A model generated the notes under the pieces. The model searched no databases. It was not told the DNA's origin and worked only from the letters and a program-made list of their open reading frames with translations. From contig NZ_WJIE01000001.1 in assembly GCF_009649845.1 (NCBI RefSeq), positions 558,001-622,000 of the forward strand: a stretch of 64,000 bases of DNA. The letters are read 5' to 3'. This stretch comes from Polyangium spumosum (GTDB lineage: Bacteria; Myxococcota_A; Polyangia; Polyangiales; Polyangiaceae). Positions 1 through 64,000 of this stretch are shown here, piece by piece. Made by a program: the position numbers and the translations under genes. The first letter of the stretch is position 1, and each line of letters starts with the position of its first letter.

Positions 1-395
1 AGATCGACGCGCTGCGCGTGCTCGCGATCGATCCCATCGCCTTCCTCATCGCGCCGCGCTTCGTGGCCATGGTGACGACGCTCTTCCTGTCGACGATCTT
101 CGCCGACACGCTCGCGCTGCTCGGCGCCGCGTACGGCGGCCTCGGCCTGCTCGGCGTCGAGCCGAAGACGTTTTACAACGGCCTCACGAGTGGCCTGCTC
201 GGCCTGTCCGACGTGACGAGTGGCCTCGTGAAGAGCATCGTCTTCGGCGTCGTGATCGCCCTGTCGAGCTGCCAGTACGGGCTCGGGGTGAAGGGCGGCG
301 CGCCGGGGGTCGGGCGGGCCGTGAACGCGACCGTGGTGGCCTCGGCCGCGGGCATCTTCGTCCTCGACTACTTCGTCTCCTTCACGCTGGACTGA
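1..395 (+). CDS. mlaE: MlaE-family ABC transporter permease, 3' part only
   Basis: The window opens inside this gene: the frame is open from base 3 and no start is visible, leaving about 130 residues. The first residues, IDALRVLAIDP, match the conserved EQ-DAL signature of MlaE permeases, which form the inner-membrane core of the Mla/MCE phospholipid transporter with MlaF and MlaD. Hydrophobic segments follow up to the C-terminal DYFVSFTLD. The next permease gene starts 6 bp downstream, so the two are probably co-translated. Family assignment is firm. Which of the two permeases is the working partner of mlaF and mlaD nearby cannot be told from sequence. Confidence 0.85.
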   Translation, partial: IDALRVLAIDPIAFLIAPRFVAMVTTLFLSTIFADTLALLGAAYGGLGLLGVEPKTFYNGLTSGLLGLSDVTSGLVKSIVFGVVIALSSCQYGLGVKGGAPGVGRAVNATVVASAAGIFVLDYFVSFTLD

Positions 396-401
396 GCGCA
401 C

Positions 402-1253
402 GTGGCCGCGGCGAAGACCCACGACGAAGGCGCGCCCGAGAGCGGCCTCGACACGGCCCGAGAGGCGCCCGACGCGTCGATCCCCGCGGTGATCGGCGCG
501 AAGGCGATCGAGCTCGTGGTGATGGGGCTCGAGATCGCCGCGGTCTTCATCCGGACGCTCTACTACTGCGTTCGCGGCCGGCCGGACCTCGGCGCCGTCG
601 TCCGGCAGATGTTCGAGATCGGCAACCGCTCGGTCGTCTTCTTGACCGTGGTGATGGGCTTCATCGGCATGATCCTGGTCCTCCAGGGTGGCCTGCAGGT
701 CAAGCGCATCCTGCCCGAGTTCAGCATGGTCGGCGCCTCGTACCTGGAGCTGCTCATCCGGGATCTCGCGGCCACCATCAGCGCGCTCATGCTCGCCACG
801 CGCGTGGGCGCGGGCATCGCCGCCGAGATCGGCTCGATGGTCGTCACCGAGCAGGTCGACGCGTTGCGCATGTGCGCGGCCGATCCGATCGACTACCTCA
901 TCAAGCCGCGCTTCCTCGCGAGCCTCGTCATGACGCTCGTGCTCGTCATCTGGGCGGCGGGCGTGGCGATGTTGACGGGCATGCTCACCGCGTACGTCAT
1001 GTTCGACGTCAACCCGCGGACGTTTTTCAACCTGAACCTCGTCGACACGGGCGACCTCATCGTCGGCCTGGCGAAGTGCCTCGCCTACGGCGCCGCCGTC
1101 CCCGTCGTCGCGGGGCACTCGGGGCTCCACACGCACGGCGGCAGCGAGGGCGTCGGCTGGGCGACCACGCGGGCCGTCGTGAACGCCTCGCTCGCGGTGA
1201 TCGTGCTCGACCTGATCCTCTCCGCGCTTGGTTACGTGTTCTTCGGGCCCTAG
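402..1253 (+). CDS. mlaE: MlaE-family ABC transporter permease (second copy)
   Basis: This 283-residue protein has a hydrophilic N-terminal tail of about 45 residues, then a multi-pass membrane domain with the MlaE signature EQVDALRMCAADP near residue 150. In the Mla pathway this subunit carries lipid between the inner membrane and the MCE protein. It begins with GTG 6 bp after the stop of a related permease. Two adjacent, clearly different MlaE subunits suggest a heterodimeric channel or two MCE systems; that is inference. The N-terminal tail is longer than in E. coli MlaE. Confidence 0.9.
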   Translation: MAAAKTHDEGAPESGLDTAREAPDASIPAVIGAKAIELVVMGLEIAAVFIRTLYYCVRGRPDLGAVVRQMFEIGNRSVVFLTVVMGFIGMILVLQGGLQVKRILPEFSMVGASYLELLIRDLAATISALMLATRVGAGIAAEIGSMVVTEQVDALRMCAADPIDYLIKPRFLASLVMTLVLVIWAAGVAMLTGMLTAYVMFDVNPRTFFNLNLVDTGDLIVGLAKCLAYGAAVPVVAGHSGLHTHGGSEGVGWATTRAVVNASLAVIVLDLILSALGYVFFGP

Positions 1254-1277
1254 GTTTCGTTTCGACGCTCCGCACCG

Positions 1278-2123
1278 ATGCCCGAGCTGCCCGAGGTCGA
1301 ACACCAGGCGCGCGCGCTCCGCCGGATCCTCGAAGGCGCGACGATCGATCGCGCCGAGGCCGACCGGACGCCCGTCCTGAAAGGAACAACCACACCGGCG
1401 AGCTTCGCGGCGGCGCTCGCGGGGCGATCGTTCGAGGGGATCGAGCGCGTGGGCAAGCAGCTCTTGCTCGCGTTCGACGGAGGCGCGGGGCTCGCGTCGC
1501 ACCTCGGCATGACGGGCCGGTGGCGCGTTCGCGCCGGGGACGAGGGCCCGCGGCATGGACGTGCGCGGCTCTTTTTGCGGGACGGCCGCGTGCTCGACTA
1601 CGTCGACGTGCGGATGCTCGGCCGGCTCGAGATCGTGCCGCGTGCTTCGTTTGCCGCGATCGTCGCGTCGCTCGGCCCCGATCCCTTGCGTGACGGCCTC
1701 GACGCGGAGCGCCTCGCCGCGCGGATCGGCGGCTCGGGTCGGCCCATCAAGACGGTGCTGCTCGATCAGACCGTGCTCGCGGGGCTCGGCAACATCCAGG
1801 TGACGGAGGCCCTTTTCCACGCGCGCGTGCACCCGGAGCGCCCGGCGAACACGCTCACGCCCGCCGAGATCGCGGCGCTCGCCGAGGGGATCCTCGCGAC
1901 GATCCTGCACACGCTCGCCGTGCACGAGCGTGACGAGGAGATTGTTTACCTCTCCGATCGAACCGACGCGCCGAACCCGTTCCTCGTCTACGGCCGCGTC
2001 GGAGAAGCCTGTCCGCGCTGCGGCAAGCCCATCACCACGATCACGATCGCCGGCCGCACGAGCCCCCACTGCCCGCGCTGCCAGCGCCTCACTCGATCGG
2101 ACCTTCGGCGCGGCCGTGGATGA
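1278..2123 (+). CDS. mutM: Formamidopyrimidine-DNA glycosylase (Fpg/MutM)
   Basis: This bifunctional base-excision enzyme removes oxidised purines such as 8-oxoguanine and cleaves the abasic strand. The 281-residue protein starts MPELPEVE, which places the catalytic proline at position 2 and the catalytic glutamate at 3 after Met removal. It ends with a zinc finger of the form C-x2-C-x16-C-x2-C (about residues 245-268). Length is normal for the family. It follows the second mlaE by 24 bp. Its last 35 bp overlap the convergent mlaF gene, so the two transcripts are complementary at their 3' ends. Confidence 0.95.
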   Translation: MPELPEVEHQARALRRILEGATIDRAEADRTPVLKGTTTPASFAAALAGRSFEGIERVGKQLLLAFDGGAGLASHLGMTGRWRVRAGDEGPRHGRARLFLRDGRVLDYVDVRMLGRLEIVPRASFAAIVASLGPDPLRDGLDAERLAARIGGSGRPIKTVLLDQTVLAGLGNIQVTEALFHARVHPERPANTLTPAEIAALAEGILATILHTLAVHERDEEIVYLSDRTDAPNPFLVYGRVGEACPRCGKPITTITIAGRTSPHCPRCQRLTRSDLRRGRG

Positions 2124-2829
2124 ACTGCTGGATGATCTCGTCGCTCGAGGCCTTGAAGTCCTCGGGCGTCCCCAGCAGCCGAACGAAACCTTTGTAGAGC
2201 ATCACGATCCGATCGGCGATCGAGAAGATGCTCACGAGGTCGTGGCTCACCACGATGCTGGTCACGCCGAGCGTGTCGCTGAGCTCGCGGATGAGTTTGT
2301 CCACGCGCCGCGCGCTCACCGGGTCGAGGCTCGTCGTCGGCTCGTCGAAGAGCACGTAGCGCGGGTCGAGCGTGAGGGCGCGCGCGATGGCCACGCGCTT
2401 GCGCATGCCGTCGCCGAGCTCGGGCGGGAAGCGATCGGCGAACTCGCGCATGTGCACCTGATCGAGCCGCTTTCGCGCCTCCGCGAGCGCCTCCTTCGGC
2501 TTGAGCCCCTTGTGTTTGCGCAAGGGCAGCGCCACGTTCTCCGCGCAGGTCATCGAGTCGAAGAGCGTCGAATGCTGGAAGACCATCGCGCACTTCATGC
2601 GCACCGGGTACATCTGCTCCTCGTCGAACCGGCTGATCTCCTCGCCGTCGAGCCAGATCTCCCCCGCGTCCGGGTAGAGCAGGCCCACGAGGTGCTTGAT
2701 CATCACGCTCTTGCCGACGCCCGATTGGCCGATGATGAAAAAAACCTCCCCGTCTCGAACGTCGAAGCTGACGTCCTCGATGACCTTCTTCGACCCGAAG
2801 GACTTGGCGAGGTGGCGGAAGGAAATCAT
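2089..2829 (-). CDS. mlaF: MlaF-type ABC transporter ATPase
   Basis: This is the cytoplasmic ATPase that powers Mla/MCE lipid transport. The 246-residue protein has Walker A GQSGVGKS (34-41), a signature region LGDGMRKRV (138-146) that departs from the usual LSGGM, Walker B YVLFDEP (158-164) and the switch histidine in VVSHD (H196). The C-terminal tail FIHGRAEGPIE is typical of the family. It is divergent from mlaD 71 bp away and convergent with mutM, which it overlaps. The locus therefore carries all Mla core subunits on mixed strands rather than in one operon. Confidence 0.92.
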   Translation of the reverse strand: MISFRHLAKSFGSKKVIEDVSFDVRDGEVFFIIGQSGVGKSVMIKHLVGLLYPDAGEIWLDGEEISRFDEEQMYPVRMKCAMVFQHSTLFDSMTCAENVALPLRKHKGLKPKEALAEARKRLDQVHMREFADRFPPELGDGMRKRVAIARALTLDPRYVLFDEPTTSLDPVSARRVDKLIRELSDTLGVTSIVVSHDLVSIFSIADRIVMLYKGFVRLLGTPEDFKASSDEIIQQFIHGRAEGPIE

Positions 2830-2900
2830 GACGCGCTGAGCCGGAAGCCCGATGTTACGAGGCTCTGCCTTCGCTGACGAACATCGTGCATAGTGGGCGC

Positions 2901-3926
2901 ATGGCGAGCCCGCGTTCGATCGAGGTCAAGGTCGGCATCCTGATCCTCACGGCCACCGTTCTCCTCGCTGGGTTCATCCTCGTCATGGGCGGCATCAACT
3001 TCCAGCCCACGTATGCCCTCTTCATCGACTTCGACAACCCCGGCGGCCTGCAGAGCGGCGCGCCCGTGAAGATCGCCAGCGTCAAGGTCGGGAAGATCAC
3101 GGAGATCCAGTTCCGAGGCGGCGAGGCGCCCGGGGCGACGGGCAAACGGGAGCCACTCGTGCGGGTGAAGGCCGAGATCGAGAAGCGCTACCAGCCGAGC
3201 ATCCGGGACAACGCGGTCTTTTACGTGACCTCGTCGAGCGTGCTCGGCGAGCAGTTCCTCGCGCTCGATCCGGGCTCGGGGGATCGGCCGGTGCTCGCGG
3301 AGAACGCGATCGTGCGGGGCCTCGATCCGCCGCGGCTCGACATGCTGATCGCCAAGGCCTACGACCTGCTCGACACCACGGTCACGGCGCTCTCCGGCAA
3401 CAAGGACGAGATCGGCACGGCGCTGAACGGCCTGTCGCGCACGCTGAAGGGCACCGGCGATTTCTTCGACAAGAACGGCGAGCGGCTCGATCGCATCGCG
3501 GCGAACGTCGAGCAGATCACGGTGGACACGCAGGACACCGTGCAAGAGGCGAAGAAGAAGTACGTCGAGAACCCGCAGATCGATCGCATCCTCGCGAACG
3601 TGGACAAGACGACGGGCGCGCTCGCGCAAGACGCGCCGCCCTTGCTCACGGACGCGAGGGCCACGCTCGCCAACGTCAAGCGCGTGAGCGAGACCGTCGG
3701 GGGCGAGGGCGAGCAGGCGAAGATCCGGCAGGCGATCGGCGACCTCGCCGAGATCGCGCGGAACACGAAGGGCATCACCCAGGACGCGCAGGCGATCGCG
3801 TCGAGCGTGCGTCGCGGCAAGGGGACGGTGGGCGCGCTCGTGATGGACGAGCAGCTCTACGACGACCTCCAGGAGCTCGTGCGCGACCTCAAGCACAACC
3901 CCTGGAAGTTCTTCTGGCGCGAGTAG
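2901..3926 (+). CDS. mlaD: MCE/MlaD-family lipid-binding protein
   Basis: This periplasmic MCE protein is anchored by one N-terminal helix (ILILTATVLLAGFILVMGG). The MCE domain follows at about residues 35-120 (FIDFDNPGGLQSGAPVKIASVKVG), and a long helical C-terminal region runs to residue 341, which in the family builds a lipid-conducting needle or barrel. I chose the ATG at 2901 over a GTG at 2886 because the helix and charged start MASPRSIEVKVG match homologues. It is transcribed divergently from mlaF and is the expected substrate-binding subunit for the MlaE permeases upstream. Confidence 0.9.
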   Translation: MASPRSIEVKVGILILTATVLLAGFILVMGGINFQPTYALFIDFDNPGGLQSGAPVKIASVKVGKITEIQFRGGEAPGATGKREPLVRVKAEIEKRYQPSIRDNAVFYVTSSSVLGEQFLALDPGSGDRPVLAENAIVRGLDPPRLDMLIAKAYDLLDTTVTALSGNKDEIGTALNGLSRTLKGTGDFFDKNGERLDRIAANVEQITVDTQDTVQEAKKKYVENPQIDRILANVDKTTGALAQDAPPLLTDARATLANVKRVSETVGGEGEQAKIRQAIGDLAEIARNTKGITQDAQAIASSVRRGKGTVGALVMDEQLYDDLQELVRDLKHNPWKFFWRE

Positions 3927-3951
3927 GGGGTTCGGGGGCGCAGCCCGCGGC

Positions 3952-4167
3952 TCATTCGAACTCGAAGAGCGGCTCGCCTTCCTTCACGGCCTTGCCCTCC
4001 TCCGTGAGGATCTTCGTGATGGTGCCCTCGTCCTCGGCCTCGACGGGCATCTCCATCTTCATCGACTCGAGGATCGCGACGGTGGTCCCTTCCTCGACCT
4101 TGTCGCCGACCTTGACCTCGATCTTCCAGACGTTGCCCGTGATATGCGCCTTGATGACCTTTGCCAT
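3952..4167 (-). CDS. Stand-alone biotin/lipoyl carrier protein
   Basis: This is a 71-residue single-domain carrier. The sequence ESMKMEMPVEA contains the biotinylation motif MKM, with the target lysine at about residue 37, between the two beta-hammerhead halves. Such proteins carry the carboxybiotin arm of acyl-CoA or pyruvate-type carboxylases; the partner carboxylase is not in the window. The gene converges on mlaD with 25 bp between stops. It could accept lipoate instead, but MKM favours biotin. Confidence 0.88.
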   Translation of the reverse strand: MAKVIKAHITGNVWKIEVKVGDKVEEGTTVAILESMKMEMPVEAEDEGTITKILTEEGKAVKEGEPLFEFE

Positions 4168-4538
4168 GGGGCGGCGACGCTAGCGGAGGTCCGTCTGGAT
4201 GGGAAGCGAGGACGAACGGCGCCCTGCGTGGGTACCACCTCCCGGGGCCGCGGCTGATCCCGGAAACGGCGCGACAGTCAAGCGAGAAAACGCCGATTGG
4301 GGGCCTCCGGCACGGTGTTCACCCGTCTTCCGGGACGAAATTCGTGGGCGGGGCGGGGTGCGGGAGAAGAATCGACTCCACCCAATTGACAGGCATCTTC
4401 GGGAGTTGATACCGACAGGCGCCGCGGTACTCTCACATTGGCGGGTGTCCTCGGAAAGGTTCGATCGTGCTGCAGAAGCACGGCGGTCCTCCCCCGGGGC
4501 GAACGGCGAGCGCGCTGCTTTCGAAGGAGCCACGACGC
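4168..4538. other. Divergent intergenic region (371 bp)
   Basis: This stretch separates the start of the biotin-carrier gene (minus) from the start of the coiled-coil gene (plus). I find no convincing coding sequence; open frames here lack codon bias and initiation signals. It holds one good sigma70-like promoter facing right (listed separately) and a ribosome binding site, GAAGGAG, just before 4539. Confidence 0.6.
4386..4413 (+). promoter_or_regulatory. Putative sigma70-like promoter
   Basis: A perfect -35 hexamer TTGACA (4386-4391) is followed after 16 bp by GATACC (4408-4413), which keeps the central ATA of the -10 consensus. It points toward the coiled-coil gene starting at 4539. Myxobacterial promoters vary, so this is a prediction. 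Confidence 0.4.
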
Positions 4539-5294
4539 ATGTCCGAACAGAAGGAAAGCTCGGTCCTGTTCTCCCTCAAGGAGCTCATGAACCTCGAGGA
4601 GGACCGTATCAAGCAGGAGGAGGATGCGAAGGCCGCCGCAGCGGCCGCCGCAGAACGAGCCCGGCTCGACGAGGAGCGCCGGAAGCGCGAGGAAGAAGAA
4701 GCGCGCATCCGGGCCGAGGAAGAGCGCAGGGCCATGGAGGAGCGCAAGGCTCGCGAGGAAGCCGCGCGCCTCGAGGCGATCCGTCAAGCCGAGGTCGAGA
4801 AGGCCCGCGTCGAGGCCGAGCAGAGGGCGCGCCTCGAGGCGATGAACGCCCAGCAGCAGCACGAGCGCAAGCTCGCCGAGCTGCAGCACGACGAGTCGAA
4901 GAAGAAGCTGCGCAAGACGCTGTACGGCGTGGTCGCGGCGGTCGTCGTGATCGGCGGCGCAGCGACGTACTTCATCGTCGACCAGAGCCAGAAGGCCGAG
5001 CAAGAGCGCCTTGCGGCTGCCGAGCAGACCCGGCAACTGGAAGAAGAGAAGAAGAAGATCGAGCAGCAGGCCAAGGAGTCGCAGGCGAAAATCGACAGCC
5101 TGCTCAGCCAGCTCACGAGCGCGAAGGACGAGGCGACGCGCCTCGCCCTGCAGAAGCAGCTCGACGAAGAGAAGGCGAAGCAGGACGCAGCGAAGAAGGC
5201 CGGCGGCGGCGGTGGTCCTCGCCCCGCGGGCGGCGGCGGCGCGGCCAAGCCCTGCAACTGCGCCCCCGGCGATCCGCTCTGCTCCTGCCTCTGA
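4539..5294 (+). CDS. Coiled-coil, single-pass membrane protein with Cys-rich C-terminus
   Basis: I do not recognise a named family. The 251-residue protein starts MSEQKESS behind a good GAAGGAG site; an upstream ATG at 4467 is less likely. Residues about 20-125 form a very charged Glu/Arg/Ala coiled coil. One membrane helix follows (VVAAVVVIGGAATYFIV), then a second coiled coil of about 70 residues and a Gly/Pro linker. The protein ends in a compact cysteine cluster, CNCAPGDPLCSCL. The architecture suggests a membrane-anchored scaffold whose Cys tail could bind metal or form disulfides. Confidence 0.8.
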   Translation: MSEQKESSVLFSLKELMNLEEDRIKQEEDAKAAAAAAAERARLDEERRKREEEEARIRAEEERRAMEERKAREEAARLEAIRQAEVEKARVEAEQRARLEAMNAQQQHERKLAELQHDESKKKLRKTLYGVVAAVVVIGGAATYFIVDQSQKAEQERLAAAEQTRQLEEEKKKIEQQAKESQAKIDSLLSQLTSAKDEATRLALQKQLDEEKAKQDAAKKAGGGGGPRPAGGGGAAKPCNCAPGDPLCSCL

Positions 5295-5364
5295 TCCAGC
5301 CGAGCGGCCCGCGACGACACGCACCCTACGCGGGCCGCCGTTTGCATCCCTTCGATGCAGACGC

Positions 5365-6171
5365 ATGAAGCCCAAGGCCCCCGAGACGGCCCCGGACCTC
5401 CCGTCCGATGGCCCCCTTCCCCCCCTCGATGACCTCGACACACCCCCGATGAACGAAGCGACGAGGCGGCTCGTCTTCCCGCTCGACTACGGCTCGCTCG
5501 AAGAGGCGCGCGCCGGCGCGCGTGTCGTCGCGCCGTCGGTCGGCGTCCTCAAGGTGGGGCTCGAGCTCTTCGTGCGCGAAGGGCCGGCCGCGATCGCGGC
5601 GTGCCACGATCTCGGCCGCGAGGTCTTCCTCGACCTGAAGCTGCACGACATCCCGGAGACCGTGGGCCGCGCCGTGCAGAGCGCCGCTTCGCTCGGCGTC
5701 CGGTACTTGACCGTGCACGCGCACGGCGGCCGCGTGATGCTCGAGCGCGCAGCCAGCGAGGCCGCACGCGCGAGCTCGCCGCTCACGATCCTCGCGGTGA
5801 CCGTGTTGACCTCGCTCGACGGCGCGGATCTCGCCTCGCTGGGTTTGTCGACGTCGCCCGCAGAGCAAGCCGAGCGGGTCGCGCGGCTCGCGTGGGACGC
5901 GGGTGTGCGAGGGTTCGTCGCGTCCGCGTCGGAGGCGGCGAACCTCAGGAGCGCGCTCGGCCCCGAGGCGCTGCTCGTCACGCCGGGGATCCGACCGGCA
6001 GGCAGCGACGCGGGGGATCAGAAAAGAATCACGACGCCGGCGCAGGCGATCGCAGCGGGAGCGGATCTGCTCGTGGTCGGGCGGCCGATCCGCGACGCGA
6101 AGGATCCGCTCGCCGCCGCGCGAGCCATCGTCGCCGAGATCGAGGGCGCGCTCGCCGCGCGACACACATGA
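5365..6171 (+). CDS. pyrF: Orotidine 5'-phosphate decarboxylase
   Basis: PyrF makes UMP from OMP in pyrimidine synthesis. The catalytic motif DLKLHDIP lies near residue 90, preceded by FPLDY (first substrate Asp) and followed by TVHAHGG and the C-terminal phosphate-binding GITPG-type region (VTPGIRP). The start is uncertain: ATG 5365 gives a Pro/Asp-rich 28-residue extension, while ATG 5449 (MNEATRRLVFPLDY) gives a normal-length 240-residue enzyme. Neither has a clear ribosome binding site. The stop overlaps the rlmB start as ATGA, so the two genes are translationally coupled. Confidence 0.92.
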   Translation: MKPKAPETAPDLPSDGPLPPLDDLDTPPMNEATRRLVFPLDYGSLEEARAGARVVAPSVGVLKVGLELFVREGPAAIAACHDLGREVFLDLKLHDIPETVGRAVQSAASLGVRYLTVHAHGGRVMLERAASEAARASSPLTILAVTVLTSLDGADLASLGLSTSPAEQAERVARLAWDAGVRGFVASASEAANLRSALGPEALLVTPGIRPAGSDAGDQKRITTPAQAIAAGADLLVVGRPIRDAKDPLAAARAIVAEIEGALAARHT

Positions 6172-6893
6172 GTCGACTCGTTTACGGACTCCAGCCCGTC
6201 CGCGAAGCCGTGCGCGTGCACGGCGACGCCCTCGAACGCGTGGTCGTCGAGCAAGGCAGTAACCCCAAGATCCAGGCCGTCGGGCGCTTCGCCGAGGGTC
6301 GCGGCGTCCGCGTCGAGACGGCGCCGCGCGCCGAGCTCGATCGTCGCACCGGCGGCGGCAGGCACCAGGGCGTGCTCGCCGTCGCGCCGGATCTGCGGAT
6401 CCTCCGCGTGGACGCCCTCCCGATCGAGCCCACCTCCATCGTCGTCGTGCTCGACGGCATCATGGATCCGCAGAACTTCGGGGCGATCGTGCGCAGCGCC
6501 GTCGCGCTCGGGGCCACGGGGATCGTCTGGCCCGAGCACAGCTCCGCGCCGCTCTCGCCGGCGACGTTCCGCGCGTCGGCGGGCGCGATCGAGCACGCCA
6601 CGCTCTGCCGCGTCTCGTCCTTGCCGGAGGCCCTGCGATCCCTCGCGGATCGTGGCGTCGCGGTGATCGCGCTCGACGCGCAGGGGCCGACGACGCTCGG
6701 CGGGATCGATCTACGCGGGCCCGTGGCGATCGTGATCGGCGCCGAGGACAAGGGCGCCCGCAAGGCCGTGCTCCGCGCCTGCCAGCACATCGCGCGTCTG
6801 CCGATGGCAGGGCCGATCGGCTCGCTCAACGCCTCGGTCGCGGGCGCGCTCGCGCTCTACGAGGTCCTCCGCCAGCGGCAGGTGCCCGCCTGA
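6168..6893 (+). CDS. rlmB: 23S rRNA 2'-O-methyltransferase, TrmH/RlmB type
   Basis: This SPOUT-fold methyltransferase is predicted to methylate 23S rRNA guanosine (RlmB) or a related site. The 241-residue protein has the N-terminal substrate-binding start VYGLQPVREAV and the SPOUT motifs DGIMDPQNFGAIVRSA, VIGAEDKGARKAV and the knot-closing SLNASVAGALALYE. ATG 6168 overlaps the pyrF stop. The exact target nucleotide cannot be read from sequence; TrmH-family tRNA methylation is the main alternative. Confidence 0.92.
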   Translation: MSRLVYGLQPVREAVRVHGDALERVVVEQGSNPKIQAVGRFAEGRGVRVETAPRAELDRRTGGGRHQGVLAVAPDLRILRVDALPIEPTSIVVVLDGIMDPQNFGAIVRSAVALGATGIVWPEHSSAPLSPATFRASAGAIEHATLCRVSSLPEALRSLADRGVAVIALDAQGPTTLGGIDLRGPVAIVIGAEDKGARKAVLRACQHIARLPMAGPIGSLNASVAGALALYEVLRQRQVPA

Positions 6894-6913
6894 GAGCGTC
6901 CCCTCCGGCGTGG

Positions 6914-8074
6914 ATGCTCATCGTCCTCGCCGCCGTGCCGCTGCGGCTCGCGCTCGCGCTCGGGACGGATCTCTCCCCCGACGAGGCCTACTACCTCGCG
7001 GCGGCGCGCGCGCCGGGCCTGCTCCCGCCGCTCGTCGACCATCCGCCGCTGATCCCGCTCCTGCTTCGGCTCGTCGACCGGCTCGCGGCCTTGCCGCTCG
7101 AGTTACACGTCCGGCTCGTCCCGCTCGCCTTTTCCTTCGGCCTCTCCGTCGCCACCGTGGCCCTCGCGCGACGCCGTGGGGCCGGCGCCGCGGGGAGGAA
7201 CCTCGTGGCCTTCCTGTCGAGCTTCGCCCTGCTCCCGGTCGCGGGTGGCTTCGTCGCGACCCCGGACGGGCCGGCCCTGCTCGCCCTCGTGCTGGCGCTC
7301 CTCTGGGCCGACCCGGCGCCCGATGCGGCCGCCGCGTCCTCCCCACGCAGGCTCGCCGTTGCGCTCGCCTTGGGGCTCGCAGGGGCCGCGGGCGCCCTCG
7401 CCAAGGTGGTGCTCCTGCCGCTCTTTCCGCTCGTCGTGCTGCTCGCCCGCGGGCGTCGCCTCCCCGAGCGCCTCCTCGCGCTTGCTCCCCTCGCCCTCGC
7501 TGCGCCGCTGCTCGCCCCGAGCCTCGCCTTCCAGCTCCGGCATGCCTATGCCCAGCAGGCGCCCGCGTTCACGCTCCTCGGCGCCCTCGGGGCCCTCGTC
7601 GCGGCGGCCGTCGCCCAGGCGCTGCTCTGGACCCCGTGGACGCTCTTCCACGGCGCCCGCGCCCTCCGCGCCTCGCCGCTTGCCGATCGGGCGGTCGTGT
7701 TCTCGATGACGGCCCTCGTCGCCGCCTCGGCCCTCGCCCGCGCCGTGCCCCCCGAGCCGAACTGGTATGCGCCTTCGGCTTTGATCCTCGTCGTTGCGTG
7801 CGCCCGATCCGCCCAGGATTTGGCCCCGCGCGCGCGACTTGCCATGCTGCTCGCCATCCTGGTGCCCACGGCGATCGCGGCCGCGCACACGCTTCACCCG
7901 TTTCTCCCGCTGCCGCTCCGAGCCGACCCCACCGCCCGCCTCCATGGCTGGCGGCACGGGGACGGGCCTGTCCACGCGCCGGGCGTGGGCCCTTATGGTG
8001 CCGCCGCGGAGCGATGCGTGTACCAGGACACGTGCTCAGAAATAGAAGCCTACTTCCGAGTACTTAACGAGTAA
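6914..8074 (+). CDS. PMT/ArnT-like membrane glycosyltransferase
   Basis: This 386-residue polytopic protein begins at the first membrane helix (MLIVLAAVPLRLALALG). It then shows the acidic loop DLSPDEAYYL and DHPP, the hallmark of GT39/GT83 transferases that move a sugar from a polyprenyl-phosphate carrier in the periplasm. About eight to ten further hydrophobic segments rich in Ala/Leu follow. It begins 20 bp after rlmB. The last ten codons are less G+C-rich than the rest and overlap a small antisense ORF. Substrate and acceptor are unknown. Confidence 0.8.
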   Translation: MLIVLAAVPLRLALALGTDLSPDEAYYLAAARAPGLLPPLVDHPPLIPLLLRLVDRLAALPLELHVRLVPLAFSFGLSVATVALARRRGAGAAGRNLVAFLSSFALLPVAGGFVATPDGPALLALVLALLWADPAPDAAAASSPRRLAVALALGLAGAAGALAKVVLLPLFPLVVLLARGRRLPERLLALAPLALAAPLLAPSLAFQLRHAYAQQAPAFTLLGALGALVAAAVAQALLWTPWTLFHGARALRASPLADRAVVFSMTALVAASALARAVPPEPNWYAPSALILVVACARSAQDLAPRARLAMLLAILVPTAIAAAHTLHPFLPLPLRADPTARLHGWRHGDGPVHAPGVGPYGAAAERCVYQDTCSEIEAYFRVLNE

Positions 8075-8343
8075 CCTTCAAGGCGCCACTTCACCACCGG
8101 ATTCAACTGAACGAGCGGCCAGGAAAAGGCCTCGCGCGTTCGTTTCAAGCGAATGACCCTCGCGCGCCGGAAGATCGCCGAATTGTTGATCAAATTCGCA
8201 TACTTGGACATGCCGCCCGGAGAAACTCCTCGCATTTCGTCGAGATAGTTCAGGCGATACACGAAGGAAGACCGGCCGGCCGCCAAGCGCGCGATATCGA
8301 TCCGGTTCTCCCGGGAACCGGCTCGAAGAGAGGTCGCCAACAT
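8050..8343 (-). CDS. Small hypothetical ORF or gene remnant
   Basis: This 97-residue ORF lies in the only non-coding gap between the glycosyltransferase and the cysteine desulfurase, in DNA visibly less G+C-rich than its surroundings. The product is basic and includes VYRLNYLDEMRGVSPGGM and a segment NNSAIFRRARVIRLKR. I recognise no family. Amino acid composition is balanced rather than the Arg/Ala/Pro bias of antisense shadows, which argues for real or formerly real coding. It overlaps the glycosyltransferase 3' end by 25 bp. It may be the C-terminal remnant of a transferred gene. Confidence 0.35.
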   Translation of the reverse strand: MLATSLRAGSRENRIDIARLAAGRSSFVYRLNYLDEMRGVSPGGMSKYANLINNSAIFRRARVIRLKRTREAFSWPLVQLNPVVKWRLEGYSLSTRK

Positions 8344-8406
8344 CGGGTTTGGATGGACGAACGCGCGCGGCGCACCCGAGCGTGAGCCGGTCGGCAGGAC
8401 GAACGT

Positions 8407-9576
8407 TCAGGGCTTGGGGCGGGTGCGTCCGAGGACACGGGCGAACCGCGCGAGGGCCTCGTCGACGTCGTCGGCGGTCGTCTCCTCGCCCAGCGAGATC
8501 CGCACCGCCGCGAGCGCACGCGCCTCGCCCACCATCGCCGCGAGCACCGGCGAAGGCTCGGCCGTGCCCGCGCTACAAGCCGACCCGCTGGAGACGGCCA
8601 CACGCTCGAGGTCGAGCGCCGCGCAGAGCTCCTCGCCCCGCCAGCCAGGGAACGAGAGGTTCGTCACGTGTGGCGCGCGATCGGCCTCGCCGTTGCGCAC
8701 GACCTCGCGCCCGAGCTCACGACCCAGCCGGACGAGCTCGGCCTCCAGCCGGTCCCGCAGCGGCGCGAGCTCGGCGTACCGTGCAGGTGTTCGTCGCGCC
8801 CGCTCGGCCGCGACGGCGAAGCCCGCCGCCGCCACCGGATCCTGCGTCCCCGGCCTGAGCCCGCGCTCCTGCGAACCGCCGTACAGGAGCCGCGCGAGGC
8901 GCACCGACGGCGCCGTGAGCAACGCGCCGATGCCCTTCGGCCCCCGGATCTTGTGCGCGGCCACGCTGACGAGATCCGCGCCTTCGAAGGCCTCACGCGG
9001 CAGCTTGCCCACGGCCTGCACCACGTCGACGTGGAGCAGCGCCCCCCGCGAACGGCAAAGCGCCGCGACGGCCGCTACGGGCTGGATCACGCCCGTCTCG
9101 TGGTTCACCGCCTGCAGCGCCACGAGCCGCACCGAGGCGCCGGCCGAAGCGGCCCCGTCCATCGCCGCCGCCACCGCCTCGGGCGTGATCCGCCCCGAGG
9201 GCTCGGGATCCACCCACGAAACGAGCACGCCCCGCGTGGCGAGGTGCTCGGCGTACCGCAGCACGCTCGGGTGCTCGATGCGGCTCACGACGAGCGCAGG
9301 CTGCGCGGGCGTCGCCGGCGCCGCGGCGAAGGCATGGTGGAGCGCGAGGTTGTTCGCCTCGGTCCCGCCCGAGGTGAGCACGACGTCGCGTGGATCGAAC
9401 CCCACGAGCGCGGCGACCGCCTCGCGCGCGTCCTCGACCCGCGACCGCGCTCGCCGCCCCGGCCCGTGCACGCTCGCCGGGTTGCCCCACGCGCTCGTCG
9501 CCGCCTCGACCATCGCGGCGACGACGTCCGGGTGCGGCGGCGTCGTCGCGTTCCAGTCGAGGTAGACGACCCTCAC
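8407..9576 (-). CDS. Cysteine desulfurase, NifS/IscS type
   Basis: This PLP enzyme takes sulfur from cysteine for Fe-S clusters or thio-cofactors. The 389-residue protein starts VRVVYLDWNATTPP at a GTG with GGAG 5 bp upstream. The Schiff-base lysine is in AAHKIRGPKG, and the persulfide cysteine is in SSGSACSAGTAEPSP. PLP-ring contacts HETG and SGGTEANN are present. The start overlaps the stop of the upstream kinase gene as GTGA on the minus strand. No iscU or sufU is visible here, so its sulfur acceptor is unknown; supply to thiS is possible but not shown. Confidence 0.93.
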   Translation of the reverse strand: MRVVYLDWNATTPPHPDVVAAMVEAATSAWGNPASVHGPGRRARSRVEDAREAVAALVGFDPRDVVLTSGGTEANNLALHHAFAAAPATPAQPALVVSRIEHPSVLRYAEHLATRGVLVSWVDPEPSGRITPEAVAAAMDGAASAGASVRLVALQAVNHETGVIQPVAAVAALCRSRGALLHVDVVQAVGKLPREAFEGADLVSVAAHKIRGPKGIGALLTAPSVRLARLLYGGSQERGLRPGTQDPVAAAGFAVAAERARRTPARYAELAPLRDRLEAELVRLGRELGREVVRNGEADRAPHVTNLSFPGWRGEELCAALDLERVAVSSGSACSAGTAEPSPVLAAMVGEARALAAVRISLGEETTADDVDEALARFARVLGRTRPKP

Positions 9577-10826
9577 CGCTCCTTCTCCGCGTCCGGCGAC
9601 AGCAGCTCGCCCGGCGCGCGTTGCGCGACGGTCAGGAAAAACGCCGCGCCGCCGAGCCGCACGCTCTCGATGATCTCGTTGCACGGCGAGACGAGCCGCA
9701 GCTCGCCGCCGAGCCCACGCGCCGTGCGCCGCGCGATCGCGAGCCCCACGCCCACGCCGCCGTGCTCGCGCGTGACCGATCCGTCGACCTGGTAGAACGG
9801 GTCGAAGATACGTTGCTGCTGATCGGGCGGGATGCCCGGCCCCGTGTCGGCCACGCAGAGCTCGTAGTGCCCCGAGGCGAGGCGCGCCACGCGTACGCCC
9901 ACGGTGCCGCCGGACGGGGTGAACTTCGCGGCGTTCTCGAGCAAGTGCACCATCGCGCGTTGCAGCCGCCCCGCGTCGCCCCAGCCGGGCAGCGGGCCCC
10001 GCGGGAGATCCTCGACGAAGTTGATCCGCGCCTCGGCGAGGTTGTCCGCGACCTGCGCGACCGCCCGCCGCGTCGTGTCGAGGAAGTCGTAGTCGACGTG
10101 GATGAAGCGCATGCGCCCCGTCTCGAGCCCCGTCACGTCGAGCAGGTTGTCCATGAGCGAGCGCAGCCGCCGCACGCAGTCGTCCATCGCCCGCAGCGCC
10201 TTGCCTTGCGCGCGCGTGAGCGGCCCGAGCTCCTCGTCGAGCAGGAGCTTTACGTACCCGACGATCGGCGTCATCGGCGTGGCGAGCTCGTGCGAGATGT
10301 TCCGGTAGAACTCGGTCCGCGCGGCATCGAGCTCACGCAGGCGCGTGTTCGCGCGGCTGAGCTCGGCCACCTTCTCCTCGAGGTGCTGCACGATGCGCTG
10401 GCTCTGCTGGCGCAGGCGCGCGGCGCCGGCCGAGACGGGCATGTTCTCGCGCGTTCCCTGCTGGATGTATCGCTCGATCACGGTCGGGAACGAGCGAGCG
10501 TCGATGGGCTTCTGCAAGAAGCCATCGCAGCCGACCGCGAGGCTCGTCTCGCGGTCGCCCTCGGCCGTGATCGCCACGATCGGCACGCCCCCGAGCCGCG
10601 GCTCGGCGCGCAGGCGCAAGGTCACCTCGAAGCCGTCGAGCCCGGGGATGTTGAGGTCGACGAGGATGAGGTCGGGCGGCAGGCCGCTGACCGCCAGCCG
10701 GACGCCCTCGAGCCCGTCGGCAGCGTCGATCACCTCGTGGCCTGCCTTCTGGAGCAGCTTGCGCACGAGCAGGCGGTTCGCGGGATCGTCCTCGATGTGC
10801 AGGATTCGGGGCATTCTCGGGGCCAT
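9573..10826 (-). CDS. Hybrid response regulator-histidine kinase
   Basis: This soluble two-component protein has 417 residues. An N-terminal receiver domain (ILHIEDDPANRLL, phospho-acceptor Asp in LILVDLNIPG, conserved Lys in FLQKPID) is followed by a short coiled coil, a HisKA dimerisation domain with the H-box FYRNISHELATPM, and an HATPase domain with N-box LLENAAKFTP, DTGPGIP and GVGVGLAIA. No membrane segment or sensor domain is seen, so input must come through the receiver. Starts at 10826 or 10814 (MPRILHIEDD) are both possible. It is translationally coupled to the cysteine desulfurase. Confidence 0.9.
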   Translation of the reverse strand: MAPRMPRILHIEDDPANRLLVRKLLQKAGHEVIDAADGLEGVRLAVSGLPPDLILVDLNIPGLDGFEVTLRLRAEPRLGGVPIVAITAEGDRETSLAVGCDGFLQKPIDARSFPTVIERYIQQGTRENMPVSAGAARLRQQSQRIVQHLEEKVAELSRANTRLRELDAARTEFYRNISHELATPMTPIVGYVKLLLDEELGPLTRAQGKALRAMDDCVRRLRSLMDNLLDVTGLETGRMRFIHVDYDFLDTTRRAVAQVADNLAEARINFVEDLPRGPLPGWGDAGRLQRAMVHLLENAAKFTPSGGTVGVRVARLASGHYELCVADTGPGIPPDQQQRIFDPFYQVDGSVTREHGGVGVGLAIARRTARGLGGELRLVSPCNEIIESVRLGGAAFFLTVAQRAPGELLSPDAEKER

Positions 10827-10904
10827 CGTACCCCGAGCCGGACGAGCTTTCGCAGCAAACGCGCAGGTTGACGGCCGGCCGGACGTCGGCAATACGTGCC
10901 CGCC

Positions 10905-11405
10905 ATGCGCCTGCGTCTCCTCGCGAACATCATCGTCCCCCTCGTGGCAACCGGCTGCTGCAACGCAGGCTCCGATCCGAGCCAGAGCGCGCAGCCCAGC
11001 ACCTCGGCGGCGCCCCCCGCGGCTTCGGCGGCGCCCTCCGCGGCCGAGACGCCCGCGCCCGCGCCCACGGCCGAGCGTCAGATCGCGGGCGCCGCGCACA
11101 TCCTCATCACCTGGAAGGGCGCCGAGCGCGCGCCGAAGACGGTGACGCGCTCCAAGGAAGACGCGAAGAAGCGCGCCGAGGAGGTGCTCAAGCAGGTGAA
11201 GGACGGCAAGGCAACCTTCGAGGAGCTCGTCGCGAAGTACACCGACGACGAGATCTCGAAGGCCGCGAACGGCGCGCTCGGCAACTTCGAACGCAACGCG
11301 ATGCCGCCGGCGTTCGCGGACGCGACCTTCGCGATGGAGGTCGGCAAGACCTCGGACATCGTCGAGACGCCGCAAGGCTTCCACATCATCAAGCGGACCA
11401 GGTGA
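10905..11405 (+). CDS. PpiC-type peptidyl-prolyl isomerase lipoprotein
   Basis: This 166-residue exported parvulin is predicted to help fold envelope proteins. A signal peptide with lipobox-like VATGC is followed by a Ser/Ala/Pro linker and one rotamase domain (AAHILITWKG ... GALGNFERNAMPPAFADATFAM ... TPQGFHIIKRTR). The ATG at 10905 was chosen over an upstream GTG at 10896. It precedes lnt by 2 bp, so a lipoprotein is made in the same operon as the enzyme that completes lipoprotein acylation. Confidence 0.88.
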   Translation: MRLRLLANIIVPLVATGCCNAGSDPSQSAQPSTSAAPPAASAAPSAAETPAPAPTAERQIAGAAHILITWKGAERAPKTVTRSKEDAKKRAEEVLKQVKDGKATFEELVAKYTDDEISKAANGALGNFERNAMPPAFADATFAMEVGKTSDIVETPQGFHIIKRTR

Positions 11406-11407
11406 CC

Positions 11408-13111
11408 ATGTCTGACGGGGAGGCGACGCAGGATCCGAGCGTGGAAGAGGTCGCAGCGAGCGCCGCGGCCGACGAGGCGAAGGCGCCCGAAAGCGAGGCC
11501 GCGGGTGAAGCCGCGCCCGCGCAGACCAAGGCGAAGGCGAAGCCCAAGGTCGAGGCCAAGGAGAAGGCGTGGAGCCCCGTGGGTGCGCTCCCGGCGCGGC
11601 AGGCCTACGGGCTCGCGACGTTGAGCGGCCTGCTCTACTTCCTCGGCTTCCCGGGCATGGACATCTGGCCGCTCTCGCTCGTCGCGCTCGTGCCGCTCAT
11701 CGTGGCGCTGCGTGGCCAGCCCGTGCGCCGCGCCGCGGGCCTCGGGTGGATGGCCGGCTTCACCATGACGATGACCGGCTTCTACTGGCTGCTCGACATG
11801 TTGAAGGTCTTCAGCGGCTTCCCGACGCCGCTGTGTATCCTCTTCATGGCGATCCTCTGCGCCTACCAGGGCGGCCGCATCGCGCTCGCCGGCTGGCTCT
11901 ACGGCCGCGCCGAGGCGCGCGGCTGGCCCGCGCCGCTCGTCTTCGCCCTCGCCTTCGCCGCGAGCGAGCTCGTCTTCCCGCTGCTCTTCCCCTGGTACTA
12001 CGGCGCCTCGGTGCACAACGCGCCCGTGCTGATGCAGGTCGCCGATCTCGGCGGCCCGATCCTCGTCGGCCTCGTGCTCGTCTGCGCGAACCTCGCCCTC
12101 GCCGAGATCCTCCTCGCCTGGCGCAGGCGCGAGAAGGCCGACAACCGCATCGTCGCGATCGGCATCGCCGTGCCGCTGCTCGCGGCCGGCTACGGGTTCC
12201 TGCGGGTCCGTACGATCGGCCAGGTGATGGCCGAGGCGAAGAAGGTGCGGATCGGCATCGTGCAGGGGAACATGGACCTCTTCGTTCGGAAGAACGCGTA
12301 TCACGTCTACGTCGGCCGCACGAAGGAGCTCGCGAAGTCCAAGGAGGTCGACCTCGTCGTGTGGAGCGAGGGCGCCGTCCCCTCCCCGCGCGCCGTCACC
12401 GAGGCGACCTACAAGGAAGAGATCCAGCGGGGCCTCACGAAGCAGCTCGGCATCCCCACGATCGTGGGCTCGGTCCTGCGCACGCCGCCGGCCGAGCGGG
12501 GCGGCCGCATGACGTACTTCAACACGGCGCTCATGGCCGACGAGGACGGCAAGATCCTCGGCCGCTACGACAAGCAGTACCTGCTCGCCTTCGGCGAGTA
12601 CCTGCCCTTCGGCGACGTCTTCCCCGTCCTCTACAAGTGGTCGCCGAACTCGGGCCGCTTCACGCCGGGCACGTCGCTCGACTCGCTCCCCTGGGGCGAA
12701 CACAAGATCGGCGCGCTCATCTGCTACGAGGACATCCTGCCCTCGTTCGTGCAGAAGCTCGTGAAACACGGCGACCCCGACCTGCTCGTGAACCTCACGA
12801 ACGACGCCTGGTTCGGCGACTCCACCGAGCCCTGGATCCACCTCGCCCTCGCGAAGCTACGCGCCGTCGAGCACCGCCGCTTCCTCGTGCGCGCCACGAA
12901 CAGCGGCGTCAGCGCGATCGTCGATGCCACCGGCCGCGTCGTCGTCCACGGCGGCACCTTCAAGGAAGAGACCATCATCGGCGACGGCCGCTTCATGCGC
13001 GCGTGGACACTCTACAGCGCGATCGGCGACATCCCCTGGTACCTCACCACCGCGGCGATCGTCGCGATGGGCATCTGGAGCCGGCCGAAGCGCGTGGCGA
13101 AGGCAGCGTAA
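11408..13111 (+). CDS. lnt: Apolipoprotein N-acyltransferase
   Basis: Lnt transfers the third acyl chain to lipoprotein N-termini in the inner membrane. The 567-residue protein has an unusual 60-residue Ala/Glu/Lys-rich cytoplasmic tail, then membrane helices, then a nitrilase-fold periplasmic domain. The catalytic triad is visible: Glu in AFGEYLPFG, Lys in the region of GRYDKQYL, and Cys in GALICYEDILP. A final helix anchors the C-terminus. The start ATG lies 2 bp after the PpiC gene stop. Only the tail is atypical for the family. Confidence 0.93.
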   Translation: MSDGEATQDPSVEEVAASAAADEAKAPESEAAGEAAPAQTKAKAKPKVEAKEKAWSPVGALPARQAYGLATLSGLLYFLGFPGMDIWPLSLVALVPLIVALRGQPVRRAAGLGWMAGFTMTMTGFYWLLDMLKVFSGFPTPLCILFMAILCAYQGGRIALAGWLYGRAEARGWPAPLVFALAFAASELVFPLLFPWYYGASVHNAPVLMQVADLGGPILVGLVLVCANLALAEILLAWRRREKADNRIVAIGIAVPLLAAGYGFLRVRTIGQVMAEAKKVRIGIVQGNMDLFVRKNAYHVYVGRTKELAKSKEVDLVVWSEGAVPSPRAVTEATYKEEIQRGLTKQLGIPTIVGSVLRTPPAERGGRMTYFNTALMADEDGKILGRYDKQYLLAFGEYLPFGDVFPVLYKWSPNSGRFTPGTSLDSLPWGEHKIGALICYEDILPSFVQKLVKHGDPDLLVNLTNDAWFGDSTEPWIHLALAKLRAVEHRRFLVRATNSGVSAIVDATGRVVVHGGTFKEETIIGDGRFMRAWTLYSAIGDIPWYLTTAAIVAMGIWSRPKRVAKAA

Positions 13112-13119
13112 CGCGCGAC

Positions 13120-13722
13120 TCAGCGCTTCGGCTTGCTGCTCTTGTACGGCAACGTCGTGCGCAGGACGTCGCGCGGGATGTGCGGCACGGGCACGTGCGG
13201 CCCGGACTGGATCTCCTTCTCGACCGCGTCCATCGTCTCCGACCCGAGCCTGCGCGCAGGCTCCACGCTGATCTCCGGCGACGTGTCCCGACCCCGCCGC
13301 GACCGCTTGCTCGACGTGGGCGCCGTGATCCCACCTGCCTGCGCGGCCTTCTCCGCCGCCCGGTTGATCATCGGCTCGATCGCCCGCAGCCCGATCCGCA
13401 GCGCGTTCGTCACCCGCCGCGCCTCCACGCCGCCCCGCACGACCAGGCAAAGCACCGCCCGGTTCGCCGCGACCCCGACGTGACAGTCGAGCGGCAACGA
13501 TCCAGCTCGCGACACGAGCTCGCCGTGCGCGAGCCGGACCAGGACGACACGATCGGTGCCCGCGACGACGTCCGCCGCCGACGCGAGCGTCTTCCGCGCC
13601 CCCTCGGGGATCTCCCGCGGCCCCCCCTTCGTGACGAGCTCGCCCCGACGCGAGAGAACGAACGCATAGATCGCGTCCGCGTCGACCCGGACACGCTCCA
13701 CGACGTCATCGAGTTGAGACAT
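13120..13722 (-). CDS. Hypothetical protein, possibly roadblock/LC7-like
   Basis: This 200-residue soluble protein has no firm family. Residues 1-110 alternate short strands and helices in a pattern that recalls roadblock/LC7 domains (ADAIYAFVLSRRGELVT ... RLAHGELVSRAGS ... NRAVLCLVVRGG). In bacteria these regulate small GTPases. The remainder is basic and disordered-looking (SSKRSRRGRDT). It converges on lnt with 8 bp between stops and lies 32 bp upstream of the stop of proS on the same strand. The roadblock suggestion is an inference from pattern only. Confidence 0.65.
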   Translation of the reverse strand: MSQLDDVVERVRVDADAIYAFVLSRRGELVTKGGPREIPEGARKTLASAADVVAGTDRVVLVRLAHGELVSRAGSLPLDCHVGVAANRAVLCLVVRGGVEARRVTNALRIGLRAIEPMINRAAEKAAQAGGITAPTSSKRSRRGRDTSPEISVEPARRLGSETMDAVEKEIQSGPHVPVPHIPRDVLRTTLPYKSSKPKR

Positions 13723-13754
13723 GGCCGCCCCAGTCTATCAGGGCCTGCCCGACC

Positions 13755-15317
13755 TCAGTACGACTTCGCGAACACCACGCGCTGCCGGCTCGGCTTGCCC
13801 GACACGATGCAGCGCCCCTCTTCCTGGAGCTCCTTCGCGTCGGCGACCCCGTCGATCCCCGAGAGCGGGATGTTGCGGATCGTCACCTTGAACTTGTCCT
13901 TCAGGTGCGCCTCGACCTCCGGCTCGCCCGACCAGTGCGCGAGCGCGAAGCCGCCGTGGATCTCCGGTTTGTCCTCGTTCTTCGCCGTGAAGAACTTCTC
14001 GAAGTCCTTCATGTCGTCGATGCGCTTCGTGTTCGCGGCGCGGTGCTGCTTCGCCTTCGCGAGCAGGCCGCTCTGGATGTCGGAGAGCGTGCCGACGATG
14101 TGCGAGACGATCTCGCCCCGCGTGACGCTCACCTTGTCCTTCGGCGAGCGATCTCGCCGCGCCACCATCATCACGTTCCCGTCGACGTCACGCGGGCCGA
14201 TCTCGACGCGGATCGGCGCGCCCTTCTTGATCCACTCCCACTGCTTGTCGCCGCCGCGGATGTCGCGCTTGTCGACCTCGACCTCGATCGGCCGGCCTCC
14301 GTAACTCGCGCTCCGGAGCTCCGCCGCGACCGCGTCGACGTACTCCATCACCTTCGCCTTCGTGTCGTCCCCGCGCAGCACGGGCAGGATGATCACGTGC
14401 GCGGGCGCGAGCCGCGGCGGCAGGACGAGCCCGTCGTCATCCGCGTGCGTCATCAAGAGACCACCGATGAGCCGCGTCGACACGCCCCACGACGTCGTCC
14501 ACGCGTACTCCTCCGTCTCCTTCGCCGTCTGGAACTTGATCCCGCTCGCCTTGGCGAAATTCTGCCCGAGGAAGTGCGACGTCCCTGCCTGCAGCGCCTT
14601 GCGATCCTGCATCATCGCCTCGATCGCGTACGTGTCGACCGCGCCGGGGAACCGCTCGCTCGCCGTCTTCGGCCCCTTGATCACGGGCATCGCCATGAAG
14701 TCCTCGGCGAACGTCGCGTACACGTCGAGCATCTGCATCGTCTCGGCGCGCGCCTCCTCCTCGGTCGCGTGCGCCGTGTGCCCCTCCTGCCAGAGGAACT
14801 CCGCCGTCCGCAGGAAGAGCCTCGTACGAAGCTCCCAGCGCACCACGTTCGCCCACTGGTTGATGAGCAGCGGCAGGTCCCGGTAGCTCTGCACCCAGCT
14901 CGCGAACGCCGCGCCGATGATCGTCTCCGACGTCGGCCGCACGATGAGCGGCTCCTCGAGCTTCGCCTCGGGATCCGGCACGAGCCCGCCCTCGGGCCCG
15001 GCGACGAGGCGGTGGTGCGTCACGATCGCGCACTCCTTCGCGAACCCCTCGACGTGCTCGGCCTCCTTCTCGAGGAACGACTTCGGGATGAACAGCGGGA
15101 AGTACGCGTTCTTGTGGCCCGTCGCCTTGAACATCCGGTCGAGCTCTCGCTGGATGTTCTCCCAGAGCGCGTAGCCCCACGGCTTGATCACCATGCAGCC
15201 GCGCACGGGCGAGCTCTCCGCGAGATCGGCGGCGCGCACGACCTGCTGGTACCACTCGGCGTAGTCCTCGGCGCGGGTCGGGCTGATGGCGGTCTTGGGG
15301 GCGTCGTTCTTGGCCAC
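13755..15317 (-). CDS. proS: Prolyl-tRNA synthetase (short, archaeal/eukaryote-like type)
   Basis: This class II synthetase charges tRNA-Pro. At 520 residues it lacks the editing insertion of the long bacterial type and resembles the archaeal/eukaryotic ProS form (SSPVRGCMVIKPWGYALWE ... HKNAYFPLFIPKSFL ... ADDDGLVLPPRLAP). The C-terminal end KSY with zinc-like extension also fits this type. I chose the GTG at 15317 (VAKNDAPKTA) because GAGGAAAG lies just upstream. It diverges from the cyanophycin operon across a 117-bp promoter region. Confidence 0.94.
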   Translation of the reverse strand: MAKNDAPKTAISPTRAEDYAEWYQQVVRAADLAESSPVRGCMVIKPWGYALWENIQRELDRMFKATGHKNAYFPLFIPKSFLEKEAEHVEGFAKECAIVTHHRLVAGPEGGLVPDPEAKLEEPLIVRPTSETIIGAAFASWVQSYRDLPLLINQWANVVRWELRTRLFLRTAEFLWQEGHTAHATEEEARAETMQMLDVYATFAEDFMAMPVIKGPKTASERFPGAVDTYAIEAMMQDRKALQAGTSHFLGQNFAKASGIKFQTAKETEEYAWTTSWGVSTRLIGGLLMTHADDDGLVLPPRLAPAHVIILPVLRGDDTKAKVMEYVDAVAAELRSASYGGRPIEVEVDKRDIRGGDKQWEWIKKGAPIRVEIGPRDVDGNVMMVARRDRSPKDKVSVTRGEIVSHIVGTLSDIQSGLLAKAKQHRAANTKRIDDMKDFEKFFTAKNEDKPEIHGGFALAHWSGEPEVEAHLKDKFKVTIRNIPLSGIDGVADAKELQEEGRCIVSGKPSRQRVVFAKSY

Positions 15318-15434
15318 GGTCTTTCCTCCGCGGCCGCCTCTATCACTTTTCCGGCGGGAGGGCGAACAAGCGGGCGTGATCGTCCGTGAATCCCCCTCTG
15401 CGAAAAACCGGAACCGTGATAACCGTGGCGCGCT

Positions 15435-16310
15435 TTGGCCCACGACGAGCACGAAGGGAGCGCGCACGGCGCGCACGGGAAAGACCGCCATCTCCACCGC
15501 GGCCCGCTCATCGCCATCGGCGGGGCGGAGGACAAGGTCGGCACGCGTAGCGTCCTGCGTGAAGTCGTCCGTCACGCCGGCGGCCCCAAGCACGCCCGGA
15601 TCGCCGTCTTCCCCACGGCCTCCAGCATCCCCACCGAGCTCGCGGGGACGTACGAGGCGATCTTCCGCGAGCTCGGCGCCGACGTACACGTCGTGCGTAT
15701 CGAGAGCCGCGCCGACGGCGACGATCCACGCACCCTCGCGCTCATCCGCGAGATGACCGGCGTCTTCTTCACGGGCGGCGATCAAGGCCGCATCGTGACC
15801 ATGCTCGGCGGCACCGAGCTCGCGCGCACCATCCGCCGCGCGCACCGGAGCGGCTGCGTCGTCGCCGGCACCTCCGCGGGCGCGAGTGTCCTCTGTGATC
15901 ACATGATCGCGCAGGGCAGGAAGGGCTACGCGCCGCGCCGCGAGCTCGTCATGCTCGCCCCCGGCCTCGGCCTCACGCGCAAGCTCGTCATCGACCAGCA
16001 CTTCGCGCAGCGCCACCGCATCGGCCGCCTCTTCTCCGCCGTCGCGATGAACCCCTTCCTCATCGGCGTCGGCATCGACGAGGACACCGCGATCGTCCTG
16101 CGCTCCGACAAGAAGATGGACGTCATCGGCCGCGGCACCGTCACCGTCATCGACGGCTCGAAGATCCAGCACACCGACATCCACGAGGTCCCGCGCAACG
16201 CATCGGCCGCGCTCCTCGGTTTGTCCGTCCACGTCCTCACGCAGGGCTGCGGCTACGACATCGACGGCCGCCTGCCCTCGTGGCCATCCCGCAGCAAAGA
16301 GGCAACGTGA
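15435..16310 (+). CDS. cphB: Cyanophycinase
   Basis: This serine exopeptidase of the S51 family cuts cyanophycin into beta-Asp-Arg dipeptides. The 291-residue protein has a His-rich N-terminus, then PLIAIGGAEDK and the nucleophile serine in AGTSAGAS (S147). The start is probably TTG 15435; no in-frame ATG or GTG precedes the conserved region. The absence of a signal peptide implies intracellular use, that is, mobilisation of the cell's own polymer. The stop overlaps the cphA start as GTGA. Confidence 0.92.
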   Translation: MAHDEHEGSAHGAHGKDRHLHRGPLIAIGGAEDKVGTRSVLREVVRHAGGPKHARIAVFPTASSIPTELAGTYEAIFRELGADVHVVRIESRADGDDPRTLALIREMTGVFFTGGDQGRIVTMLGGTELARTIRRAHRSGCVVAGTSAGASVLCDHMIAQGRKGYAPRRELVMLAPGLGLTRKLVIDQHFAQRHRIGRLFSAVAMNPFLIGVGIDEDTAIVLRSDKKMDVIGRGTVTVIDGSKIQHTDIHEVPRNASAALLGLSVHVLTQGCGYDIDGRLPSWPSRSKEAT

Positions 16311-18976
16311 AGCTCCTCGAAACACGCGTCTACCGCGGCCCCAACCTCTACGGCTACCGCCCCGTCATTCGCCTGACCCTCGACCTCGAGGAGCTCGAGC
16401 AGTACCCGAGCGACAAGATCCCCGGCTTCGTCGACAAACTGCTCGCCGACGTCCCCACGTTGCACGAGCACGGCTGCTCCTACGGCGAGCCCGGCGGCTT
16501 CATCCGCAGGCTGCAGGACGGCACCTGGTTCGGCCACATCACCGAGCACATGGCGCTCGAGTTCCAGTGCCTCGCGGGCACACCCGTCACGTACGGCAAG
16601 ACGCGCACGGCCTACCGCGAGGGCGTCTACCACGTCGTCTACAGTTTTGAAGAGGAGTCGGTCGGCAGGCGCGCGGGAGAGCTCGCGTTGCGGTACTTGC
16701 AGGGCCTCCTGCCCGAGACCTTCCCCGATCACCTGCCGCCGATCGCCGATCTGAAGGCCGAGATCGAGGACCTCGCGCGCCTCGCGGAGCGTATGGCCCT
16801 CGGCCCGTCCACGCGTAGCCTCGTCGACGAGGCCAAGCGCCGCGGCATCCCGACGATGCGCCTCAACAAGCACAGCCTCGTGCAGTTCGGCTGGGGCACG
16901 CACCAGAAGCGCATCCAGGCCACGGTCACCAGCGAGACGCGGCACATCGCCGTCGAGATCGCGCAGGACAAGGCGCTCACCAACTCGCTGCTCGAGCGCG
17001 CGGGTTTGCCCGTGCCGCGGCAGGAGCGCGCCTACTCGGCCGACGAGGCCGTCGAGCTCGCCGAGCGCATCGGCTACCCCGTCGTCGTCAAGCCGATGGA
17101 CCTCTCGCATGGCCGCGGCGTCGCGCTGAACCTCATGACGCCCGAGGCCGTGCGCGAGGCGTGGACCAAGGCGTACGACCTCTCGAGTTACGTCCTCGTC
17201 GAGACCTTCCAGACCGGCCAGGATCATCGCGTGCTCGTGGTGAACGGCGAGGTCGTCGCCGTCTCCGAGCGCGTCCCTGGCCACGTCGTCGGCGACGGCA
17301 AGAGCACGATCAAAGAGCTCGTCGATCAGGTGAACAGCGACCCGCGCCGCGGCGTCGGTCACGAAAAGGTCCTCACGCGGATCGAGATCGACGATCAGGC
17401 CAAGCGCCTCATGAACCTCGCCGGCGTCACGCTGGAGACGGTGCTGCCTGCGGACCAGGTCTTCGCGCTCCGCTCGACGGGCAACCTCTCCACGGGTGGC
17501 ACCGCGATCGATCGCACCGACGTGATCCACCCGGACAACATCGACATCGCCGTGCGCGCCGCGAAGGTCGTTGGCCTCGACGTCGCGGGCATCGATCTGA
17601 TCTGCTCCGACATCTCGAAGAGCTGCCGCGAGCACGGCGGCGTCATCGTCGAGGTCAACGCCGCGCCTGGCTTCCGCATGCACGTCTCGCCGACCGTGGG
17701 CACGCCGCGCAACGTCGCGTCGCCCGTGCTCGACATGCTCTTCCCGAACAACGCGCCTGCGCGTATCCCGCTCGCGGCGATCACCGGCACGAACGGCAAG
17801 ACCACGACGAGCCGCATGGTCGCGCACATCCTCAAGATGAGCGGCAAGCGCACGGGCCTCACGACGACGGACGGCATCTACATCGACGGCGAGCGCATCC
17901 TGAAGGGCGACATGACGGGCCCGTGGAGCGCGCGTGTCGTGCTCACGGATCCGACCGTCGAGGCCGCGGTGCTCGAGACCGCGCGTGGCGGCATCCTCCG
18001 GGAAGGCCTCGGCTGGGATCGTTGTGACGTCGGCGCCGTGCTCAACGTCTCGGCCGATCACCTCGGCCTCGCGGGCGTCGACACGGTCGAGGACCTCGCC
18101 TTCGTGAAGCGCCTCATCGTCGAGGTCGTCCGCGACGGCGGCACGAGCGTGCTCAACGCCGACGACCCGCTCGTGCGCGAGATGGCGGACAAGGCGGGTG
18201 GCCGCGTCATGTGGTTCTCGCGTTCGCCCTCGAACGAGACCGTCCGCGAGCACGTGCGCGCGGGTGGACGCGCGGCCGTGCTCGAGCAGGGCGTCAACGG
18301 CGACATGATCACGATCTACGACGGCGACCGGCACGTCCCGGTGACGTGGACGCACCTCGTCCCGGCGACGTTCGAGGGCAAGGCGAAGTTCAACGTCGAG
18401 AACGCGCTCGCGGCCGCGGCGATCGCCTTCTCGATGGGCGTCTCGCTCGAGCACATCCGCCAGGGCCTGCGCACCTTCACGACCTCGTTCTTCCAGGCGC
18501 CGGGCCGCTGCAACGTCTTCGACGAGCACCCGTTCCGCGTGATCGTCGACTACGGGCACAACGCGGCGGCGATGTCGAAGATGGCCGAGCTCGTCCTCGG
18601 CCTGCGACGCGAGCGCTCGATCGGCGTGCTCATGGCCGCGGGCGATCGGCGCGACGACGACATCCGCGCGATCGGCCGCGAGGCGGCGAAGGCGTTCGAC
18701 GTGATCATCGCGAAGGAGGACGCGTCGCGCCGTGGGCGCAAGCCGGGCGAGATCGCGTCGCTGCTCGCGGAGGGCGCGCGCGAGGCGGGCAGGACCGAGG
18801 AGCAGATCCTGAAGAAGCTCGACGAGAAGGAGGCCGTGGACGCGGCGCTCGCGATGGCGCGGCCGGGGGATCTCGTCGTCGTGTTCGCGGACGACGTCAC
18901 GGCCTGCTGGAAGCAGGTCATCTACTGGGGCAAGGAGCGCACGTCGCACCTGCCTCCCCTTCCGCACGAGGATTGA
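16307..18976 (+). CDS. cphA: Cyanophycin synthetase
   Basis: CphA polymerises aspartate with arginine side chains using ATP, without a ribosome. The 889-residue protein shows the usual three parts: an N-terminal domain beginning KLLETRVYRGPNLYGYRP, an ATP-grasp domain (about residues 215-470, VVKPMDLSHGRGV), and a Mur-ligase-like domain with the P-loop GTNGKTTT near 492. The GTG at 16307 gives the canonical N-terminus and overlaps the cphB stop, with AGAGG upstream. All catalytic regions look intact. It is the central gene of a three-gene storage operon. Confidence 0.95.
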   Translation: MKLLETRVYRGPNLYGYRPVIRLTLDLEELEQYPSDKIPGFVDKLLADVPTLHEHGCSYGEPGGFIRRLQDGTWFGHITEHMALEFQCLAGTPVTYGKTRTAYREGVYHVVYSFEEESVGRRAGELALRYLQGLLPETFPDHLPPIADLKAEIEDLARLAERMALGPSTRSLVDEAKRRGIPTMRLNKHSLVQFGWGTHQKRIQATVTSETRHIAVEIAQDKALTNSLLERAGLPVPRQERAYSADEAVELAERIGYPVVVKPMDLSHGRGVALNLMTPEAVREAWTKAYDLSSYVLVETFQTGQDHRVLVVNGEVVAVSERVPGHVVGDGKSTIKELVDQVNSDPRRGVGHEKVLTRIEIDDQAKRLMNLAGVTLETVLPADQVFALRSTGNLSTGGTAIDRTDVIHPDNIDIAVRAAKVVGLDVAGIDLICSDISKSCREHGGVIVEVNAAPGFRMHVSPTVGTPRNVASPVLDMLFPNNAPARIPLAAITGTNGKTTTSRMVAHILKMSGKRTGLTTTDGIYIDGERILKGDMTGPWSARVVLTDPTVEAAVLETARGGILREGLGWDRCDVGAVLNVSADHLGLAGVDTVEDLAFVKRLIVEVVRDGGTSVLNADDPLVREMADKAGGRVMWFSRSPSNETVREHVRAGGRAAVLEQGVNGDMITIYDGDRHVPVTWTHLVPATFEGKAKFNVENALAAAAIAFSMGVSLEHIRQGLRTFTTSFFQAPGRCNVFDEHPFRVIVDYGHNAAAMSKMAELVLGLRRERSIGVLMAAGDRRDDDIRAIGREAAKAFDVIIAKEDASRRGRKPGEIASLLAEGAREAGRTEEQILKKLDEKEAVDAALAMARPGDLVVVFADDVTACWKQVIYWGKERTSHLPPLPHED

Positions 18977-18977
18977 A

Positions 18978-19871
18978 GTGAAATACGCCATCTTGACGCA
19001 CGGGGGCGCGGCCTCGCCGCACGCCCATTCGGACGGCTGCGTGAAGGCCGCGGAGTCGGCGCGCGGCGTGCTCGAGCGCGGAGGCGACGCGCTCGCGGCG
19101 GCGCTCGCCGCGACGGTGATGCTCGAGGACGACGTGCGTTTCAATGCGGGGACGGGCTCGAACCTGCGCTTCGATGGCAAGACCATCGAAATGGACGCGT
19201 CGGTGATGACGAGCGACGCGAGGTTCGGCGCGGTCGCCTGCATCCAGCACGTGAAGAACCCCATCCTCGTGGCGGCGAAGGTGGCGGAGACGCCGCATTT
19301 GCTGCTCGTGGGGGACGGCGCCACGTTGTTCGCGCGCGCGCACGCGTTCCCCGAATACGACCCGATCACGGACAAGGCGCGGGAGAAATACGCGCGCGCG
19401 ATGGCGGAGCTCCGCGGCGAGGGCGACGGTGATTACGCGGCGGACGCGGCGCCGTGGCAATCGATCAACTGGAAGAAGCTCTGGAACTTCGGCGATCCGT
19501 CGCCCTACCAGGACACGGTGGGCGCGGTCGTGCGGGACAGCCAGGGGAGGTTCGCGGCGACGGCGTCGACGGGCGGGACGGTGTACATGCTGAAGGGCCG
19601 CGTGGGCGACTCGCCGCTGATGGGCTGCGGCGTCTACGCGGGCCCGGCGGGCGCGGTGGCCGCGACGGGCGTGGGCGAGGAGATCGTGCGGCGGTTTCTG
19701 GCGAAGACGGTCTACGACTGGCTGGAAGAGGGGATCCCGGCGGCGCGGGCGGCGCAGCGGGGGATCGCGAAGTTCCCGGAGATCGTGGACGTGGGGCTGC
19801 TGGTGGCGTCGCGGGACGGGCAGGCGATTGCGTCGAATCGGAACATGGCGAGCGCGTTGCTCGTGGGGTAG
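18978..19871 (+). CDS. iaaA: Isoaspartyl peptidase / plant-type L-asparaginase
   Basis: This Ntn-hydrolase splits beta-aspartyl dipeptides and would release Asp and Arg from the CphB product. The 297-residue precursor carries the autocleavage site before Thr180 in QDTVGAVV, the conserved NAGTGSNL loop near residue 56, and the substrate-binding STGG near 197. It begins 1 bp after the cphA stop, so synthesis, depolymerisation and final hydrolysis are encoded in one operon. L-asparaginase activity may be a side function. Confidence 0.9.
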   Translation: MKYAILTHGGAASPHAHSDGCVKAAESARGVLERGGDALAAALAATVMLEDDVRFNAGTGSNLRFDGKTIEMDASVMTSDARFGAVACIQHVKNPILVAAKVAETPHLLLVGDGATLFARAHAFPEYDPITDKAREKYARAMAELRGEGDGDYAADAAPWQSINWKKLWNFGDPSPYQDTVGAVVRDSQGRFAATASTGGTVYMLKGRVGDSPLMGCGVYAGPAGAVAATGVGEEIVRRFLAKTVYDWLEEGIPAARAAQRGIAKFPEIVDVGLLVASRDGQAIASNRNMASALLVG

Positions 19872-19897
19872 AGCGAAGCGAGGGGGGCCGGGCGATC

Positions 19898-21037
19898 ATG
19901 TTGAAGCGGATCAGCGTCCACAACTACAACTGCTTCGTCGCTTTCGAGCTGGAGTTGCCGCGGCTGGGTGTACTCGTCGGGAGCAACGGCTCGGGAAAGA
20001 CGAGCCTGTGGGAGGTCCTGGCAGGGCTTCAGGATGTAATCATCCGAAGCAGGGACGTCACGACCGCCTTTCCCACGAGGACGCTCACGCGGTGGCGGAA
20101 GGACGATCCGGTCCAGCGGTTCGGCCTCGACGTCGAGGTCGACAATGAAAGCTACCGGTACGAGCTCGAAATCGTCCACAACACCGAGCGACGCCTGGCC
20201 TCGATTCGCCGCGAGCGCCTCGAGAGCGGAGGGAAGGTCCTCTACGAGAACCTCGATGGTGAGGTTCACCTTCACGGTGACGATGCATCGGACGAGCCGC
20301 GGACGAGCTTCCCGTTCAACCGCAAGCGTTCATTCCTGCCGGACATGGAGCGACGTCACGACAACCGACGTACGATCGCCTTCCGTGAAGCCATCGCCCG
20401 CATGTGGCTCCTCGTCCCGGCTCCGCAACGGCTCGAACCGACGACGGTGAACGAGGCATATTGGCTGGAGAGAGACGGGACGAACTTCACCTCGTGGTTT
20501 CGAGGGATGAATCTCGAGCGCAGGGGGCTTCTCGACGATCTCTTCTCCGCTTTGAATTCGTCGATGCCCGGACTCCAGGACATCACGTTCGAGCGCATGA
20601 GCAGCGAGGTCCGGGAGGTCATGCTGAGATTCCGTGCGCAAGGTGCCGAGTACAAGCTCTCCATCAGGGAGCTCTCCGATGGTCAACGAACCCTGGTCTT
20701 GCTTTACGGCTTCCTGCTCGGCGCGCTCGATCAGGCGGCGCTCACGGTGTTCGACGAGCCCGAGATGGGTCTTTCGCCCCACGAAATGCAGCCATGGCTC
20801 GCCCGCGTGCGAAAGACGCTCGACGATCACGGTGGACAGGCCATCATGATTTCACACCATCCCCTGGTCATCGACTACATCGCTCCAGCCAGCACCATTC
20901 GATTCCGAAGGCCGAACGGCGGTCCTACCGTCGCCGAGGAGGTGACGCTGAAAACTACGGGAGGTCTGAAGGTCTCCGAATGGGTGTCACTACCCTGGGT
21001 CTACGAGGACGAGTATGAAGAAGAGCCAGCGCTTTAG
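19898..21037 (+). CDS. RecF/ABC-like AAA ATPase (AAA_21 type), putative defence ATPase
   Basis: This 379-residue soluble P-loop ATPase is of the SMC/ABC class. It has Walker A VGSNGSGKTS (28-36), an ABC-like signature LSDGQR near 257, Walker B LTVFDEPEMGLSP near 282 and a switch histidine in MISHHPLVIDY. ATPases of this form often sit before a TOPRIM/DUF4276 partner in OLD-, Gabija- or PARIS-like systems. The next gene overlaps by 23 bp and fits that pattern. Codon usage is visibly less G+C-biased than in the cyanophycin operon, suggesting transfer. DNA repair is the alternative role. Confidence 0.82.
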   Translation: MLKRISVHNYNCFVAFELELPRLGVLVGSNGSGKTSLWEVLAGLQDVIIRSRDVTTAFPTRTLTRWRKDDPVQRFGLDVEVDNESYRYELEIVHNTERRLASIRRERLESGGKVLYENLDGEVHLHGDDASDEPRTSFPFNRKRSFLPDMERRHDNRRTIAFREAIARMWLLVPAPQRLEPTTVNEAYWLERDGTNFTSWFRGMNLERRGLLDDLFSALNSSMPGLQDITFERMSSEVREVMLRFRAQGAEYKLSIRELSDGQRTLVLLYGFLLGALDQAALTVFDEPEMGLSPHEMQPWLARVRKTLDDHGGQAIMISHHPLVIDYIAPASTIRFRRPNGGPTVAEEVTLKTTGGLKVSEWVSLPWVYEDEYEEEPAL

Positions 21038-21596
21038 GCTACACGTCCTTTGTGAGGACGAGCTGCACATGAACTTCGTGCTGCGTCTGGCAGATCGATA
21101 CAGAATCGGAGAGAAATATCTCTTCATCGATGCTCCGCCGAAAGGCATCGATGACGCAAAGGAATACGTATTGAAAGAATACGTGAACATCGTCGACCGA
21201 TGGCGGAGCGCGCGACACGACGAAAATGTTGGGCTGCTCGTCGTGATCGATGGCGACAAGGAGGGCGTTCTGCGGCGGCGAAGCGAGCTCACGCGTCGGT
21301 TGAAGAGCGCGAACCGTCCGCCGGTGGCGGCGTCCGATCCGGTCGCCATCCTCGTGCCGACGTATAGCATCGAGACCTGGATCGCCTGGCTCTGCGGCCA
21401 TCGCCCCGTGAGCGAGCTCCAGCGCTACAAGAGCGACGAACCCCTCGGCCGGGACGTCGCCCGCAAGATCAAGGACGGCGTGTACACCCCCAAGCTCGCC
21501 CTCGCCGCCTGGACGCCCCCCGACCCCGACGAAGCCACCCACGTCCCCTCCCTGGCCGACGCGCGGGACGAGCTCTCGCGCCGCCTCGACGTCTGA
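21015..21596 (+). CDS. TOPRIM/DUF4276-like partner protein
   Basis: This 193-residue protein starts inside the ATPase gene. It shows the TOPRIM-like pattern of an acidic residue after the first strand (LHVLCEDELHMNF, E14), a D-x-D pair after the second (VVIDGDKEG, D79/D81), and the P-x3-IETWIAWL motif (E120, W122) that recalls DUF4276 and RloB proteins. In related pairs the ATPase senses invasion and the TOPRIM protein acts as nuclease. The 5' half shares the lower G+C of its partner, and the last 60 codons shift back to high G+C. Nuclease activity is inferred. Confidence 0.72.
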   Translation: MKKSQRFRLHVLCEDELHMNFVLRLADRYRIGEKYLFIDAPPKGIDDAKEYVLKEYVNIVDRWRSARHDENVGLLVVIDGDKEGVLRRRSELTRRLKSANRPPVAASDPVAILVPTYSIETWIAWLCGHRPVSELQRYKSDEPLGRDVARKIKDGVYTPKLALAAWTPPDPDEATHVPSLADARDELSRRLDV

Positions 21597-21660
21597 CGCT
21601 CATCGATCGCCCGTATTTCCCCTTGCCCTCCCCGCCCCTTCTTCCGTACCCTCCCACCCC

Positions 21661-22395
21661 ATGCGAAAACTCAGCCGCGCCGCCTCCGGTAGCCGCCATC
21701 ACCGCTGGAGCAGCGAGATTCACCGGACGATGGTCGCGCATCTCGAGGTCAATACGGGCCTCACCGGCGACCAGAAGAATGCCCTCGCGGACGAGGCCAC
21801 CATCCTGAAGCCGCGGGTCGAGGCGCTCGAAGCAGCCGTCTTTCCGTATCGCGCGTTCGTCGAGCGCGCCCACCTCGACATTCGCGCGCGCCAGCGCGTC
21901 GCCAATTTCCTCTGCGACGACGCCCAGCGAACCGCCGACGGCGCCATGCGCCCGCATCGCAAGGAGATTGACGCCATTCTCCCCGGCGGGTTCGGCGCCA
22001 TTCTCGCCAAGACGCCCCTCTCGCGTGTCCTCCGCGCCGGGCACGAAAAGACCGTCGAGCACGCCGAACGCGCCGCGAGCGCGCTTCGATCCCTCCCCGC
22101 CAAGATCCCCGGCACGGGCCCGCTCGCCGATGCCCTCGATCAAGCCGCGAACCTCCTGCGCACCTTCAACAAGGCCGCCGACCAGCTCGAAGAGCAACGC
22201 CATCCCCTCAAGTCGGCCGTGAACAAGGCAATCTTCGACCTGCGCGAGACGCTCGATCAGATCGACGGCCGGCTGCGTACCCATTTCTCCCAGGCCTTCA
22301 TCGACAGCCTGTATCCCGAGCTCAACCGAGCCGGCACGGCCGTCGCCGATGAAGACGACGAAGACGACGACGGCTCGGCGCCCCCCAACGCCTGA
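21661..22395 (+). CDS. Hypothetical helical protein with acidic tail
   Basis: I recognise no family. The 244-residue soluble protein is almost entirely predicted helix, with amphipathic stretches and a positively charged start (MRKLSRAASGSRHHRW), and it ends in a very acidic tail (DEDDEDDDG). It follows the TOPRIM-like gene by 64 bp on the same strand but returns to the G+C-rich codon use of the chromosome, so it may not belong to that module. A six-unit tandem repeat begins 25 bp after its stop. Confidence 0.7.
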   Translation: MRKLSRAASGSRHHRWSSEIHRTMVAHLEVNTGLTGDQKNALADEATILKPRVEALEAAVFPYRAFVERAHLDIRARQRVANFLCDDAQRTADGAMRPHRKEIDAILPGGFGAILAKTPLSRVLRAGHEKTVEHAERAASALRSLPAKIPGTGPLADALDQAANLLRTFNKAADQLEEQRHPLKSAVNKAIFDLRETLDQIDGRLRTHFSQAFIDSLYPELNRAGTAVADEDDEDDDGSAPPNA

Positions 22396-22420
22396 AGCCC
22401 ACCCCACACACCCACAAACA

Positions 22421-22678
22421 TCCACCCGTCAGACCTGACGGACGCCCCGCACACCCCCGACGATCCACCCGTCAGACCTGAACACGTGATCCACGACACC
22501 ACACGATCCACCCGTCAGACCTGACGGACGCATCGTGCACCCCCGATGATCCACCCGTCAGATCTGAACACGTGATCCACGACACCACACGATCCACCCG
22601 TCAGCCCTGACGGACGCCTCGCTCCGCCCCGCCGACCCACCCGTCAGCCCTGACGGACGCCTCGCCGCCGCGCGCGCG
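22421..22678. repeat. Tandem array A: six units of exactly 43 bp
   Basis: Units start at 22421, 22464, 22507, 22550, 22593 and 22636. Each opens TCCACCCGTCAG (last unit CCCACCCGTCAG). Units 1, 3, 5 and 6 carry the perfect dyad CCGTCAG-NC-CTGACGG. Units 2 and 4 replace its right arm with CTGAACACGTG and are near-identical, so the array alternates two unit types before ending in two of the first type. It fills most of the 380-bp gap between two rightward genes. 43 is not a multiple of three and the array has no spacer diversity, so it is neither coding nor CRISPR. Confidence 0.93.
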
Positions 22679-22775
22679 CCGCGTCGTCCGTTTTGCCGGG
22701 TGCGCCGCGCACGCGCAGCGTATCGACGCCCATCCCTGTAGCCGCGCCTTCACGCTCCGGATACAGTCCTCCGTC

Positions 22776-23189
22776 ATGGGATCCATGGCCGACGACGACG
22801 CGCGGGACATTGGCCCGCATCGCGTCTGGATCGAGCCGCCTGACGTGCTTCGCACGCAGATTCGTGGTGACATCACGGTCGAGCACGTGATGGCCCTGCT
22901 CGACGTGATTGACGGCTTCCCGCCTCGCGTCCGCGTTTACATCCTGCGGGATGCTCGGCAGACCGGGGTGCCTACACGCGAGGCTCGCGAGGCGCTCGTG
23001 AAAAACCTGCCCGTCGAGCGTGTCGCCGCTGTCGTCACGTATGGGGCTTCTTTTCAGGTTCGCGCGATCCTCATGATGCTCAGCCACGCCATGCGTGTGC
23101 TTCGCCCGAGTCATCCTCGATTCGTCTTCGTCGAGACCGAGGCCGACGCGCGGGCCTTCCTCCAGGCTGTCTCCGCGCGCCGCGCCTGA
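22776..23189 (+). CDS. SpoIIAA/STAS-like small protein
   Basis: This 137-residue cytosolic protein resembles SpoIIAA-like (STAS-fold) proteins common in myxobacteria: alternating strands and helices with RTQIRGDITVEHV, VYILRDARQTG and a C-terminal FVFVETEADARAFL, which matches the final helix of that fold. Function is unknown; binding of a lipid or partner protein is possible. An alternative start at 22785 (MADDDARD) would shorten it by three residues. Array A lies between it and the preceding gene, so any leader RNA would include the repeats. Confidence 0.72.
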   Translation: MGSMADDDARDIGPHRVWIEPPDVLRTQIRGDITVEHVMALLDVIDGFPPRVRVYILRDARQTGVPTREAREALVKNLPVERVAAVVTYGASFQVRAILMMLSHAMRVLRPSHPRFVFVETEADARAFLQAVSARRA

Positions 23190-23205
23190 TCTCCCGCGCC
23201 CCGCG

Positions 23206-24486
23206 TCAGCCGCGGGCCGAGAGCATCCGATCCGCCGTCGTCCGCGCCATTTGCAGGTTCTTCTCCCACGACGCCTCGATATCGACCCGCCCGAGCCGCC
23301 CGTGTGCTCGCCACGCGCGAGGCTCCGCCTCTGGCAGGTCCTCTCGCGCGGGCCCCTCTGGTGACGCCGCCACGGCCTCGCCCAGGGCCTCGCGCACGGG
23401 CTGGCCTCCCTCGGACAGGCACCATTGCACGATTCGCCATCCGAGCTCCGCGTGCTGCGCCTCGTCCTTTGCGATCATCGAGAGCGCTGCGCCCATGCCC
23501 TCTTCCTTCGCCCCCGTCGCGCGACGTTGCGCGCGCTCGGCGGCGGCGCCTTCGCCGAGGCAGCCGTCTTCCCACGACTCCACGCAGAGACGTGAGAGCT
23601 CCCGCGTTCGATCGAGACCGGAGGGGGGCGGCGCGGGCAGGAGCTCGGGCACGAGGGACATCGAGGCGAGATCCCCCGCAATGGCGGCACAAGCCCGCGT
23701 GTGCCGCGCCTCGTCGGCCGCCGCTGCGAGGGCCCTTTGCACGAGGTCACGTGGCGCGCCTGCGGCCGCGAGGTCCCGGGAAAGCGCGAGGAAGGACGGG
23801 ATCGAGGCGCATTCGCCGCGCGCGTCGTCTCGCCATGCGGAGGCGAGGGCCAGGCGGGTCGTGTCGTCGAGCCTCACCGGGCGCGCGCCCCCGCGGCGGG
23901 GTTTGCGCGCGACGCCGGGCAGGATGTATCGGCCGCCGACGCGCAGGGGGCGCCCTTCGATGATGAGGCTCCCCATGCCGTACATGGGCGGGAAATGGGC
24001 GCCCGCGGCGATCGTGAATTCGGGCTTCGAGGGCTCGCCGGGGAGAGGGATCGTGCCGCGAAAGACCAGGTCGATGATACTCATGCCGATACCGCCGAGG
24101 CCGAGGTGCACCCCGTGGCCACCCGGGTGCTCTTCGCCGAGGGCCGTGCGATAGGTCCAGCCGACCTCGCCTTGCAGGCCGAACAAGGCGCGCGAGAGGT
24201 CGCCGCCGCCGTGCAGGCCCGCAGCGAAGCGGCCCGCGGAGGAGAAGTTGAGCCAGGAGGCCTGCGCGAACGCGCCGACGCCGACGCTCTGATAACGGAG
24301 CACGTAGGCATAACGGGCGTCGAGCCCGAGGCCGAAGTTCGTCTTGTCGCCGAAGCTCACCGAGAGCATGAGCCCGGGCGAGACCCAATGCTCGCCGTCC
24401 GCGCGCGCCTCGCCGGGCGAGAGGAGGACGGCAGCCGCGCCGAGCGCGCCCAAAGCAGGGCCGAGAAGCGAAGAGAAGGATTTCAT
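23206..24486 (-). CDS. Exported barrel-like / ferritin-like di-iron fusion protein
   Basis: A signal peptide (1-29, cleaved after ARA) precedes about 160 residues of Gly/aromatic-rich alternating sequence resembling an outer-membrane barrel or lipid-binding sheet. From residue 205 on the protein is helical with a full ferritin-like ligand set: E225, E259-x2-H262 (DEARH), E312, and E342-x2-H345 (DEAQH). This predicts a di-iron oxidase or iron-handling domain outside the cytoplasm. I know of no standard family with this order. The gene converges on the SpoIIAA-like gene. Confidence 0.75.
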   Translation of the reverse strand: MKSFSSLLGPALGALGAAAVLLSPGEARADGEHWVSPGLMLSVSFGDKTNFGLGLDARYAYVLRYQSVGVGAFAQASWLNFSSAGRFAAGLHGGGDLSRALFGLQGEVGWTYRTALGEEHPGGHGVHLGLGGIGMSIIDLVFRGTIPLPGEPSKPEFTIAAGAHFPPMYGMGSLIIEGRPLRVGGRYILPGVARKPRRGGARPVRLDDTTRLALASAWRDDARGECASIPSFLALSRDLAAAGAPRDLVQRALAAAADEARHTRACAAIAGDLASMSLVPELLPAPPPSGLDRTRELSRLCVESWEDGCLGEGAAAERAQRRATGAKEEGMGAALSMIAKDEAQHAELGWRIVQWCLSEGGQPVREALGEAVAASPEGPAREDLPEAEPRAWRAHGRLGRVDIEASWEKNLQMARTTADRMLSARG

Positions 24487-24555
24487 GGGAACCTCCAGGG
24501 CCCGAGGATACCCGAGGGGGCTCGCCCTTTTCCAGTCGTCCGCGCGCCTCTCGCG

Positions 24556-25851
24556 TCACGCCTTCCGCGGGCGGAAGGTCGGGACCAGGCAGACCGCCGA
24601 GAACACCGCGAGCGCGACGAAGACGTAAAAGAGCTTGTCCCATCCGTAACGCTCGCTCACGCCGCGCGTGACGTACTCCTGCAGGATTGCGCCTATCGAG
24701 CCGATTCCATTCACGACGCCTGCCGCGGTCGCGGCTGCGTATTTGCCGCCTGCGTCCTGCGCGGCGGCGCCGCTGATGAGCGCGTCTGGGCCGAAGAGCA
24801 GGGCGCCGACGAGGGCCATGACGAGGAAGTTCGTCACCATCCCGCTCGCGCCGATACGCGCATAAAGGAAGATCGCGCCGGCGAGCAGCACGAGCCACGC
24901 CGCCGCGAAGATCGATCGGGAGACGTCGCGATATCGATCCGAGAGTGCGCCCATCCCCATCGTGCCGACGACGCCGCCGACCGCGAACGAGCTCGACATG
25001 TATCCCGCGGTCTCCGGTGAATAATGGAGCACCGTCTTCAGATAAAATGCGAGCCAGAAGAGCAGGCTGTAGCGGATGAGCTTCATCCCGAAATAAGAGG
25101 CTCCGTAAAACCATACCGTCGGGCTCCGGAGCACGCGGCGCCGCTCCTCTCGCCGCTCGGCCTCGATCGCCGACGCATCCGCGCCCGCCGCCGCGAGCTC
25201 TGCCGCTTGTGCCTCCGCGCCCGGCCCCGGCTTCAGAAAGAGAAGCACGAGCACGCCGACGAGCGCGACCACGATCGCCGGCCCCCAGAAGCTCGCGCGC
25301 CAGCCGTAGACGCTCAGCATGAACGTGGCGAACCAGGTCGCGACGATGCCGCCGACCTGATAACACGTCGCCCACACGCCCATGACGCGGCCGCGGTTCT
25401 GCGGCGTCGTCCATTCGGCCATCGCCTTCACGTTGCCCGGCCAGCCCGACGATTGCGCGAGGCCGTTCACCACGAATGCGACGAGGAACGCGCCGCCGAT
25501 ACTCGACGCGCCGAACACGAAACACGCGCCCGCCGAGACCAGCATCCCCGCGCCCACGAGCCACCGCGCGCCCACGCGATCACCGAGGAAGCCGTTCACG
25601 TACTGGCCGACCATGTACGCCGCGAGGTACGCCGTCTCGACGTGGCGCAGGACGTCCTTGCCGAGGCTCTCCATGATCGGCGCCTTCGCGACGCTGATGC
25701 CCATGCGGCCGAGGTAATACGTCGCGTACGAGAGCCACGTGATCACCCACGCGGTCCACTGCCCGCGACGTATCACAGCGTCCTCGGCGGGCGGCGAGAC
25801 GCGGGCGGGCGCGACGGACGGCGCGTAAGGGTCGAGCGGGCCTTGGCTCAT
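24556..25851 (-). CDS. MFS transporter, organophosphate:phosphate antiporter-like
   Basis: This 431-residue, twelve-helix major facilitator resembles the GlpT/UhpT/UhpC group: after a 30-residue cytoplasmic tail the first helix contains WLSYATYYLGRMGISVAK, and helix 4-5 shows NGLAQSSGWPGNVKAMAEW, both typical of the family. The likely substrate is a phosphorylated sugar or glycerol-3-phosphate exchanged for phosphate, but specificity cannot be read. It lies 69 bp upstream of the ferritin-like gene on the same strand. Confidence 0.88.
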   Translation of the reverse strand: MSQGPLDPYAPSVAPARVSPPAEDAVIRRGQWTAWVITWLSYATYYLGRMGISVAKAPIMESLGKDVLRHVETAYLAAYMVGQYVNGFLGDRVGARWLVGAGMLVSAGACFVFGASSIGGAFLVAFVVNGLAQSSGWPGNVKAMAEWTTPQNRGRVMGVWATCYQVGGIVATWFATFMLSVYGWRASFWGPAIVVALVGVLVLLFLKPGPGAEAQAAELAAAGADASAIEAERREERRRVLRSPTVWFYGASYFGMKLIRYSLLFWLAFYLKTVLHYSPETAGYMSSSFAVGGVVGTMGMGALSDRYRDVSRSIFAAAWLVLLAGAIFLYARIGASGMVTNFLVMALVGALLFGPDALISGAAAQDAGGKYAAATAAGVVNGIGSIGAILQEYVTRGVSERYGWDKLFYVFVALAVFSAVCLVPTFRPRKA

Positions 25852-25942
25852 CGTTCGTCGAGGGTAGTCGCGCCCGTGCCCCCGCCGAAAGGGCCAACGA
25901 CGGTACGATCGCGCGGGTGCTCACCGTGCTACACCCGTCTCC

Positions 25943-27451
25943 ATGATGACCCCCGACGCCATCGTGATCGGCGCTGGTCCGAACGGCCTCGTGGCGGCCA
26001 ATTACCTCGCCCAGGCCGGCTGGTCGGTGCTCGTGCTCGAAGCGCAAGCCCGGCCCGGCGGCGCCGTCTGGACCGAAGAGAGCAGCCTGCCCGGCTTCCA
26101 CCACGACGTCGGCGCGGCGTTTTTCCCGTTCGGACCGACGAGCCCCGCCCTGCGCCCGCTCGACCTGGAAGGCGCCGGGCTCGTGTGGCGACACGCGCCG
26201 CTCGACAGCGCACACCCCGCCAAGGACGGCACGTGCGCGGCGATCGGGCGCGACCTCGAGGCGAGCAAGCAGAACCTCGGCGAAGACGGGCCCGCCTGGG
26301 AGAAGCTCGCGCGATGGCACGCAGGGACGCGGGATCAACTGCTCGACGCGCTCCTGTCGACCCTGCCCGCCCTGGGCCCGATGGCGCGGTTCGGGCCGGC
26401 GAACCTGCTGCGGCTCGCGGCCGTGGCCGCGTCGAGCGGGCGCGGCTTCGCGGAGCGGACGTTCCGCACCGAGGCAGCGCGCCGCATCGTGCCCGCGCTC
26501 GCGTTGCACACGGACGTCGGCCCGGACGATCCCTTCGGCGCGATCGTGGGCTTCATGCTGGCGATGCTCGCGTCGAGCGGCGGCTTCGCCATCCCGGAGG
26601 GCGGCGCGGCGTCGATCACGCGGGCGTTGTTGAAGCGGCTCGGCGACCTCGGCGGCGTCGTGCGGACGGGCACGCGCGTGGCGCGAATCGTGGTGCGCGA
26701 GGGCCGCGCCGCGGCCGTCGTGACCGAACAGGGCGAGGAGATCGCGGCCGATCGCGCGATCATCGCGGACACCTCCGCGCCCGCGCTTTACCTGCGCCTG
26801 CTCGACCCGGGCGTCGTGCCCACGCCCGTCGCGGAGTCGATGCGCAACTTCAAGCACGGCTTCGGCACGTTCAAGATGGACTGGGCGCTCTCGGGCCCCG
26901 TGCCGTGGTCGTGCGAGGACGCCACGCGCGCGGCCGTCGTACACACGGGCGACGATCTCGACGATCTCGCGCGCTTCACGGCCGAGGTGCGGCGCGGCGC
27001 GTTGCCCCGGGATCCGTACCTCGTCATCGGACAGCAGACGCTCGCGGATCCGACACGCGCGCCCGCGGGGAAACACACGCTCTGGGCCTACTCGCGTGTG
27101 CCTTCGGTCGCGCCCGGCGGCTGGGAGAAGGTGAAGCAGTCGTTCGCCGATCGTATCGAGGCGCGTATCGAGAGCCTCGCGCCGGGCTTCAAGGAGCGCA
27201 TCCTCGCGCGCGTGATCGTCACGCCGAAGGATCTCGAGGCGATGAACGAGAACCTCATCGGCGGAGACCTCGGCGGCGGCTCGGCGCAGATCCAGCACCA
27301 GCTCTTCTTCCGGCCGATGTTCCCGTACTACCGCTATCGCACGCCGATCCGCGCGCTCTACCTCGGCTCGTCGTACACGCACCCCGGCGCGGGTGTACAC
27401 GGCGCCTGCGGCAGGAACGCGGCCGAGGCGGCGCTACGCGACGAGGGTTGA
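25943..27451 (+). CDS. FAD-dependent amine-oxidase/CrtI-like oxidoreductase
   Basis: This 502-residue flavoprotein has the dinucleotide-binding start IVIGAGPNGLVAANYL and the second FAD contact EAQARPGGAVWTEE. It ends with the C-terminal FAD motif region SYTHPGAGVHGACGRNAA. It resembles phytoene-desaturase-like and PYROXD2-type proteins. No carotenoid genes are adjacent, so carotenoid desaturation is not supported. It diverges from the transporter gene across 91 bp and ends where the convergent hydrolase gene ends. Confidence 0.88.
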   Translation: MMTPDAIVIGAGPNGLVAANYLAQAGWSVLVLEAQARPGGAVWTEESSLPGFHHDVGAAFFPFGPTSPALRPLDLEGAGLVWRHAPLDSAHPAKDGTCAAIGRDLEASKQNLGEDGPAWEKLARWHAGTRDQLLDALLSTLPALGPMARFGPANLLRLAAVAASSGRGFAERTFRTEAARRIVPALALHTDVGPDDPFGAIVGFMLAMLASSGGFAIPEGGAASITRALLKRLGDLGGVVRTGTRVARIVVREGRAAAVVTEQGEEIAADRAIIADTSAPALYLRLLDPGVVPTPVAESMRNFKHGFGTFKMDWALSGPVPWSCEDATRAAVVHTGDDLDDLARFTAEVRRGALPRDPYLVIGQQTLADPTRAPAGKHTLWAYSRVPSVAPGGWEKVKQSFADRIEARIESLAPGFKERILARVIVTPKDLEAMNENLIGGDLGGGSAQIQHQLFFRPMFPYYRYRTPIRALYLGSSYTHPGAGVHGACGRNAAEAALRDEG

Positions 27452-28489
27452 TCAGCGGCGCTTCCAGTATTCGACGAGCGCCGGCAGGACGGTCTGCGAC
27501 ATCTGCGCGAGGTGCGCGATGTGATCGTCCTCCTTGAACCCGCGATACCCCGCGATGTGGAGGTCGCCCTGCCGCGCCTCGCTGCGTTGCTCGAGCCAGG
27601 CCTCGGTCGTCATGACGGATCGCGCGAGGGGGAAGCTCGGACGGCCGGGCCAGCCGATCGCGCGGGACCGCTCGAGCCCGATCGCGCGGAGGAGCGCGTC
27701 CGAGGTCTCCGTCGTGGTCGCGTAGCTGTACGCGCCGATCTCCGAGTGCGTGAGCACGAAGAGTTTTTCCCCGGCCGCGGCCTTCTTCGCGAAGTGCAGG
27801 AACGGCGCGATACGATCCATGTCGACCTCGCGGCTCTGCATGCTGAGGAGGTTCGAATGCGGCGCGTCGCAGAGCAGCACCGCCGAGACACGCGCCATCT
27901 GCTCCTCGTGCGCGAGCAGGCGCACGACCGCGCCGTAGCCCGCGCTCCACGCGCCGAGCGCGAGCCGCCCGAGGCGCGGACCACGGAGGCCCCGCGCGGC
28001 GGCCGCGTCCACGACCCGCCCGATCTCGTAATCGAGCATTCCCGCGGGTGTATACCGCGTGTCGTACACGCCCGAGCCGAGGCCGATGTTCACCACGAGC
28101 ACGAGCGCGGAGAGCTTCGCCTCGGCCACGCTCTTCGCGACGAGCTCGGCGTTGCCGTGGAAATGAATGAGCAGATCGAACGTGCCATCGGCCGACGAGA
28201 ACGAAGGCGGCACGAAGAGCGCGCCCGCGGAGACGAGCGTGTAGCCCGCGCGGTCGAGCTTCGTGTCGGCGCGCTCGCCCTGCGGCGGAGGCGCCTCCGG
28301 CGCGGCGGCGGGCTCGGGGGGTTTGATCGAGGGCATCGGCGGCAGATGGGCCGCGCCCTTGATCGCGGGTGACGCGAGATCCCCAAAGGCCACGAGCGAC
28401 ATCACGCCGATCACGAGCGCGCCGAGCGCGGCGATCGCGAGTCGCGGGGCGAGGGTCTCAGCTCGGCTCGGTGGACGTCGAGGCTTCAC
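27452..28489 (-). CDS. Membrane-anchored alpha/beta hydrolase
   Basis: This 345-residue protein has one N-terminal helix (LAIAALGALVIGVMSLVAF), a Pro-rich periplasmic linker and an alpha/beta hydrolase domain. The nucleophile elbow is GAWSAGYGAV, the oxyanion region LIHFHGNAE, and the catalytic histidine probably lies in EDDHIAHL near the C-terminus. Substrate is unknown; an esterase or peptidase is plausible. Its 5' end overlaps the phosphatase gene by 32 bp, so it is the last gene of the kinase-phosphatase run on this strand. Confidence 0.8.
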   Translation of the reverse strand: MKPRRPPSRAETLAPRLAIAALGALVIGVMSLVAFGDLASPAIKGAAHLPPMPSIKPPEPAAAPEAPPPQGERADTKLDRAGYTLVSAGALFVPPSFSSADGTFDLLIHFHGNAELVAKSVAEAKLSALVLVVNIGLGSGVYDTRYTPAGMLDYEIGRVVDAAAARGLRGPRLGRLALGAWSAGYGAVVRLLAHEEQMARVSAVLLCDAPHSNLLSMQSREVDMDRIAPFLHFAKKAAAGEKLFVLTHSEIGAYSYATTTETSDALLRAIGLERSRAIGWPGRPSFPLARSVMTTEAWLEQRSEARQGDLHIAGYRGFKEDDHIAHLAQMSQTVLPALVEYWKRR

Positions 28490-29672
28490 GCAGCGATCGA
28501 ATGTACTCGGCCGGGGACTTCACGCAGACGAGGATCGCCGTGATGTTGTCATGCCCGCCCTTCTCGTTGGCGCGGGCGATGAGCTTGTCGATCGCCTGCT
28601 GCGGGTGCTTGGTCTCGACCAGGATTTGCCGCAGCTCCTCGTCGGGCACCATCTTCGAAAGCCCGTCGGAGCAGAGCAGGTAGGCGTCGTCCGGGCGCGG
28701 TCGGCCGATGATGAGATCGATCTCCACGGATGGCTGCGTGCCCACGGCGCGGTTGAGCCGATGTGCAAAAGCAGGGCCGGTGAATCCAAGCGCGGCCATC
28801 GTGTGATCGGTCGTGATCTGCTCGAGCTTGCCTTCGCGCAGGCGGTAGCAGCGGCTGTCACCCACGTGCCCGAGGTAGAGGCGCTGTTTGTTCAGTGAGA
28901 AGCGCGCCGCCACCACCGTCGTGCCCATGCCCTTCAGCATGGGATCCGCGCCGGCCTTCTCGAAGACCGCCTTGTTCGCCATCTGGATGCTACGCGCGAG
29001 CTCGCTGCCGCGCCGCGGCACGTTGTCGTAGGCCGGCCCCTCGAAGGTCTGCGTCTTGAACGCCTTCTCGATCACCTCGACCGTGAGCGCGCTGGCGATC
29101 TCGCCGCCCGCATATCCGCCCATGCCGTCGGCCACCACGAAGAGGCCGTGCTCGTCGACGACGACGTAGCTGTCCTCGTTGTTCTTGCGCTTCTGCCCCT
29201 TGTCCGTCTGCCCCGCGGCGCTCACGAGGATGAAGGGCGAGGCGCGCGTCGGCTCGTCCGCGGCCGCGTCGTCGTCCACGACGATGGCCTTCGCCGGCGC
29301 GTCCGGGTGCTCCTCGTCGTCGCGATCGTCGTCGCCGGAGATCTTCGCGAGGCTCGGCATCTTCGGGCTCAACGTGATGACCGTGAGCTCGCTGTCGTCC
29401 TCGTCCTCGTTCGGCTCGGCGATCTTCGGGAGCAGTTTGTCCGAGGACGTTCGCTCCGGCGCGGGCTTGCTCGTGCGCTCCGACGCAGGCTTGCTCGCGC
29501 GCTCCGGCGCGGGCTTGCTCGTGCGGGATTCGCGCCTGGGTTCGGGCGCGTCGTCCCTTTTGCCTCCCCCTTTGCCCCCCGCGGGCAGGGCCTTCGGCCG
29601 CGCGAGCTGAAAACCGGCGGCTCCGACGAGGACGACACCGAGGGCGAGTGCGATCGCGGTCCAAAGCTGCAT
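28458..29672 (-). CDS. Membrane-anchored PP2C/PPM protein phosphatase
   Basis: This metal-dependent Ser/Thr phosphatase has 404 residues. An N-terminal helix (IALALGVVLVGAAGFQL) is followed by a repetitive linker built of SKPAPERT-like repeats and an acidic stretch, then the catalytic domain: KNNEDSYVV, FVVADGMGGYAGGE, GHVGDSRCYRL, LCSDGLSKMV and GGHDNITAILV carry the metal-binding aspartates. It lies 94 bp downstream of a giant kinase gene, so it is a natural antagonist of that kinase. Confidence 0.93.
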   Translation of the reverse strand: MQLWTAIALALGVVLVGAAGFQLARPKALPAGGKGGGKRDDAPEPRRESRTSKPAPERASKPASERTSKPAPERTSSDKLLPKIAEPNEDEDDSELTVITLSPKMPSLAKISGDDDRDDEEHPDAPAKAIVVDDDAAADEPTRASPFILVSAAGQTDKGQKRKNNEDSYVVVDEHGLFVVADGMGGYAGGEIASALTVEVIEKAFKTQTFEGPAYDNVPRRGSELARSIQMANKAVFEKAGADPMLKGMGTTVVAARFSLNKQRLYLGHVGDSRCYRLREGKLEQITTDHTMAALGFTGPAFAHRLNRAVGTQPSVEIDLIIGRPRPDDAYLLCSDGLSKMVPDEELRQILVETKHPQQAIDKLIARANEKGGHDNITAILVCVKSPAEYIRSLREASTSTEPS

Positions 29673-29766
29673 GGGCGGAGATCCCCGGGCGGCGCGCGAC
29701 GTACAGGACGCCCCCCTTGGTTTTTCTACTACGACCGCCCGGCGCCCGTGTGGAAAAACAGCTCCG

Positions 29767-32700
29767 TCAATCGCGCGTCGCCTCGGCGAGGTGCCGCGCC
29801 AACCGCTTGCCGATCACGTTGGGGATCTGCCGCGACAGGGCGAGCGCACGCTCGAGGTGACGCGCCGCTTCCCGGCGCCTGCCCCGCCGCAAAGCCGAGA
29901 GGCCACGCGTCTCGACCACCTCGATACGCTCCTGCCCGATCGAGTATCGCTCCGACCGAGCCTCGAGGGCCTCCCACGCCTCCTCGCCCGCGTCCTCCGC
30001 GGCGAGCTCGATCATCGAGCAAAGGACGTCGTCGGACGGGACCGTGAGCGGCTCGGACGTCTCGCCGCGGGCCCGCGAGGCGAGCGCGCGCGCGTTCTCG
30101 ATGTCGCCCCGGTAGAGCATCATCCGCGCCTGGAGGATGATGCTCGCCGGGCGCGGCGCGACGCCGAGAGGGCGCTCGGAGAGGGCGCGCGCCTGGGCCA
30201 CGTGGGGCTCGGCCGCGTCGAGCTCGGCCATCAGGTAGAGGCATTCGCCCAGGTTGAAGTGGCCGGTCCACTCGATGTAGTCCTGCCCGAGCTCACGCCC
30301 GAGCGAGATGACCCGCGCGAGGTCCGAGACCATCCGCTGCCGATCCCCCTGGAAGCCACGCAAGACGCCACGCGTGTTGATCGACGCCGCGAGGTGGAGC
30401 GCGTCGCCGTGCGCGTCACACAAGGTGACGGCGCGATCGAGGGCGCGCTCGGCAGAGGCGTGCCGGCCGATCCCCTGCTCGAGGTAGCCCAGCATGAGCA
30501 GCGCGATCACCTGCGTCTCGTAGCCCCCCTCGCCGAGCCGCGCCGCCTCGGACGCCGCGCGCGCGAGCGCGTCGAGCGCCTCTTCCTTCAGCGAGAACCG
30601 GTAATGCGAGCGGCCGATGCCGAGCAGCATACGCGCCGAGAGCAGCGGCGTCGCGCGGCCCGCGACGAGCGCCTGCGCGGCGTGCACCTTCTCGCGCGAG
30701 TCCACGTGCTCGCCCATCCAGTCGAGCGCCGTCGCCTCGTCGAGCAGGATCTCGACGATCTCCATCTCGTCCCCCGCCGCGCTCGCCGCCGCGCGCGCCT
30801 CGGCGAAATCCGCGAGCGCGTCGTGGTAACGGCCCACGCGATAACGCATGAGCCCGCGGCCTCGATACGCCCCGCCGCGACGTTGCCCCGTGCTCGCCTG
30901 CTGCTCGAGCGCCAGCGTGTAGAAGCGTTCGGCGTCGACGTACGCGTGCCTCGCCCGCGCCGCCTCGGCGAGCGCCATGTACGCCGACTCCGCGACGTCA
31001 CGTAACCCCGCGGCCGCCGCGTGGTAGGCGAGCTGCGGCAGCCGTTGCTCCTCGGGCGGCCCCTCCGGAAACCCCGGCGCGTCGCGGTAATACTCGGCGC
31101 ACGTGAGGTGAATCTTGCGGCGCAGCGCCTCGGGCACGCCGCGGGCGATGGTCTCGCGGACGAGCGCGTGCCGGAAGCTGACGCGACCGTGGCGCTGTCG
31201 TCGGAGGACGCCCGTGTTGAGCAGCCGCTCGATGCCGATCCGCGCGTCGAGCGGGAACTCGCTCGACTCGCCGCTCTGATCGAGCCGCCGCAGGATGCCG
31301 CGCAGGATGCCCGAGATCTCCTCCGGCGTGACCTCGGCGCCCACCGTCGCCACGAGGCGCGCGTGCGCCCGCTCCGCCGGCGAGAGCGCGTCGATCTCGC
31401 GGTGCGCGAGCCACTCGATGAGCGGGAGATCCGGCACGCGATCGAGCTCGTCCGTCGCGACGTAAAACCCACGCCCACCCTCGTGCCGCCGCACGATCCC
31501 GGCGCCCTTGAGCCCACGCACGAGCTCGACGAGCAAGAGCGGGATCCCCTGCGTCCGCTCCACGAGCCTGCGCACCGCGAGCTCCGGGACGTTCTCCGCC
31601 GGCGCGAGCAGCACGCGCACCAGCGAGGCCGCGCTCTGCTCGTCGAGCGGGCCGAGATCACATACGTCCCTATGCGCGGCGCGCTCGGCCCAGGACGGGT
31701 GGTTCTCGCGGAACACCGGGCGGCCGAGGGCGCACACGAAGATCGGCGCGCGCGCCTCCGCGAGCGTCGCGTGCTCCAGGATGCCGAGCGTCGCCTCGTC
31801 CGCGAACTGCGCGTCGTCGAGCACGACGCAGAGCGGCGTCCGTTCCGCGCGCCTGCGCAGCGCCTCGCCGCCGGCCACGCGCAAGGTCGCGCCGAGGGCG
31901 AACGGCGCCGCCTCGAGGGCACGCAGGCCCGGGAAGTCCGTGGTCTCGTCGCCACGCGGCGGCCCCACCCAGCCGAGGGCGAGCGCGAGCGCCGCCTCCG
32001 CCTCGGGGCTACTCGCCGGACCGAGCCGCTCGCGCAGCGCGGCCTTGCGCCCTTCGATCGGCATCGACGCGGGCAGACCAAGCGCCGCCGAGAGCAGGTC
32101 CCGGACGCTGTCACCACCGCCGACGATCGGCTCGGGCGCGCGCAGATCCACCACCGCCCCGAGCGGCACGAGGGTCCGCAGGCGCTCGACGAGCAGCCTG
32201 CGCAGGTGGCTCTTGCCGTGCCCCGGCTCCCCGACGATCACCGAGACCGACGGCACGGCCTCCCGCACCGAACGGAGCGCCGCGAGCGTGAGCGTCTCCA
32301 GGAGATCGTCCCGGCCCACGAGCGGCGGCCCCACGTGCCCGAGCCGCGTCGTCGGATCCTCCGCGCCGGAGAGCTCGCCCTCCTCGACGGCCTTCGCGCC
32401 GAAGAGCGAGAGCGTCTCGGAGAGATCGGCCTCCGTCAGCACCGCACGCGCGGCCGGCGAGAGCAGGATCGGCGCGGCCCCCGCGGGCAACGGCGCCTGC
32501 CCGATCCGCGCGAGGTGCGGCGCGAGCAGCCGCTTCGATCCGTCGGGCCGCGCCGTCACGGAGACGGTGGCGAGATCGATCCACACCCGCTCGCAGATCC
32601 CACGCGCGACGAGATCCTGCGCGGCGCGGATCGCCAGCCGCACCGGGTTCTCGTCCGCCTCGTGCCCGAAGGCCACCACGTACCGACCGCCCGAGGCGCG

Positions 32701-33936
32701 CATCACGTGCCCGCCGATCGGCTCGATGCGTCCTTGCAGCGCGATCGGATCGAGCTGCGACGTGAAGTGCAGCAAGGCCACCGTTCGCCGCTCCGTCGCG
32801 GAGGCGTCGGACGGCCTCGCTCGCCCGCCCTCCGACGAGCCTCGATCCGGGGCCTGGGTTTTTCCGATCCCGTTCGTCGTCGGATCCCCGGCGCTCTCCG
32901 GGGACTTCCGCAGCTCGGGCTCCGTCCCCAGGCGGATCGCGGCGAGCGCCTGGTCGAGCTCGGTCGCGTTCGAGTATCGCGCGGCCGGATCCTTCTCCAG
33001 GCAGCGCAACACGATGTCCTCGAGCTCCGCCGGGATCGGCGTGCCTGCGCGCCCCTCGAGCCGCGCGGGCCTGCGCGAGAGGTGCCCTTCTCGCACCGCC
33101 GCCGGCGGGCCCCAGAACGGCGGGCTGCCCGCGAGCATCTCGTACAGGATCACGCCCACCGCGTACACGTCGGCGCGCGCGTCGAGCTCCGCGCGGCCCT
33201 CGCATTGCTCGGGCGCCATGTACTCGATGGTGCCGACCATCGCGCCTTCCTCGTGCGGCGCGATCGTCCGCGCCGGCATCGCGCCGCCTCGCCTGGCGAG
33301 CCCCAGATCGAGCACCGTCGCGCGGCCCGGCGGCTCCGTGACGAGGACGTTCTCGGGCTTGATGTCGCGGTGGACGAGGCCCTCCTCGTGCACGGCGCGC
33401 AACGAGCCGAGCAGGGCGCGCGTGATCGCGCAGGCCTCGGCTGGAGGCAACGACCGGCCACGCGTGGCGAGGATCTCCGCGAGTGTCCTCGCCTCGACGA
33501 GCTCCATCACGATGTACGGCGAACCTGGGTGGAGCTCGCCCGCGTCGATCACCTCGGGCACGTGGGGCGGGCCCACGAGGCGCAGCGCCACGAGCTCGTG
33601 GGCGAGCCTCTGGGCGGCGCCTGCCCGATCGTCGCGGGCCAGCTTGATCGCCACCCGGCGCGGCGGGCTCGTGGGCGACGCGGACGCCGATATGGCCGCG
33701 TACACCATGCCAAACCCGCCGCGGCCGAGCATACGTTCGGTGCGGTAACCTCGGAACTCGGGCAGCGGCGCCTCGGGCTCGGACGAGAGCTCGGGCGCCG
33801 TGTCCCCTTCGAGCGGACGACCATGCTCCGGACACCCGGAGGCCCCCACGCGCCGCCCGCACGAGGCACAACGCGAGCCCTTCCGTCCGTGACGGTGGTT
33901 TGCGTCGTGCTCCGGCGGCGGCGGTGGTGTGGTCAT
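29767..33936 (-). CDS. Giant Ser/Thr kinase-ATPase-TPR signalling protein
   Basis: This 1,389-residue cytosolic protein begins MTTPPPPPEHD. In order it has a small Cys/His cluster (CASCGRRVGASGCPEH), a protein kinase domain at about 62-330 (GRGGFGMVY, VAIKLA, HRDIKPENV, GTIEYMAPEQ), a region resembling a degenerate class III cyclase domain (VALLHFTSQ ... DLATVSVTARPDG), a STAND-like ATPase with Walker A GEPGHGKSHL, and helical TPR-like repeats to the end. This is the kinase-AAA-TPR type common in myxobacteria. It begins 2 bp after a lipoprotein gene and is followed by a PP2C phosphatase. Confidence 0.92.
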   Translation of the reverse strand: MTTPPPPPEHDANHRHGRKGSRCASCGRRVGASGCPEHGRPLEGDTAPELSSEPEAPLPEFRGYRTERMLGRGGFGMVYAAISASASPTSPPRRVAIKLARDDRAGAAQRLAHELVALRLVGPPHVPEVIDAGELHPGSPYIVMELVEARTLAEILATRGRSLPPAEACAITRALLGSLRAVHEEGLVHRDIKPENVLVTEPPGRATVLDLGLARRGGAMPARTIAPHEEGAMVGTIEYMAPEQCEGRAELDARADVYAVGVILYEMLAGSPPFWGPPAAVREGHLSRRPARLEGRAGTPIPAELEDIVLRCLEKDPAARYSNATELDQALAAIRLGTEPELRKSPESAGDPTTNGIGKTQAPDRGSSEGGRARPSDASATERRTVALLHFTSQLDPIALQGRIEPIGGHVMRASGGRYVVAFGHEADENPVRLAIRAAQDLVARGICERVWIDLATVSVTARPDGSKRLLAPHLARIGQAPLPAGAAPILLSPAARAVLTEADLSETLSLFGAKAVEEGELSGAEDPTTRLGHVGPPLVGRDDLLETLTLAALRSVREAVPSVSVIVGEPGHGKSHLRRLLVERLRTLVPLGAVVDLRAPEPIVGGGDSVRDLLSAALGLPASMPIEGRKAALRERLGPASSPEAEAALALALGWVGPPRGDETTDFPGLRALEAAPFALGATLRVAGGEALRRRAERTPLCVVLDDAQFADEATLGILEHATLAEARAPIFVCALGRPVFRENHPSWAERAAHRDVCDLGPLDEQSAASLVRVLLAPAENVPELAVRRLVERTQGIPLLLVELVRGLKGAGIVRRHEGGRGFYVATDELDRVPDLPLIEWLAHREIDALSPAERAHARLVATVGAEVTPEEISGILRGILRRLDQSGESSEFPLDARIGIERLLNTGVLRRQRHGRVSFRHALVRETIARGVPEALRRKIHLTCAEYYRDAPGFPEGPPEEQRLPQLAYHAAAAGLRDVAESAYMALAEAARARHAYVDAERFYTLALEQQASTGQRRGGAYRGRGLMRYRVGRYHDALADFAEARAAASAAGDEMEIVEILLDEATALDWMGEHVDSREKVHAAQALVAGRATPLLSARMLLGIGRSHYRFSLKEEALDALARAASEAARLGEGGYETQVIALLMLGYLEQGIGRHASAERALDRAVTLCDAHGDALHLAASINTRGVLRGFQGDRQRMVSDLARVISLGRELGQDYIEWTGHFNLGECLYLMAELDAAEPHVAQARALSERPLGVAPRPASIILQARMMLYRGDIENARALASRARGETSEPLTVPSDDVLCSMIELAAEDAGEEAWEALEARSERYSIGQERIEVVETRGLSALRRGRRREAARHLERALALSRQIPNVIGKRLARHLAEATRD

Positions 33937-33938
33937 CT

Positions 33939-34778
33939 CTACGGTAGAAAAACCGTGATCACATACTCTGTTTTCCCTCCGGAAGGAACCCCGGATTGGG
34001 GTGCGGCGCAGCCTGGATGGTACAGGTCCGCGCCGAGCTCTTCGCATTGCGTCGCGCAGGGCCCCATGATCTCCATGATTCCGCAGTCCTGGTCGCCCTC
34101 GCCGGCGAGCCCGGCCGCGCAATCACGCGCCACGTCGCGGGCCCGGTCCACGTTCGCCGGGTCGTGACACGAGCGCAGATACGGCTCCGGGGCGAAGAGA
34201 TTGCCCCAGAAGGCCCCCTCCTCGTACGGGAATTCCTTGCGTTCGGCGTCATCCACCGCCCCAAGCCCCTCGGCGGATCCCCGCATGGAGATGTCCACCA
34301 CCCTGCCGTACCGATTCGTGCGAGCGCCGAGGCACGCCGACACCCACTGCTGACCGGCCTCGTCGAGCGGCGCCTCTTGCCACGCCGGGGCGAGCCCCAC
34401 CTCGCCCTCGTAGTCCTCCTGGTGGACGCGACCGAGGCCGTCCGTCCAGGTGAACGAGAGCCCTTGCCCCGGCCCGAGCGCGCAGCCGACGGCGTACTTC
34501 AGGAACAACCGCGCGCGGTTGCCCTCCGCCGTCGGCGCCTCGATGGCTGCCCGCGCGCTCGACGACATCGCGTCGAGCGAAAGCGGCCCCTTCGCGAGGT
34601 CCCCTCCCGCGAGCAGCGCCTCGGGCCGGAGCCCGTTCAGGATGTTGATTTCGAACTGCGCCTGGCCCACGGCCTCGGCGTCGACCTTCTCTCCTCCCGG
34701 CTGCACCACGCAACCGACCAGCGGCATGACCGTCACGACCACGAACGGAAAAAACGCGACCATTGATTTCCGAGACAT
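33939..34778 (-). CDS. Hypothetical lipoprotein, operon partner of the giant kinase
   Basis: This 279-residue protein starts MSRKSMVAFF and has a clean lipobox, MPLVGC. The mature part is unfamiliar; it contains paired cysteines (LRSCHDPAN, RDCAAGL, DQDCGIMEIMGPCATQCEEL) that probably form disulfides in the periplasm. Its stop lies 2 bp before the kinase start, so the two are almost certainly co-translated. A role as sensor or reporter of envelope state to the kinase is tempting, but the kinase has no visible membrane anchor, so this is speculation. Confidence 0.8.
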   Translation of the reverse strand: MSRKSMVAFFPFVVVTVMPLVGCVVQPGGEKVDAEAVGQAQFEINILNGLRPEALLAGGDLAKGPLSLDAMSSSARAAIEAPTAEGNRARLFLKYAVGCALGPGQGLSFTWTDGLGRVHQEDYEGEVGLAPAWQEAPLDEAGQQWVSACLGARTNRYGRVVDISMRGSAEGLGAVDDAERKEFPYEEGAFWGNLFAPEPYLRSCHDPANVDRARDVARDCAAGLAGEGDQDCGIMEIMGPCATQCEELGADLYHPGCAAPQSGVPSGGKTEYVITVFLP

Positions 34779-35093
34779 GTACCCCCCCGTCTCAGAGATT
34801 CCCCTCACGATAGCGCGAAACACGGAGCCGGCACAGGACACGACGAACTTGGAGTACGGGCGTCCTGCGAACGGGGAACCCTCGACAACGCCGTCGGGAA
34901 TTGCCCTGATGTCGCTCTAGGGTCCGGGGCTCGGGGCGGCCCCCATCAGGCCCGTGCTTACCCCGAATCGATCACGCGTTGCGGCGTTCATTCGGCCTTC
35001 GGACGAGCGCGGATAGCGCGGAAATCGGTTGCCGAGGCAGCGCATTTCGGGTCATACCCGTGGCGTGGGATCGCGATCGCACCGGGGGAGGGC
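34779..35093. other. Divergent intergenic region between two kinase operons (315 bp)
   Basis: This region must hold promoters for both the lipoprotein-kinase operon (left) and the second kinase (right). I see no convincing coding sequence. A palindrome GCGATCGC occurs shortly before the right-hand start and a G/C-rich inverted stretch near 34935, but I find no clear sigma70 or sigma54 promoter. Confidence 0.55.
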
Positions 35094-36536
35094 ATGATGG
35101 GTCGATCAGGGCTTCTCGGCGGAAGCATGATGAACGGCAACGAAGATCACGACGTCCCCCTTGCCGTGGGGACGTCCGTGGGCGGATACGTGGTCGACAG
35201 GCTCGTGGCGCGTGGCGGTTGCGGCTCGGTGTACCGCGCGCATGCGGCGGGTCGCGCCGAACCCGTGGCCATCAAGGTCCTGCACCCGACGCTCGCGCCG
35301 CTGCCGAAGATGATCGAACGCTTCGTCCGGGAGGTCGAGCTCCTCCGGCGTATCCGTCACCCGAACATCGTCGAGATCAAAGAGGTCGGCGCGCTCCCCT
35401 GCGGCACTCCCTTCTTCGTGATGGAGTATCTCCCCGGCGTCACGCTCGACGTCTTGCTCTCGATGCGCGGTCGCCTCGGCCCTGAAGAGGCGCTGGAGAT
35501 CCTCGAGCCCGTTTGCGCCGCGCTCGGCGCCGCGCACGCCGCGGGCATCGTCCACCGCGACGTCAAGGCGAGCAACGTGATGGCGACGGGCGGCCTCGGA
35601 GGTGTGAAGCTCCTGGATTTTGGCATCGCGAAGCTCGTCGATCCGGGCACGTCGAGCGCGGGTTTGACCTCGGTGAATCGTCAGATCGGCACGCTGACGA
35701 TCATGGCGCCCGAGCAGCTCCTCTGCGCGCCGGTCGACGCGCGCACCGACGTCTACGCGCTCGGCGCGCTCCTTTATCGGCTGCTCACGGGGCGCTTGCC
35801 GTTCGAGTCCTCGTTCCCTGGCGAGCTCGTGCGCAAGCACCTCGAGGAGCCTGCGCCGCGCCCGAGCGAGCGAGTCCCCGTCTCGCGCGAGATCGACGCG
35901 GTCGTCTTGAAGTGCCTCGAAAAGCGGCCCGAGCGTCGTTACGAGTCGGTGCACGCGCTCGTGCGGGCGCTGCGCCACGCGACCTCGGCGGGCACGTTCC
36001 GCGCGTCGTCGCACCAGCTCCCGCGCTTCGCGGTGGGGGTATTCATCGAGATCCGGCTGCGCGCGGACGCCGAGGACGCGCCCGAGCTCTTTGCCAGCGA
36101 GATCGAGCGGATCCTCGCGACCGCGGAGGATCGGCTGCGCGCGGCGGGTTACACGCTCTGCACGAGCACGAGCGCCGAGGTGCTCGGCCTCCGGCTCTTG
36201 CCGCGGGATCCTGCGCGCTGGCAGGACGAACGCCAGGCGGCGCTCGATTTCGCGCTCGACCTTCACGGGGCGCTCGCGTCGCGGAGCGGCTCGGATCCGC
36301 GTGTGCACGTGAACGTGTCGGCGCACGCGGGTGAGGTCGTGGTGCGGGAGCGAATCGACGCCGATCCGGAGATCGTCGGCGGCCCGCTCGCGCGCACGGG
36401 GGACTGGGCGTCGTCCGAGGAGACGCCGAACCTCTGCGCGACGTGGGAGCTGCTCGACGGCCTCGGCGGCTTCGAAGCGGCGCCCGGCCCCGATCCGCTC
36501 GTGCTCGTGAGCCGCAGCGCGGCCAGCGCGGCCTGA
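35094..36536 (+). CDS. Ser/Thr kinase with degenerate cyclase-homology domain
   Basis: This 480-residue kinase has ARGGCGSVYRA, VAIKVLH, HRDVKASNVM, LDFGIAK and GTLTIMAPEQ in order at about residues 30-290. The C-terminal 170 residues (FAVGVFIEIRLRADAED ... VHVNVSAHAGEVVVRE ... GGPLARTGDWA) resemble a class III nucleotidyl cyclase fold without the metal-binding aspartates, so they probably regulate rather than catalyse. Starts at 35094, 35127 and 35130 are all possible. It is divergent from the giant kinase, which carries a similar insert. No membrane anchor is visible. Confidence 0.9.
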   Translation: MMGRSGLLGGSMMNGNEDHDVPLAVGTSVGGYVVDRLVARGGCGSVYRAHAAGRAEPVAIKVLHPTLAPLPKMIERFVREVELLRRIRHPNIVEIKEVGALPCGTPFFVMEYLPGVTLDVLLSMRGRLGPEEALEILEPVCAALGAAHAAGIVHRDVKASNVMATGGLGGVKLLDFGIAKLVDPGTSSAGLTSVNRQIGTLTIMAPEQLLCAPVDARTDVYALGALLYRLLTGRLPFESSFPGELVRKHLEEPAPRPSERVPVSREIDAVVLKCLEKRPERRYESVHALVRALRHATSAGTFRASSHQLPRFAVGVFIEIRLRADAEDAPELFASEIERILATAEDRLRAAGYTLCTSTSAEVLGLRLLPRDPARWQDERQAALDFALDLHGALASRSGSDPRVHVNVSAHAGEVVVRERIDADPEIVGGPLARTGDWASSEETPNLCATWELLDGLGGFEAAPGPDPLVLVSRSAASAA

Positions 36537-36546
36537 TCACGAAAAC

Positions 36547-36567
36547 CGAGGAGCGCAATGCTCCTCG
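36547..36567 (+). terminator. Hairpin after the kinase gene
   Basis: A perfect 8-bp stem CGAGGAGC / GCTCCTCG with a 5-nt loop starts 10 bp after the kinase stop. There is no U-run, so it is a possible terminator or RNA-stability element rather than a classical intrinsic terminator. Confidence 0.5.
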
Positions 36568-36617
36568 TGCGTTCGATTCCCCCGCCAATTCCATTCCCAT
36601 TTCGGTGTCGCCGCCCT

Positions 36618-36644
36618 CGAGCGTCGAATATCGCTCGACGCTCG
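36618..36644. other. Ten-base-pair perfect hairpin
   Basis: CGAGCGTCGA (36618-36627) and TCGACGCTCG (36635-36644) form a perfect stem around a 7-nt loop. It follows the hairpin at 36547 and marks the border where the sequence turns A+T-rich. It could reinforce termination or be a protein-binding dyad. Confidence 0.5.
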
Positions 36645-36785
36645 CGCGCACCATTGCGACACCAAACCAAATATTCCATGACAAACCAACAACTCGACCC
36701 CGAACATCTCAAAGGTTTTACATGAAACACGTTTTACATGACAATATATTTATAATGATTGCACCAAGACACGATGCGTCAAAAC

Positions 36786-36799
36786 TGACCGGTCGGTCA
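36786..36799. promoter_or_regulatory. Inverted repeat, possible operator
   Basis: TGACCG-GT-CGGTCA is a perfect 6-2-6 dyad of the kind bound by TetR-family regulators. No TetR gene is in the window, so the binding protein is unknown. Confidence 0.35.
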
Positions 36800-36904
36800 T
36801 GACGCGGTGACAGCCCAAAAACGGCGCCAAAACCCCCAGAAGACCGGAAACGGCCCCGGAGGACCTCCAAGCGCCCCTCGCCGATAAGGAAAAAACGGCA
36901 CAAA

Positions 36905-37130
36905 AGTACTGGTAGCAGGACGTATTGAAGACAACACCGGTTCGATGCCGTCCTCACTGAAATTGTTGTCGCGAAGATCGTAGTTTTGCTATCAGTTTAT
37001 CGGGACGAACCACCTCGAAAGGACTGGTACCACGATGTTGCTTCTAAAACACGCGCACACATGAGTGCGAACGAATCCCATTTACGGCTGACGTAGTTCC
37101 CACATCAGTTCATCGAGACAAACCGCCACC
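36905..37130. repeat. Two diverged ~114-bp direct copies
   Basis: Two matching segments recur at the same spacing: AGTACTGGTA (36905) with AGGACTGGTA (37020), 115 bp apart, and ATCAGTTTATCGGGAC (36991) with ATCAGTTCATCGAGAC (37104), 113 bp apart, the latter preceded in both copies by CGTAGTT. The middle parts are not obviously alike. This suggests an old tandem duplication with selection on its ends. Confidence 0.5.
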
Positions 37131-37210
37131 CTCACCCCCGCCGCCGTTGCCGGACGCGAGGGCCGGGGGATACGATGGGCGCCGGTCGACACCCCCGGGA
37201 GCCCACCACG

Positions 37211-37717
37211 ATGGCCGGACTCGGCTGGCTGCACCTCAGCGATCTACACGTCGGGACCACCGGCACCCTGTGGCAACGGCCTCAGTACCGGGAGGAGATC
37301 GAGCGGGACCTCGTCTGGCTCCGCGACCGCGTAGGAGCCTTTGACGTGATTCTCGTTGCCGGCGACCTCGCCGCGACTGGAACTGAGACCGAGTACGGCG
37401 TCGTCACGGAAGTGCTCGCGTCTCTCCAGGATTTCCTCGCTCGGCTGGGCCCCCGCCCGGCGCTACTCGCGGTCCCCGGCAACCACGACCTCGTCCGCGC
37501 CGCGGCAGGCGTGGCACCGAAACCGGCCACCTGGGAGACGAAGCGCGAGGTGTTCTTCGAGGACCATAAGCATCCCTTCCGGCGAGCCGTAACCGCCGCG
37601 TTCACCCCGTTCCTCCAATGGATCGAGAGGTGGCACCGTGAACGACCGGGGAACGTTGAGGTCGCTCTCCGGAAGGGCCTTCTACCTGGTGATTTTGTTG
37701 CCACCATAACAAAATAA
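37211..37717 (+). CDS. N-terminal metallophosphoesterase half of a giant Roc protein, ended by in-frame TAA
   Basis: This 168-residue segment starts MAGLGWLHLSDLHVG; GGGAG upstream favours this ATG over the one at 37175. It carries the first metal-binding motifs of a calcineurin-like phosphoesterase: SDLH, VAGDLAATG and VPGNHDLV. The domain's remaining motif (SHHPPD) lies in the next open frame, which continues in the SAME reading frame after a TAA at 37715-37717. The truncated product alone would lack metal ligands. Codons just before the stop (ATA ACA AAA) are rare for this genome. Confidence 0.75.
   Translation: MAGLGWLHLSDLHVGTTGTLWQRPQYREEIERDLVWLRDRVGAFDVILVAGDLAATGTETEYGVVTEVLASLQDFLARLGPRPALLAVPGNHDLVRAAAGVAPKPATWETKREVFFEDHKHPFRRAVTAAFTPFLQWIERWHRERPGNVEVALRKGLLPGDFVATITK
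37692..37717 (+). other. In-frame stop codon joined to an A+T-rich hairpin
   Basis: ATTTTGTT (37692-37699) and AACAAAAT (37708-37715) form a perfect 8-bp stem with loop GCCACCAT. The last base of the stem is the T of the TAA stop. The frame resumes at once as GRRYGVAGLNTAF and stays open for 1,449 codons. Loss of this single codon would give a continuous protein of about 1,618 residues. Confidence 0.85.
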
Positions 37718-37732
37718 GGGCGCCGCTACGGC

Positions 37733-40700
37733 GTGGCGGGCTTGAACACGGCCTTTCTCAACCTTTCCGTGGATGGGTACAGCGACCACGACGTGGATCC
37801 GCGCCAACTCGAAGTCGTTGCGGGAGATCTCGACCCCTGGGCAATGAGCCATGATGCATGCATCTTGCTTTCGCACCATCCACCGGACGCGTTTTCCCCT
37901 GCGGCTCGCGAGCGATTTTACCAATCAATCGCCTCCCAGGCCCGGTTTGCCTTCCATCTCACCGGAAGCGCAAGCGCCCACGCGCCCCTGATCGGCGGAG
38001 GTGCAACCCCATTTTTAACGACTCATTCTTTCGCAGGTCCAGGGAATTTTCGTTCCCTGCACGGATATGCTGCCGGACGCATTGCTCTCGACGAGGGATG
38101 CAAAGGTGGAATCATCACAGTATGGCCGCGCGTACTCGTTCGTACTGCGCATCGCGACGAGTTTAGATCCGAGCCAATGTGGCCGCGGTTAAAGGATGGC
38201 GCCATCGAGCGCACCTTTGTCCCTCTCCGGCCGGCGGAGGCCGACGATTCCAAGGCGGACGAAGCCTCCGCATTGACGAGTATCGCAGACTCTGCCCCAG
38301 CGCTCGAAGCAATACCGATGGCGCCGCCCGCACCCAAGCCGATCAAATCGAAAAACGAGGCTGCGCCTCCAGCTCCGGCCCCCCCGCAATCCCGCGCCGC
38401 CCCCATCGCCGCATTCGCCCCCTCGGCCGCCCCCGCGCGCGCTCCCGCTCCCGCCTCCGCTCCCGAAAACCGCCAGACCCACCTCACCCTCCTCCGCTCC
38501 TTGCCCATCGACCGCGGCCCCCTCGCCCGCGTCCGCTTCTCCTCCGCCGGCGACGCACTCGCCGCCATTACATTCTGGGGCAAGATCCACTGCTGGGACG
38601 CCTCCACGCAATCGATGCGCTGGGTCGCGCGCGCGGGCTCCGACGCGATGGACCTCTGCTTCTCCCCCGACGGCCGCCGCCTCGCCACGCGCGCCGGGAC
38701 AAACCTCACCGTCTGGGATGCCTCGAACGGCGAACCCCTCCGCACCCTGCACGAAATCGCCGGCACGAGCCTCGCCTGGTCCCCCGAGAACATCCTCGCC
38801 GTCGGCCAGCCCGACGGGAAGATCCTCTTCCTCGACGCCGACGGGCTCGCGCCCCTCGGCCACCTCGATCATGGCTTCTGCCCCGAAGGCATCTTCGCCC
38901 TCACATTCTCCTCCGACGGCGAGTTCCTCCTCTCCGGCGGCAAAGGCGACGGGCTCGTCGCCATTTCGACGATCCCTGCCGGCACCTTGCCGCAGAATGG
39001 CTTCACCCGCGCCGCGCCCTTCCACCGCGGCTCCGTCCTCGATTTCTCCTTCCGGCCCCGCGCGCCCCACGTCGCCTCCGCCGCCGACGACGGCACCATC
39101 GCCGTCTGGAGCCTCGTCGACGGCGCGTTCCTCGCCAAACTCGAGGGCCATACGACCGCCGTCACGAGCCTCTCCTTCTCGCATGATGGCCGCGTCCTCG
39201 CGTCCCGCTCCCGCGACGGCCTCGTCCTCCTCTGGCGCACGGATACCTGGGAGCCGGCCGCCCGATTGCGATCCGCCACGAATTACCTCGCCGGCGCCGT
39301 CTTCGCCCCCGACGCGCCCTGGCTCGCCGTTCCCTCGCCCACCGGCAGCCTCGCCCTCTTCACCGTCGATATCGACGCCCTCTACGACCACTCCCCCGCC
39401 TCCACCACCCTCCACACCACCACCGCCAAGGTCGTCCTCCTCGGCGAGGGCCGCGCCGGCAAGAGCTGCCTCGCCCTCCGCCTCGCCGAGGATCGTTACG
39501 AGGAGCAACCCTCCACCCACGGCATGCGATTCTGGTCGATCGCGGACGCGCGCCTGCCCCGCGAGGCGCCTGTCCCGAAAAACCATCGCCGTGAGCTCGT
39601 CGTCTGGGATCTCGGCGGCCAGGACGAATATCGCCTCGTCCACCCGCTCTTCTTGCGCGACGCCTCCCTCGCCCTGCTCGTCTTCGAGCCCGGCCGCGGC
39701 AAGGCCGCCGAGAATGAAATCGTCGCCTGGAACGACCACCTCGGCGAGCGCGACGAGCAGGGCGGGGCACCGCGGCGATTGCTCGTCGGCACCAAGCTCG
39801 ACGAGATCGATCGCGCCCCCGAGGATCGCGCCTCGGCCGATCGCCTCCGCGCCCGCACCGGCGCCCTCGCCTACCTGCCCACGAGCGCCCGCACGGGCCG
39901 GGGCATTGTCGATCTGAAGAGCGCCCTCCTCGGCGCCATCGATTGGTCCTCCCTCGGCCGCACCAGCCGCCCCGCCCTCTTCGAGCGCATTCGCGCGCAC
40001 GTCGAGCGCGCCCGCAAGGCCGGCCGCGCCGTGCTCACCCTGCTCGAGCTCGAGGCCAGCGTGGCCGGAGACGAGACCGACGCCGAGCTCGCAGCCGCCA
40101 TCCCCGCCGTCGCCTCCCAGCTCGCCCGCCAGGGCCTCGTCGCCGACATTCGTTTGTCCGATGGAACCCGCGCCCTCGTCCTCGAGGTCGAGCAGATCGC
40201 CCGGTATGCCGGATCCTTGATCCTCCTCGCCCGCGACAACCCCCACGGCGTCCCTGCGCTCGCCATTGCCACGCTCTTCGGCCCCGCCGCGCGATTCCCG
40301 CGAATTCCACCGGGCGAGCGCCTCCGCAAGGATCAGGAGCTCGGCGTCCTCGACGCCGTCATCGCGCTCTTGATCGAGCAAGGGACGTGTTTCCTCCACG
40401 AGGGGCTCCTCGTCTTCCCCGCCCTGTTTCCGGCCCCCGACGCGGCCGATCCCGCCGCTGCGCCTTCCCTCCCGGCAGCGATTCGTTATGAAATGAGCCG
40501 CCCCGCCTCCGAGGTCTACGCCTCCGTCGCCTCCGCGCTCGCCCTCGGGCGACGCTTCGGCCCTGCGCGCCTCGGCCCCGGACGCGCCGATTTCGGTGTC
40601 CCGGGCGAAGGTTTGTCGCGGGTATCCATTTCTCGATCTCCGGCCGGCAAGGCGCGCGGGGGGCTCGAGCTCGCGTTCTCGCCGGACACGCCCGACGAGG

Positions 40701-42067
40701 TCCGGCGGCTCTTCGCGGGGTTTCTGGAGGATCACCTGAAGCAGCGCGGCGTCCAGTTCGTCGAGCGCGCCTCCGTGCGCTGCGTCTGCGGATACGTCCT
40801 GCCCGAGGACACCGTCAAGAGCCGCCTCGTCGGCGGCCACTCCGACATCGGCTGTCCCGAATGCGACACGCGCACCCCGCTCGTGCCGCGGACCGAGGGC
40901 GAGGACGCGCTCGCCGCGCCCATCTTCGCCCTGCGCCGCGAGGCCGAGCGCCGGCGCGAGGAGAGCGTCGAGGCCGCGCGAATGGCCATGGCCGTGGCGC
41001 GAATCACCGCAGGCAATCCCCCCGCGCCCATTCGAATCCTGCACCTCAGCGACCTGCACCTCCACGAGGGCGACGATCCCGAGGTTTTGCTCCAGCCCTT
41101 GCTCACGGATCTGCGCGACCGCGTGGAGGGGCTCGCCCTGGAGAAGCTCGACTTCGTGGTCGTCTCCGGCGACCTCTCGAGCCGCGCGAGCCCCGGCGAG
41201 CTCGAGGCCGCGCGCCATTTCCTCTCGCGCCTCGCCGAGGCGATGGGCCTCACGGCCGACCGCTGCATCGTCGTGCCCGGCAACCACGACCTCGACTGGG
41301 ACACCGAGGTCTACGATTTCAAGAAAAAACGCGGCCTGGATCCGAAGCGCCTCCTTTCGGGCAGCTTCGTCGAGCAAGAGAGCGGCTACCTCGTTCGCGA
41401 CGACGCGCGTTACCCCGAGCGATTCCGCAATTTTTCGCGGCACCTCTACCACCCGCTCTGCCTGCGCGAATACCCGATGAGCGCCGAGGAGCAAGGGACC
41501 GCCCTGCTCTTTTCGGCCGAGCGGATCCAGTTCCTCTGCTTGAACTCGGCCTTCGAGGTCGACGAATACCACCGCGGCCGCTCGGGCATCCACCCGGGCG
41601 CCCTCTCCCGCGCGCTCGCCGAGGCCGATCGGCAGATCGGCGACGCGCGCAGGCGCGGTGATCTCGAGGAAGACGCCTCCGTGTTACGGCTCGTCGTCTT
41701 CCACCACCCGGTGACGGGCAATGAAAAGATCGTGGAGGACGCCTTCCTCGACCAGCTACGCCGCGCCGACGTCCGGGCCGTCCTGCACGGCCACGTCCAC
41801 GAGGATCGCGCCGCGCTCCTCTATCACCTCGACCCGGTGCGGAAAGTCCACGTCATCGGCGCCGGCAGCTTCGGCGCGCCCGCGGATCACCGCCCTCCGT
41901 CCGTGCCGCGGCTCTACAATCTGATCACGATCCCGCGGGATCACGGGCGGATGCGCGTGGACACGCGCGCTTTGCGCAAGGAAGGCGGCGCGTGGGAGGC
42001 CTCTTGCACGTGGCCGGGCGAAACACCCGGCGAGAAGCGCGCCCATTACGAGGTGCGCTGGGGCTGA
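37733..42067 (+). CDS. WD40 - Roc GTPase - zinc ribbon - metallophosphoesterase protein (continuation)
   Basis: The frame is open from 37718; GTG 37733 is the first usable start but has no ribosome binding site. Counting from 37733: residues 1-150 finish the first phosphoesterase (LLSHHPPD), with a degenerate final GSASAH; 180-245 are a Pro/Ala linker; 250-550 are WD40 repeats (FSPDGRRLAT); 570-578 GEGRAGKSC, 626-630 DLGGQ and GTKLDEID define a Roc GTPase, followed by a COR-like region; CVCGY ... CPEC near 1017 is a zinc ribbon; 1103-1440 is a complete second phosphoesterase (HLSDLH, SGDLSS, PGNHDLDWD, FHHPVTG, HGHVHED). G+C rises sharply near 38340, inside the gene. Confidence 0.85.
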   Translation: MAGLNTAFLNLSVDGYSDHDVDPRQLEVVAGDLDPWAMSHDACILLSHHPPDAFSPAARERFYQSIASQARFAFHLTGSASAHAPLIGGGATPFLTTHSFAGPGNFRSLHGYAAGRIALDEGCKGGIITVWPRVLVRTAHRDEFRSEPMWPRLKDGAIERTFVPLRPAEADDSKADEASALTSIADSAPALEAIPMAPPAPKPIKSKNEAAPPAPAPPQSRAAPIAAFAPSAAPARAPAPASAPENRQTHLTLLRSLPIDRGPLARVRFSSAGDALAAITFWGKIHCWDASTQSMRWVARAGSDAMDLCFSPDGRRLATRAGTNLTVWDASNGEPLRTLHEIAGTSLAWSPENILAVGQPDGKILFLDADGLAPLGHLDHGFCPEGIFALTFSSDGEFLLSGGKGDGLVAISTIPAGTLPQNGFTRAAPFHRGSVLDFSFRPRAPHVASAADDGTIAVWSLVDGAFLAKLEGHTTAVTSLSFSHDGRVLASRSRDGLVLLWRTDTWEPAARLRSATNYLAGAVFAPDAPWLAVPSPTGSLALFTVDIDALYDHSPASTTLHTTTAKVVLLGEGRAGKSCLALRLAEDRYEEQPSTHGMRFWSIADARLPREAPVPKNHRRELVVWDLGGQDEYRLVHPLFLRDASLALLVFEPGRGKAAENEIVAWNDHLGERDEQGGAPRRLLVGTKLDEIDRAPEDRASADRLRARTGALAYLPTSARTGRGIVDLKSALLGAIDWSSLGRTSRPALFERIRAHVERARKAGRAVLTLLELEASVAGDETDAELAAAIPAVASQLARQGLVADIRLSDGTRALVLEVEQIARYAGSLILLARDNPHGVPALAIATLFGPAARFPRIPPGERLRKDQELGVLDAVIALLIEQGTCFLHEGLLVFPALFPAPDAADPAAAPSLPAAIRYEMSRPASEVYASVASALALGRRFGPARLGPGRADFGVPGEGLSRVSISRSPAGKARGGLELAFSPDTPDEVRRLFAGFLEDHLKQRGVQFVERASVRCVCGYVLPEDTVKSRLVGGHSDIGCPECDTRTPLVPRTEGEDALAAPIFALRREAERRREESVEAARMAMAVARITAGNPPAPIRILHLSDLHLHEGDDPEVLLQPLLTDLRDRVEGLALEKLDFVVVSGDLSSRASPGELEAARHFLSRLAEAMGLTADRCIVVPGNHDLDWDTEVYDFKKKRGLDPKRLLSGSFVEQESGYLVRDDARYPERFRNFSRHLYHPLCLREYPMSAEEQGTALLFSAERIQFLCLNSAFEVDEYHRGRSGIHPGALSRALAEADRQIGDARRRGDLEEDASVLRLVVFHHPVTGNEKIVEDAFLDQLRRADVRAVLHGHVHEDRAALLYHLDPVRKVHVIGAGSFGAPADHRPPSVPRLYNLITIPRDHGRMRVDTRALRKEGGAWEASCTWPGETPGEKRAHYEVRWG

Positions 42068-43675
42068 TCAGAGCTCGTCCGCGCCGATGTCGACGGGGCC
42101 GTTTTTCCGGGCGTCCCCGTCGATGTCCGTCGCGCCCGGGTCGAGCGCGCCATTGCCCTTGTCTTTCGCCGGGGACCCCGCCGAGAGGTGCAGATCGCCG
42201 CCCGCGGGGTTCACGAGCAGCGGATCCTCGCCGAGCGAATTCGAGCCGCCCTGGATCCCCTCGACGCCCCCGCCGAAATAGACGTTGTGATCGAACGTGT
42301 TCCCCGTGTTGCTGCTGCCCGCCACGAGGACGGCGCTCGTGCCCGGCGTCGCGACCACGACGTTATTCTGGTACACGTTGCCCTCGTTGCGGTTTTGCAG
42401 GAGGATCGCCGCGTCCGCCCAGCCGTCCCGCGAGCAATCGAAGAGCGTGTTGTTCAGGATCACGTTGTTCTTCGCGGCCCCGCCCCCGCCGCCATTGCCT
42501 GCGCTGTAGCCGCCGGTCGCGATACACGTGACGTCGTTCGCGTGGAGGAAATTGTTTCGCACCACGATGTTCCGCGTGGATTTGCCGAACCACTCGCTCG
42601 CGAGCTCCACGCCGAGATCGCAGTCGTGCGCGGTGTTCCGCTCGATCACGAGATCCGCCCCGCCGTCCACGTAGAAGCAACCGGCGGCCTTCTCGTTGCC
42701 ATAAGCGGGATTGCCGGAGCTCGAGACGTCGTGCGCGAGGTTGCCGACCACGAGGCCTTTTCGCACGCGGTTCACGTCGGGCGCGTCGATCTCGTCGTCC
42801 TGGGAGCAGGCGCCGCAGACGTCGCTCTCGAAGCCGATGAAATCGAAGGCGATGTTGTTCACGTGATGGACGTGGTTGTCCCGCACCTCGAAATCACGCA
42901 CGTTCCCGTTGATCACGAGCGCCTCGCTCCAGCCGAGGACGAGATCGCGCAGCTCGTTGCCGACGATCGAGATGCGCTCGCTCGGCGTGGTCTCGGTCCC
43001 GTACACCGCGATGCCGTGCGCGCCGGCGCCGTCGCCGCCGTCCTCGGCGACGATGTCGTGAACCACGTTGTCGCGAATCAGCACGTCGTGCGAGGCGCCG
43101 CGCACCCAGACGCCCGCGGGAAACCCGCCTTTGCCCGTGAGGTTCCGGAGCTCGAACCCCTCGACCACGATGTGCCCCCGATCGACGATCGACACGAGCG
43201 CCGGCTCGCCCCCGCCGCCGAGGCCCGTTCCATCGAGGATCGGCCGCTCGCCGCAGGCCGCGCGTAACGTGATCGGCGCGCCGGGCGCCCCGGAGCGCGG
43301 GAAAACGACGAGCTCGTTGTACGTACCCTGGCGGACGACCACGGTATCACCGGGCTGGGCGAGATCCACGGCGTGCGCGAGCGTCGCGAAAGGTTTGTCC
43401 GAAGTACCGGGGTCGTCGTCGCTGCCCGCATTCGACACGAAATACGTGCCCGCCGCGGGGTCACACGCGCTCCCGCCGCCGCTCCCGCCGCTCCCGCCGC
43501 CGCCGCCGCTCCCGCCGCTCCCGCCGCCGCCGCCGCTCCCGCCGCCGCCGCCGCTCCCGCCGCCGCCGCCGCTCCCGCCGCTCCCGCCGCCGCCGCCGCT
43601 CCCGCCCGTCCCATTCGACGAACATGCGAGGAGCCCGACACCGAGCAGCGCCACCACGATCCATCGTTGCATCAT
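42068..43675 (-). CDS. Right-handed beta-helix lipoprotein
   Basis: This 535-residue surface lipoprotein has the lipobox GLLACSS, then about 45 residues of pure Gly/Ser (GGGGGS repeats). A DUF1565-type start follows (TYFVSNAGSDDDPGTSDKPFATLAHAV), then parallel beta-helix repeats rich in N-x-V-x-N-N steps (IVVRNNFLHAND, NNVILNNTLFD). Such proteins are often polysaccharide lyases or adhesins, but I cannot assign catalytic residues. The stop abuts the stop of the giant Roc gene with no gap. Confidence 0.85.
   Translation of the reverse strand: MMQRWIVVALLGVGLLACSSNGTGGSGGGGGSGGSGGGGGSGGGGGSGGGGGSGGSGGGGGSGGSGGGSACDPAAGTYFVSNAGSDDDPGTSDKPFATLAHAVDLAQPGDTVVVRQGTYNELVVFPRSGAPGAPITLRAACGERPILDGTGLGGGGEPALVSIVDRGHIVVEGFELRNLTGKGGFPAGVWVRGASHDVLIRDNVVHDIVAEDGGDGAGAHGIAVYGTETTPSERISIVGNELRDLVLGWSEALVINGNVRDFEVRDNHVHHVNNIAFDFIGFESDVCGACSQDDEIDAPDVNRVRKGLVVGNLAHDVSSSGNPAYGNEKAAGCFYVDGGADLVIERNTAHDCDLGVELASEWFGKSTRNIVVRNNFLHANDVTCIATGGYSAGNGGGGGAAKNNVILNNTLFDCSRDGWADAAILLQNRNEGNVYQNNVVVATPGTSAVLVAGSSNTGNTFDHNVYFGGGVEGIQGGSNSLGEDPLLVNPAGGDLHLSAGSPAKDKGNGALDPGATDIDGDARKNGPVDIGADEL
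43471..43607 (-). repeat. Coding low-complexity Gly/Ser repeat
   Basis: GCC/TCC-rich trinucleotide runs encode the GGGGGS linker of the beta-helix lipoprotein. The DNA repeat is imperfect and in frame (unit 15-18 bp), prone to length change by slippage. It is coding and not a separate element. Confidence 0.85.
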
Positions 43676-43807
43676 TACACCCTGCCTTTCCGCATTACGC
43701 TACGGAAGCATACCTATTTTCTGGACGGGCGTCGCCCCCTCGTGGTTCAGTGCTTTTGCACACGACGACTCGCGCGCGGCCGCGCGTCGCGCGCCACGGA
43801 GGTATTC

Positions 43808-45067
43808 ATGTCCGAATCCAGCGTGACGCGCCGGGGCGCATCCCCCTGCGGCAGGGAGCACTTCCCGCTCGCCTCGCCCATGCTCGACGATCCTCGCCCC
43901 TTTTATGCGCGCGCTCGCCGCGACGAGCCCGTGTTCTGGAGCGACTCCCTCAACCTCTGGGTGGTGACCCGCCACGAGGACGTCTGCGCCGTCGCCAAAG
44001 ACGCGGCGCGTTTCTCGTCGCTCGATTCGATCACGCCCGGCGCCGTGCCTCCCCCGCCGGAGCTCTTCGCCGAGCTCGTCAAGGGCTACCCGCTCCTGCC
44101 GAGCCTCGTGGACAGCGATCCACCGGTGCACACGCGTGGCCGGGCCCTCGTCACCAAGGCCCTCTCGCTCCGCCGGCTCGCGGAGTTCGAGCCGATCCTC
44201 CGCGAGATCGCCACGCGGCTCGTGGACGGCTTCGTCGCGAAGGGCCGGGTCGAGCTCGTGCACGCATTCGCCATCGCATTGCCAGGGAACTTCATCGTCG
44301 ACCTGCTCGGCCTGCCGCGGGGGCACCTCGACCAGGTCGATCGCTGGACCACGAACAGCACCGAGGTCTTCTCCGGGCAAAAGCCGCTCCCGGAGCTCAT
44401 CGAGCACGCCAGGGGCTTCGTCGCATTTCAGCATTACCTCGCCGCGGCCATCGAGGACCGCCGCGCGAGCCCGCGCGACGACGCCCTCTCCGATATCGTC
44501 ACCGGCGCGGCGGCGCTCGATCCGCCCTTCGGCGTGGCCGAGCTCGTCAACATGCTGCTGCAGATCCTCTTCGCGGGGTACGAGACCACGGCCGGCCTCA
44601 TCGCGGCCGCGGCGTTCGAGCTCGCGCGGGATCCCGAGCTCTTCGCCGCCGCGAAGAGGGATCCCTCCATCCTCCCCTCCATCGTCGAGGAGACGCTCCG
44701 GGTGGCCTCGCCCATTCACGCGATGTATCGCACCGCGCTGGAGGACGTGGAGCTCGGCGGCGTGCACATCAAAAAAGGCGAGCGCCTGCAGATCGCCTAC
44801 ATCTCGGCAAACCACGACGAGCGCCGCTTCGAGGAGCCGCTCCGCTTCGACGTTCGCCGCACGACCCCGCACCTCGCGTTCGGGCACGGCATTCACTATT
44901 GCATCGGCGCCCCGCTCGCCCGCCTCGAGGGCCGCGTCGCGCTGGAGGTGCTCACCGAGCGCCTGCCGCACCTGCGCCTCGTCCCCGACCAGAAGCTCTC
45001 CTATTTCCCGAGCGCCACCGCCCGGCGCCTCGAATCGCTCGAGCTCGCCTGGGACCCGGCCCGGTGA
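43808..45067 (+). CDS. Cytochrome P450 monooxygenase
   Basis: This 419-residue soluble class I-like P450 has the I-helix oxygen-activation motif FAGYETTAG near 254, the K-helix EETLR near 295 and the heme loop FGHGIHYCIGAPLARLE with the ligand cysteine near 364. The start MSESSVTRRG lies 132 bp from the divergent lipoprotein gene. Redox partners and a biosynthetic cluster are absent nearby, so substrate is unknown; oxidation of a secondary metabolite or fatty acid is plausible. Confidence 0.94.
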   Translation: MSESSVTRRGASPCGREHFPLASPMLDDPRPFYARARRDEPVFWSDSLNLWVVTRHEDVCAVAKDAARFSSLDSITPGAVPPPPELFAELVKGYPLLPSLVDSDPPVHTRGRALVTKALSLRRLAEFEPILREIATRLVDGFVAKGRVELVHAFAIALPGNFIVDLLGLPRGHLDQVDRWTTNSTEVFSGQKPLPELIEHARGFVAFQHYLAAAIEDRRASPRDDALSDIVTGAAALDPPFGVAELVNMLLQILFAGYETTAGLIAAAAFELARDPELFAAAKRDPSILPSIVEETLRVASPIHAMYRTALEDVELGGVHIKKGERLQIAYISANHDERRFEEPLRFDVRRTTPHLAFGHGIHYCIGAPLARLEGRVALEVLTERLPHLRLVPDQKLSYFPSATARRLESLELAWDPAR

Positions 45068-45080
45068 TTCTCCAGGTGAA

Positions 45081-45959
45081 TCAGAGCATCCCCTCGCCTC
45101 GCAGGATCTCGTAGGTGATCCGCGCGGCCTCGGGGCCGATCTTGTTCTCGTCCTTCGATCGAATGCGGCACGCGAAGACCCACGTGCGGCCCTCCTTCTC
45201 CAGCGCGCCGACGAACCAGCCCACCGCGCCGAGCGGCGCGGGCGTTCCATCCTCGGCCAAGGCGCTTCCCGTCTTGCCGCTCAGGACCACGCCCTCGGGG
45301 ATCGCGTCGATGAAGGGATGGCGGTCGCGCACGTGCTCCTTCGCGTCGCCCCGCAGCTCGAGGATCCGCCGCACGATGGACGTGGCGCGCGGGGAGACGG
45401 GCAATTTGCCTTCGTACATGGCGGCGAGGAATCGCCGCTCCTCGCGGGGCGAGATCGTGAGCTTGCTGTTGAGCCAGAACATCGTCACGTCGCCCGAAGG
45501 GTCGGCGTTTCCATAACGAAACGCCGACAGGTACGTGCGATACCGAGGCTCGCCGACCTGCTCGGCGATGCGCTGGAAGTACCACACGGTCGAATGCCAC
45601 ATCGCGGTGGCGAGCGAATGATCGCGGTTCCACGACGCGCGCCAGCGCTCCTCGCCGTCCCAGCGAAAGACCGTGTTCTCGTCCTGCACCACGCCCGCGT
45701 CGATCGCGATGAGCGCATTCGGGATCTTGAACGTCGAGGCCGGCGTCGTGCGCACGTCGCACTCGTCGCCGCCGTATTCGACCGTCTCGCCCGTGCCGAG
45801 CTCGACCATCGTGAAGCAGCCGGCGAGGCCGGCGAAATGGGTCTCGGCCCCGCGCGGCGCCCGAGGCACGCCGGGATCCGGCGCCACCACCGTGGCGGGC
45901 GTGCAGCCTGCGGCGAGGAGGAGCAGCGGCGCGACGAGAGAACACGAAAGGTCGGTCAT
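45081..45959 (-). CDS. Class D (OXA-like) beta-lactamase lipoprotein
   Basis: All class D motifs are present in this 292-residue protein: the active-site STFK (75-78, the lysine being the carbamylated base), STV (123-125), YGN (149-151), KTG (229-231) and GWFVG (247-251). The N-terminus has a lipobox-like LLLAAGC, predicting membrane anchoring. It converges on the P450 gene with 13 bp between stops. No mobile element or resistance cluster surrounds it and codon use matches the chromosome, so it looks like an intrinsic enzyme. A penicillin-sensor role, as in BlaR1-like domains, is less likely since no signalling domain follows. Confidence 0.93.
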   Translation of the reverse strand: MTDLSCSLVAPLLLLAAGCTPATVVAPDPGVPRAPRGAETHFAGLAGCFTMVELGTGETVEYGGDECDVRTTPASTFKIPNALIAIDAGVVQDENTVFRWDGEERWRASWNRDHSLATAMWHSTVWYFQRIAEQVGEPRYRTYLSAFRYGNADPSGDVTMFWLNSKLTISPREERRFLAAMYEGKLPVSPRATSIVRRILELRGDAKEHVRDRHPFIDAIPEGVVLSGKTGSALAEDGTPAPLGAVGWFVGALEKEGRTWVFACRIRSKDENKIGPEAARITYEILRGEGML

Positions 45960-46091
45960 GACGCTCGAACGCCCCGGACGAGGGGGCCCTTCCAGCCGTA
46001 GAGGTTTCCCCGACGCAGGGGGCGAGGGAGCGCGAGTCTACAGCACCCGTCGGCGTTGACACCAGGGGACACTCGCGGCTAAGAGAGGGCC

Positions 46092-47123
46092 GTGACGACG
46101 GGCGCAAGAATCGACGTCGCCGTGCTCGGCGCCGGCGTGATGGGGCTCGTCGCCGCCGCCACGCTCGTGCGTGCAGGGCAAAGGGTCGCGGTCTTCGAGC
46201 GCGCCGCCGATATCACGGCGAGCGCGGCGTGGCGCTCGGGCGGCATGCTCGCGCCCGACTGCGAGGCCGAGATCGCCGATCCGATCGTGGTCGCCCTCGG
46301 CCGGCGGTCGCTCGCGCTCTGGCCCTCCCTCGTCCCGGGCGTCGCGACGAACGGGACCCTCGTCCTCGCCCCGCCCCGCGAGCCGGGCGTGCTCACCCGA
46401 TTCGAACGGCTGACCCGGAATCACGAGAGCCTCGATGAGCAGGCCATCGCCGGGCTCGAGCCCGCCCTCGCCGGCCGGTACCGGCGTGGCCTCTTTTTCC
46501 CGAGCGAGGGGCACCTCGACCCGCGGCGCACGTTGCTCGCGCTCACCACGTGGCTCGGCGAGGCCGGCGTGCCCATCGAATTCGGGTTCTCCGGGGATCC
46601 CGGGTCGCTCCTCGCCGATCGAATCGTCGACGCGCGCGGGCTCGGGGCCCGCGACCATTTCCCCACGCTGCGCGGGGTCAAGGGCGAGATGGCCCTCGTC
46701 CGCAGCCGGGACGTGGGTATCACGCGGCCCGTGCGCCTGCTCCACCATCGCCACCCGCTTTACGTCGTGCCCCGCGAGGGCGGGGTCTTCATGATCGGCG
46801 CGACCACGATCGAATCGGATTCGACCGACACGAACGAGGCCCCGCGCGTGACGTTGCGCTCGGCCGGCGAGCTCCTCACCCAGGCGTATGCGCTCCACCC
46901 CGCGTTCGCCGAGGCCGAGATACTCGAGCTCGAGGCCGGCCTCCGGCCCGCCTTCCCCGACAACGCGCCGCGGATCGAGGTCTCGGGGCGCACGATCGCC
47001 GTGAATGGATTGTACCGGCACGGCTGGCTGCTCGCGCCTGCGCTCGCCGCGCGGATCGTCGACGTTCTCCGCGGGGACACCTCCCCGAACGAGGCTTTGC
47101 ATGCGGATATGGCTCAACGGTGA
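46092..47123 (+). CDS. thiO: Glycine oxidase
   Basis: ThiO oxidises glycine to the imine used for thiazole synthesis in aerobes. The 343-residue flavoprotein starts at GTG with VAVLGAGVMGLVAAATLV as the FAD-binding motif, then GGMLAPDCEAE, and ends with the typical NGLYRHGWLLAPALA region. It is the first of four overlapping or adjacent thiamine genes; its last 23 bp overlap thiS. A general D-amino-acid oxidase is the alternative but context settles it. Confidence 0.93.
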   Translation: MTTGARIDVAVLGAGVMGLVAAATLVRAGQRVAVFERAADITASAAWRSGGMLAPDCEAEIADPIVVALGRRSLALWPSLVPGVATNGTLVLAPPREPGVLTRFERLTRNHESLDEQAIAGLEPALAGRYRRGLFFPSEGHLDPRRTLLALTTWLGEAGVPIEFGFSGDPGSLLADRIVDARGLGARDHFPTLRGVKGEMALVRSRDVGITRPVRLLHHRHPLYVVPREGGVFMIGATTIESDSTDTNEAPRVTLRSAGELLTQAYALHPAFAEAEILELEAGLRPAFPDNAPRIEVSGRTIAVNGLYRHGWLLAPALAARIVDVLRGDTSPNEALHADMAQR

Positions 47124-47298
47124 ACTGATCGAGACGATGGCGAACGACCTCGCCGCGCTGGTCGAGGAGCGGGGCTTCGACGTCGCGGTCGTCGCCACCG
47201 CGCTGAACGGCGAGTTCGTGCCGCGCGCCCTCCGGGCCGAGACGCGGATCGCCGAGGCCGACGCCGTCGAGGTGCTGCGGCCCATGCAGGGAGGATGA
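47101..47298 (+). CDS. thiS: Sulfur carrier protein ThiS
   Basis: This 65-residue ubiquitin-like carrier ends in the required GlyGly ([10 protein letters not shown]), which is adenylated and thiocarboxylated to donate sulfur to thiazole. It starts [11 protein letters not shown] inside thiO and its stop overlaps the thiG start. The adenylating enzyme ThiF is not in the window. Confidence 0.92.
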
Positions 47299-48086
47299 GC
47301 ATGGTCGATTTTTATGGGCGAACGTTCGAGAGCCGGCTCCTCCTCGGGACGGCGCGATATCCCTCGCCCGAGGCGATCGGCGCGTCGGTGCGGCGATCGG
47401 GCGCGCAGATCGTCACGGTGTCGTTGCGGCGCGAATCCGCGGCGGGCGTGAAGGGGGGCCAGGCCTTCTGGGAGATCGTGAAATCACTCGGCGTCGCGGT
47501 CCTGCCGAACACGGCCGGCTGCCATTCCGTGAAAGAGGCCGTGACCACCGCGAGGATGGCGCGTGAGGTCTTCGGGACGCCGTGGATCAAGCTCGAGGTC
47601 ATCGGCGACGACGTCACCCTGCAGCCCGACCCCTTCGCGCTCGTCGAGGCGACACGCGCGCTCGTGGCCGAAGGGTTCGAGGTGTTCCCGTACATGACCG
47701 ACGACCTCTGCCTCGCCGAAAAGCTCGTCGAGTCCGGCTGCCGCGTGCTCATGCCCTGGGGCGCGCCGATCGGGACGGGCCGGGGGCTCAACAATCCTTA
47801 TGCGTTGCGGCTCTTGCGGAGGCATTTCCCGGGGATCACGCTCGTCGTCGACGCCGGCATCGGCGCGCCGAGCCACGCGGCGCAGGCCATGGAAATGGGC
47901 TACGACGCCCTTCTGATCAACACCGCCGTGGCGACCGCGGGTGATCCGCCTGCGATGGCCGAGGCCTTCGCCGAGGCGATCCGCGCGGGCCGACGGGCCC
48001 ACGAGGCGGGGCTCATGGAGCCGACCGACCTCGCGACGGCGTCGACGCCGACCTTCGGCGCGCCGTTCTCCCCCTTCGCAGGCTGA
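47295..48086 (+). CDS. thiG: Thiazole synthase
   Basis: ThiG builds the thiazole phosphate ring from deoxyxylulose phosphate, the ThiO-derived imine and ThiS sulfur. The 263-residue TIM barrel has the Schiff-base lysine in [10 protein letters not shown] (near 99), the [16 protein letters not shown] loop and the phosphate-binding [20 protein letters not shown] 47295 overlaps the thiS stop; an alternative ATG lies at 47301. Confidence 0.95.
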
Positions 48087-48101
48087 TTCGAGGAGCGTCC
48101 G

Positions 48102-48713
48102 ATGCTGGATCGATTTTATCTCATCGTCGACGGCGCCCGGTGGCTCGATCGCCTCTTGCCGCTGGGCCTCGGCCTCGTGCAGCTCCGCGTGAAGGGGCTC
48201 GACGAGGCCGCGCGGAGGGCCGAGATCGCGGCGTCGATCCAGAAGTGCCGGGCGAGCGGGGCGACGCTCGTGGTCAACGATTTCTGGCGCGACGCGATCG
48301 ATCTCGGCGCGGCGTGGGTGCACCTCGGCCAGGAGGACCTCGCGGGGGCCGACCTCGTGGCGATCCGGCGGGCCGGCGTGAAGCTCGGGATCTCGACCCA
48401 CAGCCACGAGGAGCTCGACGCGGCGCTCGCGGCCGATCCCGATTACGTGGCCCTCGGCCCGGTCTACCCGACGACCCTCAAGGTGATGCCGTGGGCGCCG
48501 CAGGGGCTCGATCGTATCGGCGAATGGAAACGAATCACGAAGAGGCCACTCGTCGCGATCGGGGGCATCACGCTGGAGCGCGCCCCCGGCGTGGCGAGGG
48601 CCGGCGCGGATTCGATCGCGGTGATCTCGGACGTCCTCTCGCACCCCGATCCGGAGGCCCGCTGCAAGGCCTGGCTCGACGCGCGGGCCACGTGGCCCGC
48701 CGCCTCGGATTGA
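48102..48713 (+). CDS. thiE: Thiamine-phosphate synthase
   Basis: ThiE joins thiazole phosphate and pyrimidine pyrophosphate to thiamine phosphate. The 203-residue TIM barrel has LGLVQLRVKG, the VVNDFW segment, VHLGQEDL and the GPVYPTTLK phosphate loop. It closes the operon, 15 bp after thiG, and its stop is 2 bp from the convergent MBL gene. ThiC/ThiD for the pyrimidine half are not in the window. Confidence 0.93.
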   Translation: MLDRFYLIVDGARWLDRLLPLGLGLVQLRVKGLDEAARRAEIAASIQKCRASGATLVVNDFWRDAIDLGAAWVHLGQEDLAGADLVAIRRAGVKLGISTHSHEELDAALAADPDYVALGPVYPTTLKVMPWAPQGLDRIGEWKRITKRPLVAIGGITLERAPGVARAGADSIAVISDVLSHPDPEARCKAWLDARATWPAASD

Positions 48714-48715
48714 CG

Positions 48716-49645
48716 TCAAGCCCGCCGCTTCGAGGCCACGTAGGCGAGCCCCTGCGCATTGAGCGCGAGATCGAGCTCCAGCAGCGCGAGATCCTCGGCG
48801 TCGAGCGAGATCCCTGCGTCCCCGGCCGCGCGCTCCATCTCCTTTTCGAGCGCCGCGCGGATCATGGGCTCGGCCTCGGCCGGCGCGAGCGCGACGGCCG
48901 CGTCGACGAGCGCGGCGGACAGGTCGATCCACCGATGCAGCGCGGAGGCCACGACGTCGAGGTCCTCGATTTCGCCAAAATGCGTGAGCGCCGCTCGCCG
49001 CGCCCCCGAGCGCAGCACCACGTCGATACTCGCGTGCGCCGCCTCGGCGTCGAAATCGGTCGGGCTCGTCGAGGGGAAGGCGAGCCGCCGGCCGCGCTGG
49101 AGCCGCGGATACACGAGGCCGAAGGTATCGCCGGTGAACACGGCCTCCCGCGCGGGATCGAGCACGATGAAATGGTGGTTCGCGTGCCCGCGCGTGTGCA
49201 CGAACGAGAGCGTGGCCGAGCCGAGCGAGACCACCGCGTGATCCTCGAGCGACCGCACGCGTGAGGCGTCGATCGGCTGGATCGTCCCGTAGAGCTCGGC
49301 GAAACGCGCCGCGCCGTAGACGGCCTCGGCGCTCTTGACGAGCTTCGACGGATCGACGAGGTGGCGGGCGGCGCGTGGGTGGGCGAGCACGGTGGCGTTC
49401 GGCAGCGCCGCGAGCAACGCGGAGGCGCCGCCGGCGTGATCGAGGTGGACGTGCGTGACGATCACCCACCGCACGGCCTCGGGCGCGAGCCCCTCCCGCG
49501 CGAGCGCCGCGAGCAGCCGGGGGACCGCGTGCGTCGTGTTCGTCTCGACGAATGCGGCCTCGTCCCCTTCCACGCGCAGGTAGGCGGCGGCGACGCCGGG
49601 CCCGAGGTAATCGCAGTCGATCGTGACGAGGCGGGAGGAGCTCAT
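48716..49645 (-). CDS. MBL-fold metallo-hydrolase
   Basis: This 309-residue protein has the zinc-binding motif THVHLDHAGG (H65, H67, D69, H70), a further histidine in TRGHANHH and the bridging aspartate in FTGDTFG. The extra C-terminal 100 residues are helical. It resembles the general MBL hydrolases of proteobacteria that act on thioesters or lactones. Substrate is unknown and no pathway genes adjoin it. Confidence 0.87.
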   Translation of the reverse strand: MSSSRLVTIDCDYLGPGVAAAYLRVEGDEAAFVETNTTHAVPRLLAALAREGLAPEAVRWVIVTHVHLDHAGGASALLAALPNATVLAHPRAARHLVDPSKLVKSAEAVYGAARFAELYGTIQPIDASRVRSLEDHAVVSLGSATLSFVHTRGHANHHFIVLDPAREAVFTGDTFGLVYPRLQRGRRLAFPSTSPTDFDAEAAHASIDVVLRSGARRAALTHFGEIEDLDVVASALHRWIDLSAALVDAAVALAPAEAEPMIRAALEKEMERAAGDAGISLDAEDLALLELDLALNAQGLAYVASKRRA

Positions 49646-49863
49646 GGCGCAAGCTTAGCAGCCGGGTCGGACGGGTCGAGGGTCCTGCGGGCCGGCCCAC
49701 TGGCACTGTGCCAACGCAATGACTCCGACAAACCGCGGGCAAACTCTCCGCGCCCTTTTCCGTTGACGCCCCGCGAGGAACTCGTGTAAGGCATTTTCCG
49801 ATGCGCGCGAGGAGGGTTCTTCCGTCCTCGAATTCGAAAACGCGATAGGGAGGAGCAAGGCAC

Positions 49864-50640
49864 ATGAGCAACGTCGACCAGCACGACGCCGGGACACCCA
49901 CGTGGTTCGATCTGATGACGTCGGACCCCGCGGGTGCGCAGAAGTTTTACGGGGAGCTCTTTGGATGGACCTTCCTCCAGGGCATGATGGGCTACTCGAT
50001 GTGCCAGAAGAACGGCCGCAACGCCGCTGGCATGGGCAAGCGCCCCGAGGACGCGCCCTACCCGTCCTCGTGGACCGTCTATTTCGACAGCAGGGACGTC
50101 GACGCCACCGCGGCGCGCGTGCGCGAGTTCGGCGGCAAGATGATGATGGAGCCGATGGACGTGGGGGATCAGGGCCGCATGATCGTCTGCGCGGACCCGA
50201 CGGGCGCCGTCTTTGGCTTCTGGCAGGGCCGCGCGCACAAGGGCGCGCAGATCATCGACGAGCACGGGGCCATGACCTGGTGCGAGGTGAACACGCGCGA
50301 CGGCCTGAAGGACGCCGAGTTCTACGCGAAGGTCCTCGACGTCGAGCCGCGCAAGATGCCGATGGAGAGCCCGATCTATTACACGCTCCACAAGGGCGAA
50401 AAGGCGGTCGCCGGCGTGCTGCAGATGAACCACCAGTGGCCGGACTCGATCCCGCCGCACTGGATGCCTTATTTCGCCGTCGACGACGCCGAGGCCGCCT
50501 GCGAGAAGATCAAGTCGCTCGGCGGGCAGGTGATGCACGGGCCGTTCGATTCACCTTATGGCCGCATCGCCGTCGTCGCGGATCCCTACGGCGCGGCCTT
50601 CTCCGTCATCAAGCTCTCCGAAGCCGCGATGACCGCCTGA
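49864..50640 (+). CDS. Two-domain VOC-family protein
   Basis: This 258-residue protein has two glyoxalase/bleomycin-resistance-type modules: residues 10-125 (TPTWFDLMTSDPAGAQKFYGELFGW ... PTGAVFGFWQ) and 135-255 (MTWCEVNTRDGLKDAEFYAKVLD ... DPYGAAFSVIKL). Such paired VOC proteins bind a metal or small hydrophobic ligand; some are hydroxylases or resistance proteins. The gene has a 218-bp upstream gap and ends before a strong hairpin at 50653. Confidence 0.85.
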   Translation: MSNVDQHDAGTPTWFDLMTSDPAGAQKFYGELFGWTFLQGMMGYSMCQKNGRNAAGMGKRPEDAPYPSSWTVYFDSRDVDATAARVREFGGKMMMEPMDVGDQGRMIVCADPTGAVFGFWQGRAHKGAQIIDEHGAMTWCEVNTRDGLKDAEFYAKVLDVEPRKMPMESPIYYTLHKGEKAVAGVLQMNHQWPDSIPPHWMPYFAVDDAEAACEKIKSLGGQVMHGPFDSPYGRIAVVADPYGAAFSVIKLSEAAMTA

Positions 50641-50652
50641 TTCTCTCCCGCG

Positions 50653-50677
50653 CCCCTCTCCCGCGACGGGAGAGGGG
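50653..50677. terminator. REP-like palindrome, probable bidirectional terminator
   Basis: CCCCTCTCCCG (50653-50663) and CGGGAGAGGGG (50667-50677) form a perfect 11-bp stem with a CGA loop, followed by TCGGGGGTGAGG. It sits between two convergent stops and belongs to the same sequence family as the palindromes at 57731-57824. Confidence 0.7.
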
Positions 50678-50691
50678 TCGGGGGTGAGGGC

Positions 50692-52086
50692 TCAGCGCGC
50701 CTTCCCCGTCTTCTGATTCGTTTGCCCGTCCGCCTCGCTCGCACCGGCGGCGCAGACACAGGTCAAGCACCCCCCGAACGTCACGACGACGAACCCCAGA
50801 ATGGCGATGAGCGCGATCGTCGAAGGGTGCATCTTGCCCTTGTTCGGATCCGTCGGCGCCATCCCCTGCGACATCTGCATCGATTGCGCGCCGTACGCCG
50901 TGCCATACGGTTGCTGGTGCTGCGTCGCCTGCAGGCCATACCCCGGCGGCGTCGCCCCCTGCGGGCCATATCCTTGCTGCTGCGGGTAACTGTATCCCTG
51001 CGGCGTCGCACCCTGCGCGCCATACCCCGGCGGCGTCGGCCCTTGCGCGCCATATCCCGCATGGGACGGCCCCACCGTCGGGCCCGTCGCGCTCCCCATC
51101 CCCGCGACCGTCGGAATGACGCTGCCGCTCTGCATGGCCGGGCGCGGCGCCTGCGCGCCCCCCGCCGATGGAAGCGAGACGCCCGTGATCCGGCCAATCC
51201 GCTCCGCCGACAGGTGCGCCCGCTGCGGCGCGAACGCGACGAGCGCCGCCGCGAGCTCGCCGACGCTCGCGAATCGACGCGCCGGATCCTTCTCGAGGCA
51301 ACGCAGGATCACCGCTTCGATCCCGGGCGGCGCGTCCGGGCGCAGCGCTCGCAACGGGTCCGGGGGGCTGCCGAGGATCGCGGCGTACACCTCCGGCGCC
51401 GTCGAGCCCTGGAATGCGAGCTTCCCGGTCAAGAGCTCCTGCAGGATGACCCCGAGCGCCCAGATGTCCGTGCGCGCGTCCACGTGTTTCGCCGAGCGGA
51501 GCTGCTCCGGCGCCATGTACCCGGGCGTGCCGAGCACGCTCTGGGTCTGCGTCATCTGCTGCGCCTCGGGCGACGAGCCGACGAGCGCCGCCTTCGAGAT
51601 GCCGAAATCGAGCACCTTCACGCAGGCCGAGCCGTCCGCCCGCCGCGTCAAATACAGGTTCGCTGGCTTGAGATCGCGGTGCACGATCCCCGCGACGTGC
51701 GCCTCCGCGAGCGCCTCGCACGCCTGCAGCAGATACTCGACCGCGTCCTCGATCGCGAGCGGGCCGCTTCGCTTGACGAGCTTCGAGAGGTCCGACCCCT
51801 CGAGATACTCCATCACCATGTACGGCTCGCCCGATTCGAGCGTGCCGACGTCGAGCACGCGCGCCACGTGCTCGCTCTGGATGCGGCTCGCGCTCCGCGC
51901 CTCGTTGGCGAACCGAGCGACGATCTCCTTGTGCCTCAGGGCCTCCGGATGCAGGAGCTTGATGGCCACGGTGCGGCCGAGGTGCAGGTGGTGCGCGGCG
52001 AGCACGACGCCCATACCGCCCTCCCCGAGCACCCGCTCGATGCGGAACTTTCCCGAGAGGACATCACCGGGGCTCGGCGTGCTCAT
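50692..52086 (-). CDS. Membrane Ser/Thr kinase with prion-like Gln/Gly/Tyr-rich linker
   Basis: This 464-residue kinase starts MSTPSPGDVLSGKFRIERVLG. The catalytic domain (about 13-280) has GEGGMGVV, VAIKLLH, HRDLKPANLY, DFGISK and GTPGYMAPEQ. A linker of about 110 residues is built from repeats of GYGAQGATPPGYG type, rich in Gln, Gly, Tyr and Pro. A C-terminal membrane helix follows (ALIAILGFVVVTFGGCLTCVC). No extracellular sensor domain follows, only about 20 residues. It converges on the VOC gene across a palindrome. Confidence 0.92.
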   Translation of the reverse strand: MSTPSPGDVLSGKFRIERVLGEGGMGVVLAAHHLHLGRTVAIKLLHPEALRHKEIVARFANEARSASRIQSEHVARVLDVGTLESGEPYMVMEYLEGSDLSKLVKRSGPLAIEDAVEYLLQACEALAEAHVAGIVHRDLKPANLYLTRRADGSACVKVLDFGISKAALVGSSPEAQQMTQTQSVLGTPGYMAPEQLRSAKHVDARTDIWALGVILQELLTGKLAFQGSTAPEVYAAILGSPPDPLRALRPDAPPGIEAVILRCLEKDPARRFASVGELAAALVAFAPQRAHLSAERIGRITGVSLPSAGGAQAPRPAMQSGSVIPTVAGMGSATGPTVGPSHAGYGAQGPTPPGYGAQGATPQGYSYPQQQGYGPQGATPPGYGLQATQHQQPYGTAYGAQSMQMSQGMAPTDPNKGKMHPSTIALIAILGFVVVTFGGCLTCVCAAGASEADGQTNQKTGKAR

Positions 52087-52223
52087 CGGGCCCGGGACCC
52101 GCGAAACGTGCGAACAATCGCGATCATCGGCGCGTATCCTTCCATGTACGACGCCCCGCGCCAAGCGTCTTCGTCCAGCTCGGCTCTTGTGCCGCGCCGA
52201 GGGGCCATGCGATCCTCGCTTCC

Positions 52224-53081
52224 ATGATCTTTCAACGGCCTCTTCCTCGACTTCTCTCGACGCTCCCCCTGCTCGCCGCGACGTTCGCCCTCGGGCTCGC
52301 CGCGTGTGGCGACGATACCGGCGGCACGCCGCCGCCGCCGCCGAAGTACACGCTCGACAACGTCTGCGCGCAAATCGCGCCGCAGCTCTGCGAGGTGCGC
52401 AAGTCGTGCTGCGAGAAGGGCGACGGCTACGACGAGGCCACGTGTATCGCGTACGAGATCGACGTCTGCGAGCAGAACGTGGCCGACGTCGAGATGGGCC
52501 TCATGACCTTCGACGGCGATAGCATCGACGCCTGCGCCGCCGCGCTCGTGCCTTACGCCGAGAAGTGTTTCCTGACGATCCCCGACTTCTACGCCGCGCC
52601 CGAGGACCTCGCCCCGTGCGCGAAGGTCTTCGCGGGCAAGCTGCCGGAGGGCTCGACCTGCGAGCGCGACGCGCAATGCGCCTCGTCGGTCGAGAAGCGC
52701 GAGATCGTCGCGTGTGACGACGCGACGAAGAAATGCTCGGCGACGCGGTTCTTGCCGCTCGACTCGACCTGCGCGGTCAGCGCCGACGCGAAGGAGCTCT
52801 GCGATCAGGGGCTCTACTGCGATTTCGATTTCCTGGCGATGAAGGGCCTGTGCAAGCCGGCGCTCGAGCTCGGCGAGGCGTGCACCCCGAGCCCGCTCGA
52901 TCTCTCGTGTGGCCTCGGCGCCTATTGCGACGCGACCACGATGGTCTGCACCGAGGCGAAGGTCGAGGGCTCGGCCTGCCAGAGCCCCCTCGAATGCCAG
53001 TCGTTGAAATGCGACATGATGGCCTGCGGGCCGATCGATCCGCTCTTCAAGGGCGAGCAATGCAAGGGCGCGACGCCCTGA
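52224..53081 (+). CDS. Cysteine-rich lipoprotein (dickkopf-like repeats)
   Basis: This 285-residue lipoprotein has the lipobox GLAACGDD and a Pro-rich spacer. The rest holds more than twenty cysteines in patterns such as QLCEVRKSCCEKG and GSTCERDAQCASS, with repeats of the type G-x-x-C-x-x-x-x-x-C. Similar proteins are frequent in Polyangiales and resemble dickkopf-type Cys-rich modules. Function is unknown; a disulfide-stabilised surface protein is likely. It ends where the convergent oxidoreductase gene ends. Confidence 0.82.
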   Translation: MIFQRPLPRLLSTLPLLAATFALGLAACGDDTGGTPPPPPKYTLDNVCAQIAPQLCEVRKSCCEKGDGYDEATCIAYEIDVCEQNVADVEMGLMTFDGDSIDACAAALVPYAEKCFLTIPDFYAAPEDLAPCAKVFAGKLPEGSTCERDAQCASSVEKREIVACDDATKKCSATRFLPLDSTCAVSADAKELCDQGLYCDFDFLAMKGLCKPALELGEACTPSPLDLSCGLGAYCDATTMVCTEAKVEGSACQSPLECQSLKCDMMACGPIDPLFKGEQCKGATP

Positions 53082-55238
53082 TCAGAGCGCCTCCACCGTC
53101 ACCGGCACCCCATTCAGAATCGCCGTCCCCGTGAGCGGCTCGACGTGCAGATCGTCCGTGATCGCATTCGCGTTCACGCCCGGCACGTTGCCCGCGACGC
53201 GCAGCGTATCGGCCGCCGCCGCGTGCCCGTGCCCGTGCGGCAGGCTCACGACGCCCGGCATCACGTCCTCGGTCACGGTCAAGCCCACGACGACCTCCCC
53301 CACGCGGCTCCGCACGCGCACGCGCGCCCCCGAGGAGAGCCCGAGCCTCTCGGCGTCCGTCGGATGCACGAGCAACGTCGAGCGATCCGGGCCCTTCACG
53401 AGCGAAGGCACGTTGTGCATCCAGGAGTTGTTGCTCCGCAAATGCCGCCGCCCGATGAGCACGAGGCCCGCCGCGCTCGCCTCGTCAAGGAATCGCTCGA
53501 GCCGCGGGACATCGGCGAGGATCGCGGGCGGCGCGAGGCGCACCTTTCCGGTCCTCGTGCGCACGCGCGCTCGGTGCATGGGCTGGAGCGGCCCGAGGTC
53601 GACGCCGTGTTCGGCTTTTTTCAATTTCTCGAGGTTGAGCCCCTTCGAGAACGGGAGGAATTTGTCGCCATGGGGGCCGACGCGGAGCAAAACGTCGAGC
53701 AGGCCGTCGGTCCCGAGCTGGTTCAGGAGCCCGACGAGCTTCTCGGCGACGGCGCCGAGTGGCCCCGGCGTGAGGCGCTTGCCGAGCAGGCGCGCCGCGA
53801 GGCCAACGAGGATCTCCGCGTCCTCTTTCGTGTCGGGCGGGGGCTCGATCACGGGCGCCGACCATTTCGTGGTGTTACGGACCGCGAGGGAGTGGAAGAG
53901 CAGATCGTAATGGCTACGCTCGAGCGCATACCGCGGCGGCAGGACGAGGTGGGCGTTCCGGGTCGTCTCGTTCAGGTAGATGTCGACCGAGACCATGAAA
54001 TCGAGCTTGGACAGGGCCTTTGCGATGCGCTCCCCATTCGGGACGGAGAGGACGGGGTTGCCCGCGACGGTGACGAGCCCGCGGAGCTGCCCCGGGCCGG
54101 GCGTCTCCATTTCCTCGGCCATGGTCGTGGCGGGCAGGTTGCCGCCGACCTCGGGCAATCCCCGGACCCGCGAGCGGAAGCGGCCGTGGCCGCCCATGCC
54201 GAGGATCCGCGCGACACGCACGACGTCCACGGCGGGGGTCGTGAACATGGCGCCGCCGGGGCGATCGAAATGGCCCGTGACGACATTGAGGGCGTCGACG
54301 AGGAAGCTGCCGAGCGGGCCGAAGGCGCTCGTGGAGACGCCCATGCGGCCATACGCGACGGCGCGCGGGGCGCGGGCGAACTCGCGGGCGATGCGGCGCA
54401 CGACGTCGGCGGGCACGCCCGTGGGGCCGGCGATCCGCTCCGGGGAGAAACGCGCGGCCACGGCGCGGAGCTCGGAGAGGCCGTCGGCGATGTCCGCAAT
54501 GGCGCGTGGGTCGTGGAGGTTCTCCTCGAAGATGACGTGGAGCATCCCGAGGATCAGGGCCGCGTCGGCGCCGGGGCGAATGAAATGGTGCTCGTCGGCG
54601 TACGCGACGGTCTCGGTCTTGCGGGGGTCGAAGAGGATGAACTTCCCGCCACGCTCGCGGACGCCGGCGAGCCTGCCGCGCACGTCGCCGAGGCTCATGA
54701 TGCTGCCGTTCGAGGCCGCGGGGTTCGCGCCGAAGACGAGGAAATACTCGGTGTGGTCGATGTCGGGGATGGTCAGGCTCGTGGCGTCGCCGTACATCTC
54801 GAGGGCGGCATAAATGCGCGGGTTGGCGTCCTGGGAGTTACTGTCGAATCGGCTCTTCGTGCCGAGCGCCATTCCGAGGAGGTTCGCGCCGAGGATGGCG
54901 CCGTGCCCGTGCGCGGCGGGGTTGCCGAGGTACATACCGACGGAATCGGGGCCGTGCTCGCGCTGGAGGGCGGCGAGGCGCTCGGCGGCCTCGGAGAGGG
55001 CCTCGTCCCAGCTCATGCGCGCAAATCCGGAATGGGTGCGGCGCATGGGGAAGCGGAGGCGATCCGGATCCTCCTGGAGCTCGCGCATGGCCGGGCCCTT
55101 GGGGCAGATATGGCCACGCGAGAAGACGTCGTCCCGATCGCCACGAATGTCGACGACGCGGTTGTCCTCCACGGTGACGCGCAGGCCGCACATGGCTTCG
55201 CAGAGGTTGCAGGTGCGGAAATGGACGGTGCCCGCCAT
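53082..55238 (-). CDS. Molybdopterin oxidoreductase with N-terminal Fe-S site
   Basis: This 718-residue DMSO-reductase-family enzyme has a 4Fe-4S site C10-x2-C13-x3-C17-x27-C45 (CNLCEAMCGL, HICPKG), a bis-MGD-binding middle (FVFGANPAASNG, TTGHFDRPGGAM-like VVTGHFDRPGG) and a C-terminal molydopterin-dinucleotide-binding domain. The region where other members place the Mo-ligating Cys/Sec reads SNSQDANPRI, without cysteine. The start ATG 55238 has AAGGAG upstream. No Tat signal or partner subunit is visible, so it appears cytoplasmic. Confidence 0.9.
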   Translation of the reverse strand: MAGTVHFRTCNLCEAMCGLRVTVEDNRVVDIRGDRDDVFSRGHICPKGPAMRELQEDPDRLRFPMRRTHSGFARMSWDEALSEAAERLAALQREHGPDSVGMYLGNPAAHGHGAILGANLLGMALGTKSRFDSNSQDANPRIYAALEMYGDATSLTIPDIDHTEYFLVFGANPAASNGSIMSLGDVRGRLAGVRERGGKFILFDPRKTETVAYADEHHFIRPGADAALILGMLHVIFEENLHDPRAIADIADGLSELRAVAARFSPERIAGPTGVPADVVRRIAREFARAPRAVAYGRMGVSTSAFGPLGSFLVDALNVVTGHFDRPGGAMFTTPAVDVVRVARILGMGGHGRFRSRVRGLPEVGGNLPATTMAEEMETPGPGQLRGLVTVAGNPVLSVPNGERIAKALSKLDFMVSVDIYLNETTRNAHLVLPPRYALERSHYDLLFHSLAVRNTTKWSAPVIEPPPDTKEDAEILVGLAARLLGKRLTPGPLGAVAEKLVGLLNQLGTDGLLDVLLRVGPHGDKFLPFSKGLNLEKLKKAEHGVDLGPLQPMHRARVRTRTGKVRLAPPAILADVPRLERFLDEASAAGLVLIGRRHLRSNNSWMHNVPSLVKGPDRSTLLVHPTDAERLGLSSGARVRVRSRVGEVVVGLTVTEDVMPGVVSLPHGHGHAAAADTLRVAGNVPGVNANAITDDLHVEPLTGTAILNGVPVTVEAL

Positions 55239-55302
55239 GGTGCTCTCCTTGGCCCGGACGCGGACCGGGTGGAGAGGCATCCTACCAAAAAAGGCTGGAA
55301 AG

Positions 55303-55689
55303 GGTGCGACGAGAGGTCCGAACGGCCCGGAGGTCCCTTGCAGGGGGTGCGAAGAGAGGTCGCCGCGTCCCGGGAGGCCTTTGCAGGCGGTGCGCCGAGG
55401 GCTCGGCGCATGCCGAGGGCCCTTTGCAGGCGGTGCGCACGGGCTTCCGGATGTCCCGGGAGCCCCTCACACGCGGTGCAAGCGGAGATCCGGACGTCCG
55501 GGAGGGGTCATGCAGCGGGTGCGGACGGGGATCCGGACGTCCGGGAGGGGACATGCAGCGGGTGCGAGCCGAGATCCGGACGTCCGGGAGGGGTCATGCA
55601 GCGGGTGCGAGCCGAGATCCGGACGTCCGGGAGGGGACATGCAGCGGGTGCGAAGACGTATCGGCGCGTCCGGACCCCTTCACGCACGC
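55303..55689. repeat. Tandem array B: nine units of exactly 43 bp
   Basis: GGTGCG (GGTGCA once) recurs at 55303, 55346, 55389, 55432, 55475, 55518, 55561, 55604 and 55647, always 43 bp apart. Units 5-8 are almost identical and carry the palindrome CCGGACGTCCGG; unit 3 instead has CTCGGC-GCAT-GCCGAG, a different sequence with the same symmetry. Units 1-4 are diverged. The last unit runs 10 bp into the end of the transketolase gene. The array fills the gap before the oxidoreductase gene on the same strand. 43 is not divisible by three and spacers do not vary freely, so it is non-coding and not CRISPR. Confidence 0.93.
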
Positions 55690-57680
55690 CGCATCACCCG
55701 GATCTTCCCCGCCACCACGTCCGCCGTGAACCCGAACGCCTTGGCCAGGTCCTTGTCCGGAGCCGAAGCGCCGAAGTCGTCGCGGCCGATCACCAGCCCG
55801 CGCTCGCCGACCAGCGCGCGCCACGGCGCCGTCACGCCCGCCTCGATCACCACGCGTGGCGTGCCCGGAGGCAGGACCTCCTCGCGGTAGGCCTGATCCT
55901 GCCGCTGGAACTGCTCCAGGCAGGGCATCGAGACGACGCGCACGCGGTCGCCCTCCGCCTCCAGGATCTTCTTCGCCTCCATCGCCAGCCCCACCTCCGA
56001 GCCCGTCGCGATGATCACCACCGCGGGCGGGTTCGTCGTCGAATCCGCGAGGACGTAACCACCCCGCAGCATCACCTTCGGGTCGAAGCCCTCGGGGCGC
56101 GGGAGCTCGGGCACCTTCTGGCGCGTGAGCGCGAGCGCGGTCGGGCCCGAGCGGCGGAGGAGCGCGTGCGCCCAGGCCGCCGCGCATTCGAGGCTGTCCG
56201 CAGGGCGGACGACGTCGACGTTCGGGATGAGGCGGAGCGACCAGAGGTGCTCGATGGGCTGGTGCGTGGGGCCGTCCTCGCCGAGGAAGACGCTATCATG
56301 CGTGAAGACGAAGACGCTGTGCAGCTCCGAGAGGGCCGCCATGCGGATCGCCGGGCGCATGTAGTCCGCGAAGACGAGGAAGGTCGAGCCAAACGGGATG
56401 AAGCCACCCGCGAGCGCGAGGCCGTTGACGAAGGCGCCCATCGCATGCTCGCGGACGCCGAAGTGGATGTTGCGGCCGTCGAAGGCGCCCTTCTGGATGG
56501 CCGGGGAGCCCTCGATGTAGGTCTTCGTGGACGGGTTGAGGTCGGCCGATCCGCCGACGAGCGAGGGCACGAGGGCCGCGGCGCGTTGCTCGATGACGCC
56601 GGCATGCTGGCGCGTGGCGGCGTCCTTGCGAGGCGCAGCCTTGACGAGCTCGTCGAAGAGGTTCTCGGGGACGTCACGCGCGACGAGGCGGCGGTAGAGC
56701 GCGGCGGCCTCGGCGTCCTTCTGCTCGAGGTCGCGCATGGCCTGCTTCCAGGTCTCGTGCGCCTTCTGGCCCTCGGCTTGGCGCGTCGTGAAGATCGCGC
56801 GGACGTCGTCCGGGACGAGGAAGGTGGGCTCGGTGGGCCAGCCGATGGCCTTCTTGGTCGCCTCGACCTCCTTGGCGCCGAGCGGCTCGCCGTGCGCCTT
56901 GGCGCTGTTCGCCTTGCCAGGCGAGCCGTAGCCGATGGTCGTACGCGCGACGATGAGCGAGGGTCGCCGAGGCTCGGCGACGGCCGCGTCGAGCGCGGCG
57001 CGGATCTGCGCGTGGTCGTGGCCGTCGATGCTCTGCACGAACCAGCCGTAGGACTCGTACCGCTTGCCCACGTCCTCGCTGAAGGCGAGGTCGGTCTTGC
57101 CGTCGATGGTGATGCGGTTGTCGTCGTAGAAAAAGACGAGGTTCGAGAGGCCGAGGTGGCCCGCGAGGCTCGAGGCCTCGGCCGAGACGCCCTCCATGAG
57201 GTCGCCGTCGGAGGCGATGCCGAAGACACGCGCCGTGGCGACGTCACCCTTCCCGGCGAAACGCGCCTCCATCATCTTCAGCGCGGCGGCCATGCCGACG
57301 GCGGTGGAGATGCCCTGGCCGAGCGGGCCCGTCGTGACCTCGACCCCGGGCGTCAGGTGCACCTCGGGGTGGCCCGGCGTGCGCGAGCCGAGCTGGCGGA
57401 AGCGCTTGAGCTCGTCGAGGGAGAGGTCGTACCCCGCGAGGTGGAGCAGGCTGTAGAGCAGCATCGAGGCGTGGCCCGCGGAGAGGACGAAGCGGTCGCG
57501 ATCCGGCCAGCTCGGGTCCTTCGGGTCGTAACGCAGGTGCCGCGTGAAGATCTCGAACGTGATCGAGGCGAGGCCCATCGGCGCGCCCGGGTGGCCGGAG
57601 TTCGCCTTCTCGACGGCGTCGACCGCGAGCATCTGGATCGTGTGGACGGCCCTCTTCACTGTCGACTCGTCGATGTGCAT
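55680..57680 (-). CDS. tkt: Transketolase
   Basis: This TPP enzyme of the pentose-phosphate pathway moves two-carbon units between sugars. The 666-residue protein has the N-terminal [12 protein letters not shown], the TPP motif GDGDLMEG...NN-type region (SDGDLMEGV ... DDNRITIDG), the central GLALAGG and [12 protein letters not shown] catalytic segment, and the C-terminal domain. ATG 57680 has GGAGG upstream. Its stop lies within the last unit of array B, so its 3' untranslated RNA would carry the repeats. Confidence 0.95.
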
Positions 57681-57730
57681 CACATCCTCCGCGCGCGTCT
57701 CTAGGCGAGATCGGGCCTGAAGGAAAGCGG

Positions 57731-57824
57731 GCCTCACCCCCATCCCCTCTCCACTCCGTGGAGAGGGGGGTAAGAACGGAATTCTTCTCCCCTCTCCCGG
57801 AGGGAGAGGGGTTGGGGGTGAGGC
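57731..57824. repeat. Complex REP-like palindrome
   Basis: Two strong hairpins lie inside a larger inverted repeat. GCCTCACCCCCA (57731-57742) pairs with TGGGGGTGAGGC (57813-57824). Inside are CCCCTCTCCAC/GTGGAGAGGGG (57744-57768, TCC loop) and CCCCTCTCCC/GGGAGAGGGG (57789-57811, GGA loop). Palindromes of this wording are widespread as repetitive extragenic elements. It lies upstream of tkt and downstream of the GATase gene. Confidence 0.8.
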
Positions 57825-57867
57825 GATTCAGCTAGGCAGGTGGGGGTGAGGCGATTCAGCTAGGCAG
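57813..57867. repeat. Direct 27-bp duplication at a stop codon
   Basis: A 27-bp sequence beginning TGGGGGTGAGGCGATTCAGC occurs at 57813-57839 and again at 57841-57867. The second copy includes the last codons and stop of the GATase gene. The first copy forms the right arm of the neighbouring palindrome, so the element's insertion seems to have duplicated its target. Confidence 0.8.
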
Positions 57868-58807
57868 AAGCAGCCTGAGCGGGCCTGTCCTGGATCGGCG
57901 GCGACGCGAAGATGTCGGCCTGGCCTTCGCTCGGCGGAGGTAGCTCCTCGTAGCCGCGGCACGGCGCGAGCATGTTGAAGCGCCGGGACATCCAGCCTGG
58001 GATCACGAGGGCATACGTGCGGGCGAGGCGGCGCGGGTCGTCGAGCGTGCGCAGCATCGCCTGGTAGGTGACCTCGCCGTACGCCGCCTTGAACGCGGCC
58101 GCTTGCTCGGGGCGAGAGACCCAGTTCATGACACCAGGACGATCGGCCTCGGGGTGGAACTGGACCGCCTCGACGCCCGCCGTGACGTCGACGCCGAGGA
58201 TGGCACGGCCCTTCGACATGCCGTCGCGGCTCTCACGCGCGAGTAACGAGCCGCCGAGGGACTCGAGCAAGCGCTCGTCGAGGTCGACAGCCTCCCAGCT
58301 CCGATGCTCGAACGCGAAGAGGCGATCGCCGAAGGGGCGCAGCAGCGGATGCGCCTGGCCCTCCGGCGTCGTGTAGATGGGCATGACGCCGAACTTGCGC
58401 TCGGTCCGCGGGACGACCGCGGCGATGCGGAAATGGCGCACGACCATCTCGAACGAGTAACAGATGGCGAAGAGCGCGCTCTGGTCCTCGCCGCCGCGGA
58501 TCGCCGAGTCGACCACGTGGTCCAGGAAGCCCGAATAATCCGTGACCCACGGCATGCCGTCGCCGTCGTAGGGCGAGCCCGGTCCGCCGGTCGAGATGTA
58601 CATGTCGTAGTCGCGCGGGACAGGGTTCTGCGTGTCGCGCGGCGAGACCTCGCCGAGCACGCACTCGAGGCCCGGGTTGTGCCGGCGCACGCGCTCGAAG
58701 AAGGTCTGCACGATGCCACGCAAGCAGCGCATCGCCTGGTTGACATGACCGTTGTTCATGTCGACCAGGCAGATGCGCAACGGGAGAAGTCGAGGCTCTC
58801 CGCTCAC
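57860..58807 (-). CDS. Class I glutamine amidotransferase-like protein
   Basis: This 315-residue protein has the TGGPGSPYDG oxyanion-side loop, the nucleophile cysteine in FAICYSFEMV and the catalytic His-Glu in VQFHPEADRPG. The usual GxCxGxQ elbow is altered to A-I-C-Y-S-F-E, so substrate use may differ from GMP synthase or CarA. No synthetase partner is adjacent. The start is probably GTG 58807 or 58813, behind GAGGAGG. The last residues fall in a short duplicated DNA segment. Confidence 0.8.
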   Translation of the reverse strand: MSGEPRLLPLRICLVDMNNGHVNQAMRCLRGIVQTFFERVRRHNPGLECVLGEVSPRDTQNPVPRDYDMYISTGGPGSPYDGDGMPWVTDYSGFLDHVVDSAIRGGEDQSALFAICYSFEMVVRHFRIAAVVPRTERKFGVMPIYTTPEGQAHPLLRPFGDRLFAFEHRSWEAVDLDERLLESLGGSLLARESRDGMSKGRAILGVDVTAGVEAVQFHPEADRPGVMNWVSRPEQAAAFKAAYGEVTYQAMLRTLDDPRRLARTYALVIPGWMSRRFNMLAPCRGYEELPPPSEGQADIFASPPIQDRPAQAASA

Positions 58808-58969
58808 GAGCACGGCCCTCCTCGGTCTCGAGCGCGACGGCGATGGCAGGGGAGGTCTGCCAGAGCAGCGATTGCAAAACGACTCATCACTCGCGTGACC
58901 TCTGCGTGTACCCCCTGCAACGCGACTGTCGTAGCACGAAGACATACCGCAGAAAAGACAGCATTTCTG

Positions 58970-60745
58970 TCACTTTGCCCGCAGACTCCCCGCCACGGCT
59001 CGCACGACCGGATCTCCGGATTGTGCTGCAGTTGCAGCGGATCGGCGCGCCTCGACAGGAGCGAACCGAGCGAGCGAGCGGAGCGCCGCGACGCGCAGAT
59101 CGGTGCTCGCGTCGTCCCTCTTCGCCACGGTCTCCGCGAGCGTGATCGCACGGGCGCGCTCGGCCCCCTCGGCCACGCGCACGTACGCGCCGAGCGCGCG
59201 GGCGCGGAGGATGTCGGAGGTGGTGTCGTCGACGACGAGCGCGCGGAGCGTGCCAGGCGCAGAGGCGCCGGCGACGCGGATGGCGAGGCCCTCGTAGTCG
59301 GTCTTGCCATGCGCGCACCAGACCGCGCCGAGCACACGCTCGAGCGGCGTGGGCGACGCAGGCAGAGGCTTGTTCGAGCGGCGCGTCGCGACGACGGCAA
59401 ACGGGGGCTCGGGGGCGAGCGGCGAAGGCGGCGAGGCGACCTTCGCGCCGCCGGACGGCGGGAGCGGGGGCGCGGGCGCACCACCCTCTTCGAGGATGCC
59501 GCGGTAGAGCGCGCTTCCATGCAGGACACGCTTCTGCGCCTCGGTGAGCTCGAGGGCGCCAAAGGCGATGGGGAACATCGAGTTCGTGACGTCCGGGCAG
59601 TTGTTGGGGTTCGCCTGCATGACGGACGTGGGGCACTCGACCGTGTCGCTGAGCGGATCGGTCTCCTCGACGGAGTACTCGGTCGTGTGGAAGAGGCCCG
59701 CGAGGTGGCCGACCTCGTGGCGCAGGACCGAGGCGTCGTACTCGGGGTTGCCCGAGGGCATGTACGCGACGCCGCTCATGGTGGTGCCATGGCGCGCAGG
59801 GCTGCCGGGGATACCACCCGCGATGCCGATCGCGTCGCCGAAGTCGGCGCCGAAGCTGCCCGTGACGAAGAGGTTCAAGGCCGGGGCGTCGCCGATACCC
59901 GCCGAGGAGGCGAGGAGCTGGCGATACTCCTCGAAGGTGCCGATGGTGGTCGCGCTCGACGGGAGGCTGAAGAAGTTCACCTTGCCGAGGTCGAGGCCCG
60001 CGTAGTCGATGAACATCTCGGCGAGGACCTGGTTCACGTAGCTCTGCGTGCTCGCGTTCGGCGCGAGGAAGACGTTCACGTCGACGACGCCGCCATGGAA
60101 GAGGCCGTCCTTCGTGCGGCGAATCCACAGGTCGACGTGCGCCTTCGTTACCGAGCCGTCGTCGTCGCCGAGCGCGATGCGCCACTGGCCTTGCTGCATG
60201 GGCCAGGCGTTCGCGGCGTCGGACTGCGGGTTCGCCCCGCCGACCCAGCCGTAATTCGCGAAGACAGGGTTCGTCTTGCCGGGCAGCGCGTAGTTGAAGA
60301 TCACCGACTCGCCCGAGGGAGGGCGGAGCCGGTTGATGCCGATGATGTCGTTCAAGTCCGGCACGCCGACCACGACGGTGAGGCCGATCGCGCGGTCGGG
60401 GACCTCGAAAGGCGCGAGGGTGTTCAGCTCGACGTCGCCGAGATCGATGTGGGTGAGGGCCTGGAAGTCGTCGATCGGCCCGGCGCCCGCGCCACCCTGG
60501 CCCGCGCCGCCGCCGCCCGCGGCGCCCTGCCCCGAGCCGCCCGCGCCCGCGCCGCCCACGCCGGGCCCCTGGCCCCACGTTTCGCCGCCTTCACCGCCGG
60601 CGCCCGGGTTCTCGGTGCGCGTGGTCGGACCACAAGCAGCCGTGACGGCGAGGGCGAACACGCCGACCAAGGAGGACCGGGCAAGGCCGGCAGAGGAGGC
60701 TCGAAGGCAAGCAAGGAGCCCACGGGAAGCGAAAGAGGCACGCAT
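58970..60745 (-). CDS. Metzincin-type zinc metalloprotease lipoprotein
   Basis: This 591-residue exported protein has a lipoprotein-like signal (VTAAC), a Gly/Ala-rich linker (about 48-90), and a catalytic domain with the complete metzincin zinc site HEVGHLAGLFH (H343, H347, H353, base E344). A Met-turn NSMFP follows (M390). The C-terminal 150 residues look like helical HEAT-type repeats (LRVAALRSLARFAP). Prey-protein or matrix degradation is plausible for a myxobacterium. It diverges from murJ. Confidence 0.85.
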   Translation of the reverse strand: MRASFASRGLLACLRASSAGLARSSLVGVFALAVTAACGPTTRTENPGAGGEGGETWGQGPGVGGAGAGGSGQGAAGGGGAGQGGAGAGPIDDFQALTHIDLGDVELNTLAPFEVPDRAIGLTVVVGVPDLNDIIGINRLRPPSGESVIFNYALPGKTNPVFANYGWVGGANPQSDAANAWPMQQGQWRIALGDDDGSVTKAHVDLWIRRTKDGLFHGGVVDVNVFLAPNASTQSYVNQVLAEMFIDYAGLDLGKVNFFSLPSSATTIGTFEEYRQLLASSAGIGDAPALNLFVTGSFGADFGDAIGIAGGIPGSPARHGTTMSGVAYMPSGNPEYDASVLRHEVGHLAGLFHTTEYSVEETDPLSDTVECPTSVMQANPNNCPDVTNSMFPIAFGALELTEAQKRVLHGSALYRGILEEGGAPAPPLPPSGGAKVASPPSPLAPEPPFAVVATRRSNKPLPASPTPLERVLGAVWCAHGKTDYEGLAIRVAGASAPGTLRALVVDDTTSDILRARALGAYVRVAEGAERARAITLAETVAKRDDASTDLRVAALRSLARFAPVEARRSAATAAQSGDPVVRAVAGSLRAK

Positions 60746-60787
60746 CTGCCGATTCTAGCGTGCGCCTCCTTGCGGTAGAAGCGGCGC

Positions 60788-62398
60788 GTGCAGAGCGTCG
60801 AGCAGTCGCTGGCGGCGGGGACAAAAAGCGGCGAGGGAGCAGCCCCCAAGGCGACGGGAGGCGCGCGCTCGGCGGCGCTCGTGACGGCGGGGATCGTGCT
60901 GTCGCGGCTCGTGGGCCTCGTGCGGCAGCGGGTCATGGCGCACTACTTCGGCACGTCGGCCTGGGCGGACATGCTCGCGGCCGCGTTCCGCGTCGGCAAC
61001 ATCACGCAGAACCTGATGGGCGAAGGGACGTTGTCCGCGACGTTCATCCCGCTCTACGCGAGGCTCCGCGGCGAGGGCAAGGGCGAGGAGGCGGCGAGGT
61101 TCGCGCGGTCGGCGCTGGGGCTCTTGCTGGTCGTGGTGGTGGCGGCGTCGGCGCTCGGCGTGTTGTTCGCGCCGTGGCTTTCGTATCTCGTCGCAGCCGG
61201 GTTCGAGGAGGAGAAGCTCGCGGGCACGGTGACGATCGTGCGGATCGTCTTCCCGATGACGGGCCTGCTCGTGCTGTCGGCGTGGGGGCTCGGGGTGCTG
61301 AACGCGCACCGGCGCTTCTTCTTGCCGTACGCGGCGCCCGTGGCGTGGAGCGTCGCGCAGATCGTGGCGCTCGTCGTCGCAGGGGCGGTGCTCGGCAAGC
61401 GCGGCGGCGCGCTCGCCACGGCGCTCGCGTGGGGCGCGTTCGCGGGGGCGTTCTTGCAGCTCGTCGTGCTCTTGCCAGCGGCGCGGAGGCTGCTCGGGGG
61501 GAGGATCACGCCGCGGCTCGACACGAAGGATCCGCACGTGCGCGAGGCCGCGGCGAGGTTGCCCGGCGCGCTCGTGGGTCGAGGGATCATCCAGATCTCG
61601 GGCCTCGTCGACACGTTGCTCGTGAGCTTCCTGGGCACGGGCGCGACCGCGACGTTCGGCTACGCGCAGACGATTTACCTCCTGCCGATGAGCGTGCTCG
61701 GGACGGGCGAGGCGGCGGCGGCGCTGCCCGAGCTGTCCGGGCACACGGCCGAGGCGGACGTGGCGAAGAGGAACGCGGCCGTACGCGCGCGGCTCGGCGC
61801 GTCGCTCGCGCGGATCGCCGTCTTGACCGTGCCGGCGACGCTCGTGTTCGTGTTCCTCGGCGGCGACCTCGTGGCGCTGCTGCTCCAGTCGGGTCACTTC
61901 GACCGGGAGGCGACGGCGCGGGTCGAGGAGCTGCTCGCCGCGTACGGCTTCGCGTTGCTCGGCAACGCGGCGGGGCGCGTGCTCCAGACGACGGCGTACG
62001 CGCTCGGCGACACGAAGACGCCGGCGCGGTTCGCGGTGCTGCGGATGGTGGTGAGCACGGCGCTCGCGCTCGTGCTCATGCGGCCGTTCGGCGTGCTCGG
62101 CGTGGTGCTCGGCGCGGTGATCGCGGGCTGGGTGGAGACGTGCGTGATGGGGATGCGGCTCTCGCGGGCGCTCGGCGGGCTCGGGCTCGAGGCGGTGCGC
62201 GCGGGGCGGATCGTGTTGCTCGGCGCGCTCTCCGTGGGCTCGGGCGTGGCCGTGCGCGCGCTGCTGCCCGCGTCGCTCGCGGGCACGGCGATCGGCGCGA
62301 TGTTGACGCTCGGGACGTTCGGCGCGGCGTTCCTGGTGCTCTGCCCGGCGCTCGGGCTCTTCGACGTTCGCTCGTTGCTCCGGCGAGCTCGACGCTGA
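60788..62398 (+). CDS. murJ: Lipid II flippase MurJ
   Basis: MurJ flips lipid-linked peptidoglycan precursor across the inner membrane. The 536-residue, roughly fourteen-helix MOP-family protein starts at GTG 60788 with a 25-residue polar tail. The first helix has SRLVGLVRQRVMAHYFG and the following VGNITQNLMGEGTLSATFIPLYA is diagnostic. The essential Arg residues in helices 1 and 2 are present. It diverges from the metalloprotease gene and precedes a phosphatase gene by 6 bp. Confidence 0.94.
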   Translation: MQSVEQSLAAGTKSGEGAAPKATGGARSAALVTAGIVLSRLVGLVRQRVMAHYFGTSAWADMLAAAFRVGNITQNLMGEGTLSATFIPLYARLRGEGKGEEAARFARSALGLLLVVVVAASALGVLFAPWLSYLVAAGFEEEKLAGTVTIVRIVFPMTGLLVLSAWGLGVLNAHRRFFLPYAAPVAWSVAQIVALVVAGAVLGKRGGALATALAWGAFAGAFLQLVVLLPAARRLLGGRITPRLDTKDPHVREAAARLPGALVGRGIIQISGLVDTLLVSFLGTGATATFGYAQTIYLLPMSVLGTGEAAAALPELSGHTAEADVAKRNAAVRARLGASLARIAVLTVPATLVFVFLGGDLVALLLQSGHFDREATARVEELLAAYGFALLGNAAGRVLQTTAYALGDTKTPARFAVLRMVVSTALALVLMRPFGVLGVVLGAVIAGWVETCVMGMRLSRALGGLGLEAVRAGRIVLLGALSVGSGVAVRALLPASLAGTAIGAMLTLGTFGAAFLVLCPALGLFDVRSLLRRARR

Positions 62399-62404
62399 AG
62401 GGAC

Positions 62405-63007
62405 ATGGCGGAGCGGCGCGCGGCGCTGCAAGAACGAGGTGTGACGCCTCCAAAGACGCTGCACCCCGCGCTGCTGCACCCCTACCGCGCCGCGTTTTAC
62501 GTCTTCCTCGCGGCGCGCCGGACGCTGGCGGAGCTCTCGCCGGATCGAGGCTGGCGGACCTGGATCACGCCGGAGATCCTGCTCGGCGGCTTCCTCTTGC
62601 CGAGCGACGTCGCCGAGCTCGAGCGGCTGGGCGTGCGCGCGGTGGTGAACGCGACGACGGAGCTCGTGGAGCCGATCGGCACGTTACGCGCCGCGGGCAT
62701 GGAGTACCTGCAGATCCCCTGCTGGGACATGAACGCCCCGTGCCCCGAGGACGCGGACCGAGCGGTCCGTTTCCTGGCCGAGCACGTCGCGAAGGGGCAG
62801 CGGGTCTACGTGCATTGCGCGAGCGGCGTGGGCCGGAGCGTGGCGCTCGTCGTGTGTTACCTGGCCCTGCACAAGGGGATGAGCGTGGACGAGGCCATCG
62901 CGTGGATCGGCGCGCGGCGGCGCGTTTCGTTGCGGGAGGCGCAGCGCCGGTTCGTCGACGCGTACGTGCGGGCGCGTGGAGGCCGGGGGAGCGCGGAGAA
63001 CAGGTAG
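62405..63007 (+). CDS. Dual-specificity protein phosphatase
   Basis: This 200-residue cysteine phosphatase has the P-loop HCASGVGRS (C138, R144) and a general-acid aspartate in PCWDMNAP (D108). Eukaryote-like DSPs act on phospho-Ser/Thr/Tyr proteins or phosphoinositides. The first 55 residues form an amphipathic or membrane-apposed helix (LLHPYRAAFYVFLAARR). It follows murJ by 6 bp, and control of cell-wall assembly is possible but unproven. Confidence 0.87.
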   Translation: MAERRAALQERGVTPPKTLHPALLHPYRAAFYVFLAARRTLAELSPDRGWRTWITPEILLGGFLLPSDVAELERLGVRAVVNATTELVEPIGTLRAAGMEYLQIPCWDMNAPCPEDADRAVRFLAEHVAKGQRVYVHCASGVGRSVALVVCYLALHKGMSVDEAIAWIGARRRVSLREAQRRFVDAYVRARGGRGSAENR

Positions 63008-63131
63008 ACCGAGGAACGCGTAGACCAGGGAACACGGAGATCACGGGCGTAGCGATCGAAGCGCCGCCCTCTGGCACGACCCTTTCACTTCGAGTCTCCC
63101 GGAGGCGCGAGCGCCCCCGCCCGGAGACCCC

Positions 63132-63554
63132 ATGAGAACGATCGCGCAGGCTGGCCGCGGGGACGTGCACACGCTGCTCATCGTGCTCCCGCTCGTCTTC
63201 TTCGCGATCTCCCTCGCCTTCGACGTCGTCGCGATGCTCTCGGGCGCGCACGTCTGGGGCGTCGCGGCCGCCGTGAACCTCGCGGCGGGGCTCGTCTGCG
63301 GCGCGGCGTCGATGGTGCTCTTCGCCCGCCTGCACCTCGGCTACCGGCCCGGCTCGCGCGCGCGGGAGCTCGGCTTCCTGTTCCTCTGGCTCTCGGCCTG
63401 CGCGCTCCTGCCCTTCGCGGTGAGCCTCGTCCTGCGCGCCGCGCACCCCGGAGGGCCGACGCCGCCGGCGAGCATGGCGCTGTCGATCGTGGCGCTCGGC
63501 CTCGCCACGCTGGCAGGTTGGCTCGGCGACGAGGCCACCAGGGAGCAGGGCTGA
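63132..63554 (+). CDS. Four-helix membrane protein, DUF2231-like
   Basis: This 140-residue inner-membrane protein has four hydrophobic segments (VLPLVFFAISLAFDVVAML, AAVNLAAGLVCGAASMVLFA, LGFLFLWLSACALLPFAVSL, LSIVALGLATLAGWL). Size and the pattern HTLLIVLPL...FDVV recall DUF2231 proteins, some of which associate with heme or redox enzymes. It is 125 bp downstream of the phosphatase gene. Confidence 0.75.
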   Translation: MRTIAQAGRGDVHTLLIVLPLVFFAISLAFDVVAMLSGAHVWGVAAAVNLAAGLVCGAASMVLFARLHLGYRPGSRARELGFLFLWLSACALLPFAVSLVLRAAHPGGPTPPASMALSIVALGLATLAGWLGDEATREQG

Positions 63555-63615
63555 CGAGAGAGGCGCCGGCCCGATACTTGGCCCCTCGAAGCGACCTCTG
63601 GCAAGCGTCGCTTCG

Positions 63616-64000
63616 ATGCACATCCGGTCCCCGCGCCTCGGCCTCTCCCTCCTCGCCGCGCTCGCGCTCGCGCCCCTCGGCTGCAAGGGCGGCGCCCCCG
63701 CGCTCGCGAAGGGCGAGCCCACGGACGAGCCCCCGCCCGAGGTGCCGTCGCCGCCCGCGGATGGCCCGAAGCTCGTCGTCCTGCAGAGCGGCACCGTGGT
63801 GTACGACCGGCCCTCCACGAAGGGCAAGCCGCTGGGCGAGCTGCGCGCAGGGGCGCAGATCGCACGGTCCTCGGAGCCGTTCACGCGAAGGGAGTGCCCA
63901 GGCGGCTGGTACGTCGTCCGCCCCCGCGGCTTCGTCTGCGCGGGCGAGGCCGCGACGACGGATCCGTCACTCGCCGCCGCGCTGCCGCCCGGCCCGGATC
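63616..64000 (+). CDS. Lipoprotein with SH3-like domain, cut by window end
   Basis: The frame runs from ATG 63616 to the end of the window without a stop, giving at least 128 residues. A signal peptide with lipobox APLGC is followed by a Pro-rich linker and an SH3-like segment (GTVVYDRPSTKGKPLGEL ... GGWYVVRPRGFVC). In myxobacteria this arrangement often precedes an L,D-transpeptidase domain, which would lie beyond the window. Codon use is normal for the genome. Confidence 0.7.
   Translation, partial: MHIRSPRLGLSLLAALALAPLGCKGGAPALAKGEPTDEPPPEVPSPPADGPKLVVLQSGTVVYDRPSTKGKPLGELRAGAQIARSSEPFTRRECPGGWYVVRPRGFVCAGEAATTDPSLAAALPPGPD

What the first reader, a model, noticed from the sequence alone, without database searches (positions are those of the whole stretch)
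37211..42067. Giant phosphoesterase-WD40-Roc-Zn ribbon-phosphoesterase protein interrupted by one in-frame TAA
The two open frames are in the same phase and are separated only by TAA at 37715-37717. The stop lies inside the first metallophosphoesterase domain: GNHD is before it and SHHPPD after it, so neither half alone can make that domain. The following 1,449 codons are intact, which is hard to reconcile with an old pseudogene. Explanations are a very recent nonsense mutation, a sequencing error, or regulated readthrough. Two nucleotide-cleaving phosphoesterase domains around a Roc GTPase and WD40 sensor fit the logic of STAND-like conflict systems of multicellular bacteria, but I know of no described system with this exact order.
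Basis: partly seen in the sequence, partly recalled or inferred. Interest (0 to 1): 0.82.

Follow-up and report, generated by a model that had tools for sequence, protein, structure and literature searches.

The report
Roco immune-like protein with stray stop
A giant soil-bacterium protein that looks like an immune switch carries one private stop codon, probably a fresh mutation or a base-call error, in a domain that is enzymatically dead in the relatives examined and that close relatives appear to swap around.

Summary
The TAA at 37715-37717 is real in this assembly: one in-frame stop, 1,449 open codons after it. It is private to this genome among the sequences examined. Five same-genus orthologues, two more distant full-length relatives and six other MPE1-like proteins all have a sense residue there (13 of 13), and it falls on a variable beta-hairpin turn. 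It is most likely a very recent nonsense mutation or a base-call error. Nothing found supports programmed readthrough.

The protein is MPE1-WD40-Roc-COR-Zn ribbon-MPE2. COR was recognised by fold. The order is found in 8 genomes of two classes. MPE1 is the divergent part of the gene, and its tree conflicts with the rest, which suggests allele exchange. The WD40-Roc-COR-Zn chassis elsewhere carries TIR, PNP, cyclase, CHAT, DUF4365 or MPE domains. This fits a variant of the described AP-GTPase-COR conflict systems, with WD40 in place of leucine-rich repeats. Function is inferred, not shown.

The parts
37211..37714 (+). MPE1 front half (DLH, GDL, GNHD), 168 codons from the conserved ATG
   Evidence: Pfam Metallophos 2.9e-8; ATG at the same place in 5 orthologues
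37715..37717 (+). private in-frame TAA, on the beta-hairpin turn K-x-G
   Evidence: turn 172-173 between strands 165-171 and 174-181 in the L058 model
37718..38224 (+). MPE1 back half (SHHPP kept; GHxH replaced by GSAS)
   Evidence: GC3 0.61 against 0.74-0.88 in orthologues
37733..37735 (+). GTG, first possible restart codon after the stop, AAGG in the 20 bases upstream; hypothetical
38225..38485 (+). Pro/Ala-rich linker
   Evidence: low identity in alignment
38486..39385 (+). WD40 propeller
   Evidence: Pfam WD40 6.6e-20
39386..39940 (+). Roc GTPase (GEGRAGKS, DLGGQ, TKLD, TSA)
   Evidence: Pfam Roc 3e-17; motif positions
39941..40777 (+). COR domain
   Evidence: Foldseek 3dpt_B E 2.6e-8 for the COR-ZnR-MPE2 model; no Pfam hit at E<=0.01
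40778..41026 (+). zinc ribbon (CxC...CxxC) plus helix
   Evidence: the four Cys columns are invariant in 6 of 6 chassis sequences
41027..42064 (+). MPE2, phosphoesterase with all motifs (DLH, GDL, GNHD, HHP, GHVH)
   Evidence: Pfam 1.9e-13; NCBIfam DS9_1 3.7e-25, below cut-off; motifs

Best explanation
The gene encodes a Roco-type (Roc-COR) intracellular switch protein that works like a STAND immune receptor. A propeller and a fast-changing, catalytically dead N-terminal phosphoesterase-like domain (MPE1) sense or dock a ligand. GTP binding by Roc with COR-mediated dimerisation sets the state. The C-terminal phosphoesterase MPE2 is the effector, probably cleaving a nucleotide or nucleic acid phosphodiester when switched on. 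In the window's strain this intact design is broken by one very recent, lineage-private nonsense codon in the dead MPE1 domain (or by a base-call error), not by programmed readthrough. If the stop is real, full-length protein is lost, and at best a restart downstream gives an MPE1-less WD40-Roc-COR-MPE2 form, a layout that a Nostoc plasmid homologue has naturally. Shown: layout, motifs, conservation, privacy of the stop among the sequences examined. Inferred: GTP switching, sensing by MPE1/WD40, activity and substrate of MPE2, immune role, fate of the truncated product.
For: Stop absent in all 13 relatives aligned over the position. No other stop in 4.85 kb, and six neighbouring window genes align without a break to at least four of five genomes (the one break is in G086's kinase, not in the window). 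If the downstream frame had been neutral since the stop, and with an assumed indel rate of one tenth of substitutions, about three further lesions are expected by 0.0055 substitutions/site, or by 0.025-0.031 counting stops only, against dS 0.67-1.2 to relatives in WD40 and COR. MPE1 GHxH missing in 8 of 8 and present in 6 of 6 other MPE1-like proteins; MPE2 motifs intact in 9 of 9. Chassis with interchangeable TIR, PNP, cyclase-TIR, CHAT, DUF4365, MPE. COR fold. Metallophosphatases DS-8 and DS-9A, to which MPE2 is related, defend E. coli against phage and need their catalytic residues (PMC13092281, passages read).
Against: No read data, so error and mutation cannot be told apart. No biochemical or phage data on any member. 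The locus is syntenic over about 19 kb in six species, unlike a typical mobile defence island. Of six neighbours, two are protein kinases that match PADLOC PD-T4-6 kinase models (the adjacent one at 5.6e-120 over nearly the whole model); these are general Ser/Thr kinases and myxobacteria have many (recalled), so I give this little weight; the other four have no PADLOC match. The back half of MPE1 in the window departs from columns invariant in the others at 17 of 73, more than any other sequence (L058 6 of 62), and has low GC3, which could mean longer relaxation than 'very recent'; but the front half does not (6 of 93), and the window is also the most deviant sequence in WD40, Roc, COR and MPE2. 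Sensing by MPE1 rests on variability alone; variability is not clearly concentrated on the former catalytic face (0.39 against 0.29 opposite and 0.35 in helices/strands).
Confidence: 0.72

Rival explanations
1. Assembly or base-call error (one branch of the best explanation, set apart here): the organism has a sense codon at 37715 and makes the full-length protein.
For: Single substitution-type lesion in a gene otherwise like its five orthologues; one orthologue has GAA at this place, one substitution away from TAA.
Against: The six neighbouring genes show no lesion in the window, so error density is low. It is a substitution, not an indel like that in G086.
Confidence: 0.25
2. Split gene by translational restart: the 168-aa fragment ends at TAA and ribosomes restart at GTG 37733, so the two parts are made separately and may even reassemble at the hairpin turn, or the WD40-Roc-COR-MPE2 part works alone.
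For: GTG after five further codons; AAGG upstream of it; stop sits on a turn that tolerates change; Nostoc homologue has no MPE1.
Against: Start codons and AAGG are common by chance; none of the 13 relatives has this split; the restart would begin inside a beta-strand. The back half shows no signature specific to selection as a new N-terminus.
Confidence: 0.1
3. Regulated stop-codon readthrough or recoding.
For: Long intact frame downstream.
Against: 13 of 13 relatives have sense residues; none of the six neighbouring genes ends in TAA, so nothing hints at a special role for it; TAA followed by G is, as recalled, an efficient terminator; no tRNA gene in the window (the rest of the genome was not scanned for suppressors).
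Confidence: 0.02
4. MPE1 is simply a degenerating leftover under relaxed constraint, so the stop is one step in its loss.
For: GHxH lost in 8 of 8, more motifs lost in G103 and G434; low GC3 in the window copy; 17 of 73 invariant columns broken after the stop.
Against: The domain is kept in frame in 7 of 7 other copies; where dS is not saturated, dN/dS is 0.09-0.20, so it is under purifying selection; L059 and L060 share a nearly identical MPE1.
Confidence: 0.25

Closest known systems
AP-GTPase (Roc)-COR conflict systems of PMC8195603 (2021; section 15 read)
   Same: Roc plus COR switch, N-terminal repeat sensor, C-terminal position occupied by many interchangeable effectors (TIR among them).
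   Different: There the sensor is leucine-rich repeats; here WD40. Here there is also an extra N-terminal module (dead MPE, or TIR in a paralogue). Phosphoesterase is not named as an effector in the section I read; the figure and source data listing all 24 domains were not available.
GAP1-N1 GTPase-centred and MoxR-vWA ternary conflict systems (PMC7159879, passages read)
   Same: Calcineurin-type phosphoesterase, PNPase and TIR as variable effectors; inactive enzyme domains in effector position, proposed decoys or dominant negatives.
   Different: Multi-gene systems; here one polypeptide with a Roc-COR core.
DS-9A and DS-8 anti-phage metallophosphatases (PMC13092281, passages read; NCBIfam NF053862, NF053861)
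   Same: MPE2 is related (DS9_1: E 3.7e-25, 88.7 bits).
   Different: Far below the family cut-offs (420 and 790 bits); DS-8 is fused to NACHT and DS-9A pairs with a HAD gene; this protein has Roc instead, and Pfam shows no HAD in the six neighbours scanned, one of which has no Pfam match.
Roco protein of Chlorobium tepidum and related Roc-COR structures (3dpt, 3dpu, 6hlu)
   Same: Roc and COR domains in tandem.
   Different: LRR (6hlu title) rather than WD40; no phosphoesterase domains, as recalled.

Membership tests
Roco (Roc-COR) proteins | Roc GTPase with P-loop, DxxG, NKxD-type motifs | tested here: met
   Pfam Roc in 6 of 6 chassis members; motifs in the window
Roco (Roc-COR) proteins | COR domain directly after Roc | tested here: met
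   Foldseek 3dpt/3dpu/6hlu E 2.6e-8 to 8.9e-5; note that Pfam found nothing at E<=0.01 and the model is moderate (pLDDT 68); the COR match was not among the 50 rows of the VIA-align look, which the phosphoesterase end filled
[quoted passage not shown]
   WD40 propeller instead (best 25 of 40 Pfam families seen); the fast-evolving part is MPE1, not the repeats
AP-GTPase-COR conflict systems (PMC8195603) | interchangeable C-terminal effector | tested here: met
   MPE, PNP, cyclase-TIR, TIR, MPE-CHAT, DUF4365 after the same chassis
DS-9A / DS-8 anti-phage metallophosphatases | full-length family score above curated cut-off | tested here: not met
   88.7 of 420 bits and 45.1 of 790 bits
DS-9A / DS-8 anti-phage metallophosphatases | catalytic phosphoesterase motifs needed for defence | tested here: met
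   MPE2 motifs intact in 9 of 9; defence itself not testable here
Active calcineurin-like phosphoesterase (applied to MPE1) | complete metal-ligand motif set including GHxH | tested here: not met
   missing in 8 of 8 giant-protein MPE1 copies; motif set recalled from general knowledge
Programmed stop-codon readthrough | stop conserved among homologues | tested here: not met
   0 of 13 relatives have a stop at the position
Old pseudogene | multiple lesions, loss of coding constraint | tested here: not met
   one lesion in 4.85 kb; WD40-MPE2 GC3 and identity like orthologues
Anti-phage defence system | protection against phage | not testable with these tools
   needs infection assay

The most novel reading that the evidence does not exclude
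MPE1 is an integrated decoy: a phosphoesterase that lost its metal site and became the hypervariable, recombining recognition domain of a Roco-type receptor whose other end carries the living phosphoesterase. Invader factors that attack or mimic phosphoesterase effectors bind the dead copy and trigger the live one. Species exchange MPE1 alleles, as hosts do with receptor recognition domains, and the window's stop is one freshly broken allele.
Probability: 0.2. Interest if true: 0.75.

Novelty: new variant of a known kind. Interest (0 to 1): 0.42.

Why it matters
The stop itself is a small matter. The gene gives a clean case of a conflict-type Roco protein with a dead enzyme at one end and the same enzyme class apparently alive at the other, where the dead copy is the part that varies between species. 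That makes the proposed decoy role of inactive enzyme domains (PMC7159879, passages read) testable by simple domain swaps. The chassis with TIR/PNP, cyclase-TIR, CHAT and MPE partners also links Roc-COR switches, the core of LRRK2 and DAPK relatives, to nucleotide-acting effectors.

Tried and rejected
Readthrough: looked for a conserved stop (13 relatives, none), a tRNA gene in the window (none), special use of TAA in neighbours (none of six ends in TAA); rejected. A paper search on Polyangium, stop codon and readthrough (any two terms, 2,270 papers) was seen as a listing of six, none of which mentions Polyangium; nothing was read.

Whole-gene decay: G086 has a frame break at the start of MPE2, which at first looked like a second decaying copy. 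The site has one C fewer than L059 in a short run of C, MPE2 is intact in the next frame, and the neighbouring kinase of the same assembly is also split into two frames. I read both as assembly indels and do not count it as decay; reads would be needed to be sure.

Relaxed selection in the window's MPE1: pairwise dN/dS in the front half is not raised (0.09-0.14 for the four window pairs against 0.10-0.19 for the other pairs whose dS is estimable); in the back half dS is saturated in all four window pairs, so the test is void there (11 of 15 pairs were run). Leave-one-out violations and GC3 hint at drift after the stop but are not decisive.

Variation on the former catalytic face of MPE1: mostly negative. 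Repeats upstream of the gene: none found. Sequence search of COR-ZnR-MPE2 against PDB chains: no hit at E<=0.01. GC3 of the P450 used a wrong start and is void. An in-frame stop that I first saw in the L057 P450 match lies three residues from the end of the aligned stretch and is probably the gene's own terminal stop. Paper searches with no hits; one search listed seven papers, none read. Loci L114 and L115 were fetched and not analysed; L111-L113 carry only parts of the chassis and were left out of the layout count.
Full report
OBSERVATION. The frame from ATG 37211 to TGA 42067 contains exactly one internal stop, TAA at 37715-37717, with 168 codons before and 1,449 after. Pfam places Metallophos before the stop, then a WD40 propeller, Roc, and a second Metallophos at the end. 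The window lies in genome G000, 10.76 Mb in 61 contigs.

THE STOP IS PRIVATE. Five same-genus genomes carry the gene at the same place, with about 19 kb syntenic. All five read through the position with a sense codon: GAA, AAC, GAC, GAC, GGC. Two more distant full-length relatives (G103, G434) and six other MPE1-like proteins, the next-best matches at E <= 2e-16, also have residues there: 13 of 13 non-window sequences are sense. In an AlphaFold2 model of the Polyangium 6x1 MPE1 (pLDDT 84) the residue is 172, the first of a two-residue turn between strands 165-171 and 174-181. A stop here hits a turn where the residue is free to vary, which may be chance: 70 of 338 MPE1 codons, the TAA itself included, are one step from a stop.

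AGE. No second stop exists in the frame, and the six neighbouring window genes align without a break in the window to their counterparts. If the whole downstream frame had evolved neutrally since the stop, three further stops are expected by 0.025-0.031 substitutions per site, and three lesions of any kind by about 0.0055 if indels occur at a tenth of the substitution rate, which is an assumption. dS to relatives is 0.67-1.2 in WD40 and COR. So the stop is very young, or an error, or the downstream part is still made and selected. Signals of drift in the window's MPE1 are mixed. GC3 is 0.76 before the stop (orthologues 0.78-0.90) and 0.61 after it (0.74-0.88), while the WD40-to-MPE2 part is close to theirs. 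Columns invariant in the others are broken at 17 of 73 after the stop but only 6 of 93 before it (L058: 6 of 62 and 9 of 96). dN/dS before the stop is not raised, and after it dS is saturated in all four window pairs run.

MPE1 LOOKS LIKE A DEAD ENZYME DOMAIN. Against the usual ligand motifs of this superfamily (recalled: DxH, GD, GNH, H, GHxH), MPE1 of the giant protein lacks GHxH in 8 of 8: GSAS, GSVD, GSLR, GSSR, GSLS, GSLN in the six same-genus copies, GHGR in G103, nothing recognisable in G434. GNHD is GNND in one copy, GNKD in two, GGHD in G103 and GFGD in G434; DLH is DLR or DLQ in G103 and G434. Three copies, the window's among them, keep GNHD, so the loss is of the metal set as a whole, not of every motif. 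The six other MPE1-like proteins keep GHxH and GNHD, 6 of 6. MPE2 keeps its motifs in 9 of 9, including the Nostoc homologue (with DIH for DLH) and the G086 copy in its shifted frame.

MPE1 IS THE VARIABLE PART. Protein identity among the six same-genus copies is 47-98% in MPE1 and 83-99% in WD40, Roc, COR and ZnR. Along 10.6 kb the MPE1 segment (37.2-38.4 kb), with the noncoding stretch before it, is the low-identity zone, except in the pair L059-L060, whose MPE1 is 0.90-0.98 identical. The MPE1 tree and the WD40-to-ZnR tree reject each other (AU p 4e-5 and 0.0022). At fourfold sites 14 of 15 pairs are more diverged in MPE1 than in the core, but L059-L060 go the other way (14 of 217 against 61 of 539, p 0.044). 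I read this as allele exchange of MPE1 by recombination. Saturation and weak support in the core tree (54 and 74) are cautions. dN/dS of 0.09-0.20 where dS is not saturated means the domain is still constrained.

THE CHASSIS. The part after Roc has no Pfam match at E <= 0.01, but the model of COR-ZnR-MPE2 matches the COR domain of a Roco protein (3dpt_B, E 2.6e-8) and, at the C-terminal end, cyclic-nucleotide phosphodiesterase Rv0805 and chain B of the YydD-YydB model 9a6c (VIA-align Z 16.6 with rmsd 3.5 over 219 residues for 2hyp, and Z 20.8 with rmsd 4.4 over 278 for 9a6c_B). That model is only moderate (pLDDT 68, pTM 0.48). A profile of Roc-COR-ZnR found 10 of 317 genomes of the class (one of these a 125-residue fragment, G123) and 7 of 377 of a phylum sample, of which four are also in the class set. 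tblastn with the Nostoc chassis found 2 of 72,556 plasmid records at E <= 1e-10, the Nostoc source and a Calothrix plasmid. Full MPE1...MPE2 layout: six same-genus genomes, G103 and G434, i.e. 8 genomes in two classes (WD40 of G434). Other partners: TIR...PNP in a paralogue of Polyangium y55x31; cyclase-TIR in G110; TIR-WD40 and DUF4365 in G148, in two overlapping frames; TIR on the Calothrix plasmid; MPE-CHAT on the conjugative Nostoc plasmid beside NACHT genes. G541 and G516 have COR-ZnR followed by TIR (the G516 TIR score is under Pfam's cut-off).

SURROUNDINGS. Neighbours by Pfam are two protein kinases, an unassigned protein, a beta-helix protein, a P450 and a transpeptidase-domain protein. 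Both kinases match PADLOC kinase models PD-T4-6, the adjacent one (35094-36536) at 5.6e-120 over nearly the whole model; the other four have no match. The adjacent kinase is 94-96% identical in the five genomes. Kinases of this kind are common in myxobacteria (recalled), so I do not build on it, but a functional link is not excluded.

HOW IT PROBABLY WORKS. Inference from these families: WD40 and MPE1 sense, Roc-COR switches and dimerises, MPE2 cleaves a phosphodiester. Metallophosphatases in DS-8 and DS-9, to which MPE2 is related, protect E. coli from phage and need their catalytic residues (PMC13092281, passages read). Calcineurin-type phosphoesterases, PNPase and TIR are listed as interchangeable effectors, and inactive enzyme domains as possible decoys, in PMC7159879 (passages). 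AP-GTPase-COR proteins with variable C-terminal effectors are described in PMC8195603 (section read), with leucine-rich repeats as sensor. I saw no WD40 version and no dead MPE at the N-terminus in what I read; the paper searches were made, and figures and supplements were not available, so they may show it.

VERDICT. The stop is most likely a very recent private nonsense mutation or an error; readthrough is very unlikely. The gene is a new variant of a known kind of conflict protein. The most interesting part is the dead, exchanged MPE1.

Noticed in passing
L089:5109-9794:- (G087:C42): Paralogue with TIR-WD40-Roc-COR-ZnR-PNP in one 1,562-aa frame; in one of the six same-genus genomes at E<=1e-30.
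   Followed up: partly
L055:5992-10323:+ (Nostoc sp. C057 plasmid, WP_256874761.1): WD40-Roc-COR-ZnR-MPE-CHAT protein on a conjugative plasmid next to NACHT, HEAT-repeat and transposase genes.
   Followed up: partly
window 35094-36536: The same-strand kinase just upstream matches the PADLOC PD-T4-6 model PDLC04041 at 5.6e-120 over nearly its whole length and is 94-96% identical in five related genomes; possible partner or ordinary kinase.
   Followed up: no
L091:3311-6819:+ (G148:C339): TIR-WD40 frame (3311-4945) overlaps a Roc-COR-ZnR-DUF4365 frame (4498-6819): frameshift, overlap of two genes, or assembly indel.
   Followed up: no
L060 (G086:C1:7497000-7516000): Two adjacent genes (kinase and giant protein) each show a frame break in this two-contig genome; looks like assembly indels.
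   Followed up: partly
L090:2947-6657:+ (G110:C136): WD40-Roc-COR-ZnR followed by a nucleotide cyclase and a TIR domain in one frame, as if signal maker and effector were fused.
   Followed up: no
window 36612-36649: A 38-bp piece of the intergenic region upstream of the gene recurs at 89% in G000:C3:731264-731300.
   Followed up: no
G000 whole genome: This genome is 10.76 Mb against 12.4-13.4 Mb in the other five of its genus.
   Followed up: no
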